Of a DNA stretch of 41,638 nt, positions 1 to 41,638 are shown piece after piece. Each line of letters starts with the position of its first letter. Within the stretch, counting starts at the first letter, position 1. Where the stretch lies: IMG/VR virus record IMGVR_UViG_3300045257_000351, positions 1 through 41,638 of that record; one strand, given 5' to 3'. The stretch comes from a virus. The position numbers were made by a program, and so were the translations under genes. Below the pieces are notes generated by a model. The model was given only the letters and a program-made list of their open reading frames with translations, had not been told where the DNA came from and made no database searches.

Positions 1-127
1 CATCGATCCTGCCCAGAAGATTTGGCGGCCGTATCGACCATTTGACCATATTGTTTTTCAATATTTCCCCGCTCTGTTTGGGCGAAGCCCTGGACTGCTT
101 TTAGCATTGGATCATTTTTTCCAATAT
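1..127. repeat. Left copy of 127-bp terminal repeat (circular closure)
   Basis: Bases 1-127 are identical to 41512-41638. The repeat lies inside one open frame that continues across the junction. Its length of 127 is a common maximum assembly k-mer, so I read it as circular-contig overlap, not a biological end. The unique genome would be 41,511 bp. Confidence 0.93.
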
Positions 128-1163
128 CCATTGGTTGTCCTGCTAGATATTGCTTAATTTTATCTGCATCAATTCCAGCAGATGATAAATATCTCTCAGC
201 TCTTTCGCCAATGCCAGAGTTTCCACGGTTCACGGCCGCAACTACTGCTTGTTGATAATCATGGAATAGTTGCGGGGTTACTTCTGGCGCATTTTCGATC
301 ATGGCGCCTGCATTATCAATTCCTTGAACTTGCTGAAGTTTTGTCTGAAGTGCTTTATTGTTATTGATATTTGCAAGAACCCCACGATAGGCCGTTTCCC
401 CTAATCGCTGGTCTTGAAGATCTTGTCTTCCTTGCCCATAAAAACCAATCTTAGCATTTTTAAGAGCTACATCCAAAGGATCAATTTTTGAAGCTTTGTA
501 TGCATCAATTTGTTCTTTAAGGGCTGACAAGGTGTCTTTAGACGCTTTTTCTTTATTATTTTGAAGAGCTTCTTGAAGAGCAATTAATTTTTGAGCACGG
601 TCTTGCTGATTCTCTGGCTTTAGGGAAGCTGCTTGCTCAGCTAAGTGCATACCAGGATTTAAATAATCCAAATATGCAGCAGCAGGCGCCCAGTTTGTCT
701 GCATAGGCATCCCACGAACTTGATCTATATTTGAGCTTAATTGTTTAATTCCCTGTTGCTGTTGGTCTAGAGCTTCTTTAGATTTTACTCCATATTGTGC
801 GGCCATATCTCGCATCATTTGATCATAAGGTACTGCCGCCTGAGAAGCCGGACCCTGCGCTTGTGCTGATACCGTTCTCGCAATAGCTTGCGCTGAAGGC
901 ATATTTGATTGCGTAGGAGCTTGAGCTGATTTTGCCATAAGCGCATCCATATCCTCCTGTGATCCAAACATTGATTGCTCTTCAGGCGTCAGAGTAAGAT
1001 TTTTTCCTAAAGAAGGATCTGCTTGATCATACTGAGTGCTCATCAATTGTTCATCTGTGGGTGTATTTTGAGCTAATGACATAGGATGATCGGGACCTAA
1101 AGCCTGAGCTTGTGAGTTCATCAAAGCCCAAATAGGAATTGTTTGTTGTGCATTAGATGCCAT
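1..1163 (-). CDS. Internal virion (ejection-type) protein, N-terminal part, gene spans the circle junction
   Basis: Starts with ATG at 1163 behind AAGAGGAG and is still open at base 1. In the circle it continues from 41511 to a TAA at 41325, giving 1350 nt and 449 aa with no frame break. The protein is rich in Gln, Ala and Lys and predicted to be mostly helical, with polar low-complexity stretches such as QQQQG near residue 135. It has no signal peptide or enzyme motif. It lies between a short Gly-rich virion protein and a large Gly/Ala-rich one, where podoviruses keep the internal core or DNA-ejection proteins. That role is inferred from position and composition only. Confidence 0.75.
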   Translation of the reverse strand, partial: MASNAQQTIPIWALMNSQAQALGPDHPMSLAQNTPTDEQLMSTQYDQADPSLGKNLTLTPEEQSMFGSQEDMDALMAKSAQAPTQSNMPSAQAIARTVSAQAQGPASQAAVPYDQMMRDMAAQYGVKSKEALDQQQQGIKQLSSNIDQVRGMPMQTNWAPAAAYLDYLNPGMHLAEQAASLKPENQQDRAQKLIALQEALQNNKEKASKDTLSALKEQIDAYKASKIDPLDVALKNAKIGFYGQGRQDLQDQRLGETAYRGVLANINNNKALQTKLQQVQGIDNAGAMIENAPEVTPQLFHDYQQAVVAAVNRGNSGIGERAERYLSSAGIDADKIKQYLAGQPMDIGKNDPMLKAVQGFAQTERGNIEKQYGQMVDTAAKSSGQDR

Positions 1164-1175
1164 TAAAATCTCCTC

Positions 1176-1619
1176 TTAGCTACCGAAGTATCCGCCGGGT
1201 TTCTGCAATTGGTACATATTTGGAGCGCCGCCTTGTTGTTGCATTCCAAACCAAGGACTTCCTCCACCTGCTGGCATCTGCGCATCTTGTCCCATTTGAG
1301 CTGCCATGTTTTGTCCGCCCAAAGCATTAGCGCCCGTAGAAGGATCCATACCACCGCCCGGAACCCCAGGCTTTGCGGCCATAGCATTATTAATTGCCTG
1401 GCCCTGCATGAATCCGCTTAAGCCACCACCAGCAAGAGAACCAAATTCTGTAGACGATGGGTGACGAATTGCATTTGCTTGAAGATGCGTCCATGGAGAA
1501 TAGCGCTCAGTAGCCGAAGCTCTTTGTGCATCGGCTTCTTGAGCCGCTAATTGTGCCTGATGCTGCTGGTGTCCTAGCAATGCTCCTGCTACGCCTAATC
1601 CTACTGATACCCAAGCCAT
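1176..1619 (-). CDS. Small Gly/Gln-rich internal virion protein
   Basis: 147 aa. The N-terminus (residues 3-16) is a short Gly-rich hydrophobic segment, followed by a Gln/Ala-rich helix (residues 18-38) and a Gly, Met and Gln-rich tail. It carries SPWTHL at residues 41-46 and SPWFGM near residue 121. Related SPW motifs occur in the 47-aa and 537-aa virion proteins of this genome. Size and organisation (one short hydrophobic helix, then helical low complexity) resemble T7 gp14-type ejection proteins, but I see no diagnostic homology. It starts just downstream of the cupin gene and is followed after 12 nt by the 449-aa gene, so it is part of the late virion operon. Confidence 0.75.
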   Translation of the reverse strand: MAWVSVGLGVAGALLGHQQHQAQLAAQEADAQRASATERYSPWTHLQANAIRHPSSTEFGSLAGGGLSGFMQGQAINNAMAAKPGVPGGGMDPSTGANALGGQNMAAQMGQDAQMPAGGGSPWFGMQQQGGAPNMYQLQKPGGYFGS

Positions 1620-1620
1620 A

Positions 1621-2112
1621 CTAATTCTCCTTCATGGAAATAAGCACTTCCCCTACAGGAAGCGGCAATTCGTCATAATTTTTAGCTATAAAATGATCTT
1701 CAATTTTATCAACATCTTTTTCTGCTGTTCCGTGAATCGTGGTCCATACAGAATCTTCGTGAGCAAAAAATAATCTCTTAGATCCAGGGCTTGCCACAAT
1801 CGTAAAGGGAGCCTTTACCCTAACAACCCCATCAATAGAGAGAATGGAAACTTCGCCAGAACTCAGGATATTTAAATTTGCATATTTATGGATCTTCCCA
1901 ATGATGAGGGATCCCTTAGGGACAATCATCTCTCTTGCGTAAACATCTTTTGAAAAGTGATGCTTTATAGGGACATCGATTTGATGCTCTTCTGCTTTTG
2001 GAGCTAGTGCTTTTTCTTCAATGGAATGAATCAAATCCCTAATGTCTTGCTTAGACATTGTTTCAATATCTACTTCAAGGTTCGCTAATGCTGGAATATT
2101 ATCTTTTAACAT
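1621..2112 (-). CDS. Phage cupin-like protein
   Basis: 163 aa. Residues 55-135 read as a single cupin-type beta barrel: a YAREMIVPKGSLIIGKIHK strand pair, a Gly-bounded turn, then VKAPFTIVASPGSKR and VWTTIHGT. This arrangement recurs in small cupin-domain proteins of many tailed phages. The first 45 residues are a charged helix. The metal-site histidines are only partly present (H74 and the late HG), so enzymatic activity is doubtful. The start overlaps the end of the GNAT-like gene by 7 nt, showing translational coupling within the virion protein cluster. A structural or assembly role is inferred from position. Confidence 0.7.
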   Translation of the reverse strand: MLKDNIPALANLEVDIETMSKQDIRDLIHSIEEKALAPKAEEHQIDVPIKHHFSKDVYAREMIVPKGSLIIGKIHKYANLNILSSGEVSILSIDGVVRVKAPFTIVASPGSKRLFFAHEDSVWTTIHGTAEKDVDKIEDHFIAKNYDELPLPVGEVLISMKEN

Positions 2113-2525
2113 AATTCGCCTGCCATTAGTTCTAGATAAATCTTCCCCCCAAAATTGGAATTACCTGTGATTATAAATCCAATTCTTAGGGCAAGTTTTA
2201 TCATAGCTTCGTTTGTGTTCTCGATCCGAGTCCATAATCTTTTATAATTCTCAAGGCCCCACTTGATAAATGTGGCATAGCCTTGTGCTGCATGGATAGT
2301 TTTTTGGAAAGGGGGGAACACTCCCCCATGCTGAATATACAAAGTCTCGGAGTCCATTTCGAGGCAAGTGAAATATCCACCCAACTCACTATTACACAAA
2401 ACAATAACCACAAAATGGAAGCGATTAAGAGCGTGAGGACGATTTTCCCCAAATACTGTGGTGTGAGCATCTTCTGCGAGATTCTCCCATTCTTTTGGTG
2501 TGAGCTTCTGAAGTTCATAGTTCAC
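2106..2525 (-). CDS. GNAT-fold protein resembling T7 internal virion protein gp13
   Basis: 139 aa. The start is GTG at 2525, overlapping the stop of the 47-aa gene as GTGA. Its C-terminal half has the GNAT-like pattern: a strand, then the helix ENTNEAMIKLALRIGF, where the Asn and the GF ending match the acetyl-CoA fold. T7-type gp13 proteins share this fold and size (138 aa) and sit in the same place among ejection proteins. The acetyl-CoA pyrophosphate loop (Q/RxxGxG/A) is not visible, so it is probably a structural derivative rather than an active acetyltransferase. The assignment rests on fold pattern, size and position. Confidence 0.65.
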   Translation of the reverse strand: MNYELQKLTPKEWENLAEDAHTTVFGENRPHALNRFHFVVIVLCNSELGGYFTCLEMDSETLYIQHGGVFPPFQKTIHAAQGYATFIKWGLENYKRLWTRIENTNEAMIKLALRIGFIITGNSNFGGKIYLELMAGELC

Positions 2526-2665
2526 TTTTTCTTTTTCCTAGGTTTTCCATAATAGGCATTTAGCATATTGCCATAATCCCTATCAGTTCCCGAAGGCTTT
2601 GCTGGCTGCGCTGGTTGTGAAGGCTGAGATCCCATTTGAGTCCAAGGAGAATAATTATCACCCAT
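2522..2665 (-). CDS. 47-aa virion-cluster protein with SPWT motif and lysine tail
   Basis: ATG at 2665 overlaps the stop of the 269-aa gene (TAATG), and its TGA overlaps the next GTG (GTGA), so it is tightly coupled on both sides. Residues 6-11 read SPWTQM, the same motif as SPWTHL in the 147-aa protein. The middle is Pro/Gln/Ala-rich and the C-terminus is KPRKKKK. There is no known domain. The double overlap, the shared motif and the lack of another ORF in the gap support a real gene. The basic tail suggests DNA or membrane contact, which is inference. Confidence 0.7.
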   Translation of the reverse strand: MGDNYSPWTQMGSQPSQPAQPAKPSGTDRDYGNMLNAYYGKPRKKKK

Positions 2666-3474
2666 TATTTGCCCCCTCCGCCGCCACCAGCTTTAGCTGT
2701 GGCATCTGCAGTTTTTGCAGCAGCCCAAGCTTGCATCTGTTGGTTGTAAGTATTGTCATTGTAAGCACGTTTTCCCTGTTGCTCAGCTAACATATTATTA
2801 ATGTTAAATTCAGCCTGTTTATCTTGCAAAGTATTATTGTACGTTCCAATTTGCTGTTCTGTATTAGCGAGATTTCCAAGCTGGGCAACACGGTTACCCT
2901 CATCTGTTGTGGCGATTCCCAATTTATTTTGCTGATTAGCTAAGCCCACATTCTGCCTTGCTGCCAACATATCCCGTGCTGAAGAACGAGCCGCCAATGC
3001 GGCCGCTCCTTGCGAAAGGCCGCCATGAGAAGCAAGATTTTGATTTCCCTGGTTCATGGAGCTCTGAGCTTGTTGGGCCGCTGCTTGTTTTTGCTGGAGA
3101 CTCTGGAGATCCTGATTTTGATTCTGAAGAGTAGCCCAAGCACTAGGCCCTGTTCTTAGAGCTTCTGTCTTATATTGCTGATAGCCTTGCCATTGACTTG
3201 GATCAAGGCCATTAAGGCTCATTGTATAAGGTTGTTGAAGCGTTCCATTGGGGTTAGCAATTGTATCAAAAGCTTGTCTGATAGGGGAGCCATCAGGATT
3301 TTTCCCCTGTGCTGCCATATCAGCGGCTGCTTTGGCTGTTGCAGCTGCTTGTGCTTGTTGTTGCTGAAGCTGTAATTGAAGATTTTTATTTTGGTCTTGA
3401 ATAGACATTGCAGACCCATCTACATTTTGCTTAGTAGGATCAATTTGCACACCTGTATAGGGATTAATAGCCAT
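2665..3474 (-). CDS. Gln/Ala-rich helical virion protein
   Basis: 269 aa with a GAGGTAATTGA ribosome site. Residues 30-60 and 115-170 are long Gln/Ala-rich amphipathic helices (LQLQLQQQQAQAAATAKAAA), and the tail is a run of Gly ending in Lys. There is no signal peptide, membrane helix or enzyme motif. Coiled, Gln-rich proteins of this kind next to the tail adaptor are typical DNA-ejection or internal core proteins of podoviruses. I do not recognise a named family. Neighbours are the adaptor protein upstream (9-nt gap) and the 47-aa gene downstream (overlap). Confidence 0.7.
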   Translation of the reverse strand: MAINPYTGVQIDPTKQNVDGSAMSIQDQNKNLQLQLQQQQAQAAATAKAAADMAAQGKNPDGSPIRQAFDTIANPNGTLQQPYTMSLNGLDPSQWQGYQQYKTEALRTGPSAWATLQNQNQDLQSLQQKQAAAQQAQSSMNQGNQNLASHGGLSQGAAALAARSSARDMLAARQNVGLANQQNKLGIATTDEGNRVAQLGNLANTEQQIGTYNNTLQDKQAEFNINNMLAEQQGKRAYNDNTYNQQMQAWAAAKTADATAKAGGGGGGK

Positions 3475-3483
3475 TCAATTACC

Positions 3484-4203
3484 TCACGAAAAATCGTTAT
3501 ATAGTGAGAGATCTCTTACAATCTCTGTATTATTATCTGGAACCATTTGCTCCATTGTGGCCATCATAGTCGCATGAATAGCAGCAAGGTCTGCCTTTGC
3601 TGCATCTGTATTTGTATGGCCTTCTTTTTCATAACATCTGTACTTCACATACTGATATAGAAATTGAATAGCAATCTGAGGAAGATCACAAAGACCCACG
3701 CCAACGGTGTCGGCCTCATCCCATTTTGCAGCTTCTCTGATGTACCAAATTTTTACATTCGTGGTTGATGTTTCACGACTTTTTGGAACAAGTTGAAGCA
3801 TTACGCCTGCTGCTGCAGAATCATTTCTAAGTGTATACTTATAATAATCAGTGACTGATAAATATTGATTGATTCGGTCAATATCTTCAAATCTAGTGTC
3901 TGAATCCCTAAGCCTCTGAATGGTATAAATAGTGGAGCCAAAGCTATACTGAATCCCACGAATCTTATTCATGTAAAGTTTTGTAGGTAGGACGTAATCT
4001 TCCACGCCCATTGTTAGGGGAAAGAATTCCTTTGTCAGAAAATATTCATCTTCAAGGCCAAGCTTGTGAATATCAGCTTCTGCCATGGAGATTCCATCGT
4101 TCACATATTCGATAAATTCTAACGGCTGGACAAACTCTTCCACCTCGAGATCAAGCTCGCGCTCCACCTTAGCTTTGATCTGTGCAAACGTCTTATATAC
4201 CAT
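3484..4203 (-). CDS. Head-tail adaptor / tail tubular-type protein
   Basis: 239 aa. It begins with MVYKTFAQIKAKVERELDL and a helix-rich N-terminus, followed by a beta region ending in LPQIAIQFLYQYVKYRCYEKEG, the helix that recurs in adaptor-type (gp4/gp11/gp6-like) proteins joining portal to tail in short-tailed phages. It is co-directional with, and one base from, the 112-aa protein and the large nozzle protein, which fits a head-tail connector module. The ATG overlaps the preceding stop (TAATG). Assignment is by helix pattern and neighbourhood; confirmation would need a profile search. Confidence 0.65.
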   Translation of the reverse strand: MVYKTFAQIKAKVERELDLEVEEFVQPLEFIEYVNDGISMAEADIHKLGLEDEYFLTKEFFPLTMGVEDYVLPTKLYMNKIRGIQYSFGSTIYTIQRLRDSDTRFEDIDRINQYLSVTDYYKYTLRNDSAAAGVMLQLVPKSRETSTTNVKIWYIREAAKWDEADTVGVGLCDLPQIAIQFLYQYVKYRCYEKEGHTNTDAAKADLAAIHATMMATMEQMVPDNNTEIVRDLSLYNDFS

Positions 4204-4541
4204 TAAATTTCCTCTCTATAGGCTCCAATAAAAGCCCTCACTTTGCAAGCGCCAGTCGTCGAAACAACGAGGTTTGTCGAGTCAAATAAGTCATAGTTCC
4301 AAGTCAAAGAGCCTGGTCCAGTCAAGAAGGTCTGAATCAGATCGGTGGGCTTAAATCCCAGGCCATGAGCCAGAGTCGTATTGGTGTAAGCTTTTGCAAA
4401 AGTGATCTCAAAAAACTTCATTTCGGTTCTAAAAAACGGTGTTTTCTTAAAAAATTTATCAATCCTAAAGAAATTTTCCTTCACATAGGGGTCTGTTAAA
4501 TCTTTTAATATAATATCTGGTAATTGATTGCCTAATCCCAT
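4203..4541 (-). CDS. Small tail-associated protein, unknown function
   Basis: 112 aa. The N-terminal 40 residues are charged and helical (DPYVKENFFRIDKFFKKTP). The rest is beta-rich, including LAHGLGFKPTDLIQTFL and AFIGAYREEI, which resembles the small beta domains of tail appendage proteins. The start and stop codons overlap both neighbours by one base, so it is expressed with the nozzle and adaptor proteins. Its constant place between them suggests a tail component. Confidence 0.6.
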   Translation of the reverse strand: MGLGNQLPDIILKDLTDPYVKENFFRIDKFFKKTPFFRTEMKFFEITFAKAYTNTTLAHGLGFKPTDLIQTFLTGPGSLTWNYDLFDSTNLVVSTTGACKVRAFIGAYREEI

Positions 4542-6808
4542 TATTGATTCGCCCCATCTTGCCCAGCTTCATAAGTCTGTTGAGTTTTAGAAATTGGCGC
4601 CCAGTGAACCGTGTATCCAAGTAGGTTTAAAATCTCGCCCTTTTGATAGCCCTTCATGAGCCATTTATTAGAGCCAGAGGGTAGATTATTTCCAGGATCA
4701 AGGACTGTGACTGTATCTGCAGTTCTAGATAAAATCTCAAACTGCCTAGAGTATCCATCCACTTCGCTAGAAATAAAGTATCCTCTAGCATCAATAGGCC
4801 AGTCATTTGCTACAGCATCATCCAATGTAATTACTTTTGTGGTTGGATTAAAAGTAGCAGTTCCCAAAGTGTCAGAGTTTGTAATAACAGTATACGAATT
4901 AGTGATCTCCACTTGAAGATAACTAAAGCGTAAGCCCTTAGCAGGCATCCGGCGCCACTGCTCAATAAGGCCTTCGCCATTCCACACACAAAGAGGATCT
5001 CCCCAACTAAATTGAGGATCTCCCCAAACAAAATTTCGTCTCCATCTAATCTCCTTTAAAGCTCTAAAAATCCTACCGTCATCGTTAATCGTATTAATTT
5101 GGATAGAAACATTTGTGGAATTTTTAGCTAATAGGAGAATTTTGGTAGCAATTTTTCTATAAAGATTTGTCCCAAAATTCATAGCAATAGAGCGATAAGT
5201 CCAAATAATTGTCTTCTCATTCCATGCTTCTGGATTTGTCGCCGTATCTACTAATGGATCTGTGTCATAGATCGTATCGTGAATAAACACATAACCACGA
5301 CTATCAGCCCTATATAATTTCTTATTAAAAAATTCCAAAGCCGTAGGACGAAACGAATCTCCTGCGGACCAGCTTGTAAACACTGAAGCAGCCTTCACTC
5401 CCCATCTGAGATCAAGCACGAACAATGTATCATTGTCCATGGAACTTGAATCGGTCTCAAGGCCCCAAACAATTCTTCTATTTAGTTCATCAAACTTTCC
5501 ATAGATTCGTCGCTGATCACTAGAAGCCGCAAGCATGGCTTTGTAGCTATCGTTTGTATCATCTGATATTTTTATAACTGTATATCCATCAGTCGCATAA
5601 AATCCATCATTGCCAGCCCAAAATAGCTGGCCCTCAGCTTGAACTAAGGAAAGATTAGAGACGCATCCTGCATTATCAGAAATCCTGATATGATTAGGGG
5701 AGCCTCGACCGAACTGATCAAAGCCGCCTTCAATCCTATAAACATGCCTTACACATAAAATAATAGGGATGGATTGAACTGAAGAAAACCCTGTTATGAC
5801 ATCCTCTACTGAATCTTCGAAAGCAAGAGGACAAGAATCTGGATCAAAAGGAATACTTTGACGATATTTAAAAGGGAATTCTTCTGAGCCTTCCTTGATA
5901 TATCCATAGTATCCAGTGTTATTTACAACATGAACAAACTTAGAAAGAGGAGTAGGATCATTATCAAGGGAGCCATCAGACAGATAAAGAAGAGAACTAT
6001 TAGTGAGAGGAGCATCAGAAGTATTGTCCGTATATGTCGTGGTTCCATTAGTTACTTGCCCTAGGAAAAATGAATTAATTCCATTATCAGCAGTACGATA
6101 AATTTTCACAGTGATAACAGTTGTATCCCAGTTATTAGAAGCGCCGTTGGAAAGCACGGGGATTGCTGTGATACTTACTGGATTAATGTCTGGAGCAGCA
6201 GCATTATCTAACTCTACAAATGTGACCGGCCCATCATCTTCAAAAACTTGATTCTCAACGGTGTATTGATAAGAATAGTGAAATGCGTAAACATAATTAT
6301 TTGCGCCTGCAGCACCTGCTGTGACAATAGGTGAACTCGCAAGATCTGGAAGACCCGCATTTCTAACACGCATAGCACCAGATCCATCTTTATAGATTTT
6401 CTGAGGAACTGGAAATCCATCATGAGTTAGAAAGATATGCTTATTCCACTCAGCTTTACTGATAATGTTCGCTGTCGTGCCATTAGAGAAAACGTGATTT
6501 CCTGTAGGGCCTAGGATTGTAGTATAAGCAGATGGATTTCTATAATAAACATCACGGGCTGATTGTACTAATAGATTGCTTGAGTTATCGTAATTTATCA
6601 ACGTACCGATTCTTTGGTTTCCAGCCGGAATCTTGCCGTTGCCGGGGCTCACATCGTCAACAATACTTCCCGGTCGCGTGAGCAAAGATTGATTAAATTG
6701 AACTGAAAAATTATCTAAGATAACAGCCGAAGTAATATCAGAGGAGAAGATAAAATCTGTAACTCCTCCGGTAAATTGTGTGACTTCTAATGGCTGAATC
6801 TGGATCAT
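4541..6808 (-). CDS. Large tail nozzle / DNA-stabilisation protein
   Basis: 755 aa, all-beta in appearance. The N-terminus (residues 11-50) reads FTGGVTDFIFSSDI then LTRPGSIVDD, the opening seen in nozzle-type proteins (T7 gp12, P22 gp10 families) that plug the tail. The centre has repeated strand-turn blades (VYYRNPS, FYATDGYTV, RRIYGKFDELNRRIVWGL), consistent with a beta-propeller. The length is close to T7 gp12 (about 790 aa). It lies beside the adaptor-type gene. The next upstream gene (125 aa) ends immediately before its ATG. I am confident that it is a tail protein, less so about the exact family. Confidence 0.7.
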   Translation of the reverse strand: MIQIQPLEVTQFTGGVTDFIFSSDITSAVILDNFSVQFNQSLLTRPGSIVDDVSPGNGKIPAGNQRIGTLINYDNSSNLLVQSARDVYYRNPSAYTTILGPTGNHVFSNGTTANIISKAEWNKHIFLTHDGFPVPQKIYKDGSGAMRVRNAGLPDLASSPIVTAGAAGANNYVYAFHYSYQYTVENQVFEDDGPVTFVELDNAAAPDINPVSITAIPVLSNGASNNWDTTVITVKIYRTADNGINSFFLGQVTNGTTTYTDNTSDAPLTNSSLLYLSDGSLDNDPTPLSKFVHVVNNTGYYGYIKEGSEEFPFKYRQSIPFDPDSCPLAFEDSVEDVITGFSSVQSIPIILCVRHVYRIEGGFDQFGRGSPNHIRISDNAGCVSNLSLVQAEGQLFWAGNDGFYATDGYTVIKISDDTNDSYKAMLAASSDQRRIYGKFDELNRRIVWGLETDSSSMDNDTLFVLDLRWGVKAASVFTSWSAGDSFRPTALEFFNKKLYRADSRGYVFIHDTIYDTDPLVDTATNPEAWNEKTIIWTYRSIAMNFGTNLYRKIATKILLLAKNSTNVSIQINTINDDGRIFRALKEIRWRRNFVWGDPQFSWGDPLCVWNGEGLIEQWRRMPAKGLRFSYLQVEITNSYTVITNSDTLGTATFNPTTKVITLDDAVANDWPIDARGYFISSEVDGYSRQFEILSRTADTVTVLDPGNNLPSGSNKWLMKGYQKGEILNLLGYTVHWAPISKTQQTYEAGQDGANQ

Positions 6809-7186
6809 TTAAACCCCATAAAGAACTGTCATACCAAGAGATGGATTATTTGTAAAAACTGTAGCTTGAGTATTGCTCACCTTTACAAGAGAAGGCTGAA
6901 TATATGTGCCATCTGGATCTCTGAAATTAAGCACGACAGTATCATAGGCGTAACCTGGCAAGAGTGTGAAAGTCTGGCTATAATTCCCAGAACCAAGCGC
7001 CACCCAATCAGTGGATAGTAAGGCCTGTGTCTGCACGACAATAGATTGGCCGGTTAGTTGTGTAGAGTTAGATCCATTATGATTATGGTCATTTAATTGC
7101 TGGATATCATCTTGAAGGGCTGGGAATACAATTGGACCCTTGTCATTTGTTTCAGGCTTTTTATACCCATAGGAAAGCGTTTGCAT
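6809..7186 (-). CDS. Small tail appendage protein
   Basis: 125 aa. It opens with MQTLSYGYKKPETNDKGPIV, then LQDDIQQLNDHNHNGSNS. The His/Asn/Gly-rich HNHNGS turn is common at the start of tail fibre or appendage proteins, and the rest is beta-rich (TFTLLPGYAYDTVVLNFRD). It sits directly upstream of the nozzle gene with no gap. It is probably a fibre adaptor or tail tip subunit. There is no enzyme motif. Confidence 0.55.
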   Translation of the reverse strand: MQTLSYGYKKPETNDKGPIVFPALQDDIQQLNDHNHNGSNSTQLTGQSIVVQTQALLSTDWVALGSGNYSQTFTLLPGYAYDTVVLNFRDPDGTYIQPSLVKVSNTQATVFTNNPSLGMTVLYGV

Positions 7187-7250
7187 AAATAATCCCCTTT
7201 AAAACTAGGTGAGCAGACTCCCTACTAAATAATTCAGGAGTCCCGCTCGA

Positions 7251-7412
7251 TTAGGACTTGGGTGCATCTTTTTTATCTTCTGCTTTTAATGGAACAGCCG
7301 CAGGCGCCGCTGGTTTTCCAAATTTAGCTTTCAGCCAATTAATTAGATCGGCCAATAAAAGATCAAAAAGCCAACTTAAAATCGGTTTGATAAGATCAAT
7401 TAGTGCGCTCAT
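7251..7412 (-). CDS. 53-aa membrane-active small protein, holin-like candidate
   Basis: ATG at 7412 lies one base after the TAA of the 70-aa gene. A longer in-frame ATG at 7439 exists but would overlap that gene. Residues 4-29 form one strongly hydrophobic, Trp-containing amphipathic helix (LSWLFDLLLADLINWL), followed by an Ala/Pro linker and a charged tail (KAEDKKDAPKS). This is the shape of many small phage holins or pinholins. Together with the two upstream small genes it resembles a lysis cassette without an endolysin. Function is inferred from shape only. Confidence 0.55.
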   Translation of the reverse strand: MSALIDLIKPILSWLFDLLLADLINWLKAKFGKPAAPAAVPLKAEDKKDAPKS

Positions 7413-7413
7413 G

Positions 7414-7626
7414 TTAGATTTTATCCACAAGCTGACCAATTACTTTTTTAATTGCAGAAGCTACAAGAGGAGCAAGCAAAGGGCCAAATGCGCCAGCATC
7501 TGCTGCCAAAATTGCTACTTCCATATCTACTGCATCACCGTCTTTAACAAGACCTGACAATAAAGCTTTCACAGCCGCTTTTGCGTCTGCTTCTACTGCT
7601 ACCACTACATCTGCTTGAGTTGACAT
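7414..7626 (-). CDS. 70-aa small protein of the putative lysis cluster
   Basis: Strong ribosome site GGGAGGGTTATAAAT before ATG at 7626. The protein is Ala/Val/Asp-rich: an acidic N-terminal half (ADVVVAVEADAKAAVKALL) and a hydrophobic C-terminal stretch (FGPLLAPLVASAIKKVIGQL, residues 48-67) that could lie in or on a membrane. There is no recognised domain. It stands between two membrane-type small genes, so holin or antiholin function is possible but unproven. Confidence 0.6.
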   Translation of the reverse strand: MSTQADVVVAVEADAKAAVKALLSGLVKDGDAVDMEVAILAADAGAFGPLLAPLVASAIKKVIGQLVDKI

Positions 7627-7659
7627 ATTTATAACCCTCCCTGGGTATGTTGGTTGTCA

Positions 7660-7869
7660 CTAACTTAATTTATCAATTCTTCTGTGCGCCCAGACTGCAG
7701 AATCCTTCGCGTCTCTGGCTAATTCTTTTGCTTCTTTGATCCCTGATTCTGTTTTCGCAACAAAAGCTCCGATTTTAAAAACAAGTGTTACTAGGGAAAT
7801 TAAAATACCAATTTGCGAAACAAATAAAATTCCAACTATAGAATAGAATCCGGCTGGAAGCTCCGTCAT
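7660..7869 (-). CDS. 69-aa single-pass membrane protein, holin-like candidate
   Basis: The start overlaps the fibre gene stop as ATGA (7866-7869). Residues 7-37 form a long hydrophobic helix (FYSIVGILFVSQIGILISLV onward). The C-terminal half is a charged helix ending in AVWAHRRIDKL, similar to the cytoplasmic helix of XhlA-type haemolysin or holin accessory proteins. Its place after the tail fibre genes and before two other membrane-active small genes suggests a host lysis role. A tail-associated membrane protein is the alternative. Confidence 0.55.
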   Translation of the reverse strand: MTELPAGFYSIVGILFVSQIGILISLVTLVFKIGAFVAKTESGIKEAKELARDAKDSAVWAHRRIDKLS

Positions 7870-9299
7870 TGGAAATATTCCTCTACGATAATTAGACCAG
7901 AGCCGCCTGCACCACCAGCAGTTGCGCCTGCGCCTGCCGTACCGCCAGCGCCTACTGCAAAAGCATAAGTAGCGCTAGGGCTATAAATAATTGCTTCAAT
8001 GTAGCCGCCTGCAGAACCACCTGCGCCGCAATTTGCGCCACCAGTAGAACCACCACCACCACCACCAGCTCCTGTATTTGCAGGCGCTGCACTGCCCGGG
8101 AAAGATCCGCCGAATCCACCGGATCCACCACCACCAAATGGTGTGGAAGCCCCTTGTCCTGCAAGCGTTGATGCCGTTCCGCCATTTTGACCTTGGCCTC
8201 CAGACCATCCCTGACCTACCGCTGGAGAAAGTAAGTTTGCTGTACCACCAGCGCCAGAATTATTAGTCGGAGAAGAGGCCGCACCACCTGTTACGGTAAG
8301 TAACGAAGTTCCAAAAGAAGTAGTCCCACCAGCACCACCATTCGTTGCGCCTGGATTTCCACCAGCACCACCAGCTCCGCCACCAACTAATCTCACTTTT
8401 AAATATAGGGGGGATACAACAGATATAAATGAAAGAGTAGCGTCTCCTGTACCAGAAGTTTTAGTTAGTGTACCAGAAGATGCCGGGGCTCCAGATCCTG
8501 ACATAACTACTTTTACAGAGCTTGCTACTGTTGCATAGACTGTAAAAGTAACTGCATTATTTGTATAAGTAGCGCCGATTGTTGCGCTTCCAGAAACAAT
8601 ATTGAAAGTATAACTTTTATTGTATGTCCCAGAGCCAGAAGTAAACTTCCTAAATGTTGGAGAAGAAAAATCACTCGCTGTTGGTGTTGCCCAGATGGGT
8701 GGCGCAGTACCTCCTTGAGAGGTCAAGACCTGGGCAGGGGTTCCATTTGGAAGTCTTGTCCCTGTACCAGAAGTGCCACCATAAATAAGATCACCGCCTG
8801 CGGACATAGGTGAAAGGGCATCAAATGCGCCTGCTTTTGTTGTGGCTCCTGTGCCGCCATTAGCGATTGCTACAGTTCCAGAACGTAGTTCTACCCATGC
8901 GGCGCCCGTATCGTATTTTAATGTCAGAGTGTCTGTTACAAAAATTATTCGACCCGCATTTCCAACTGTAGGCTTTCCCGCATCTAAATAATTTTCATTT
9001 CGTGAAGATAATTGATTCAAAGAGTTTGAAAGAGTTCCTTCTGCAGTCGTATCAGACCCAACAACAAGCTGAATAACTCCGGCAGCAGCTCTGTTAAGCC
9101 TAGAGTTATCATTCGCTGTTCCAGAATTACCAAGTAACATATGCTGATCATTTCTAAGCAATGATCTGTAATTAGAGCCATCATCAAGGCGTGCTTGATC
9201 TAGAGTGGAATTAAAAACTATTCGTCCAGCAATCCCAGAACTTGGGTCTGACGTTACATTTTCTAGCTGTGCTCTTTCGAGTTGTCCTGATACCTTCAA
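7866..9299 (-). CDS. Tail fibre with glycine-rich tip domain
   Basis: 477 aa. The start is TTG at 9299 behind GGGGATTTAAA. Residues 5-150 are fibre-shaft material (AGRIVFNSTLDQARLDDG, AGRIIFVTDTLTLKYDTG). Residues 146-205 carry the ANGGTGATTKAGAFDALSP and GTPAQVLTSQGG segments found in many fibres. From about residue 300 to the end it is a Gly-rich domain with GGGGGG and GAGG runs, like the glycine-rich receptor-binding tips of some phage adhesins. The terminus is GSGLIIVEEYFQ. It is probably the receptor-binding end of the fibre. There is no endosialidase or hydrolase motif. Confidence 0.8.
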   Translation of the reverse strand: MKVSGQLERAQLENVTSDPSSGIAGRIVFNSTLDQARLDDGSNYRSLLRNDQHMLLGNSGTANDNSRLNRAAAGVIQLVVGSDTTAEGTLSNSLNQLSSRNENYLDAGKPTVGNAGRIIFVTDTLTLKYDTGAAWVELRSGTVAIANGGTGATTKAGAFDALSPMSAGGDLIYGGTSGTGTRLPNGTPAQVLTSQGGTAPPIWATPTASDFSSPTFRKFTSGSGTYNKSYTFNIVSGSATIGATYTNNAVTFTVYATVASSVKVVMSGSGAPASSGTLTKTSGTGDATLSFISVVSPLYLKVRLVGGGAGGAGGNPGATNGGAGGTTSFGTSLLTVTGGAASSPTNNSGAGGTANLLSPAVGQGWSGGQGQNGGTASTLAGQGASTPFGGGGSGGFGGSFPGSAAPANTGAGGGGGGSTGGANCGAGGSAGGYIEAIIYSPSATYAFAVGAGGTAGAGATAGGAGGSGLIIVEEYFQ

Positions 9300-9332
9300 T
9301 TTAAATCCCCATTTCTACGCTGATGGAATGCG

Positions 9333-12300
9333 CTATTGTGTTTCAATACACCAGTAATTAAGAACAAAAATAGATGCAGCTCCAATAGCTACGCCAAAAT
9401 TAACATTCATTGTTGTCGTTGTACTTGGTGATTGTGGAACCGTTGAAAGTGTTCCACTCACAGAACCTAGAATACAATTTGGCGCATTCGTGTGAGCATG
9501 ATTAAATGTAAGCTGACAATATGATCCAGTTGATATTCCTATTGTCCCCGTATCTATCGTGATCTGTCCCGTATCATCTGTAGCGCTCGCAATTGTGCAA
9601 GTAGCGCCAGTACCAGCAGCAGGTTGAACAGCAACAGTGGGCGCGCTAGTTGAAGATAGTGCACTCACAATATGCCCATCAACTAATCTGATTTGACCCA
9701 CGCCACCTAAAGCAGAAGTCTCAAGATTAATATTACCCGCTATACCAGCGCCAAAAGGAGCGCCAGCCGAAAGATTTAAACTACCTCCATTATCAGCAGA
9801 AGGTCCTGGTGGAGTGCCTGGAAATATTGAAATATCTGCACCAACACCATCAGTTGACCTAGCTGTGGAAATGTTCATCGGAGCATCGACCGCATACACG
9901 TTTTGTGTATAGACATTTGAAAACTCATTCGTGAAGCTTCCCATTTGATAGGCTGCATTTAATAAAGGAATTGTATCTGACCCAAGAATAACTTTACCTG
10001 CCTGCCCTGCCCCAAATGGATCTGCTCCTGAAATATTGACATTTCCACCATTATCATCAGATGGTCCCGGTGGAGTGCCCGGTTTAATATTTATATCATG
10101 CCCTGTTGCATCTGCTACTTCTTGAGTCTTTAAATTCAAAGGATTGTCAGTAGCCGTTATATTAAAAGTATAAAGACCCATCCAATTGGCTGAATTATTT
10201 CCAAGCTGAACAGTGCCAGTTGAAGCTGGATTAATGTCAGCATTTACAGCAGTTGAAGCTAAGTTTGATAGTGCAGTATTAGCTCCACCGCCAACACCAC
10301 ATGCTTGCCAAGATCCATGTCCTAAAGTATCGGTGGAAGTCCAACAATATCCAGATGTGCCCTCTGTTCCATCAGTGAAAGCAATCTTTCCACGAGTTCC
10401 TGCCCCGGTTGGAATTCCTGGAGACAATACGACGTCTCCTGAATTTTGAGTGGTTGTGATACCCGTTGTGATGATGCTATTCCCAGAAGGAAAGTTAGCT
10501 GAATTTCCATTTGCACCAGTGGTAATTACCGTATCTCCAGTGCCTGATGAGTTAGAAGCAGCATCTCCTGATCCAAAAGTAGCAACACCAGACCCACCAT
10601 TAGTAGTTCCTTGCCCTGTTCTTACATTTAGAGCGCCAGAAATATTATTGTCCGTATCGCCCGTTTCTATCGTAAGGGCATCAGAATTTACACCAGAAGT
10701 GTCTCCTGTTTTAACAAGATGAACACCCGCAGTTACTCCAAAAATAAGATCTTGGTTAATAGCTGTAGGGCTTGTGAGATTCGATAAAGTAAAGTTAGCC
10801 CCGCCACCACCACCGGCTGCTGCCAGAATATCAAGGGCTTGAGAGACATTGTTAGGCGCTGGAGACCAATTTCCAGGAACTGCTGGAAAATAACCAAGAC
10901 CAAAGGCATCGCTCACCCGATTGATCATTCCACCGTTGGTTATAACGACATTTGATGAATTTCTAAAGCCATCAAGTGTTGCTCCATAAAAAGCGTTGGC
11001 ACCGTCTACAAAAACTTCTTGAGAATTTAAGCAAGAATAACAAGCTACCTGCACAAAAGAACTGTTTGCCACGTTTCCATTTAAATGCAGCTCTTGAAAC
11101 ATTGCTGTTTGAACTAAGAAAGAAAACGTTACCGCATTGCTATTTACAGTGTCTGCATTAAAAATAAGAATCGGCAAAACTTTAGAATTAGAGTAGAAAA
11201 ACTGCCCATCCATATTTGTAATATTACCACCAGCAGTAAAGTCAGAATTATTAAGCAAAAATATAGATAAGCTAGTGCTTACAGGATTACTCTGAAAGGT
11301 AGTTGCTGCCGAATTATCCCATAAACAGTCTTGAACATAAAACAATGCTGAAGTTGCAGCACTTAGATCAACAACTTGCGCGTTTGATAATGCCATGAAA
11401 ATATCAACAAACCCACCTTCTGGAGTAGTTGAGCTATTCCATGTGGCATCTAAAGTAAATGCTCCAGAAAATGTAACCACAGCACCAACAGCTAATGCTG
11501 GATTCGGCGCAAAGAAGTTTGTTTCTCTTGGAAGCTCTCCCACAATAAAAACATAGGGCAAAAGATTAAAACTTGCCTCAGTGTATTGTCCAGGCGCCAC
11601 AGAAATAGCCCAATTATTGCCAAGACTAGCACTTGTTTTACTCTCGGCTCCTGTCAGTGTTAAGCATGGAAAATCAATTCTTTCAGCTAAACAAGTAGAA
11701 TCATTTCCAGCAAGAGAGACGTATACCGTATGATTGATTGTGAAGCTACTTGCTTTATTGTTAAAAGTCGTCCAGTCAGCAGCACTCAAAAGCCCTGGCT
11801 GAGATCCAGAAGCTGTTTGCACATTAACTGTAACATTTGGACCTACTGTGGAATTAGCACCTGATCCTACAGACACTCCAGTCGTAGCGGTAGATATGCT
11901 CCCCTTTGTTTGAGCGGGTTCCTTGGAATTGAATGTGGACCAATCAGCCGATGATAAATATCCATTCACTGAGCTTGTTGCTACCGGGATAGAAAACACA
12001 CCAGCAGTATCTACTAGTGGAGATGTAGCGCTCACAGACCCCTGAGCTCTTGCATTAGTAAAATAAAGATTAGACCCTTCAGGCACAACGCTTGTATTTA
12101 ATGTTTGAAAGCTCTTATCCCCCCTCCAATATTGGAGAGTAGTTCCTGATGAAATCGCTGGTTCTTTAGAATTAAAGGTAGACCAATCTGTGGAACTTAA
12201 ATATCCATTTACGCTTGATGTAGCTACAGGAATTGAAATATTTGGCGTTGCTCCACCAGAACTTAAAATAGGAGAGCTTGTAGTTACAGATGTCACAGCT

Positions 12301-12692
12301 CCAGAGCCAGGAGATCCTACTTTTTCCTGAGACCAGACTCCAGCCGCTGTAGACTTATTAGTTAAAACAACTCTAGCACCATCTCCGCCAGAAATGCTTA
12401 GCAATGCCCCTGCCGAACCATCTTGCACAGCAACTGCTCCGCTTGATTGATTCACAATCGAAAATACTCTGCCTAAAGATAATGTTGTGGCATCTGGAAG
12501 CTTTAGAGTCTGAGTCGTAGACCCTGTTACTTGCTGATTTGTATTTGAACTAGAGGTTAAAGTCGTAGTTCCAGCAGAGGAGACAATAACAGAAACGCTT
12601 TCAATCAAAGTAGAGCCTTGAATGAAAGTTGAGTTCTGTGCATCTGCATAAATACATGCAAACACAATAATTAAAATGGAAATTAATTTCAT
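9333..12692 (-). CDS. Large tail fibre / spike protein with N-terminal signal-like peptide
   Basis: 1119 aa. ATG at 12692 overlaps the previous stop (ATGA) and has GGAGTTTACC as ribosome site. Residues 1-18 look like a Sec signal peptide: Lys2, hydrophobic core [13 protein letters not shown], then ADA before QN. Residues 154-179 and 234-260 are near-identical repeats ([25 protein letters not shown]), with a third divergent copy at 296-315. Residues 320-600 resemble a right-handed beta-helix ([19 protein letters not shown]). Two further repeats contain PGTPPGPS. It is probably the main host-recognition fibre. A secretion signal is unusual for a virion protein. Confidence 0.75.
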
Positions 12693-13231
12693 GGTAAACT
12701 CCTTGCCGCAAGATACTCAACAAAGTAATTTGCTGAATCTGTAGGCGCATTGAAAATGACTGTGAATCCTGTCGTTAATTTCGCTGTGATGATGTAACTA
12801 ATAAAAATAGGTGAGCCATCAACTTCGTTTCTGATAGAAAGAGATAGTCCATAGCTTAAAGATGGCATTGCTGTTGGATACACAACACTTAAAGTTGCAG
12901 ATCCATTTGAAATTGCAACTGTGTCGGCATTTCCACTTAGTTCTCCAGTAGAAGCCCCACTAACCGCAGAAGTTATGCGGCCTTTAGCATCCACTGTGAT
13001 ATCTGCTTTTGTATATGATCCAGCGACAACAGAAGTAGCCGCTAGGGTTGGATTTGGGTAAGTTCCTGCCAAATCCCCGCCAGCCGCACCACCTGGAGAA
13101 ACTCCAGCCATTAAAGCTTTTATTTGTGTGCCCGTTACTTTTTGAGTCACTCCGCCTTGATTTACCGGATATTCATCTGTTGTCAGTGCTGATGAAGCCG
13201 CCGGAAGTGCTGATATTTTTACATCTGCCAT
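12689..13231 (-). CDS. Short tail fibre / fibre adaptor protein
   Basis: 180 aa. ATG at 13231 has GGAG inside the upstream 50-aa gene as its ribosome site. The N-terminus is a fibre-like [13 protein letters not shown], followed by [14 protein letters not shown] and [10 protein letters not shown] (residues 52-88), a modular repeat typical of tail and head fibres. The C-terminal 70 residues are beta-rich. It overlaps the large fibre gene by 4 nt, suggesting stoichiometric production with it. It may be the fibre that joins the large fibre to the particle. Confidence 0.7.
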
Positions 13232-13234
13232 TAG

Positions 13235-13387
13235 TTACTCCACAATAAAGCGGTCGCCCGCTTCGGTAGTTAAAAAATCTCCGGCTTCAGTGAGAATATG
13301 AGAACCTGATGGTGGAGTCGGAGGGATTACCACATTACGTTTTCTTCCAAAAGCAAGACCCCTAAGGGCGGCATATACGCGTCTCAA
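13235..13387 (-). CDS. 50-aa capsid/fibre-region small protein (TTG start)
   Basis: TTG at 13387 overlaps the TGA of the 163-aa gene (TTGA), with GGGAG 10 nt upstream. The frame is open to TAA at 13235, filling an otherwise empty gap. The N-terminus is basic (RRVYAALRGLAFGRKRN), followed by Pro-rich IPPTPPS and two near repeats, ILTEAGDFL and TTEAGDRFIVE. The LTEAGD/TTEAGD duplication resembles short phage proteins near capsid genes. Coupling on both sides and the lack of any other frame make it credible. Function is unknown. Confidence 0.65.
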   Translation of the reverse strand: MRRVYAALRGLAFGRKRNVVIPPTPPSGSHILTEAGDFLTTEAGDRFIVE

Positions 13388-13875
13388 TCTTGAAACGCTC
13401 CCACTTTGATAACGAGATCAGAAGCACTCGTATAAATCGGTGCTCCTCTTGATTTACAAACCATAAAAATATCTCTTGATCCAACCGCCCCAATGCCAGG
13501 AGCAAGGCCGCCTTTAACTAGAAGGCCTAGGGAAACCACTGTTTGGTAAGAATTAGAAACCGTATCTGCATATCCTGCAGTATCAATATAAACAGAGCCA
13601 ATGAACTTGGCCGCCATTTCTGCATCAGAAATATCTAGCGGCGAATTATCTACGCTTGTAGTGACGGGCATTTGGTCAAAAAACAAAATCTCCATAGAAG
13701 CTTTTTGTTTTGCCTTATCTAGAATAGCCAAAGAATCAATGGCTGCAGTGCCACCGCTTTGGACCAATAAGTTTGGGATTTTTAGTGGCACACCAATTTG
13801 ATCCCCATCTGCATAAGCAGCAGGAACAATGGCTGGCATTACTGTAACAACTGTGGAAGTTCCATTAAGATTCAT
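13384..13875 (-). CDS. Capsid-proximal small structural protein, possible decoration protein
   Basis: 163 aa with AAAGGG before ATG. It is beta-rich, opening MNLNGTSTVVTVMPAIVP, with PLKIPNLLVQSGGTAAIDSLAILDKA in the middle and an ASDLVIKVGAFQD ending. It directly follows the major capsid gene, with two hairpins between them (13893-13912 and 13944-13968). That place, its small size and its beta content suggest a head decoration or auxiliary capsid protein. No family is recognised with confidence. Confidence 0.6.
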   Translation of the reverse strand: MNLNGTSTVVTVMPAIVPAAYADGDQIGVPLKIPNLLVQSGGTAAIDSLAILDKAKQKASMEILFFDQMPVTTSVDNSPLDISDAEMAAKFIGSVYIDTAGYADTVSNSYQTVVSLGLLVKGGLAPGIGAVGSRDIFMVCKSRGAPIYTSASDLVIKVGAFQD

Positions 13876-13892
13876 ATTTCCCTTTCAGTTGA

Positions 13893-13912
13893 GCGGGGAT
13901 TTTAACCCCCGC
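13893..13912 (-). terminator. Hairpin upstream of the capsid-proximal gene
   Basis: On the minus strand GCGGGG and CCCCGC form a perfect 6-bp GC stem with an 8-nt loop. No U-tract follows, so it may be an attenuator or mRNA-stabilising hairpin between capsid and decoration genes rather than a full terminator. Confidence 0.45.
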
Positions 13913-13943
13913 CCTATTCTAAACATCTTTTTACCTAACAACA

Positions 13944-13968
13944 AACGATTAGGGGTTTCCTAGTCGTT
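13944..13968 (-). terminator. Hairpin at the 3' end of the capsid gene
   Basis: On the minus strand AACGACTAG and CTAATCGTT form a 9-bp stem (one G-U pair) with a 7-nt loop, starting at the capsid stop codon and followed by TGTTGTT. It could be a partial rho-independent terminator or an RNA 3' end protector giving higher capsid mRNA levels. Confidence 0.5.
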
Positions 13969-15226
13969 AGTAATTAGGGATTCCGGAAATAATCGCGTTT
14001 TTCCAAGGTGATGTACAAACAACATCTCCGAAGAAGCAATGATCCAGGATATATGCATAGCCTGAAGTCGAGCGAACTTCGAAATACTGCTTACCATCTG
14101 GAGCAGTACGTCGTTTAAACATACCGTTTGAATAAACAGTGATTGTGCTCCAATCCAGGAACATAATCGCATCATTATCCAATTCCTGAATTCCTACGAT
14201 TTTCAAAACCTGACCAGAAACAGAACCGATTTCGATTGTGTCATAGCCATATTGAGAAACTTTGCGGGAATTAGGCACGATATTGAACGTACCCTTCTGA
14301 GATTCAATGATTTTCAAGCAAGACCCAAAATGCTTAAAAGACATCAAAACTTCAGTGGCAGCTCCACCTTTACCTAAGATTTGTCTTCGAGTATAACCGT
14401 CGAAAACAGTCTGCAAAACGTTGGTCGCAGATACTGCAGAACCATCGATTTGTACAGCTTGTGTATAAGGTTGTGCTAATTTAGGAACCCCGAAGATATT
14501 CGCTGTTCCACCATTTGCTAGAGATAACAACTGACCCTTCAAAGAAGTGAAAGATGCTCCTTGAGCTCCTGGATGATAAGCGTGAGCATTCTGCGCTACA
14601 GTGTAGGCAGAAATATCTACGGCAGCTCCTCCGCGAGATGCTGAAACAGTGATTGCGCCCTTTTTAAGCGTTCCACCATTTACATCAATCGCGATAACAT
14701 AAACTGCTAGGGGAGCTGAGTTGTCATCATCCAAAAAGAATTTCTGGTCGATAGCAAAACGATCCACACGGTCAACTTCCAAAACGCCAAGCGCGGTTCC
14801 ATCAACAGTAGCTGTTGCAAACCAAGAGGCGTTCATCATGTTAACGGCTACTGCCATTTTCATGTAGGTCAAGAAGTCATCAATTTGACCAGGCAAGATT
14901 TTAAGGAACGTAGTTTCAGGAATTTTCCCGTCATGTTCCATCAAATCTCTGTGTTCAAATCGCATTGTGCCCCATGCTTCAGGCTGGGTTGTGATCTGAC
15001 CACGAACGTATTTATATTTAGATACGTCTGTTTGATCAGCCAATTGACCGAATTCGATTGAAGACGCATTTTGGCCTTCAAAAGGTACGATCAATGATCC
15101 ACCCTTCCAACCGTCATCCATTTGTGCATTTTGCAACAAATAATCACGCTTCTGCATTTCAGCTTTTAGCAACTCAATTGGCAGATACTCATTGAGCATG
15201 CTTTGAAAATCTCTACTTGTTCCCAT
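13967..15226 (-). CDS. Major capsid protein
   Basis: 419 aa with AAAGGAATTTTAA before ATG. It follows the scaffold gene and precedes a small beta protein, the standard head order. The sequence is a mixed alpha/beta protein without signal or enzyme motifs. It starts with the helix-rich SMLNEYLPIELLKAEMQKRDY and has an E-loop-like region (YKYVRGQITTQPEAWGTMRF, about residues 70-95), a central LLSLANGGTANIFGVP, and the ending CTSPWKNAIISGIPNY. An HK97 fold is inferred from order, length and pattern. Two hairpins after the stop may raise or insulate its expression. Confidence 0.85.
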   Translation of the reverse strand: MGTSRDFQSMLNEYLPIELLKAEMQKRDYLLQNAQMDDGWKGGSLIVPFEGQNASSIEFGQLADQTDVSKYKYVRGQITTQPEAWGTMRFEHRDLMEHDGKIPETTFLKILPGQIDDFLTYMKMAVAVNMMNASWFATATVDGTALGVLEVDRVDRFAIDQKFFLDDDNSAPLAVYVIAIDVNGGTLKKGAITVSASRGGAAVDISAYTVAQNAHAYHPGAQGASFTSLKGQLLSLANGGTANIFGVPKLAQPYTQAVQIDGSAVSATNVLQTVFDGYTRRQILGKGGAATEVLMSFKHFGSCLKIIESQKGTFNIVPNSRKVSQYGYDTIEIGSVSGQVLKIVGIQELDNDAIMFLDWSTITVYSNGMFKRRTAPDGKQYFEVRSTSGYAYILDHCFFGDVVCTSPWKNAIISGIPNY

Positions 15227-15245
15227 TTAAAATTCCTTTTTAAGT

Positions 15246-16259
15246 TTAGGTTAAAGTTTTCGCGTGCGCCTTTAGATCATCTAAAGACTTAAACGCCTTC
15301 TTCACAGGAGATCGTCCACTTCCTGCGACGTGGGGAATAATAGGGGCCTGGTTTCCTGTTGGCTGCCCAGCTTGTTGTGCTGGAGCAGGTGATCCTGATT
15401 GAGGAACTACAACGCTAGATCCTGCGCCCACTAACCGCCCAAACTTTTGGATAGCCATTTGCACTGCTGCTTCGGCAGGCAAATCTTGTCCAGTTCTGTG
15501 CCAGTGGTTTGCAGCTTCTTCAATCACGAGATCTCGGAACGCACCGATTTTTCCATAGGCTTGGTCAATTTTCTCCGCTTGTGAGGAGACCTCTTGACGT
15601 GCCATCAGACTATCAAGCTGCATGGATCTGGTTTCGACCGCAAGCTGTTGATAGCTCTGTTGTTGTTGTTGCATTTGTTGCTCGTAAAAATAGTTTTGTT
15701 GGCGAGCTTGGCTTGCTTGCTCAATCTGTGCCCGTTGTGCGGGATCCATATTACGGAGCTCTAATCTTTTTTGTACCCAATTAAAAATCTCATCCTCTGG
15801 AACCTTCAAACCACCAAAGAAATTGTCCCAATCTTTATTTTTCAAAAGATTGTTGAAATGGTTCATGGCCCTAAGATCTGGATCTACTTTTGTCTTGAAT
15901 TGCTCAAATTCAGACTTAAATTTATTGCGATCTTCCTGAAATTTCTCCATCGCATAAGCTTTTTCATGAAATTTTCTGATTTTTTCCTCAGAATCTTTGT
16001 CTTTGATCAAGCCCCTAAAGGTCTCATCAATCTCATGTTCTTTCCCAAAAGCCTTAAATTTATAATTCGGCTGATAGGGGGCAGGTTGGCCATCAGAGCC
16101 AATAACTGGAGCAGCACTGCCAGAAGCGGACGCTGCAGGTGCAGATTGAGTCTGCGGTGTAGAAGAGCTTGGTTGGCTCTGGGGTGTTGATGTTGTGTCA
16201 CTAGAAGTCGTACTACCCGATGTGGTAGATGATTCCTGTGACGAATTTTCTGTCGTCAT
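15246..16259 (-). CDS. Capsid scaffold protein
   Basis: 337 aa. ATG at 16259 overlaps the portal stop (ATGA) with AGGAGAATGCC upstream. Residues 1-60 are Ser/Thr/Gln-rich disorder, residues 80-190 are highly charged helix, and residues 190-205 hold a Gln run. After a Pro/Gln linker a basic C-terminal helix reads SPVKKAFKSLDDLKAHAKTL. Charged helical proteins between portal and capsid are scaffolds, and their basic C-terminal helix usually binds the coat. The KSLDDL ending is echoed in the 105-aa protein at 39398-39715. Confidence 0.8.
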   Translation of the reverse strand: MTTENSSQESSTTSGSTTSSDTTSTPQSQPSSSTPQTQSAPAASASGSAAPVIGSDGQPAPYQPNYKFKAFGKEHEIDETFRGLIKDKDSEEKIRKFHEKAYAMEKFQEDRNKFKSEFEQFKTKVDPDLRAMNHFNNLLKNKDWDNFFGGLKVPEDEIFNWVQKRLELRNMDPAQRAQIEQASQARQQNYFYEQQMQQQQQSYQQLAVETRSMQLDSLMARQEVSSQAEKIDQAYGKIGAFRDLVIEEAANHWHRTGQDLPAEAAVQMAIQKFGRLVGAGSSVVVPQSGSPAPAQQAGQPTGNQAPIIPHVAGSGRSPVKKAFKSLDDLKAHAKTLT

Positions 16260-18490
16260 GGCATTCTCCTGCCAACCATTCCCTGGTTAGGCATTGGGGG
16301 CACACTTGCTCTAGGAATCGGAACACTCGGAGCTTGAGGCATCATAGGCCGTGGTCCTTGCGGAGCCATCGGCAGTTGATTACCAGGCATCGGAGGCTGT
16401 CCCTGCGGCGGCGGTCCTTGTTGTTGTAGTTTAGCTGCTATTTCACCAACGGCTCCCTGGTTCATGGTCGTCATTTGTTGCTGACTTGAACCCTGGTCCG
16501 CTAATCTTTTAATTAACCAATCCACACTTTCTGCCGGAAGCGTCGCTCGAACCGGACGATCTGGATTTGTAGGATCTGGTACATAGTAATCAACTTTGAT
16601 CCTTGCTCCACCACTAGGGATGAACTCCGCTTGGGCTGCTAGAATCTGTTGTTGCTTCTGAGTTTCTTGATCTTCATACAGTGAAGTCAGTTGCTGATAG
16701 TTCTGCTGAATTTGTGGGCTTAGCATTGCAAAATCTGACATTCTCTGACGTGCTACCAATCGTTGAATCATGTACGTTGAATCATCATATTTATTAGGCT
16801 GTGGCGTTCCGCCACGGTCAAGCGCTAAAATCATATTGGTCGCTGAATCATAGTTCAAAGTCATATCGGAAAATGACTCATCAAAATTACCAAAAGGCAT
16901 AGCCCTCATGAGCTTACCAATATCTTCTTTAGTCATCTGACTGCCAACATATTGAAGAGCGTGATTTATAGTGAGCTGTCTACCCATCATTGTGGTGATG
17001 TCATCGGTTAGCGGCTCAGTTTTGATAGAATATGAAAGATCTGTTGTATTCTTAAATTCAGAAATATTAACAACTTCAGCGCGTCCGATCATAGGGATTA
17101 GCATGTCTTGAGAAAAATAATTACGCGCCAAATCTAAATATGTACGGCAAAGCGTGCATAAAAATTGCTCAAATTTATCTGTGTAAATAGTAAATTTCTT
17201 TTTATCATGAACACTTTGAAACAACTGTCCAAAAGGATCCGCACCTGGGCCACCTTTTAGGATTGTATCTTCTGAAATATTTGCTACCTGATACATCTCC
17301 GCAATCTGAGATGTCATGTAAGTAAGATATTGATCTCCCGCTCGACCTGCCAGAATTGTAGGCGCCATTCCTGAATATTGGATTGAGCGCACTCCTGGAA
17401 GATGTACGCCGGTAGTGACCTTGGTTCCACTTTGGACGAGAATTTTATCATCTCCGAGTGTGACTTGATGTTCTGCAATCTTACTCGCAGCTCGATTAAG
17501 CTCAGCCTGATATGGTCTAAGTTGTTTAATAATTGATCGATGTCTTGGGGAAGTTTGGATTTCATCAAAGCCCTCATATATAATAGGGAAAATTCCAAAT
17601 GGAAGCTCGCCTTCAAATAAAATTCCACCCTCTACGGTAATGTAATAGTATCCAAGTGGATAATCCACACAAGGCTTAAAATAAAATTCCTTAAGCATAC
17701 TCATGCCTTCGGACTTCTGATAATTCTGATGATTTCCATCAAAAACTAGGAAGGTGTCATCCTTCTGTTCTTGAATCATTTTTAATTTATCTTCATCCCC
17801 TGCTACCATGGCCTTTAGCTCAGTGAGGGCTACCATTTTTCTAATGATGAAAAATTTTGACTCAAGCATAGACTTAGCAGAAGGATCACGAAGTAAATTA
17901 AAAGCAAAAAGTCGCTCGACTTGTAAATCACCAGAAAAGGCCGGAGTTTTTGAAGACACCATTTGGCCCGATTCATCCATGACCGGATTTCCACCCTCAT
18001 CCATCTCCGCCTTATAACCTAAGAATTTTCCTGCCGTAGGATTCCAAAAAAGCTTTGCTGCAACTTCGCCAAGATCTACATAATCTTTAGCAAACTGAGC
18101 TGTCTTCATTTTAAGGTTTTGTTTATGTCTCCCGTACTGCCATACAGAATCATTCAGTTGAGCTGATTTTTGATCCTGCATTTCTTTTTCATTTTGGGGG
18201 ACGACTTTGACTGAGGGGGCTTGCGAAACAATGTTGTTTACATAAGTCTTCGCAATTTTCTGTAAATGATTTTTTGTAAGACGTACTTTTTGCTCATTAG
18301 ACAAATCTTTTGAATCACGAATCCGGTTCCAATATTTTGCATTCCTTCTGGTGTAATGTTCCCCCGCAATTAGGAGAACATTTGACCTTTGTTCTGCAAA
18401 AATATCCTGGTCCGCCTGATCAGCCTCACTATAGAGTTTATTCAACTCACTAATGCTGTGCTGATTCGGCTCCTGGCCTTGATCCGTCAT
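16256..18490 (-). CDS. Portal protein (P22-like)
   Basis: 744 aa, near the length of P22 gp1 (725 aa). The N-terminus is helical (SELNKLYSEADQADQDIF), then NVLLIAGEHYTRRNAKYW and KNHLQKIAKTYVNNIV, a pattern shared by P22-type portals. The wing and stem region (residues 300-560) includes RHRSIIKQLRPYQAELNRAASK. Residues 640-744 form a Pro/Gln/Met-rich tail. The portal forms the dodecameric ring through which DNA is packaged and ejected. Its ATG lies inside the upstream 111-aa gene and its stop overlaps the scaffold start, so the head genes are translationally coupled. Confidence 0.85.
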   Translation of the reverse strand: MTDQGQEPNQHSISELNKLYSEADQADQDIFAEQRSNVLLIAGEHYTRRNAKYWNRIRDSKDLSNEQKVRLTKNHLQKIAKTYVNNIVSQAPSVKVVPQNEKEMQDQKSAQLNDSVWQYGRHKQNLKMKTAQFAKDYVDLGEVAAKLFWNPTAGKFLGYKAEMDEGGNPVMDESGQMVSSKTPAFSGDLQVERLFAFNLLRDPSAKSMLESKFFIIRKMVALTELKAMVAGDEDKLKMIQEQKDDTFLVFDGNHQNYQKSEGMSMLKEFYFKPCVDYPLGYYYITVEGGILFEGELPFGIFPIIYEGFDEIQTSPRHRSIIKQLRPYQAELNRAASKIAEHQVTLGDDKILVQSGTKVTTGVHLPGVRSIQYSGMAPTILAGRAGDQYLTYMTSQIAEMYQVANISEDTILKGGPGADPFGQLFQSVHDKKKFTIYTDKFEQFLCTLCRTYLDLARNYFSQDMLIPMIGRAEVVNISEFKNTTDLSYSIKTEPLTDDITTMMGRQLTINHALQYVGSQMTKEDIGKLMRAMPFGNFDESFSDMTLNYDSATNMILALDRGGTPQPNKYDDSTYMIQRLVARQRMSDFAMLSPQIQQNYQQLTSLYEDQETQKQQQILAAQAEFIPSGGARIKVDYYVPDPTNPDRPVRATLPAESVDWLIKRLADQGSSQQQMTTMNQGAVGEIAAKLQQQGPPPQGQPPMPGNQLPMAPQGPRPMMPQAPSVPIPRASVPPMPNQGMVGRRMP

Positions 18491-18785
18491 GCTCTAATTC
18501 CTTTTCAATCAAAAGTTGTTCGAACATCTGCGGATTCTCGAGACTCATTGTCTCAAGTTCATCATCATCTAGCTCTTTCGATGCCATCTGAAGCGCTTCC
18601 TGTTCAACTTCTTGGGTTTGAATCTCATTTGCCTTGGTTTGGCGTGATGAGGGAGTTAGAGGTAAAGACGTGGTTTTCTCACCAAAAACTACACTTAAAG
18701 CTCCGAATTTAATCTCGGAAACTCCATTTTGTTTACATTTTTCAAGGAGTTTTAAAAGATCCTTGAGCGATAAATTATCTGTCAC
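18450..18785 (-). CDS. Small conserved head-module protein, unknown function
   Basis: 111 aa starting with GTG at 18785, just after the terminase stop. The N-terminal segment LSLKDLLKLLEKCKQNGVSE with a following beta hairpin (IKFGALSVVFGE) is seen in small proteins between terminase and portal in other podoviruses. The rest is acidic and probably disordered (KELDDDELETMSLENPQM). It overlaps the portal gene by 41 nt in another frame. A role in packaging or portal assembly is suggested by position only. Confidence 0.6.
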   Translation of the reverse strand: MTDNLSLKDLLKLLEKCKQNGVSEIKFGALSVVFGEKTTSLPLTPSSRQTKANEIQTQEVEQEALQMASKELDDDELETMSLENPQMFEQLLIEKELEHDGSRPGAESAQH

Positions 18786-18788
18786 TAT

Positions 18789-20402
18789 CTAAGACTCAAG
18801 ATGCTCGTTCCAGAAGTCAAGCTCATCTTGTATGGACTCTTCCTTAGTCGCCTCATGGCCCATGAACCAGTCCCGCCTTTGCTCTGCAGGACTTTTATCC
18901 TTCAGGCCTTTTATCTCTTGAAATGTCTCTTGTGGAGCATCTTTATCCTCAATGTCTGAGAAGTCCCAAGGCACCGCATTGCATGCATAGCGCATGGCAT
19001 CACAGAGGTCGTCCTGGGCTCTACGCTTGTCGCCTGTGGAGGCAAGCGTTCTGATCTCACCAATTAACTTATCGGTCTCTGGATCACCCCGCATAACCTT
19101 AAGCATCCCTGACTTAAACAAAGTATTAAGAAGAGAGTACCCACTCACATGATCTTTGTCCGCAGGGGAGAAGGCTTCTCCTTTGGCAGACACATGTAAG
19201 AAAAATTCACGAGAAGCCCAGTCATATTTCTGAGCCATCATAGATAGCTTTCCACGAAGTTCTCTATATTTTTGGTAAATATCAGGTGAAGCTGTTGAAA
19301 TCTTGTCCCCTCGCCATGCGCGCCACACTCTTGCATGCTTGAAATCTGGACTTACTGCTATGAAAACAATAGCAGCGGGGTGGGCTTTCTCGCCCCCGGT
19401 TCCCGGATCTACACCTGAGAAGTGAAGCCAATGGCTTGGCGGCGGATGATAGTCCACTGTGTTTCTATCATAATCAAAAGAGGGGAACATTAATCCTTCA
19501 GATTTTACAAATCGCCCAAATACCCTTCGTTGAACATCTGAGTCTGTTGGGCACTTGGCAATGACTCGCTTAATCTTCTCTGGTGTCCAATGAGAAGGTG
19601 TACCATCTTCATATTCTAAACAGTCATATAGGGAAACTGTTCTCTTCCATGCATTAGGATAGCGCTCATCCGTTTTGTTTGCAGGTTCCATGGTTTGTTC
19701 CCAATAGAGCTGCCCTAATGTAGCTGTGAAAACCATGTGAAAATATCCATCGCTAGAATTAAGACGCGCTTGTAACTCTGGCACTAATTCTACAGGCAAT
19801 TCTTCGTCACAATGCACTGCGTAAACCGTTCCCGATTGGAGATCCTTTACCTTCTGCGAATAGGTCTTAAAATAGATTGTCACTCCACTATTGAATTCAA
19901 TCTTCTTGATGTTACCTTTATCATACACTGCGTTCCATCCATAAATAGGATCGTCTTTATACTTACCCTTCGGCATAAAGATCGGCTCCCATTTTGTCTC
20001 AAACTCAGTTTGAGCAACATCAATGGTAGGGTAGAAATACCAAAACTGGTTGGGTGCTTGGCCTGGTCCCAGGCTTGGCCAAAGCTTTGGCCATAAACTT
20101 TTCTCAGTCGCCCAATGAATCGCTTTTCTAATTTGCGTACTAGATTTTGAAATTTGATTGGCGGCACATAGGAAATTTTCCCGGTTAGTACTTTCAAAAA
20201 ATTCACGTGCCCACTTGTACCATTTAAAGCCATACAAGTGAGGCAAGCCCTCAACTAGTTCAAGCTGCATCTTCATGAGCTCAAGCTGACGCTTTTGTAA
20301 TCTAAAAATCTCAGCCTCAGTTAGGGGAGCTTGCACTTTTTCTGCAGGCTTTGTTTCTGCTGGTACTTTAAGTACCGCCTCTTTCTTCTTACTCGGTCTC
20401 AT
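18789..20402 (-). CDS. terL: Terminase large subunit
   Basis: 537 aa DNA-packaging motor. The ATPase site is AANQISKSS at residues 80-88, a Walker A in which Ser85 replaces the usual Gly before Lys86. Walker B is VYAVHCDEE with D199-E201. The RNase H-like nuclease starts with HFSGVDPGTGGEKAHP (catalytic Asp near residue 334) and ends with DDLCDAMRYACNAV. The first 50 residues are Lys-rich and helical. It overlaps the upstream putative TerS by 14 nt. It cuts concatemeric DNA and drives it through the portal. Identification is secure; headful versus cohesive-end packaging cannot be decided here. Confidence 0.93.
   Translation of the reverse strand: MRPSKKKEAVLKVPAETKPAEKVQAPLTEAEIFRLQKRQLELMKMQLELVEGLPHLYGFKWYKWAREFFESTNRENFLCAANQISKSSTQIRKAIHWATEKSLWPKLWPSLGPGQAPNQFWYFYPTIDVAQTEFETKWEPIFMPKGKYKDDPIYGWNAVYDKGNIKKIEFNSGVTIYFKTYSQKVKDLQSGTVYAVHCDEELPVELVPELQARLNSSDGYFHMVFTATLGQLYWEQTMEPANKTDERYPNAWKRTVSLYDCLEYEDGTPSHWTPEKIKRVIAKCPTDSDVQRRVFGRFVKSEGLMFPSFDYDRNTVDYHPPPSHWLHFSGVDPGTGGEKAHPAAIVFIAVSPDFKHARVWRAWRGDKISTASPDIYQKYRELRGKLSMMAQKYDWASREFFLHVSAKGEAFSPADKDHVSGYSLLNTLFKSGMLKVMRGDPETDKLIGEIRTLASTGDKRRAQDDLCDAMRYACNAVPWDFSDIEDKDAPQETFQEIKGLKDKSPAEQRRDWFMGHEATKEESIQDELDFWNEHLES
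18855..18875 (+). repeat. Heptamer array in terL 3' end
   Basis: Plus strand reads ATGGCCC, ATGAACC, AGTCCCG in 7-nt phase within the terminase gene. Confidence 0.55.
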
Positions 20403-21054
20403 CTGGAACCTTATGAGTTAGCTGCGGAGCCTGGCTCATCTCTAGTCTTGCTCTGATATCGTCTAGCTCTTTTATCAGATCCTTACTTCCAAGCTCATTA
20501 TGGTGAACATGCGCATGCAAATTCTTTTGCTCAATCCTCTGAAGAGGGGAGCCATGAACCCTGGCATCTAAGAACTTCACCACCTGAAATATCTGGTTCG
20601 CAACCCCTGACTGATAAACACCTTTTTTATCAAACATTGGCGCCTTCAATATCTCTTCCCTCAATCTTCGAAGACCAAACTCCAGAGACTCTGCAGCCAA
20701 CAAATCATAATTAGGGGGAGGGGTGAGAAACCAACAAAACATGTCCGGCTTCTCAACAACCTCTTTGTAAAAATATTGCCTAGAACATAAGCCATCGACC
20801 AAAGTCATAACGTGAATGACTTCATGCCCATGGTTCACGGCATGCTGATACATGGTCCAAAATTTCTTCCTAAGTAAATGCTCAAGCAGCGTTGGATCTA
20901 CCTGCTTTTCTAGTTCTTTGGTAGGAACTGCCCAGAGTTCCTCTGGTATTGCATGAGCCCTGCGTTTTAGGGCGGGTGTCAATAATTCAATTTGAGTGCG
21001 TTTACCAGACTCTTCATCAAATTCCATAGCCATTGGGGAAATATCTTTTTCCAT
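20389..21054 (-). CDS. Putative terminase small subunit
   Basis: 221 aa, mostly helical, directly upstream of and overlapping TerL. The segment QIFQVVKFLDARVHGSPLQRIEQ (residues 153-175) matches a pattern common in proteins preceding TerL in podoviruses. The C-terminal KDLIKELDDIRARLEM is a probable oligomerisation helix. The ATG at 21054 has a poor ribosome site and lies inside the HNH gene, so the real start may be downstream. There is no clear helix-turn-helix. Assignment rests mainly on position. Confidence 0.6.
   Translation of the reverse strand: MEKDISPMAMEFDEESGKRTQIELLTPALKRRAHAIPEELWAVPTKELEKQVDPTLLEHLLRKKFWTMYQHAVNHGHEVIHVMTLVDGLCSRQYFYKEVVEKPDMFCWFLTPPPNYDLLAAESLEFGLRRLREEILKAPMFDKKGVYQSGVANQIFQVVKFLDARVHGSPLQRIEQKNLHAHVHHNELGSKDLIKELDDIRARLEMSQAPQLTHKVPDETE
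20547..20567 (+). repeat. Heptamer array in TerS gene
   Basis: Plus strand reads GGGAGCC, ATGAACC, CTGGCAT in 7-nt phase, inside the putative TerS coding region. A second short array (ATGCC, GTGAACC, ATGGGC, minus strand) is at 20825-20845. Confidence 0.6.
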
Positions 21055-21518
21055 AGCTTAGGATTTCGCGGCTCATGGTTCACTGTCAATGGAATAGGGG
21101 AGATTGGGGCTCTAAGACTGGACTTTTTTTCGTGATACTTATCGCGGGCTGACTTTGCATGGCACTGCCGACACCGAAAGTCCCAATATCCCTTCACCCT
21201 TCGCCAGTTCTCAACGTCTAGGGGCTTGGTCTGCTTACAACTCCTACAAGGCTTTTGCTCAATACCGTTTTCAGCAACGAAACAACCTGAGTGCCTACGC
21301 TTATGCTCCTCAGGAGAAAGACACTCCAAGTTCTCTAGCCGGTTATCACTTCTTATGCCATTTATATGATGAACCTGATAGGTAGGGGGAATCTCACCGT
21401 GAGTTTCCATCCACACTAGACGATGCTCTTTGTAGACGCGGCCATTCTTTTGAACAGTAACGTAACCATCGACCTTGGGCTGCCGTTTACCGTTTACCAT
21501 CCTTGGTCTGCGGTTCAT
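20979..21518 (-). CDS. HNH endonuclease with C-terminal Cys pairs
   Basis: 179 aa. The HNH core is EHRLVWMETHGEIP, then QVHHINGIRSDNR with H50-H51, N53 and N59, then LENLECLSPEEHKRRH with H72, fitting an HNH_3-type nuclease. CRSC (91-94) and a later CRQC form a zinc ribbon. It is the first gene of the late arm, upstream of the terminases, where HNH proteins assist packaging or act as homing nucleases. I use the ATG at 21518 rather than the TTG one codon earlier. That ATG begins the heptamer ATGAACC. Its last 76 nt overlap the putative TerS in another frame. Confidence 0.85.
   Translation of the reverse strand: MNRRPRMVNGKRQPKVDGYVTVQKNGRVYKEHRLVWMETHGEIPPTYQVHHINGIRSDNRLENLECLSPEEHKRRHSGCFVAENGIEQKPCRSCKQTKPLDVENWRRVKGYWDFRCRQCHAKSARDKYHEKKSSLRAPISPIPLTVNHEPRNPKLWKKIFPQWLWNLMKSLVNALKLNY
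21063..21090 (-). repeat. Heptamer array in HNH coding end
   Basis: Minus strand reads GTGAACC then ATGAGCC in direct 7-nt phase, preceded by an ATTGACA unit and followed by GCGAAAT. It encodes the NHEP segment of the HNH protein tail. Confidence 0.75.
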
Positions 21519-21595
21519 CAAAACATGGTAAGCATAAAGGTTAAAAAATTCAAAATTTTTTTAAAATTTAAAGGTCGTGGTCACATTAACAGTTA

Positions 21596-21616
21596 ATGAA
21601 CCATGGCCCATACCCC
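21596..21616 (+). repeat. Noncoding heptamer array
   Basis: ATGAACC, ATGGCCC, ATACCCC in perfect 7-nt phase in the noncoding control region. Confidence 0.7.
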
Positions 21617-21636
21617 CCGTTAAATGAGAGTTCATT

Positions 21637-21657
21637 TCGAGCCGTCGATCATGACCC
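21637..21657 (+). repeat. Noncoding heptamer array
   Basis: TCGAGCC, GTCGATC, ATGACCC in 7-nt phase, a more degenerate copy. Confidence 0.6.
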
Positions 21658-21736
21658 ATCAATAAAAACCAACGGTCCAAAAACCTTGTCTATATATTAG
21701 TGCGGTTTGATTCGTGGATTTTGGTTTGTGGGGAAT

Positions 21737-21750
21737 GGTTCACGGCTCAG
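21737..21750 (-). repeat. Noncoding heptamer array, inverted
   Basis: Minus strand reads CTGAGCC, GTGAACC in 7-nt phase, opposite in orientation to the arrays at 21596 and 21637. Confidence 0.7.
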
Positions 21751-21761
21751 GCGCTTAGGGG

Positions 21762-21776
21762 TGCTGCTCAGCAGCA
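21762..21776. promoter_or_regulatory. Perfect 15-nt palindrome
   Basis: TGCTGCT-C-AGCAGCA, two 7-bp arms around one base, in the noncoding region between two heptamer arrays. It could be a dimeric repressor or replication protein site. Confidence 0.5.
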
Positions 21777-21793
21777 TGGGATTTTTGACTTGC

Positions 21794-21814
21794 GGCTCAT
21801 GGACCTTGGTCAAC
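21794..21814 (-). repeat. Noncoding heptamer array, inverted
   Basis: Minus strand reads GTTGACC, AAGGTCC, ATGAGCC in 7-nt phase. Confidence 0.65.
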
Positions 21815-21849
21815 GTGCAATGTATCATTTTGGAATTGGTTTGACTATT

Positions 21850-21864
21850 TTCTCAACATGAGAA
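21850..21864. promoter_or_regulatory. Inverted repeat, possible operator
   Basis: TTCTC-AACAT-GAGAA lies just upstream of the rightward promoter-like sequence and right after a TTGACT hexamer (21841-21846). Confidence 0.35.
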
Positions 21865-21880
21865 TCTATTTATAAAATAC

Positions 21881-21907
21881 TTGCAAAATGCTATTAAGTT
21901 TTATATT
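21881..21907 (+). promoter_or_regulatory. Candidate sigma70 promoter for 21970 operon
   Basis: TTGCAA and TATATT are separated by 15 nt, 63 nt upstream of the first rightward gene, in an AT-rich setting. The spacing is slightly short. An alternative -35 (TTGACT at 21841) has no good -10 partner. Confidence 0.45.
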
Positions 21908-21929
21908 CTGTTACCGATAAGTTAATTGT

Positions 21930-21949
21930 TCGATGAAATCACTCATCGA
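21930..21949 (+). promoter_or_regulatory. 5' leader hairpin / inverted repeat
   Basis: TCGATGA-AATCAC-TCATCGA is a perfect 7-bp stem with a 6-nt loop, in the leader just before the AAGGAG of the first small gene. It may be an operator or an mRNA-protecting hairpin. Confidence 0.5.
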
Positions 21950-21969
21950 CTTCTCTAAGGAGATTCAAA

Positions 21970-22314
21970 ATGTATATTCAGGAAAGCGTCCTTAATCTAA
22001 TCATAAGTAAGTGTACAATTGAATATTCAGGCACACACAATCCAGATCCTAAGCATCCGCTGTGGGAGCGCAGAGCGTGTTGGAGGGTATTCGTGCCTAA
22101 TTATGGGTTCGCTTGCAAAATCACTACACCAGTCACAAGCCTCAACTCAACTAAAAAAACCTTAGACAAGCTTTTTAAAGCAGAGCTGCGCAAACGAATT
22201 GAGGCAATTCAGGAAACTTGCACAACAGATCATTCTGGAATGGTTGTGGTCTTCACAATTGATCTGCATTCAATACGATCAATTTTGAAGTGTGTGGAGG
22301 GTTCATATGTCTAA
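21970..22314 (+). CDS. Small early-type protein, unknown function
   Basis: 114 aa behind an AAGGAG ribosome site. It is the first gene right of the control region. It is a mixed alpha/beta protein with WERRACWRVFVPNYGF and a Lys-rich helix (STKKTLDKLFKAELRKRIEA). There is no membrane segment and no recognised domain. It overlaps the next small ORF by 8 nt. First position after the control region suggests immediate expression and perhaps host takeover, which is inference. Confidence 0.75.
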   Translation: MYIQESVLNLIISKCTIEYSGTHNPDPKHPLWERRACWRVFVPNYGFACKITTPVTSLNSTKKTLDKLFKAELRKRIEAIQETCTTDHSGMVVVFTIDLHSIRSILKCVEGSYV

Positions 22315-22459
22315 TCAATATTGGGTCATTTCGACAGAGCCACTGAAAAACATACTGGAGCTGCAGTGCAAACGTACAGGGAAAATAATCTACTTTCACC
22401 CGAGCGTTGCAATTCAGAGCTTCAAGCGTGGTCAAACTATAACTTTGGAAGGGAACTAA
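22307..22459 (+). CDS. 50-aa early-type protein, unknown
   Basis: GGAGG precedes ATG at 22307, which overlaps the previous gene by 8 nt. Visible segments are SNQYWVIST and RTGKIIYFHPSVAI. It is a small basic protein with no known motif. The good ribosome site and coupling support it. Confidence 0.6.
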   Translation: MSNQYWVISTEPLKNILELQCKRTGKIIYFHPSVAIQSFKRGQTITLEGN

Positions 22460-22460
22460 T

Positions 22461-22583
22461 ATGAAACTTGATCAAAACATTTTGAATATGCACCACGCAA
22501 TAATTCGGCTCGAAGCCCAAGGTTATTGGGGCCTAGCTCTTAGCATGAGGAAAATTTTACAAGCCTACATTGAGGGGACCTAA
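22461..22583 (+). CDS. 40-aa early-type protein, unknown
   Basis: ATG at 22461 follows the previous stop by one base with AGGGAAC upstream. The stop overlaps the next start (TAATG). It appears to be a single helical peptide (NMHHAIIRLEAQGYWGLALS). Function is unknown. Confidence 0.55.
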   Translation: MKLDQNILNMHHAIIRLEAQGYWGLALSMRKILQAYIEGT

Positions 22584-22897
22584 TGGAAGTTCACAAATAT
22601 AAACTCTCAAGATTGTATTTCAAACATATTCATAAGACGGAACTTAAAGACCGTGGCGTGACTGCGGAAGAACTCGCGAAGGCACTAGAGGACAACGGGT
22701 TTATTCAAATACTACATGACGGGACTTATATTGAATTGCAGAAGCATTTTGACCCGGATGAAAAAGCTGAATACTTCAAAACGATTTGGAGTGTTGGTAC
22801 TACTCGTCGAACTTTAGGACTTTTCGTACTTTTTGTCCATCTACATTGGATGGGCTTGGAGGCAGTCCATGGTCTTGTGAAGGATTATTGGTCTTAA
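22583..22897 (+). CDS. Small protein with hydrophobic C-terminus, unknown
   Basis: 104 aa, coupled to the preceding gene by TAATG with GAGGGGACC upstream. Residues 1-72 are a charged alpha/beta domain (TAEELAKALEDNGFIQIL, HDGTYIELQKHF). Residues 76-100 are hydrophobic (TLGLFVLFVHLHWMGLEAV) and may anchor the protein in a membrane. An antisense 64-aa frame overlaps this hydrophobic region but lacks a ribosome site. Function is unknown. Confidence 0.6.
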   Translation: MEVHKYKLSRLYFKHIHKTELKDRGVTAEELAKALEDNGFIQILHDGTYIELQKHFDPDEKAEYFKTIWSVGTTRRTLGLFVLFVHLHWMGLEAVHGLVKDYWS

Positions 22898-23010
22898 GGG
22901 GAGATCCTGGAGGCAGGAATGTGTTTAAGAGATCCTGACCTTTTTGTCCAACGAGATCCCAAATACCCGGCTCTGGTTTTTTTACATCACCCATACACTT
23001 GGAGGTTATC

Positions 23011-23283
23011 TTGAAACATTTAAAACGTGCAAGTCTTGTTTTGATACTTTTAGCTATGCTCTATGGAGCCTTCTATCAAGGGGCATTGTTTGGAATACGA
23101 GGGGAGCACAATGCGCTACTTTGGCAGGCGCTGTCCGAAGGTGTCCCCGTTCATCGGCTTGGCACCAGAAAAGAGCAGGTGGAGTCTTATGAAAAAGAGC
23201 GATGGCTTCCAGCAAAGCAGAACGAAGGGGACTTTGCGGTTAAGGAAAAAGAGCTAAGATTGAGCTATTTTGATCAAAAATAA
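23011..23283 (+). CDS. Single-pass membrane protein, possible inner-membrane spanin
   Basis: 90 aa. I choose TTG at 23011 because GGAGG lies 5 nt upstream. A longer TTG start at 22999 would include the ribosome site. Residues 1-7 are basic, residues 8-26 form a membrane helix (SLVLILLAMLYGAFYQG), and the rest is charged and probably periplasmic (TRKEQVESYEKERWL, FAVKEKELRL). The next gene is a lipoprotein, so the pair resembles a two-gene spanin, but the coiled coil is weak and the endolysin is elsewhere. Confidence 0.6.
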   Translation: MKHLKRASLVLILLAMLYGAFYQGALFGIRGEHNALLWQALSEGVPVHRLGTRKEQVESYEKERWLPAKQNEGDFAVKEKELRLSYFDQK

Positions 23284-23342
23284 GGTATTTTTAGCAGTTT
23301 TTAAAGGAATTGACTGAATTTTAACCAAAAAGTGAGGTTTTT

Positions 23343-23609
23343 ATGAAACAACCAATACTGATCATTTTTACACTTATCATGTTAGCCGCTTCCCTTTCGG
23401 CCTGCTCTTCAGCACCTAAAAAGGGCTTCGAGATGCCAATTGCACTGCAAGAGACCTTGAGAGGTGGGGCTTTGAAGGGCCTGGAAAGCGCTGACAGCCC
23501 GATCCTAGGCATGCCTAACCAAAACGATAGGGTAAGCCATGTTTGCAGGTCTCAGCCAATCTACACGCTTGAAGGCTACTTCATACGCACCGACGTTGAG
23601 TGCTTCTAG
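23343..23609 (+). CDS. Small lipoprotein, possible outer-membrane spanin
   Basis: 88 aa with GTGAGG before ATG. The signal peptide has a hydrophobic core (ILIIFTLIMLAA) ending in the lipobox LSAC, with Cys21 the likely lipidated residue. The mature part is about 68 aa and ends with HVCRSQPIYTLEGYFIRTDVECF, whose two cysteines may pair. An o-spanin role is possible because a membrane protein gene precedes it. A host surface-exclusion lipoprotein is another option. Confidence 0.65.
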   Translation: MKQPILIIFTLIMLAASLSACSSAPKKGFEMPIALQETLRGGALKGLESADSPILGMPNQNDRVSHVCRSQPIYTLEGYFIRTDVECF

Positions 23610-23639
23610 TGGGAGTGCTCATACAATGAGATAGTAGGA

Positions 23640-23894
23640 CTATTCAGAAGCTAGCTCTTTATATTGTGCATACTCTTCCCATGTGGGAAATCTATAAAGG
23701 GCTAGATCTGGATCTCCACAAAGCCACACGTTTAAGGGGGCCCTAAAAGGTTTGGTGTCTTTAAAAAAGCGCAGTAATCCATCGTCGCCTTCGGGCATTA
23801 ATTTTTGCCGAGAACCGTCCGTCAGAATATACACAAACTTTGGGGAACTATCGTCTGAAACATTCAGAACAGAAATAACGCGACGCTCACTCAT
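23640..23894 (-). CDS. 84-aa protein of the leftward replication operon, unknown
   Basis: I choose ATG at 23894 because GAGG lies 6 nt upstream. An upstream GTG at 23906 would place the start before the ribosome site. The protein is acidic and globular-looking: beta strands RRVISVLNV and KFVYILTDGSRQKLM, then LRFFKDTKPF and a C-terminal TWEEYAQYKELAS helix. It ends convergently with the lipoprotein gene. It lies downstream of the SF3 helicase across an AT-rich noncoding stretch and may have its own promoter there. Confidence 0.65.
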   Translation of the reverse strand: MSERRVISVLNVSDDSSPKFVYILTDGSRQKLMPEGDDGLLRFFKDTKPFRAPLNVWLCGDPDLALYRFPTWEEYAQYKELASE

Positions 23895-24098
23895 GACGCA
23901 CCTCACGGGGAATTTGGGGCAAAATATTTTGACTAAGCTATTTATGTAAAATGAAAATAGGGTATTTGCTATATATATTACTTCTTATGTATTAATTATA
24001 TATAAACTTTGCCCCAATTGCCCCGGATAGAAACAAGGTCCTGGAATCATGAACCATTTTCCATTTAAACTTTACCCCAATCCCCTAAAAACACGGGG
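23895..24098. promoter_or_regulatory. AT-rich noncoding region with G-tract inverted repeats
   Basis: 204 bp with no gene. AATTTGGGGCAAA (23911-23923) is mirrored by TTTGCCCCAATT (24008-24019), with a further TTTACCCCAATCCCC at 24071-24085. Between the arms lies a strongly AT-rich stretch (TATATATATT, TTAATTATATATAAA). It could be a replication origin or an operator for the 84-aa gene. A heptamer array (24042-24062) lies inside. Confidence 0.5.
24042..24062 (+). repeat. Noncoding heptamer array
   Basis: TGGAATC, ATGAACC, ATTTTCC in 7-nt phase in the possible origin region. Confidence 0.6.
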
Positions 24099-25646
24099 TT
24101 AAGTATCTTCAGGTACCATAATTTGCCCCTGCATCGGCCTCAACTTTCCCGTGACGCTAAGCCCCTTAAAATAGTAGACACCTTCGATTTTGGCAGGAAG
24201 CAAACTTTGCCCTGCCAAGCTTTTCCCCGAAATCGCCTCATAAAACTTAATCTTCCCCATTCTGGGCATCCGACTGTATGTGTCACGATGCCACAAAACA
24301 TACACACGCCACAGCGCGCTACGCTCTAATTTTGATTTATCGTCCATTTTTAATTCTACAACTTCACCCTGTTCGATCTCATCTACAAATAAAGCGATGC
24401 TGTCATGTTCCATCTGCCATTTTTTCATCTTTTCTCTGCCCGATAATGGGGTAAAATAGTGACCATTTTCCCCTAATACTTCGGATAGCCCATCAAGTGC
24501 GAAGTTAAGAACTCCAACAGGGCAGGTTTGAAATACCTCATTAGCGAAGTCTTTAGAATAGCTCCCCTGAGCCGTGAACCCTGATACTTCAATAAAGGTC
24601 CACCGTCTTGTATGCGCCCCAGATCCCTTCTCGTATGTGGCGGGGATATCGTTTCCTCCGAAGACATGAACCGCTGGCAGGGGAGCCATGATGGCAGTCT
24701 TAAATTTCCTATCAATACGAATTGGATATCTGTCTTCAATCTTCTTGATATGGGCATCATCAATCGGTTCACGTAGGTTCACTTCCGTAACTATATTTAC
24801 AAGTTTCCCTGCCATGGATTCCATCAAGAAGCCTTTGAACTCTGATGGATCCACACTAGACATATTGTTTTTATGAACCAGTTTGGCAGCCCCCATGATG
24901 AGAGAAGTTTTCCCTGTGCCTCCTGGGCCATGAATCATGAACAAGTGAGGGAAAATCGGTGCCAAGCAGCCGCCGTACATTTGCCTTAAAGCTTTGATCT
25001 TCTCGGCTTTGTCATCAGCCTTATCGAAGATTCGATCAAGCATGGCTTCAAATTCAGGATTCCTAATTGACCTGGTTGTATCGTATTCGATTGGGATCAT
25101 ACTTGTGCAATAATCTCCCCTGTTGTGCGGTTTAAACTTCATGAGCCATGAACCATGCTCCTTAAAGATATGTAACGTGCCGTTGAGAAAGTTCACTAAG
25201 TAGGGGTTAAGAATGAAGAGCGAGCTTGGCGATTTAGGGATCATGGTTGATTTGCGAAAGAGCTTAAGCACAGATTCAGCTTTTGCTTGTGTTGCTTTGA
25301 AGCCACAGAGAGTGTGGATTTGAGTGATGATGTTCCCTATGGCAAAGTCATCCATCTCTTGCCAGTAGTTGTCTTTGTATAAGAATAAGCTTCCCTCACT
25401 TTGGCACAAGATTCCGTCGTAGTATTTCACGAGTTCGTTTGCTATTTCAAACTCAGGCGGAAGGATGGGGTTTCCCTGTTTGTTGTATTTGATGTTCATG
25501 GGCTTTATGCCATTAACATAGTGAGCTAGTGGTTCATTGGTGGGTGGGGTGACTTGTGGTAGTAGGGGATTTTGAATGAAGGCCTTTAGCTTTTCAAGAC
25601 CTTCGGGTTGTTGCATCAGATCGTTGGCATCAGTTTGCTTTTTCAT
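24099..25646 (-). CDS. SF3 (D5-like) replicative helicase
   Basis: 515 aa. The N-terminal 200 residues match a D5_N-like domain (LFLYKDNYWQEMDD, LFILNPYLVNFLNGTL). The SF3 ATPase starts with HGPGGTGKTS (residues 239-248, Lys246), followed by a Walker B-type segment around VNIVTEVN. The sensor segment HVFGGNDIP precedes the Arg-rich HTRRWTFIEV. A winged-helix-like C-terminus follows. It unwinds DNA at the replication fork with the Toprim primase, which overlaps it by 4 nt upstream. In P4-type proteins primase and helicase are fused; here they are separate. Confidence 0.85.
   Translation of the reverse strand: MKKQTDANDLMQQPEGLEKLKAFIQNPLLPQVTPPTNEPLAHYVNGIKPMNIKYNKQGNPILPPEFEIANELVKYYDGILCQSEGSLFLYKDNYWQEMDDFAIGNIITQIHTLCGFKATQAKAESVLKLFRKSTMIPKSPSSLFILNPYLVNFLNGTLHIFKEHGSWLMKFKPHNRGDYCTSMIPIEYDTTRSIRNPEFEAMLDRIFDKADDKAEKIKALRQMYGGCLAPIFPHLFMIHGPGGTGKTSLIMGAAKLVHKNNMSSVDPSEFKGFLMESMAGKLVNIVTEVNLREPIDDAHIKKIEDRYPIRIDRKFKTAIMAPLPAVHVFGGNDIPATYEKGSGAHTRRWTFIEVSGFTAQGSYSKDFANEVFQTCPVGVLNFALDGLSEVLGENGHYFTPLSGREKMKKWQMEHDSIALFVDEIEQGEVVELKMDDKSKLERSALWRVYVLWHRDTYSRMPRMGKIKFYEAISGKSLAGQSLLPAKIEGVYYFKGLSVTGKLRPMQGQIMVPEDT
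24567..24587 (+). repeat. Heptamer array in helicase gene
   Basis: CTGAGCC, GTGAACC, CTGATAC in 7-nt phase. Confidence 0.65.
24923..24943 (+). repeat. Heptamer array in helicase gene
   Basis: CTGGGCC, ATGAATC, ATGAACA in 7-nt phase, just upstream of the Walker A codons on this strand. Confidence 0.6.
25141..25161 (+). repeat. Heptamer array in helicase gene
   Basis: ATGAGCC, ATGAACC, ATGCTCC in 7-nt phase. It encodes the HGSWLMK segment on the opposite strand. Confidence 0.7.
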
Positions 25647-26593
25647 GGGGTGTCCTTAGGTGTAGTTTCTTGGTCAAAAGTAGGGATAACGATGAAGCCC
25701 TGAACCATGGCCGCTGCTTCATTAGCTAGACGTACACCCGGATTGCCTGGAACATGAGCGTCATTATCAGCTACGAGAATAATCTTAGAGTCGGGATGAC
25801 TTCCCCTCAAGGCCAAAGCCGTGGCTTTAAGATTAGTTGCAGAAAAAGCACAAACTACAGCCCAATGAGAATAGTTATCATTTAGAGCCATAGCTACTGA
25901 GCAAGCAGTTGCGAACCCTTCACATATATAGATAGAGTCTGGATGTCCACTAGCTGAGGGCTGAAGCATGAACCATAAACCGTCAACCCGAGCTCCTGGC
26001 ACAAACGATTTAAAACCATCATCTTGAATTCGCTGGTAGTTCCACACGACACCTTGCTCATCGTGCATAGGGATAATCAGATCTGTACCTATGGTAAGTG
26101 AACGTGACAGAATTGCTCCATGCGTTTGAGTTATGCCCTTGTTTTTAAGATATTTACTAGGTCTCCCCCATTTTTGCGCAAGTATTTTATTAAGATCCGC
26201 CACAACGCTAAGCTTCTTCTCTTCCTGAAGCGCCAGTTTCTCCGCAAGATATGCGGAGTTTGCAAGCTCAATCTCCGCACGCACTTTAGGGTCACTCATG
26301 TCTAAGCCCTCAGTGAGAGTGCGTTTGTCTTTTGTCTTCCAATCACCGAATGTCACTCGCCGCTGATTTGGCCCCACACTTTCCCCTATGTACCAGCCCT
26401 TGAACTTATCTGTTTTGATATTTTTCATAGTGCCATCAAGCACTAGATCACTTTCAGAGATGCCTTTAGATAATAGAAATTCTTTGATTTCGCTCAAAAC
26501 TATTCCCCTCATGTTTGGATTTGTGATACCCCTGAACCATAAACCCTGAAGAAAATCCAAAGCCTTGTCAATAATCTCAAGAATATTTTTCAT
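25643..26593 (-). CDS. Toprim-domain DNA primase
   Basis: 316 aa. The Toprim core is IYICEGFATACSVAMA with catalytic Glu225, then KIILVADNDAH with D276 and D278. Residues 165-215 (IIPMHDEQGVVWNYQRI) are the RNA-polymerase-like domain of Toprim_3-type phage primases. Residues 62-85 (KGWYIG, FGDWK) belong to the N-terminal module common in these proteins. I see no zinc-finger domain at the N-terminus. It makes RNA primers for the downstream family A polymerase. Its stop overlaps the helicase start (ATGA). Confidence 0.85.
   Translation of the reverse strand: MKNILEIIDKALDFLQGLWFRGITNPNMRGIVLSEIKEFLLSKGISESDLVLDGTMKNIKTDKFKGWYIGESVGPNQRRVTFGDWKTKDKRTLTEGLDMSDPKVRAEIELANSAYLAEKLALQEEKKLSVVADLNKILAQKWGRPSKYLKNKGITQTHGAILSRSLTIGTDLIIPMHDEQGVVWNYQRIQDDGFKSFVPGARVDGLWFMLQPSASGHPDSIYICEGFATACSVAMALNDNYSHWAVVCAFSATNLKATALALRGSHPDSKIILVADNDAHVPGNPGVRLANEAAAMVQGFIVIPTFDQETTPKDTP
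25961..25988 (+). repeat. Four-unit heptamer array in primase gene
   Basis: CTGAAGC, ATGAACC, ATAAACC, GTCAACC in perfect 7-nt phase. A shorter copy (CTGAACC, ATGGCCG) lies at 25700-25713. Confidence 0.75.
26525..26552 (+). repeat. Heptamer array near primase start
   Basis: GATACCC, CTGAACC, ATAAACC, CTGAAGA in 7-nt phase. Confidence 0.65.
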
Positions 26594-26634
26594 GTCGCAG
26601 GACTCTAACTACCCGTAGGGACAAGACTCGACCT

Positions 26635-26655
26635 TGGAACCATGAGCCGTGAATC
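26635..26655 (+). repeat. Heptamer array in primase leader
   Basis: TGGAACC, ATGAGCC, GTGAATC in 7-nt phase, between the candidate leftward promoter and the primase start. Confidence 0.7.
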
Positions 26656-26656
26656 A

Positions 26657-26685
26657 TTTATGCTTGCAAATTGCCATCTGAGCAA
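26657..26685 (-). promoter_or_regulatory. Candidate leftward promoter for primase operon
   Basis: On the minus strand TTGCTC and CATAAA are 17 nt apart, 64 nt upstream of the primase ATG. The -35 overlaps one arm of the inverted repeat at 26669-26687. Confidence 0.5.
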
Positions 26686-26687
26686 TT
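26669..26687. promoter_or_regulatory. Operator-like inverted repeat
   Basis: AATTGC-CATCTGA-GCAATT is a perfect 6-bp dyad spaced by 7 nt, overlapping the leftward promoter in the divergent region between replication and right-arm operons. Confidence 0.5.
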
Positions 26688-26735
26688 ATTTGTGATGTAT
26701 GGAAAAGATTAGTTATTTTATAGGACCATCTATTT

Positions 26736-26763
26736 TTGCAACAGATAACTTTTTTGGTATGCT
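26736..26763 (+). promoter_or_regulatory. Candidate rightward promoter for the long right-arm operon
   Basis: TTGCAA and TATGCT are separated by 16 nt, 47 nt upstream of the chosen ATG at 26810. It supports starting the first gene at 26810 instead of the farther in-frame ATG at 26699, which would lie upstream of this promoter. Confidence 0.6.
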
Positions 26764-26809
26764 AGAAGAAGTAGACAATAACGATAATAAAATCTATGGA
26801 GATGAAAAA

Positions 26810-27052
26810 ATGAATGAGAAAGAATACAGCCTAGGGATGCAAGTAGCGACTCCACCAAGGCCACATGATCAAGGCGAGACTAGACAAGCTTATTCGGTTA
26901 TTGAAGAAGAGCTTATGCTTTTAAAGAAAAAATATTCTACTCTTACAGACCACTTGCAAAATACACAACATCGATTAAACAAAGCAGAATCAAGAGCTGA
27001 GGCTGCAGAAGAATTGATGAATAAACTTTTAGACAAGGTTATGCATAAGTGA
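26810..27052 (+). CDS. Coiled-coil protein, first gene of right-arm operon
   Basis: 80 aa with GGAG upstream of ATG at 26810. The N-terminal 25 residues are Pro-rich (GMQVATPPRPHDQGE). Residues 28-80 form a long helix with heptad-like spacing (EEELMLLKKKYSTLTDHLQN, AEEELMNKLLDKV-like end). There is no enzyme motif. Its stop overlaps the next GTG start (GTGA). A regulatory or scaffolding role is possible; nothing more specific can be said. Confidence 0.65.
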   Translation: MNEKEYSLGMQVATPPRPHDQGETRQAYSVIEEELMLLKKKYSTLTDHLQNTQHRLNKAESRAEAAEELMNKLLDKVMHK

Positions 27053-27168
27053 GCTCCCTATGGACTTATTGTGAGACATGCAAATATTGGATGAACCATA
27101 AATGGTGTGACGCTTGTGAGAGATGTGGGTCCACTGATTTACAACACGAAGAGGAGCCACGGCCGTGA
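27049..27168 (+). CDS. 39-aa zinc-ribbon-like microprotein
   Basis: GTG at 27049 overlaps the preceding TGA (GTGA), and its own stop overlaps the next GTG. It carries YCETCKYW, then WCDACERCGSTDL, five cysteines arranged as CxxC and CxxCxxC, plus a His. This is a plausible zinc ribbon or knuckle. Such microproteins are common in phage early regions, where they may bind host factors. The heptamer ATGAACC (27091-27097) encodes its internal Met-Asn. Confidence 0.6.
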   Translation: MSSLWTYCETCKYWMNHKWCDACERCGSTDLQHEEEPRP

Positions 27169-27245
27169 CATACTGGTTATATTTACCGATTGCTTGGATA
27201 TTTTTATTTCTTTTTGTGTGGATATTGATCTTAGGTGCTAAGTGA
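27165..27245 (+). CDS. 26-aa membrane microprotein
   Basis: GTG at 27165 overlaps the preceding TGA and its TGA overlaps the next GTG, so the GTGA chain continues. The product is almost entirely one hydrophobic helix (LPIAWIFLFLFVWILILGAK). The chained overlaps are the main evidence that it is translated. Function is unknown. Confidence 0.45.
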   Translation: MTYWLYLPIAWIFLFLFVWILILGAK

Positions 27246-27436
27246 ATAATGTCAGAACCACATATCTCTCTAAGATAATCTACTGCCCTATTTGCAATGA
27301 GATTATGGAGATGGATATTTGGCAAGCTCACGTTCATTGGATAGATTCGGGATGGTGTTCTGCTAATATTGAGCTTGAGATTGTAGGACGAATTAAGAAC
27401 TGGACAACAGGAGAAGTCGTGGAGGACTGGGGATGA
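27242..27436 (+). CDS. 64-aa zinc-finger-like protein
   Basis: GTG at 27242 overlaps the previous stop. Residues 15-39 contain YCPICNEIMEMDIWQAHVHW and a later WC, so CPIC with His and Cys could bind one zinc. The rest is beta-like (ANIELEIVGRIKNW). It is coupled to the next gene by ATGA. Function is unknown. Confidence 0.6.
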   Translation: MNNVRTTYLSKIIYCPICNEIMEMDIWQAHVHWIDSGWCSANIELEIVGRIKNWTTGEVVEDWG

Positions 27437-27702
27437 GATTTTTTGCGATATATGAGGCCAAGGATGGGACACTCACTGCTTGTGATATGGAAAAGACAAC
27501 TATTATTAACTATATAGGCCGCCCGCCTAAATTGCTTTGTTATGCAGATGAAAGGCCTTATTTTTCAAAAGAGGGGCCTATAGAGGCTGTTTTAGATAAA
27601 AAGAGTGCATTAGTTAATTATATTAAAATGAAACTTGAATCAGGAGACTGGCATGCAGTTTCAGATGCAGCGAATGATCTTCGAGTATTGGAAGGCAAAT
27701 GA
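27433..27702 (+). CDS. 89-aa protein, unknown
   Basis: ATGA overlap at both ends. Visible segments: RFFAIYEAKDGTLTACDM, GRPPKLLCYADERPYF and a helical C-terminus (ALVNYIKMKLESGDW, AVSDAANDLRVLEGK). There is no known domain. Immediate coupling to the phosphatase gene suggests a shared task, but there is no direct support. Confidence 0.65.
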   Translation: MRFFAIYEAKDGTLTACDMEKTTIINYIGRPPKLLCYADERPYFSKEGPIEAVLDKKSALVNYIKMKLESGDWHAVSDAANDLRVLEGK

Positions 27703-28157
27703 TCTATGTAGCAAATAACTTATGGCGAGGACCAAGGCCGAAGGACTTGAAGGATCTTCAAGCACTTGGATTTCAGAGAATCATTTCTTTGGAAAGTGGA
27801 GTGTATGAAGTATTTCATCAAGACACGCTGGAGACCGAGGAGCAACATCCAGCAGACTATGGACTTGAATCTTTTTATATCCCTATGAATGATTTATTTG
27901 CGCCCGAAAAAGATCAAGTAACTTACGCTCTATGGTTAATTATGGGTGAGCCTCCCACAAATAAAAAAACTTACCTACACTGCCTCACAGGAGTAGATCG
28001 CACTGGTTATGTTTGTGCTGTATACCGCATGAAGGTACAAAAGTGGACTTATGAATCAGCATACGCCGAGTGGGTAAATCTCGGTCGTCACTGGTGGTAT
28101 GACTGGTGGAAATATTGGATGAGGAAATATGAAGCACAACCTTTAGGGAGATATTGA
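27699..28157 (+). CDS. Dual-specificity / tyrosine phosphatase-like protein
   Basis: 152 aa. The active-site P-loop is HCLTGVDRTG at residues 94-103, the Cx5R signature with Cys95 and Arg101. The upstream Asp in NDLFAPE (Asp65) is a candidate general acid. The N-terminus, NNLWRGPRPKDLKDLQALGF and IISLES, matches SIW14/DSP-type phosphatases. The C-terminus is Trp-rich (RHWWYDWWKYW). It probably hydrolyses phosphotyrosine or a small phosphate ester in the host cytoplasm. Identification of the fold is strong; the substrate is unknown. It overlaps the previous gene by ATGA. Confidence 0.85.
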   Translation: MIYVANNLWRGPRPKDLKDLQALGFQRIISLESGVYEVFHQDTLETEEQHPADYGLESFYIPMNDLFAPEKDQVTYALWLIMGEPPTNKKTYLHCLTGVDRTGYVCAVYRMKVQKWTYESAYAEWVNLGRHWWYDWWKYWMRKYEAQPLGRY

Positions 28158-28158
28158 A

Positions 28159-28803
28159 ATGAAGGCATATCATAGTGATGAAGCTATAAAAAAGAAATAT
28201 GTAGCAAGGCTTGAAGCTCACGCTAAAGTTGATGAAATCGTCAAAGGTCAGTATTGGGAAAATGGAAAAGGCTGCGCGGTCGGTTGCACGGTTCATTCAG
28301 GAAATCATGCGGCCTACGAAACAGAGCTTGGTATCCCTCAATGGATGGCAAGACTTGAAGATCGAATCTTTGAAGGACTTCCCAATGAAAGAGCTATGAC
28401 TTGGCCGCTTGAATTTCTTCAGGCAATTAAGCCTGGTGTGGACCTTCAACAATGTTTTCGTCCGATGTTGATTGCAATTGTTGAGTCCGCAAAGGAATCT
28501 GCAAGATCAGATAGATCAAAACAAGCTTGCGAAGGCGTATTGATTGAGCTTCGCAAAGAAGTTTTAGATCTGACGAAATTAAGAGAGGCGCGTGCTGCTG
28601 CTTATGCTGCTTATGCTGCTTCTGCTTCTGCTGCTGCTGCTTATGCTGCTGCTTCTGCTGCTTATGCTGATGCTGCTTCTGCTGATGCTGCTTCTGCTGA
28701 TGCTGCTTCTTATGCTGCTTATGCTTCTGCTTATGCTGCTAAACAAAACGCCTATGTGAAATTCGCAAATAAACTTTTGGAATTAATTGGAGAATGCAAA
28801 TGA
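28159..28803 (+). CDS. Conserved phage protein with Ala-rich repeat tail
   Basis: 214 aa with AGGGAG before ATG. Residues 1-75 (KAYHSDEAIKKKYVARLEAH, GQYWENGKGCAVGC, HAAYETELGIPQWMARLED) are a conserved domain seen in hypothetical proteins of many phages. Residues 146-194 are coded by a GCT-rich microsatellite (28594-28740) and consist of Ala with Tyr, Ser or Asp every two to three residues, ending in a normal helix (FANKLLELIGECK). The repeat is likely a helical spacer of variable length. The catalytic role of the domain, if any, is unknown. Confidence 0.75.
   Translation: MKAYHSDEAIKKKYVARLEAHAKVDEIVKGQYWENGKGCAVGCTVHSGNHAAYETELGIPQWMARLEDRIFEGLPNERAMTWPLEFLQAIKPGVDLQQCFRPMLIAIVESAKESARSDRSKQACEGVLIELRKEVLDLTKLREARAAAYAAYAASASAAAAYAAASAAYADAASADAASADAASYAAYASAYAAKQNAYVKFANKLLELIGECK
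28594..28740 (+). repeat. GCT-rich microsatellite in coding sequence
   Basis: 147 nt (49 codons) of GCT interspersed with TAT, TCT and GAT, giving Ala-Tyr-Ala, Ala-Ser-Ala and Ala-Asp-Ala patterns. GCTGATGCTGCTTCT repeats near-tandemly (28666-28710). The copy number is likely to vary between isolates. Confidence 0.9.
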
Positions 28804-29330
28804 TTATCTGGCTTAAAAACTTATGGGCGCAAATTAAATATTGGTTTAATCAAAATACAACACCTAAACCACTTGCACCACCTGTGCCTATTAGGCCAGT
28901 CCCTCCAAGTGTACCATCTGATAATACCCCATGGCTAGCTAAGGCTCTTAGTTATTTAGGGGAAGCAGAAGTTCCAGGCAATAAAGATAATCAATTTATC
29001 CTAGATTGCTTCAAACACACGACTTACCCAGCTACGCATGATGAGGTTCCATGGTGTGCAGCTTTTGTGTGTCGGGTGCTTGAAGAGTCTGGCTACAAGT
29101 CTACAAAGAGTGCTGCTGCAATTTCTTATGCAGACTATGGAACACCCTGTGAATTAAAGCCAGGGGCCATTGTTGTTTTTAGATGGGCCAGTGGTGGGCA
29201 TCATGTAAGTATTTGCAATACTGCTGGAGCGCTGTCCGTTAATTGTTGCGGGGGAAACCAGTCTGATCAGGTACGCTATTCTGACTATGCAAAGATCTTT
29301 ATCGTAGCAACAAGATGGCCTGTGAAATGA
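28800..29330 (+). CDS. Endolysin (CHAP/NlpC-P60-type amidase)
   Basis: 176 aa. I choose ATG at 28800 (GGAG 7 nt upstream, ATGA overlap) rather than 28794, which is too close to the GGAG. Residues 21-44 are a Pro-rich linker. The catalytic domain has DEVPWCAAFVCRVLEESG with Cys86, KPGAIVVFRWASGGHHVSIC with His134/135, and VNCCGGNQSDQVRYSDY. These match the TIGR02594-type peptidase of phage lysins. It cuts peptidoglycan peptide or amide bonds. The N-terminal 17 residues are amphipathic and hydrophobic, so a signal-anchor entry route is possible. It lies in the right-arm operon, far from the holin candidates. Confidence 0.88.
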   Translation: MIIWLKNLWAQIKYWFNQNTTPKPLAPPVPIRPVPPSVPSDNTPWLAKALSYLGEAEVPGNKDNQFILDCFKHTTYPATHDEVPWCAAFVCRVLEESGYKSTKSAAAISYADYGTPCELKPGAIVVFRWASGGHHVSICNTAGALSVNCCGGNQSDQVRYSDYAKIFIVATRWPVK

Positions 29331-29548
29331 AATTAAAGCCTAGGCAGTGGTACAATTGGCCTTATTTTATTTGGAACTATCGAAAGATTAAAAAACTCGA
29401 GAGGATGGTTGAGCAAATAATGACTGATAGTAAGGGCGAGATAGATAAGATTTTTAGAGCCCAGGTCGTATTTGGACAAGGTGAATATGAAATAGTTGAT
29501 GGCAAAGTCAGACATATTCCTTATCGACCATTCGGGATGTCTAAATGA
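29327..29548 (+). CDS. 73-aa basic protein, unknown
   Basis: ATG at 29327 overlaps the endolysin stop (ATGA) and is preferred to 29315. The first 20 residues are Trp/Tyr/Lys-rich (WYNWPYFIWNYRKIKKLERM), perhaps a membrane-surface helix. The rest is a short helix and a beta segment (GEYEIVDGKVRHIPY). Coupling to the endolysin might suggest a lysis accessory role, but this is inference. Confidence 0.6.
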   Translation: MKLKPRQWYNWPYFIWNYRKIKKLERMVEQIMTDSKGEIDKIFRAQVVFGQGEYEIVDGKVRHIPYRPFGMSK

Positions 29549-29982
29549 GCCAAGCACCGAAGCTCTTTGATCCAGAATTAGCATCTATTGAATTTGGAAA
29601 GATATTTCCTCGCGGATCATATTCAACAAGCGTCTTTGTTTCTGGAGCCCGTTGGCAATTCGAGCAAGACCAAAATGCCCTGGCCAAAGCGCAGGCGGAG
29701 ATTGAAGAAGAGGTATCTGAGCATCAGCAAACAATGGCAGCGGCTGTAAGAATGGCACAGCAAAATAAATCTCTTCAAGCCCAACTCACCTCAGCCATCA
29801 AAATGATAGAGGTTTTGGAAGCGGCTTTGATGGATATATCTGAGAACTCTTGCTGTCTAAGCCACGGCGAAGATATGGAATGCTGTATGAAGCACGGTGG
29901 TGATGCTGCTCATTCTGAAGAAGCACTCAATCAACTCGCCCAATGGCGAAATCAAAATCAATCTGGGAGCGGGGTAATATGA
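29545..29982 (+). CDS. Coiled-coil protein with SGARWQF motif
   Basis: 145 aa with ATGA overlap. Residues 8-40 (FDPELASIEFGKIFP, VFVSGARWQFEQDQ) resemble residues 8-36 of the protein at 31356 (FDEELATAAAGKCMP, FLSGARWQF). Residues 45-95 form a coiled coil (KAQAEIEEEVSEHQQTMAAA). The C-terminal part has CCLSHGEDMECCMKHGG, four Cys and two His, a possible metal site. It is probably a paralogue of the 31356 protein. Function is unknown. Confidence 0.65.
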   Translation: MSQAPKLFDPELASIEFGKIFPRGSYSTSVFVSGARWQFEQDQNALAKAQAEIEEEVSEHQQTMAAAVRMAQQNKSLQAQLTSAIKMIEVLEAALMDISENSCCLSHGEDMECCMKHGGDAAHSEEALNQLAQWRNQNQSGSGVI

Positions 29983-30173
29983 ATCAGCATCAACAAGAAT
30001 GGACTACAGTCGGTCTAGATATATGGCAGGGAATTAAGTATATATTGCCTCCAGTCCTTTGGACATTATTTGGTTATAGGTTCGGTATCCCTAATGATCA
30101 TCTTGAGCCAGATTTTATTTTTATTTTCTTGTTTATCGTAGCAGTACTTATTTCATATTGGAGTTATCAATGA
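29979..30173 (+). CDS. 64-aa protein with two membrane helices
   Basis: ATG at 29979 overlaps the previous stop. GGGAGCGGGG lies upstream; the farther in-frame ATG at 29943 is not needed. Residues 16-33 (IKYILPPVLWTLFGYRFG) and 42-60 (FIFIFLFIVAVLISYWSY) are hydrophobic. It could be a holin-type protein linked to the upstream endolysin, or an early membrane-modifying protein. There is no further evidence. Confidence 0.6.
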   Translation: MNQHQQEWTTVGLDIWQGIKYILPPVLWTLFGYRFGIPNDHLEPDFIFIFLFIVAVLISYWSYQ

Positions 30174-30532
30174 ACCCCCATGACAACGGGCCAAGAAAAG
30201 ATGAAAGTGGGAAAAGCTCTACGGATCTTATTGCCGAGAAATATCGTTTACGAGAAGAAATCAAAGTCTTGCGGGAAGCTTTGGAGAAATATCCATGTAT
30301 TTGTCGGACAAGTTTTGAAGACGTGAAAGAGCTTTATCCTAATTTGAAATGCCATAGATGCGCGGCCCTCTCCCATCCTTCCAAGCGGGAAGAAAAGACG
30401 GAGCCGGAGTTTCCTGAGGCAGAAGTTTTAAACGAAGCAATCGAGCAAATGAAGCTCGGCGTGGCCATAGATTCAGCTTATATCCGTGGCGCTCGGTTCG
30501 GATGGAACCGCAGAGGGCAGGTCAAGGGATGA
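30170..30532 (+). CDS. 120-aa protein with CxC/CxxC zinc-like pattern
   Basis: ATG at 30170 overlaps the previous stop. It carries CIC near residue 44 and CHRCAAL near residue 60, a C-x-C...C-x-x-C pattern that may bind zinc. The helix before it (EKYRLREEIKVLREALEKYP) is charged. The C-terminus AYIRGARFGWNR resembles the SGARWQF motif of the neighbours. The start codon is part of an ATGAACC heptamer. Confidence 0.6.
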   Translation: MNPHDNGPRKDESGKSSTDLIAEKYRLREEIKVLREALEKYPCICRTSFEDVKELYPNLKCHRCAALSHPSKREEKTEPEFPEAEVLNEAIEQMKLGVAIDSAYIRGARFGWNRRGQVKG

Positions 30533-30771
30533 AGGGCTATCTTTATCCATTCGACACAACGATTGAACTTGTTGATGAAAATGTTCTTACTGGCTGTAGA
30601 CGATGCCGTGAAACATGGCGAGAGCCAAGAAGAATGTTGAAGCACGGAGCCCGTATAAATGGACCTATGTATGATTACGACTATTGTGACAAATGCATCA
30701 CGCCGCAAGAAGAGTCGGATTTGAACCCCGAGCCAAGACCCAAAGACCAACGAAACAACAAAGGAGAATGA
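30529..30771 (+). CDS. 80-aa zinc-ribbon-like protein
   Basis: ATG at 30529 overlaps the previous stop (ATGA). CRRC (residues 23-26) and YCDKC (residues 51-55) form a typical four-Cys zinc ribbon around a His-containing loop. The end of the protein, DLNPEPRPKDQR, is coded by the four-unit heptamer array at 30721-30748. Such ribbons often bind nucleic acid or protein partners. The target is unknown. Confidence 0.65.
   Translation: MKGYLYPFDTTIELVDENVLTGCRRCRETWREPRRMLKHGARINGPMYDYDYCDKCITPQEESDLNPEPRPKDQRNNKGE
30721..30748 (+). repeat. Four-unit heptamer array in coding sequence
   Basis: TTGAACC, CCGAGCC, AAGACCC, AAAGACC in 7-nt phase. It encodes the Pro-rich DLNPEPRPKD end of the 80-aa protein. 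Confidence 0.65.
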
Positions 30772-30773
30772 AG

Positions 30774-30953
30774 ATGCTAGAGTTTAATTTTATTCCGGTA
30801 ATCGCGTGTATGATTATTTTCTTTGTAGGCTGCGGTGGTTTGATGTCCTGCCACCAAGATGCCGAGCGAACGAAGCTCTGCATTGAGAAAACCGGCACTC
30901 TAGACTGTAACTACAAATCCGGACACATTGAGCTTGAGGTAAAATCTAAATGA
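30774..30953 (+). CDS. 59-aa single-pass membrane protein
   Basis: I choose ATG at 30774 because AAGGAG lies 7 nt upstream; the ATG at 30768 is only one base from it. Residues 5-25 are hydrophobic (NFIPVIACMIIFFVGCGGLM), resembling a signal anchor with a Cys that could be a lipobox (FVGC). The C-terminal part has two Cys (LCIEKTGTLDCNYKSG). It may be a small envelope protein. Confidence 0.55.
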   Translation: MLEFNFIPVIACMIIFFVGCGGLMSCHQDAERTKLCIEKTGTLDCNYKSGHIELEVKSK

Positions 30954-31069
30954 CCTCCCCCGAGCATCAACCCCAAGAATACATCACAGGCTTTTGGACG
31001 AGTGTGATGCTGTTTTTGGTGCTTGGGGTTTGTATTGTGCTTAATTGGTTTGGCATGGGGGAGAAATGA
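30950..31069 (+). CDS. 39-aa membrane microprotein
   Basis: ATG at 30950 overlaps the previous stop (ATGA) and its stop overlaps the next ATG. Residues 15-34 form a hydrophobic helix (FWTSVMLFLVLGVCIVLNWF). Its mRNA contains two crossing complementary pairs (30963-31030). Function is unknown. Confidence 0.55.
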   Translation: MTSPEHQPQEYITGFWTSVMLFLVLGVCIVLNWFGMGEK

Positions 31070-31359
31070 AAGTAATGAAAAGTGCCCTAACTGACACAAC
31101 TACGGCGTACCTTACAGGGTATCATAAGAGAGATGATGAGATTGCAGAGCTAAAGGCTGAGCTTAAAGAAATGACTGAGAAGTTTGAACGAAATAGTATT
31201 GCAGCCGGTATCCATAGTCTTGAGGCCGCTGAGTACAAAGCAGCGCTTAATAAAATTGGGATGCTTGCCATGAGTGAGCTTGCGTATACCAAAGAGTTCA
31301 CAGGGCGAGTCCAGGCTATTGTTAGATGGGCCCTAAAACTTGAGGATAAATTTCCATGA
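31066..31359 (+). CDS. 97-aa coiled-coil protein
   Basis: ATG at 31066 overlaps the previous stop; a GGGGGAG ribosome site precedes it. Residues 18-40 form a charged coiled coil (DEIAELKAELKEMTEKFERN) and a second helix follows (YKAALNKIGMLAMSELAYTK). It ends with ATGA overlap into the next gene. There is no known domain. Confidence 0.6.
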   Translation: MKVMKSALTDTTTAYLTGYHKRDDEIAELKAELKEMTEKFERNSIAAGIHSLEAAEYKAALNKIGMLAMSELAYTKEFTGRVQAIVRWALKLEDKFP

Positions 31360-31369
31360 ACCATGAACC
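31356..31369 (+). repeat. Perfect heptamer pair at a start codon
   Basis: ATGAACC ATGAACC: two identical units, the first of which supplies the ATG of the 105-aa gene. Confidence 0.75.
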
Positions 31370-31673
31370 GCTTACGTTTGACGAGGAACTTGCGACCGCC
31401 GCCGCTGGCAAGTGCATGCCGCATATTCGCATTACTTTCCTAAGCGGGGCTAGGTGGCAGTTTAAGCTTTTGGTTGATATCATCACGGCTTTAAAGAAAG
31501 AGAATGATATACTTCGTGTAGAGAACGATAAGTTTAGAACACAGCTTGAGATCACAGGGGGCTCTGCTTGGATTAAGCGAGAAGCTTGTAAGCATAAAGA
31601 TATTAATAGGCTTCTTAGAAAAGATTGGTGTAGGGATTGTCATAGTTGGATATGGAAGGGTGGAAGGCAATGA
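31356..31673 (+). CDS. Small protein with SGARWQF motif and Cys-rich end
   Basis: 105 aa. ATG at 31356 overlaps the previous stop and is the first base of the heptamer pair ATGAACC ATGAACC, which encodes MNHEP. Residues 8-36 (FDEELATAAAGKCMP, FLSGARWQF) are similar to the 29545 protein, so the two are probably paralogues. The middle is a charged helix (LKKENDILRVENDKF). The C-terminal CKHKDINRLL and WCRDCHSW suggest a small zinc site. Function is unknown. Confidence 0.65.
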   Translation: MNHEPLTFDEELATAAAGKCMPHIRITFLSGARWQFKLLVDIITALKKENDILRVENDKFRTQLEITGGSAWIKREACKHKDINRLLRKDWCRDCHSWIWKGGRQ

Positions 31674-31683
31674 ACCGTGAACC
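31670..31683 (+). repeat. Heptamer pair at a start codon
   Basis: ATGAACC GTGAACC; the first unit supplies the start codon of the 68-aa gene. Confidence 0.75.
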
Positions 31684-31876
31684 GTGGATTAGCTCACAAT
31701 TGTTAGATATACGAGAACGTTTGAATCTTGGGTTTTACGCGGACGCTTCAAATATGATTTTTGTTGAAGATGAGATAAAGTTCTTATTAGACTTAATCTA
31801 TGCGGAACAAATCACGAAAGCTCGTAAAACATTGGACTCCAGAGATGACCATTCTTCTCAAAGAACACCTATCTGA
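31670..31876 (+). CDS. 68-aa protein, unknown
   Basis: ATG at 31670 overlaps the previous stop and begins the heptamer pair ATGAACC GTGAACC, giving MNREP. The farther ATG at 31646 lies inside the previous gene. The body is helical (QLLDIRERLNLGFYADASNM, EIKFLLDLIYAEQI). There is no known domain. It is overlapped at its end by the following gene in another frame. Confidence 0.55.
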   Translation: MNREPWISSQLLDIRERLNLGFYADASNMIFVEDEIKFLLDLIYAEQITKARKTLDSRDDHSSQRTPI

Positions 31877-32021
31877 GGGTAGAAGCTATATTTCATTTAG
31901 CGGACGGTATCCGGTTTGCACCGTATTTTTTGCCAAGATTTCAAAAGTAGAACCTGAGCTAAAGATTCTAAAAAGAGAATACAACGAGCGCCAGCAACTT
32001 AGAAAGCAGTACTATCCATGA
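31845..32021 (+). CDS. 58-aa protein, unknown
   Basis: I place the start at ATG 31845, overlapping the previous gene by 32 nt. An ATG at 31800 would give 73 aa but overlaps more. The sequence is beta then helical: SYISFSGRYPVCTVFFAKIS and KILKREYNERQQLRKQYY. It is coupled to the next gene by ATGA. The ribosome site is weak, so the start is uncertain. Confidence 0.5.
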   Translation: MTILLKEHLSEGRSYISFSGRYPVCTVFFAKISKVEPELKILKREYNERQQLRKQYYP

Positions 32022-32356
32022 GTGCTAAAAGTAAGCGACTATCTAAGCCTAAAAAGATCTATGTTAAAGTTAGCATTCCAAGGCTTATCACAGATAATCC
32101 TATGGTTGAGTTTTTATCAAAAGATGGGACATTTCACCAAAAAGTTCCTTTAAATAGCAATATTGTAAGACTTTTGGCTGGTTCTTATGAAGCTTATTTT
32201 TTGCTTGTCATGAGCACACTTCGGATTGAATCTATGAATAAAGTATCTTATGAAGAATTTATGAAGGATGGAAAAATAACACCGAACACGGAGGTTTCAG
32301 ATGGCGAAAAAGAATTGGATTGCGGGAGCGGTAAAGAATCCGGGAGCCCTACATAA
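32018..32356 (+). CDS. 112-aa protein, unknown
   Basis: ATGA overlap with the previous gene. The basic N-terminus (SAKSKRLSKPKKIYVKVS) is followed by a small globular region (FLSKDGTFHQKVPLNSNIV) and a helix (YEAYFLLVMSTLRIES). The last 18 residues overlap the next gene in another frame. There is no recognised domain. Confidence 0.55.
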   Translation: MSAKSKRLSKPKKIYVKVSIPRLITDNPMVEFLSKDGTFHQKVPLNSNIVRLLAGSYEAYFLLVMSTLRIESMNKVSYEEFMKDGKITPNTEVSDGEKELDCGSGKESGSPT

Positions 32357-32480
32357 AGAACTAGGCGTTCCTGAAGGGAAGAATATCCCACAAGATAAAT
32401 TATCAAAAGCAATCGCAGGTGGCGGCAAAGAAGCCAAGCAGGCAGAGCTTGCCAAGACTTTAAAGAAGATGCGTAAATAA
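32301..32480 (+). CDS. 59-aa basic conserved phage protein
   Basis: GGAGG precedes ATG at 32301. The sequence KKNWIAGAVKNPGALHKELG and the Lys/Ala-rich end (AELAKTLKKMRK) match a small basic protein family found in many podo- and siphoviruses. It overlaps the end of the 112-aa gene by 56 nt in another frame, and its stop overlaps the next ATG (TAATG). DNA binding is plausible from charge; the function is not known to me. Confidence 0.75.
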   Translation: MAKKNWIAGAVKNPGALHKELGVPEGKNIPQDKLSKAIAGGGKEAKQAELAKTLKKMRK

Positions 32481-32662
32481 TGCCCTTCAAGTCAAATGCG
32501 CAACGTGCAAAATTTGCTGAGCTTGTGAAGTCTGGAAAGATGTCACAATCTACATTTGATGAGTGGAACAAAGCAACTGGAGATGCGAAGCTTCCAGAGC
32601 GAATAGAGAAAAAAACAAAAGGTGTGATTTCAGGAATTAAACCAATAAAAGGAGTAAAATAA
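32480..32662 (+). CDS. 60-aa basic conserved phage protein
   Basis: ATG at 32480 overlaps the previous TAA. The opening MPFKSNAQRAKFAELVKSGK and the helix QSTFDEWNKATGD match a small phage protein type (MPFKSxAQRxxF). It forms a coupled pair with the 59-aa gene, as often seen for these families. Its function is unknown. Confidence 0.7.
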   Translation: MPFKSNAQRAKFAELVKSGKMSQSTFDEWNKATGDAKLPERIEKKTKGVISGIKPIKGVK

Positions 32663-32663
32663 A

Positions 32664-32801
32664 ATGGGACAAGAAGATTTAAGCAAACCACCACCAGTAA
32701 TTTACAAACCACTTCCAGAGGGTAAGGAGTTGGAGATCAAGCAAGACACAGATGCTGACGAATCCCCTGCTGCGAAGTCAGAAGAAAAGATGAATAAATA
32801 A
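32664..32801 (+). CDS. 45-aa acidic disordered protein
   Basis: AAAGGAG precedes ATG at 32664. It is Pro/Glu/Lys-rich (LSKPPPVIYKPLPEGKELEI, DTDADESPAAKSEEK), with no fold apparent. Its TAA overlaps the helicase start. The ribosome site and the coupling support expression. Function is unknown. Confidence 0.55.
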   Translation: MGQEDLSKPPPVIYKPLPEGKELEIKQDTDADESPAAKSEEKMNK

Positions 32802-34237
32802 TGTCTACTTTGCCAGAGCTATGGGAGCATCAGAAAAAGACCATAGCTCTGGCAAAAGATTTACCATCATTTGGCCTTTTGCATGACGCAGGTGTTGGCA
32901 AGACTAGGACAATGATAGAGATTTTAAGATATAAGTGCGCAAAAGCGGGTAAATTGTTAAGAACCCTTGTTCTTTGTCCACAAGTTGTGATGCCAAATTG
33001 GCGAGCTGAGATTTCTAAGTATTCAAAGATTGATCCTGACGATGTTATCTTGTTAAAAGGTTCTGGTCAGGAGAGATATGAACTTCTACTTAATGAGTCC
33101 GGAGAAGAGCGACGACGCAAAATATTTGTTGCGAATTATGAGTCATTACTTATGCCAAATCTTTTTGAAGCTTTCAATTGGTATGGCTTTGATATTATTA
33201 TTGCAGATGAATCTCATCGCATAAAAAGCCATACTTCTAAGCGAGCAAAGTACGCCATTAAATTAGCTAATAAAGTGCTCCATAAATATATTTTAACAGG
33301 CACTCCAATTCTTCAAAGTCCTCTAGACTTATTCTCCCAATTTCAGTTCTTAGATGGAGGAAAAACTTTCGCCCCTGTGGGGGATAATTTTTTTGCATTT
33401 AGAAACACTTACTTTATAAATAAAAATGCGAATGCACCGTCACATGTGACATGGCCTGAATGGGTAATTCGGCCAGGAGCACTTAATGAAATATCGGAAA
33501 AAATAGGGAAAATTTCAACGCACGTTAAAAAATCTGAATGTTTGGACTTACCAAATATGGTTAGAAAAACTATATATGTGGAGCTTGGAAAAGATCAACG
33601 AAAGCATTATGAGCAGATGAAGCATTCCTTCGTTACTTTCCTAGGGGAGAAGGCTTGTACGGCGCAGTTAGCTGTAACTAAAGGCCTACGGCTTCAGCAG
33701 ATAGCTAGTGGATTTATCACTTTGGAGGATGGCACAAATGTTCACATGAAGGAAGATCCCAGGGCAAAGGCTCTTGAGGATCTTTTAGAAGACTTGGTAA
33801 TAGAAGGAAAGCATAAGACGATTATTTGGGCATGTTGGAAAGAAAATTATGTTCAGATAAAAACTGTTCTAGAAAAGATGAAGATTTCCTATGTCGAGGT
33901 CCACGGTGAAATCAGCCAAAAAGAAAAACAAGAAGCAATTGACAAATTCTGCAATGATTCCACCACTATGGTCTTCTTGGGAAATCAAGGTGCTGCGGGG
34001 ATTGGGATCAATTTAGTCCAGGCCTCCTATGCTATTTACTATTCAAGGAATTTTAATCTGGAGCACGATATCCAGAGTGAAGCAAGAAACTACAGAGGCG
34101 GCAGCGAGATACACCCTTGTATAACTCGAATAGATATTGTGGCGCAGAATACCATAGATGAAAAAGTTCTGGAATCTCTTGCCAGCAAAATGCAAGTAGG
34201 CGATAAATTATTAAGAAATATCGCTAAGGAACTATGA
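32801..34237 (+). CDS. SNF2-type (SF2) DNA helicase
   Basis: 478 aa. Motif I is HDAGVGKTRT (residues 28-37, Lys34); motif Ia is LVLCPQVVMPNW; motif II is IIIADESH (D136-H139); motif III is LTGTP (165-169). The C-terminal lobe carries motif V (NQGAAGIGINLVQAS) and motif VI (QSEARNYRGG, with the arginine finger region). It is a small SNF2-like ATPase as found in many phages, acting in replication, recombination or repair alongside the polymerase and nuclease downstream. It is coupled to both neighbours by TAATG and ATGA. Confidence 0.9.
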   Translation: MSTLPELWEHQKKTIALAKDLPSFGLLHDAGVGKTRTMIEILRYKCAKAGKLLRTLVLCPQVVMPNWRAEISKYSKIDPDDVILLKGSGQERYELLLNESGEERRRKIFVANYESLLMPNLFEAFNWYGFDIIIADESHRIKSHTSKRAKYAIKLANKVLHKYILTGTPILQSPLDLFSQFQFLDGGKTFAPVGDNFFAFRNTYFINKNANAPSHVTWPEWVIRPGALNEISEKIGKISTHVKKSECLDLPNMVRKTIYVELGKDQRKHYEQMKHSFVTFLGEKACTAQLAVTKGLRLQQIASGFITLEDGTNVHMKEDPRAKALEDLLEDLVIEGKHKTIIWACWKENYVQIKTVLEKMKISYVEVHGEISQKEKQEAIDKFCNDSTTMVFLGNQGAAGIGINLVQASYAIYYSRNFNLEHDIQSEARNYRGGSEIHPCITRIDIVAQNTIDEKVLESLASKMQVGDKLLRNIAKEL

Positions 34238-34254
34238 GCCGTGAACCGTCAATC
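34234..34254 (+). repeat. Three-unit heptamer array at a start codon
   Basis: ATGAGCC, GTGAACC, GTCAATC in 7-nt phase; the first unit supplies the ATG of the 74-aa gene. Confidence 0.75.
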
Positions 34255-34458
34255 AAGGAACGATTATTTCAAGTGGACGGTAAGAATATACGTTGTGTTA
34301 GTGGTATTGCTGATGATGGCAAGAGTGTTGAGCTCTTAATTGATAGTAACGAAGTTTTAACATCACTTGATGTGGCTAAAGTTTTAGAAGTTTTAATTGA
34401 TGGAATTTGTAAGGACATAAAACCAAGACGCGCTAGTTATGCGGGGAATTTAAACTAA
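34234..34458 (+). CDS. 74-aa protein, unknown
   Basis: ATG at 34234 overlaps the helicase stop (ATGA) and begins the heptamers ATGAGCC GTGAACC GTCAATC, giving MSREPS. The rest is a small alpha/beta protein (RLFQVDGKNIRCVSG, VELLIDSNEVLTSLDVAKVL). No domain is recognised. It is coupled to the next gene by TAATG. Confidence 0.6.
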   Translation: MSREPSIKERLFQVDGKNIRCVSGIADDGKSVELLIDSNEVLTSLDVAKVLEVLIDGICKDIKPRRASYAGNLN

Positions 34459-34898
34459 TGGATATGACAATTGATGAATTAATGACTTTGTGTAAAGAAA
34501 TAAAAAATTCACGTGATAAAGTGGATGAGTTAAAAAAAATATATCAGGATGCGAATGCTGCGTGTGAAGAGCTTGAAGTAAAATTGTTAGGGGAATTAAA
34601 AAAACCTAGGGATGGACATCCAAAAGGACTTAAGTCTTTCCAAGACGGTGAATTTAAATTTACATGCGTTGAAAAGAAATCAATTACAGTTCCAAAGGGT
34701 GATGACCGTGAAGAATTTTTCGAATATCTTAAAGAAATCGGACATTACGAGGCACTCATCACGGTGGATTCTAGGGCACTTAATTCCTGGTACACTCAAG
34801 AAGATAAAGCTGCAAAAGCTAGGGGCGAGCCCTATGCTGTGGTCCCAGGACTCGCACTTCCAACATCTAAAGAAATTTTATCAGTTAGAAAAGCATGA
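34458..34898 (+). CDS. Coiled-coil phage protein, possible replication accessory
   Basis: 146 aa. Residues 5-48 are a coiled coil (DELMTLCKEIKNSRDKVDEL and on). A small domain follows with FQDGEFKFTCVEKKSITVPK and FFEYLKEIGHYEALITVDSR, a pattern seen in hypothetical proteins placed before the polymerase in podoviruses. It overlaps the previous gene by one base. A role in recombination or end protection is possible by position, but I see no motif that proves it. Confidence 0.65.
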   Translation: MDMTIDELMTLCKEIKNSRDKVDELKKIYQDANAACEELEVKLLGELKKPRDGHPKGLKSFQDGEFKFTCVEKKSITVPKGDDREEFFEYLKEIGHYEALITVDSRALNSWYTQEDKAAKARGEPYAVVPGLALPTSKEILSVRKA

Positions 34899-34923
34899 AC
34901 CAATACCCACAAAGGATGAATAT

Positions 34924-35712
34924 ATGAAACAAGACGTCACAAAAGAAGTAGTTAAAAAATCAGCTCCCCAAGCAATCGCAGTTATGCAGCCCAGACAATC
35001 TGTAGTAGATAGCTCAGATATTGTTGTGCCAAAGATTATGTTAGCCCAAGGCCTTTCTCAGAGTGTGGCAGATAATAAAGCTAAGATGGGAGATATGACA
35101 AATTCCCTAACAGGCGTTGTTGTTGGAGGATCTGAAAAGCCTCTAACATTTATACCTATTACAATTAAGAAATATTGGAAGAATTTTGAGAAAGTAGGAA
35201 ACAAGCGTGCTTTTAGAGGTGTTGAAGCTTTCACAGGCGCTAATGCCAGACGTCCGCTAACTGAGCAGCTTCCTGCCCAGGGAAATCCAAGTCAGATGGC
35301 AGAATGGTCGCATGATCTAGTTCTTGATGTTTTTGGTTTTACAGAAGATGACGTGCAAGATCCGGTAGCTCTTCCCTCTGCAATTTCATTCTCTCGCACT
35401 TCTTATAAAGCTGGACAAAAAGTTATGACCCACTTCGCCTCACTAGAGGCAAGTGAGGTCCAAGTTCCCTACTACCAATATATGATGGAGCTTTCTTGCT
35501 TTAAGAAACAAAATGATAAAGGAATTTTTTATTGTTTTGAAGTAAAGCCGAAGCTTGAGGGTAGCCGCATGACAAAGACTCCTGAGAAGTATTACTCAAA
35601 GATTGAGCGCTGGTCTAAGATCCTAAATGACAATTCAAGAAGTATCGTAGTGGATGATTCAGATGAAGAGACAGAAGCTGTTTCGACACCTATTGATGAT
35701 TCACGATTTTAA
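34924..35712 (+). CDS. Candidate single-stranded DNA-binding-type protein
   Basis: 262 aa. I choose ATG at 34924 with AGGA upstream; the open frame extends 104 codons further but overlaps the previous gene. Residues 36-75 (VVPKIMLAQGLSQSVADNKA, MGDMTNSLTGVVVGG) belong to a conserved phage protein type found beside polymerases. The C-terminus is acidic and ends in Phe (DDSDEETEAVSTPIDDSRF), as in T7 gp2.5 and bacterial SSB, whose acidic tail and final Phe recruit replication partners. The ssDNA-binding role is inference; no OB-fold signature is obvious. Confidence 0.55.
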   Translation: MKQDVTKEVVKKSAPQAIAVMQPRQSVVDSSDIVVPKIMLAQGLSQSVADNKAKMGDMTNSLTGVVVGGSEKPLTFIPITIKKYWKNFEKVGNKRAFRGVEAFTGANARRPLTEQLPAQGNPSQMAEWSHDLVLDVFGFTEDDVQDPVALPSAISFSRTSYKAGQKVMTHFASLEASEVQVPYYQYMMELSCFKKQNDKGIFYCFEVKPKLEGSRMTKTPEKYYSKIERWSKILNDNSRSIVVDDSDEETEAVSTPIDDSRF

Positions 35713-35720
35713 GGAGAACT

Positions 35721-35888
35721 ATGGCGAAAGTCATGAAGGCTGGGAGTACACCATTTTATGTGTACCTCCCTCAGAAACTAAAGACTGAGATTGAGCAAAT
35801 GGCGACCGATAAGGAGTATACCTTATCGGCATTTACTCGTGTCGTATTTGAGGATTACATGAAAAAGCGCAGGAAAATGTCTAAATGA
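35721..35888 (+). CDS. Ribbon-helix-helix (Arc/CopG-type) DNA-binding protein
   Basis: 55 aa with AAGGAG before ATG at 35721. The strand PFYVYLPQKLKTEIEQMA, the turn, and the second helix LSAFTRVVFEDYMKK match the ribbon-helix-helix fold. The basic N-terminus and the C-terminal KKRRKMSK fit DNA contact. It overlaps the polymerase start (ATGA), so it may autoregulate the replication genes. The inverted repeats at 26669-26687 and 21930-21949 are candidate operators, untested. Confidence 0.8.
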   Translation: MAKVMKAGSTPFYVYLPQKLKTEIEQMATDKEYTLSAFTRVVFEDYMKKRRKMSK

Positions 35889-38683
35889 AGATAGTAACGC
35901 CTGAGAACTTTGATGCTTGCATTGAAGAGCTTTTAAAAGAAGATTTTTTAGCAGTTGATACTGAAACTACAGGCCTTCAGCCATGGAAAAATGATAGACT
36001 ATTTTCCATTCAATTCTCTAATTCTACTGAGGATTATTATTTTAATTTCCAAGAATATACCACGGGTGAAGCAGTTCTTAAATTCACTGACATTTGTGAG
36101 CTACAGCCGCTTTTTTATTTAAAAACTATTTTCATACAAAACGCTAAATTTGATATGGCCTTTCTATGGAAAGAAGGCATTAGGTTTGATAGAGCAGATA
36201 TTCATTGCACAGAAGTTGCTGGGCGACTTCTAAGATCTGATCACTTATCATATTCCCTAGATAATCAATCTAAGCGAGAACTTGGGGAATCTAAAGATGA
36301 CCGTGTGATGGAATGGCTTAAAGAACATAAGGCCTTTACTTCTATAAAAATTCCAGGAAAAGATACAGTTTACAAATCATACCACTTTGAAAAGGTGCCT
36401 TTTGAACTCATCTCTTCCTACGGTTGTCTTGATACAAGACTTTGCTACCGATTAGGGATGAAGCAAATTGGACAGTTGCAGGCTTTAAAGGCAGAAGCTC
36501 GCACTGGACAAAAATCAGTCTTTGATGTTTATGTGATGGAGAAAAATCTTACTCACGCTTGTCTTGAAATTGAGAGAGTGGGCATTAAAATAGATGAGGA
36601 TTATTGCAATGAAGCCATCGAGTTCGAGGCCAAGCGTATTCATAAAGCGCAGGAAGAGTTCACAAATATTACAGGAAAAGAACTTACAGATTCAGGAAAA
36701 TTCCTTGGGCCCATATTCGAAGAGCTTGGTTTTAAACCAGGAAAAACCGACACGGGTGAAGACGCAGTCACCGATTCATTTCTATCCAGCGTATCGCATC
36801 CGATCTCTAAAGTAGTTAGGGAATATAGAGATGCTTCAAAGCGTGCAAATACTTATTTCAAATCATTTTTATATTACTCAGATACTGAAGGCGTTATCCA
36901 TCCAAATATGAAGCAAGCGGGAACTTCTACAGGAAGATTCTCTTATATAGACCCAAACTGCCTTAGTATGGATACTGAAGTATTAACAAAAAATGGGTGG
37001 GTAAATGGGGATAATTATGCTGGGCAAGAAATTTGTGTATATAATAATGGCAAATTAACATGGGAAGTTCCCTCTAATAAGTTCATATCCTCTAAAAAAA
37101 TACAAAGTATGATTACTGTAAAAAATGAGCATTTTGACATGAGGATGACAGATACCCATAGGGTACTGCATAGAAATAGAAAGACTCTAAAAGAGCTAGT
37201 CACAGAAGCGAAAAACTTTCCCAAGGATTCTCACATAATTCATGGAGGATTGCTCGAAGGGACGGTGGAAGAAAATCCATCACTACTAAAACTTCTAATA
37301 GCTATTCAAGCAGACGGACACATAATTAACAATAAATCGTCAACCAAAGTATCTTTCGAATTTATAAAAGAACGAAAAATAAAAAGGCTTATCTCCATAT
37401 TAGAAGGTTTACCTTATGACTATAGCGTGGGCAATGGTAAGAGGTGGCGAGTCGTTGTTGATATAACAAAAATAAAAGACAACATGTATCTGCATGAAAA
37501 AAAACTAACATTTAATTTTCTTATATTAACAAGAGAGCTACGGACACTAGTATTCGAAGAGTTAAAGTTTTGGGACGGTGATTCGACTAGAAAAGAGTTT
37601 TCATATTGCTCAAGGCATATCCAGAATATGGATGTTGTCCAAGCAATAGCGGCATCCATTGGGTATAGATGTCACATATACAGGCATTCCAACAAAAAAA
37701 ATGAAGCTTATGTGGCCTCATTTGTGCGCAGGGATTACAGTGGCACTGCTAATAGCATAGTTAAAAAAGAAAAAAGTAAGGAAAAAGTTTGGTGTGTTAA
37801 GGTTTCCTCTGGATTTTTTTTAGCGCGAAGGGGAAGCGATACCTTTATAACAGGAAATTGCCAAAATATCCCGGCTGAAGATTCGTCATCCCTCCCGGTA
37901 CGTCGAGCCTTCGTCCCAAGGCTGGGATATTTATTTTTATCTATAGATTATAATCAAATGGAATTTAGAATGATGCTAGACGAAGCAGGCCAGTTTGATT
38001 TGATTGAAAAGATCAAAGAAGGGCATGATCCCCACCAAGCGACCGCTGATCTAACAGGTCTTACAAGAAGCGCCTCTAAAACTTTAAACTTCGGACTTCT
38101 CTATGGTATGGGAATAGCTAAACTTGCTATTGCTCTAGGATGTACATTTGAGGAAGCAAAATCATTTAAGAAAAAGTATTTCAGAGCCTTACCAATGGTA
38201 GAGAACTTTATTGTTCAATGCTCAGGAGCCGTGAAGCAGAGGCTCATGCAATCCCCCGGCAATGGTTGGGTAAGAACGTGGCTAGGAAGACGTGCTTATT
38301 TTAATGACGAAAATTTCGCATATAGGGCAGCTAATTCAAAAGTGCAAGGTGGCGCGGCAGATTTAGTAAAAACTGTGATGGTCATTTTGCATGAATTTTT
38401 ACTAAAATATCAGACAAGAATGGTTCTTCAGATTCATGATGAGATTGTATTTGAACTTCATGAAGATGAAATGGAGCTAATCCCCAAGATTATGCACATT
38501 ATGGAAAATACCTATCCATACAAATCTTTGCCCTTGACGTGCTCTATGAGCTTTAGCCTAAAATCTCTCTATGATCTTCAAGAAGGAGATCCTAGGGGAT
38601 ACATTGGCAAAGAAGCAAGAAACGATTTTCAAGGAAAGAATAATGCCGTTTTTGAAGCGCTTACCAAACACGTGGTTAGTTAA
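35885..38683 (+). CDS. polA: Family A DNA polymerase precursor with intein
   Basis: 932 aa precursor. The 3'-5' exonuclease domain has VDTETTG (D25, E27), QNAKFD (N86, D90) and YGCLD (Y179, D183). Residues 359-658 are an intein, so the spliced enzyme is 632 aa. Polymerase motif A is SIDYNQMEF (D688), motif B is R728-xxx-K732-xxx-FGLLYG (736-741), and motif C is HDE at 851-853. The extein junction is DPN/CQNIP, next to the conserved DPNLQNIP loop of Pol I enzymes. It is the replicative polymerase. It is coupled to the RHH gene and is overlapped by the nuclease gene downstream. There is no 5'-3' exonuclease domain. Confidence 0.95.
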   Translation: MKIVTPENFDACIEELLKEDFLAVDTETTGLQPWKNDRLFSIQFSNSTEDYYFNFQEYTTGEAVLKFTDICELQPLFYLKTIFIQNAKFDMAFLWKEGIRFDRADIHCTEVAGRLLRSDHLSYSLDNQSKRELGESKDDRVMEWLKEHKAFTSIKIPGKDTVYKSYHFEKVPFELISSYGCLDTRLCYRLGMKQIGQLQALKAEARTGQKSVFDVYVMEKNLTHACLEIERVGIKIDEDYCNEAIEFEAKRIHKAQEEFTNITGKELTDSGKFLGPIFEELGFKPGKTDTGEDAVTDSFLSSVSHPISKVVREYRDASKRANTYFKSFLYYSDTEGVIHPNMKQAGTSTGRFSYIDPNCLSMDTEVLTKNGWVNGDNYAGQEICVYNNGKLTWEVPSNKFISSKKIQSMITVKNEHFDMRMTDTHRVLHRNRKTLKELVTEAKNFPKDSHIIHGGLLEGTVEENPSLLKLLIAIQADGHIINNKSSTKVSFEFIKERKIKRLISILEGLPYDYSVGNGKRWRVVVDITKIKDNMYLHEKKLTFNFLILTRELRTLVFEELKFWDGDSTRKEFSYCSRHIQNMDVVQAIAASIGYRCHIYRHSNKKNEAYVASFVRRDYSGTANSIVKKEKSKEKVWCVKVSSGFFLARRGSDTFITGNCQNIPAEDSSSLPVRRAFVPRLGYLFLSIDYNQMEFRMMLDEAGQFDLIEKIKEGHDPHQATADLTGLTRSASKTLNFGLLYGMGIAKLAIALGCTFEEAKSFKKKYFRALPMVENFIVQCSGAVKQRLMQSPGNGWVRTWLGRRAYFNDENFAYRAANSKVQGGAADLVKTVMVILHEFLLKYQTRMVLQIHDEIVFELHEDEMELIPKIMHIMENTYPYKSLPLTCSMSFSLKSLYDLQEGDPRGYIGKEARNDFQGKNNAVFEALTKHVVS
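36959..37858 (+). other. Intein coding region with LAGLIDADG homing endonuclease
   Basis: 300 codons. The first residue is Cys359 (CLSMDTEVLT, block A). Block B is TDTH (422-425). The endonuclease has LLIAIQADGH (470-479) and FWDGDS (562-567), two LAGLIDADG-type motifs. Block F is VWCVKVSSGFFLARR, and the last residues are FITGN before extein Cys659. The penultimate residue is Gly rather than the usual His, with Asn and Cys+1 kept. Splicing restores motif A to C of the polymerase. The coding frame is intact on both sides. It is probably a mobile, homing-competent intein. Confidence 0.93.
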
Positions 38684-38936
38684 AGTGCAGCAGAGAACCA
38701 TTAGGGGAACACCGGATATTTTACTTTGCATTAACGGAATATTTGTAGGGATGGAATTGAAGAAATCTATAGATGAAGAGAGAGATCCCCTACAAGAGCA
38801 CAACTTGGATTTAATAAATAAAGCAGGGGGAATCGGGATAGCCGTGTTTCCAGAAAATTGGGACAAAGCATATCTTGCTCTTTTAGCACTATCGAAAGGA
38901 TTACAATATGATCGAGATCAGTTTAGGACAGCTTAG
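38604..38936 (+). CDS. VRR-NUC / Holliday-junction-resolvase-type nuclease
   Basis: 110 aa from TTG at 38604, with AGGGGAT 5 nt upstream. Longer (ATG 38571) and shorter (ATG 38643) starts exist; the domain seems to begin with QETIFKERIMPFLKRLPNTW, so the short one would truncate it. The PD-(D/E)XK core is RGTPDILLCINGIFVGMELKK, with Asp in GTPD and Glu-x-Lys in ELKK. The final helix is LQEHNLDLINKAGG. It probably cuts branched or damaged DNA in recombination or before packaging. It overlaps the polymerase by 80 nt. Confidence 0.8.
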   Translation: MAKKQETIFKERIMPFLKRLPNTWLVKVQQRTIRGTPDILLCINGIFVGMELKKSIDEERDPLQEHNLDLINKAGGIGIAVFPENWDKAYLALLALSKGLQYDRDQFRTA

Positions 38937-39330
38937 GGCTCCGGCATTTTCTCAAGCGTGTGGCAAGATTATGAATACACCGGGCTTAGAGCCGAAAGTC
39001 GCTTACCACGTCATGCGAACAGTGAAGCTTTTCGAACAAGAGCTAAAATTAGCAAACGAAGCATTTAAGAAATTAGTAAATGAGTGGGCAGTTCTTGTGG
39101 AGGGGAAGCCTGATAATTTTCAAGTGCCTCCTGAAAAGCTAGAGGAGTGGAATAAAGTAGTGACTAATTTTCATGAGGCTAAAATTAAGGTAGATAAATA
39201 TAGATGGAAGCTTTCCGATCTTGAGAAGGCGCAACTTACACCCGCTGATTATATGGCTATTGAGCCGTTGATCACGGGCTTTGAACTAATCGAAGGGAGT
39301 CTTGAACATGGCAAAGAAAAAAGTAACTAA
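38908..39330 (+). CDS. DUF1617-like phage protein
   Basis: 140 aa with AAAGGA before ATG at 38908. It is fully helical: AYHVMRTVKLFEQELKLANE, FKKLVNEWAV, and a C-terminal PADYMAIEPLITGFELIEG. The pattern matches small phage proteins of the DUF1617 type. It overlaps the nuclease gene by 29 nt. Its role is unknown; gene order suggests replication or recombination. Confidence 0.65.
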   Translation: MIEISLGQLRAPAFSQACGKIMNTPGLEPKVAYHVMRTVKLFEQELKLANEAFKKLVNEWAVLVEGKPDNFQVPPEKLEEWNKVVTNFHEAKIKVDKYRWKLSDLEKAQLTPADYMAIEPLITGFELIEGSLEHGKEKSN

Positions 39331-39364
39331 AAAAGCTGTTAAGAAAACTTCTAAAAAGAAGTAA
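39308..39364 (+). CDS. 18-aa lysine-rich microprotein
   Basis: ATG at 39308 overlaps the end of the 140-aa gene, with GGGAG 9 nt upstream. MAKKKVTKKAVKKTSKKK is half lysine and resembles a histone-like tail. It is the last rightward ORF before the terminator. Short Lys-rich peptides could condense DNA or carry regulatory roles; translation is unproven. Confidence 0.4.
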   Translation: MAKKKVTKKAVKKTSKKK

Positions 39365-39373
39365 GTAGTAACT

Positions 39374-39399
39374 AGCCCCTTTTCAGGGGCTTTTATTTT
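39374..39399 (+). terminator. Rho-independent terminator of the right-arm operon
   Basis: AGCCCCT-TTTC-AGGGGCT is a perfect 7-bp stem with a 4-nt loop, followed by TTTATTTT. It lies between the ends of the converging operons and overlaps the stop of the leftward 105-aa gene. Confidence 0.9.
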
Positions 39400-39715
39400 A
39401 CATCTTTGATTTTTCGGAAGCTACTTTTCTAAGTTGATCTAAAGACTTAATTCCACCGGCAGATGAAGGCGCTTCACCAACTACTGCATGAATAGCATCT
39501 TTCTTCTGATTTAAGTGCTTAATCGCTAAACCATGAAGCACGGGTTGGTTTTTCTTAATGTGAGCGGCCTTCATTAAGGCATCCCCCGCATTTTCTACTT
39601 CGTGCTGTTCATAATCAGCAGGTTCTGCGGCCTCTTCTTGGGCTGATCCTTCTGCAAGGCTTGGCATAGACATTGGTTGTGTAGGCTGACTTGGAGCCTT
39701 TATTGATGATTTCAT
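39398..39715 (-). CDS. 105-aa conserved small protein with scaffold-like C-terminus
   Basis: ATGA overlap with the upstream 537-aa gene. Residues 1-30 are Ser/Pro/Gln-rich; the central helix is DYEQHEVENAGDALMKAAHI with LHGLAIKHLNQKKDA. The C-terminus reads GGIKSLDQLRKVASEKSKM, similar to KSLDDLKAHAKTL at the end of the scaffold (15246-16259). It is the last gene of the leftward virion operon. It could bind the same partner as the scaffold, such as capsid or portal. This is inference from the shared motif. Confidence 0.65.
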   Translation of the reverse strand: MKSSIKAPSQPTQPMSMPSLAEGSAQEEAAEPADYEQHEVENAGDALMKAAHIKKNQPVLHGLAIKHLNQKKDAIHAVVGEAPSSAGGIKSLDQLRKVASEKSKM

Positions 39716-41325
39716 GGTTTGTTCTCCTCATTTTGGTTATTTAAAATATTCCATATTCCACCGCGAGCCGCTGCGCCTGATACTTCTGGTATTACATTAC
39801 CTGCTGCATCGACTGCTTGTCCTAAGCGGTTAAGACCTACGGCAGAAATTTGATTGCCATACTTCCTAGCGCCTTTATTAACAAGAGCTAAACTAGTTCC
39901 TAGTAGGGCATGCTTCATTTTATCTTCAGGAGATCCTCCACTCATAAGTCCTGCACCTGCACCTAAAGCCCCTATGGCATAATCAGAGGGAGAAATAAGG
40001 CGGTTAGCAAACTCCTTAGCATTTCTTTTAGCTAAAATATCTTTTGCAGCTTGAAGATCCCCATAAGTATTTTTTTGCTGAATAAATTGATCTACCGGAT
40101 AACCTGTTTTTTGCGCAAGATCTTCCCCGCCCTGCTCGACACCATTTTTTAATTGCCCTAGTAAGGATCTATTGAATTGCTCTTCAATAGGAATGTCTGC
40201 ACCTGGAAGTCTATCCCATTTAATTTGGTCGGCCACATTTCTCTTCTTAAGTTCTGCCTCAAGAAGTGGAATATTAGGATTTAGATCCGCCGCTGATTCT
40301 CCACCACCAGATCTCCAGTTATTGATAAGCTCTTGAAGTTGAGCATTTTTATTAGCCACTCCTCCAATATCTGTATCGGCTGGAGAAATTAATTTATTCT
40401 CTAAATTATTTGCAATGTCCTCACGGCTCAGACTTACTGGAGCACCAGTTTCTTTCTGGGCCATTTGCTCAACAGTATTTCCTAAATTCTGTCCGGCCGT
40501 AGAGGCGGCAGCATTTGCTCTGTTCTCTAGACCTGCATAGCTTGTAGGCGGCATAGTTACCACGCCTTCATCAAGTGCTGTTCTACCGATTGAATTAACT
40601 TTGTCTCTATTAAAAGCTTGCATAGCTTGTCTTGCGTAAGGCCCAAGGGCTTTGAAGGCTTTTCTTTCAGCGAGTGCGGATAGCAGCCCACCTGCAGAAT
40701 TAAGTGCAGGTCCTACTGCAGGGGCTAGGGCATTTACTGCAATATTTGTAGGGTTATTAACAACATTTGAAGCACGTTCTGACAACTGTAGCGGATTAAC
40801 AACACCAGGCTGATCCCCTGGATTTTGAAGAGCAGATTGAGCGATAGCGGAGCCTGCTCCTGATAACATCTGTAAGGGAAGACCTGCTTCTGCAGCAGCA
40901 CCTAGAGGAATGGCAAGTCCTGTGGATAGGCCTCCGCCCACTTGTCCAGCAGTGTATGCCTTAGGAGAAGCATTCTTTGCGGCTAATTGCTGTGCAATCC
41001 ATTGATCCCTACGAGTTGCATAGTCAGGAATAGTCTCATAAGAATTCCCCCCTGTGACCAGATCAGCGATTTTAGCAGCAACAGGCTCAACTGCTGCATT
41101 TAATTGCGGCAAATGTCCAAATGTGGCTTGATTTCCGAAACCTTGCAGGGCCGACTGTGTAGCGGTTGAAGCTTCGTCCAAAGTAGGGAGACTTTTCTGA
41201 ATGGAGCCTTGAAAGCGCATATCATTGGCAGGAGCTTTTTGAAACTTGGACCATGGGCCTTGAGCCGTGAGCCCTGAATCAGCATCTCCATTATCCGCCT
41301 GATATTTTTCCCATGGCGCCGCCAT
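39712..41325 (-). CDS. Large Gly/Ala-rich internal virion (ejection) protein
   Basis: 537 aa. ATG at 41325 overlaps the stop of the 449-aa gene (TAATG). The N-terminus carries PWEKYQ (residues 4-9) and GPWSKFQ (23-29), two copies of a PWxK motif. Residues 125-170 are Gly/Ala-rich hydrophobic (VGGGLSTGLAIPLGAAAEA) and residues 450-470 are similar (IGALGAGAGLMSGGS); both could cross a membrane. The middle is helical and charged. There is no lytic transglycosylase motif. A role in DNA delivery through the envelope is inferred from position and hydrophobic segments. The second PWxK motif is encoded by the five-unit heptamer array. Confidence 0.7.
   Translation of the reverse strand: MAAPWEKYQADNGDADSGLTAQGPWSKFQKAPANDMRFQGSIQKSLPTLDEASTATQSALQGFGNQATFGHLPQLNAAVEPVAAKIADLVTGGNSYETIPDYATRRDQWIAQQLAAKNASPKAYTAGQVGGGLSTGLAIPLGAAAEAGLPLQMLSGAGSAIAQSALQNPGDQPGVVNPLQLSERASNVVNNPTNIAVNALAPAVGPALNSAGGLLSALAERKAFKALGPYARQAMQAFNRDKVNSIGRTALDEGVVTMPPTSYAGLENRANAAASTAGQNLGNTVEQMAQKETGAPVSLSREDIANNLENKLISPADTDIGGVANKNAQLQELINNWRSGGGESAADLNPNIPLLEAELKKRNVADQIKWDRLPGADIPIEEQFNRSLLGQLKNGVEQGGEDLAQKTGYPVDQFIQQKNTYGDLQAAKDILAKRNAKEFANRLISPSDYAIGALGAGAGLMSGGSPEDKMKHALLGTSLALVNKGARKYGNQISAVGLNRLGQAVDAAGNVIPEVSGAAARGGIWNILNNQNEENKP
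41246..41280 (+). repeat. Five-unit heptamer array in the 537-aa gene
   Basis: TTGGACC, ATGGGCC, TTGAGCC, GTGAGCC, CTGAATC: five consecutive units in exact 7-nt phase, the longest array seen. Read on the minus strand it encodes DSGLTAQGPWSK. Confidence 0.8.
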
Positions 41326-41638
41326 TATTTTTTACTCCATGAATTAGCATCTGCAGGATCTCCACCATTAAAGATATACCCATCAATTTCTGAACCAACA
41401 GCCGGGGCCGAAGCTCCGCCTCCAGTTCCTTGAGCAGGAGAGCCAATCATATCTTTCATACCTTTTGTCTTAGCAATAAGATCTTGTCGCATGGCTGGAT
41501 ATTTATTTAACCATCGATCCTGCCCAGAAGATTTGGCGGCCGTATCGACCATTTGACCATATTGTTTTTCAATATTTCCCCGCTCTGTTTGGGCGAAGCC
41601 CTGGACTGCTTTTAGCATTGGATCATTTTTTCCAATAT
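41325..41638 (-). CDS. Internal virion protein, C-terminal part of the junction-spanning gene
   Basis: Open at 41638 and ending in TAA at 41325. This is the 3' part of the 449-aa gene that begins at 1163. Bases 41512-41638 repeat 1-127, so only 41325-41511 add new sequence. The C-terminus is helical then Gly/Ser/Asp-rich (SPAQGTGGGASAPAVGSE, ADANSWSKK). Its stop overlaps the 537-aa start by TAATG. Confidence 0.75.
   Translation of the reverse strand, partial: IGKNDPMLKAVQGFAQTERGNIEKQYGQMVDTAAKSSGQDRWLNKYPAMRQDLIAKTKGMKDMIGSPAQGTGGGASAPAVGSEIDGYIFNGGDPADANSWSKK
41512..41638. repeat. Right copy of 127-bp terminal repeat
   Basis: Identical to bases 1-127; see the left copy. Interpreted as the overlap of a circular assembly. 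Confidence 0.93.

Follow-up and report, generated by a model that had tools for sequence, protein, structure and literature searches.

A DNA stretch of 41,638 nucleotides (positions 1 to 41,638 of IMG/VR virus record IMGVR_UViG_3300045257_000351; the window) carried a phage family A (Pol I-type) DNA polymerase gene interrupted by what we read, with a probability of roughly 0.93, as a mobile intein of class 1 carrying a double-motif LAGLIDADG homing endonuclease, one that would both splice and home. As to sequence and predicted fold, the identification of an intein with a double-motif LAGLIDADG endonuclease was firm; this intein was real, intact, and of an ordinary, known kind, and its insertion site was a recurrent one in polymerases.

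The polymerase gene and the insertion point

The polymerase ORF occupied window positions 35885-38683 (+) as a single open frame of 932 aa, corresponding by computation to 632 aa once the 300-aa insert was removed. The exteins matched Pfam DNA_pol_A (3.1e-65) and DNA_pol_A_exo1 (7.9e-11), with the 3'-5' exonuclease domain near the start of the 932-aa frame and DNA_pol_A towards its end, and the motifs that mark a family A polymerase with 3'-5' exonuclease were all found: Exo I (DTETTG), Exo II (NAKFD), and Exo III (YGCLD), plus catalytic motifs A, B, and C (see the list below). Assignment as DpoZ (aminoadenine polymerase) was rejected, the NCBIfam score being 219.6 against a curated cut-off of 500 bits. 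The gene and its insert had the following components:

35885..36958 (+): N-extein, 358 aa, containing the 3'-5' exonuclease domain and the first part of the family A polymerase
36929..36958 (+): conserved loop TGRFSYIDPN directly before the insertion (E. coli R668..N675)
36959..37858 (+): intein, 300 aa, a Hint splicing domain with an inserted double-motif LAGLIDADG endonuclease
36959..36961 (+): Cys1, splicing nucleophile, block A; invariant (58/58 aligned inteins)
37139..37174 (+): block B MRMTDTHRVLHR, with TxxH as T64 and H67; H67 invariant (58/58)
37274..37330 (+): LAGLIDADG motif 1 NPSLLKLLIAIQADGHIIN, catalytic D119; D in 54/58, E in 3/58; model helix 107-119
37544..37594 (+): LAGLIDADG motif 2 TLVFEELKFWDGDSTRK, catalytic D206; D in 56/58; model helix 192-206
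37787..37831 (+): block F VWCVKVSSGFFLARR, Cys279 replacing the usual Asp; C279 in 57/58, R290 in 55/58
37838..37858 (+): block G DTFITGN, penultimate Gly299 and terminal Asn300; G299 in 57/58, N300 in 58/58
37859..37861 (+): Cys+1, acceptor nucleophile, standing where intein-free relatives have Leu (E. coli L676)
37859..38683 (+): C-extein, palm and fingers, with motifs A (SIDYNQMEFR), B (RSASKTLNFGLLYG), and C (QIHDE)

The insert (36959-37858) comprised exactly 300 codons, with Cys first, Asn last, and Cys+1 next; it opened with CLSMDTEVLTKNGW and closed with RRGSDTFITGN, followed by CQNIP. When the polymerase was compared with the E. coli Klenow fragment by phmmer, the alignment fell into two blocks parting at DPN/QNIP, i.e., at N675/L676 (the slash marks the interrupted bond here and below). 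The first-pass annotation had placed a 300-aa intein at these positions, splitting a family A polymerase at DPN/CQNIP beside a strongly conserved loop, with intact polymerase catalytic motifs and a 632-aa product after excision; the exact boundaries, the Pfam matches, and the Klenow alignment break directly after TGRFSYIDPN bore out its placement, all of Exo I-III and motifs A, B, and C were found, and the length was computed correctly.

Two IMG/VR relatives, L002 and L003, were intein-free at this bond and read uninterrupted through DPN-LQN (SDPNLQNIPKED and ADPNLQNVPAED), and the insertion was thus in frame and missing from homologues at the same bond, as expected of a class 1 intein. Their contigs were 43.8 and 44.8 kb, their polymerases were about 40% identical to the window polymerase overall, and the genes after the L002 polymerase corresponded by eye to the window genes, including the next minus-strand genes. 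Leu at position 676 was also found in more distant intein-free relatives. Four phage polymerases (L110, L111, L112, and L114) contained DPNCQNIP, with Cys but without an intein, and a Cys scar left by splicing is therefore tolerated in nature; these Cys sites could be either pre-adapted targets or scars of lost inteins.

Two further gene calls in the window were noted. The overlapping ORFs at 24099-25646 and 25643-26593 (both -) each matched a different part of phage primase families, as though a primase had been divided between two genes. The ORF at 34612-35712 (+) matched the Pam3 phage gp34-like protein and overlapped the previous gene in another frame; its real start probably lies downstream of the listed ATG.

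Intein anatomy, conservation, and predicted fold

The class 1 residues C1, C+1, N300, and T64xxH67 were all present. A class 3 assignment (Trp-Cys-Thr at B12, F4, and G5, and no nucleophile at position 1) was rejected, given the presence of Cys1 and of Val69 at B12, two residues after His67; the Cys279/Thr298 pair resembled the Cys-Thr part of the class 3 signature, two of its three residues. The window intein had Gly299 in place of the usual penultimate His, which is not defining for class 1, and its block F read VWC, with no His. In the 58-sequence alignment, Asp119, Asp206, Cys279, Arg290, and Gly299, all present in the window intein, each occurred in at least 54 of 58 sequences, and in a wider set of 79 scored inteins a penultimate Gly was found in 78 and the block F Cys in 76. 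The initial claim that all intein blocks were intact thus held for the core splicing residues and both aspartates but not for blocks F and G in full: Gly299 was not His, Cys279 was not Asp, and block F had no His.

A phage RDF intein with a penultimate Gly splices fast and to completion, and its Gly-to-His substitution slows splicing (Kelley et al., PMC5050341). This intein, from mycobacteriophage Bethlehem gp51, resembled the window intein in being class 1, in having an endonuclease, and in its penultimate Gly, but it lay in another host gene; it was compared by its published description (PMC5050341). Because of their family-wide occurrence and the splicing of that penultimate-Gly intein, Gly299 and Cys279 are a trait of the intein family rather than signs of decay.

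Cys279, together with Cys1 and Cys+1, could also be taken as parts of a conditional switch, in which redox or DNA state slows splicing and so times polymerase activation. We regard this as very unlikely: the block F Cys was family-wide (57/58), and a mutant phage intein gave a disulfide-bonded precursor, but the wild-type penultimate-Gly intein spliced completely (PMC5050341), and nothing in the analysis ties splicing to a signal.

The AlphaFold2 model of the intein (mean pLDDT 96.0, pTM 0.92) showed a predicted Hint fold, together with two helices ending at D119 and D206 in an I-DmoI-like predicted fold, as in monomeric double-motif LAGLIDADG proteins. Foldseek matched it to the TliVMA intein (2.1e-15), PI-SceI (1.4e-12), PI-PfuI (6e-12), and the monomeric double-motif I-DmoI (5e-7), as well as to inteins in viral ribonucleotide reductase and DNA polymerase records; the double-motif endonuclease named in the first-pass annotation was thereby recovered from motifs, predicted fold, and structural matches alike. 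PI-PfuI, TliVMA, and PI-SceI shared the overall Hint plus double LAGLIDADG architecture with the window intein, but they were only 9-14% identical to it, with chains of 366-454 residues versus 300. To our knowledge, these three lack the Gly-Asn end and block F Cys of the window intein family. No Pfam model matched the intein alone, and NCBIfam and PDB sequence searches with it gave nothing meaningful.

The insertion was not a chance one, in view of its frame, its precise ends, the invariant family residues, and the high-confidence predicted Hint and LAGLIDADG folds. The points counted against an intein were the missing penultimate His, the missing block F Asp and His, the missing Pfam match, and the single contig, the window intein being known from one metagenomic contig in a single assembly. 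The open frame throughout would also suit a retained, unspliced insertion domain of the polymerase. Such a domain, however, would part R668 from Q677 in the conserved loop ahead of motif A, and the family, fold, and boundaries were those of inteins; we consider it highly improbable.

Intein relatives and their host genes

Relatives of the intein were reached by PHROGs, tblastn, and fold comparison. The tblastn relatives were inteins in phage NrdA, NrdB, PhoH, RecD-like, and primase genes, and another related intein lay in an RtcB-like gene (named from reading its sequence). A scan of viral contigs with only the window intein sequence as the query gave zero confirmed relatives, whereas an alignment query did find them, and 80 IMG/VR loci were kept (L030-L109).

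Among these 80, family A polymerases were the commonest host gene: a small polymerase HMM matched 46 C-exteins among those examined (weakest E=0.00055), a screen rather than a census since the HMM was built with four of the same C-exteins. The polymerase inteins occupied five points, assigned by eye and by pattern from the junction sequence: (i) TGRW/S, with 22 distinct inteins forming one well-supported group; (ii) PN/C, with 4; (iii) DIH/T, with 4; (iv) HG/S in motif B, with 6; and (v) DY/C or DL/S in motif A, with 3. A different intein was observed in the ORF of L113 (pattern match at 9759-9781, -): it had an HNH-like stretch, a canonical THN end, and Thr+1, and it lay directly ahead of TGRLSS, in a polymerase whose native residue at position 676 was Cys.

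Inteins at the same bond in other polymerases

The suggestion that the DPN/CQNIP site be compared with known polymerase inteins proved fruitful: the site was also occupied in three or more further phage-type polymerases and lay between known group I intron sites (see below). The three further polymerases with an intein at the same bond, a lower bound, were those of L030, L006 (the same contig as L077), and L024. (i) L030 (IMGVR_UViG_3300010938_000009) had the same bond, RNPN/CQNLP, and the same TFITGN end, and its intein was the closest to that of the window (38% identity over all 300 residues), but its polymerase was far from the window polymerase (27% over 369 residues); this difference in identity points to movement of the intein between distant phages. 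(ii) L006/L077 (IMGVR 3300027498_000003) had a 298-aa intein at FPN/CQNIP. (iii) L024 (Gallionella MAG contig JAQTYN010000017.1) had a 321-aa intein at TPN/CQNIP. The latter two inteins were 24-26% identical to the window intein and shared with it the N/C bond before QNIP, the Gly-Asn end, and the block F Cys. A quick tree grouped the inteins of the window, L030, and L077 (SH-aLRT 88) and placed L024 elsewhere; constraining all four same-bond inteins into one clade was not rejected (p-AU 0.52).

In a pattern scan of bacterial genomes, most matches were not polymerases, L024 being one that was. A VHN/CQNIP pattern match was discarded, as it sat in an unrelated gene. In searches of the open-access literature, PolA inteins were named in general terms only, and no paper among the results named the N675/L676-equivalent bond as an intein site; an earlier naming may stand outside that literature.

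The L006 intein (1841-2734, +) had lost both LAGLIDADG aspartates (119 = L, 206 = gap) but kept all splicing residues, and this loss represents the degenerate-endonuclease stage that the homing cycle predicts. It also shows that such a state exists at this very site, and the window intein might likewise be splicing-competent with an endonuclease already dead, retained because precise removal is hard. The composition of the window intein (GC 35% versus 38% and 40% in the exteins; GC3 31% versus 30% and 35%) was near that of its surroundings, consistent with long residence or with a donor of similar base composition. In the window intein, however, the two catalytic aspartates and the motifs around them were intact, and a dead endonuclease is accordingly judged unlikely, though well worth keeping in mind; an active homing endonuclease within a class 1 intein is the reading preferred here.

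Group I introns at neighbouring positions

Group I introns have been placed at site 674 in the polymerase genes of SPO1, SP82, Bastille, and Pf-WMP3 and at 676 in that of Xanthomonas phage phiL7 (PMC3428280), and Swithers 2009 placed the SPO1 intron at N675/L676 (PMC2814812). The phiL7 upstream exon frame ended in TGRLSSSDPNL, with the intron after or within the Leu codon of DPNL. The exons of the SPO1 record met at NEP/NAQQFP (P674/N675), one codon upstream of the published N675/L676, and the junction was shiftable up to 2 nt further on, AA being repeated at both junctions. The exon join was placed with an intron length that we take to be 882 nt, and the frame spliced accordingly was open for 925 aa.

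The window intein bond thus fell between the two published intron sites, 674 and 676, within one codon, and the positional overlap of the intein bond and the intron sites was evident. The same DPNL codons were interrupted in both cases, but the introns are removed from RNA, encode HNH endonucleases, and leave no Cys, whereas the window intein would act at the protein level and has a LAGLIDADG endonuclease. We put forward, tentatively and as rather less than an even chance, that the DPN-LQN codons are a shared docking point reached independently by inteins and group I introns, which would be mutually exclusive there and in competition for a single short DNA target.

These introns at neighbouring bonds in SPO1 and phiL7 also lend some plausibility to the insert being itself a group I intron, or else an assembly chimera. 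The insert was, however, a multiple of three, fully coding, and predicted to adopt a Hint fold, and both flanks belonged to one polymerase in one gene order. Rfam gave no match in the window, but this absence says little on phage introns because the published intron in SPO1 gene 31 (L124 17242-20901) was likewise missed by Rfam at the gathering threshold. An intron or a chimera has next to no probability in our estimate.

Proposed splicing and homing, and significance

As the intein anatomy suggests, the 932-aa precursor would be translated whole, Cys1 would attack the Asn-Cys bond, Cys+1 would then take over the N-extein, and cyclisation of Asn300 would yield the 632-aa polymerase and the free 300-aa intein. 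The precursor should be inactive, because the insertion splits the conserved loop directly before motif A (R668 to Q677, which we take from Klenow work to be a DNA-contacting region), and imprecise loss of the intein would therefore be costly. During co-infection, the endonuclease would cut intein-free alleles at the conserved TGRxSxxDPN-LQNIP codons, and repair would copy the intein in, along with the Leu-to-Cys codon change required by splicing.

The window intein adds a clean and complete case to the little-described inteins that have invaded the active-site loops of Pol I-type polymerases in phages. Its uniform Gly-Asn end and block F Cys make the family useful for studying Asn cyclisation without the usual His, and the overlap of the insertion bond with the SPO1-type intron site makes it possible to test directly whether the insertion sites of self-splicing elements follow from target conservation alone.
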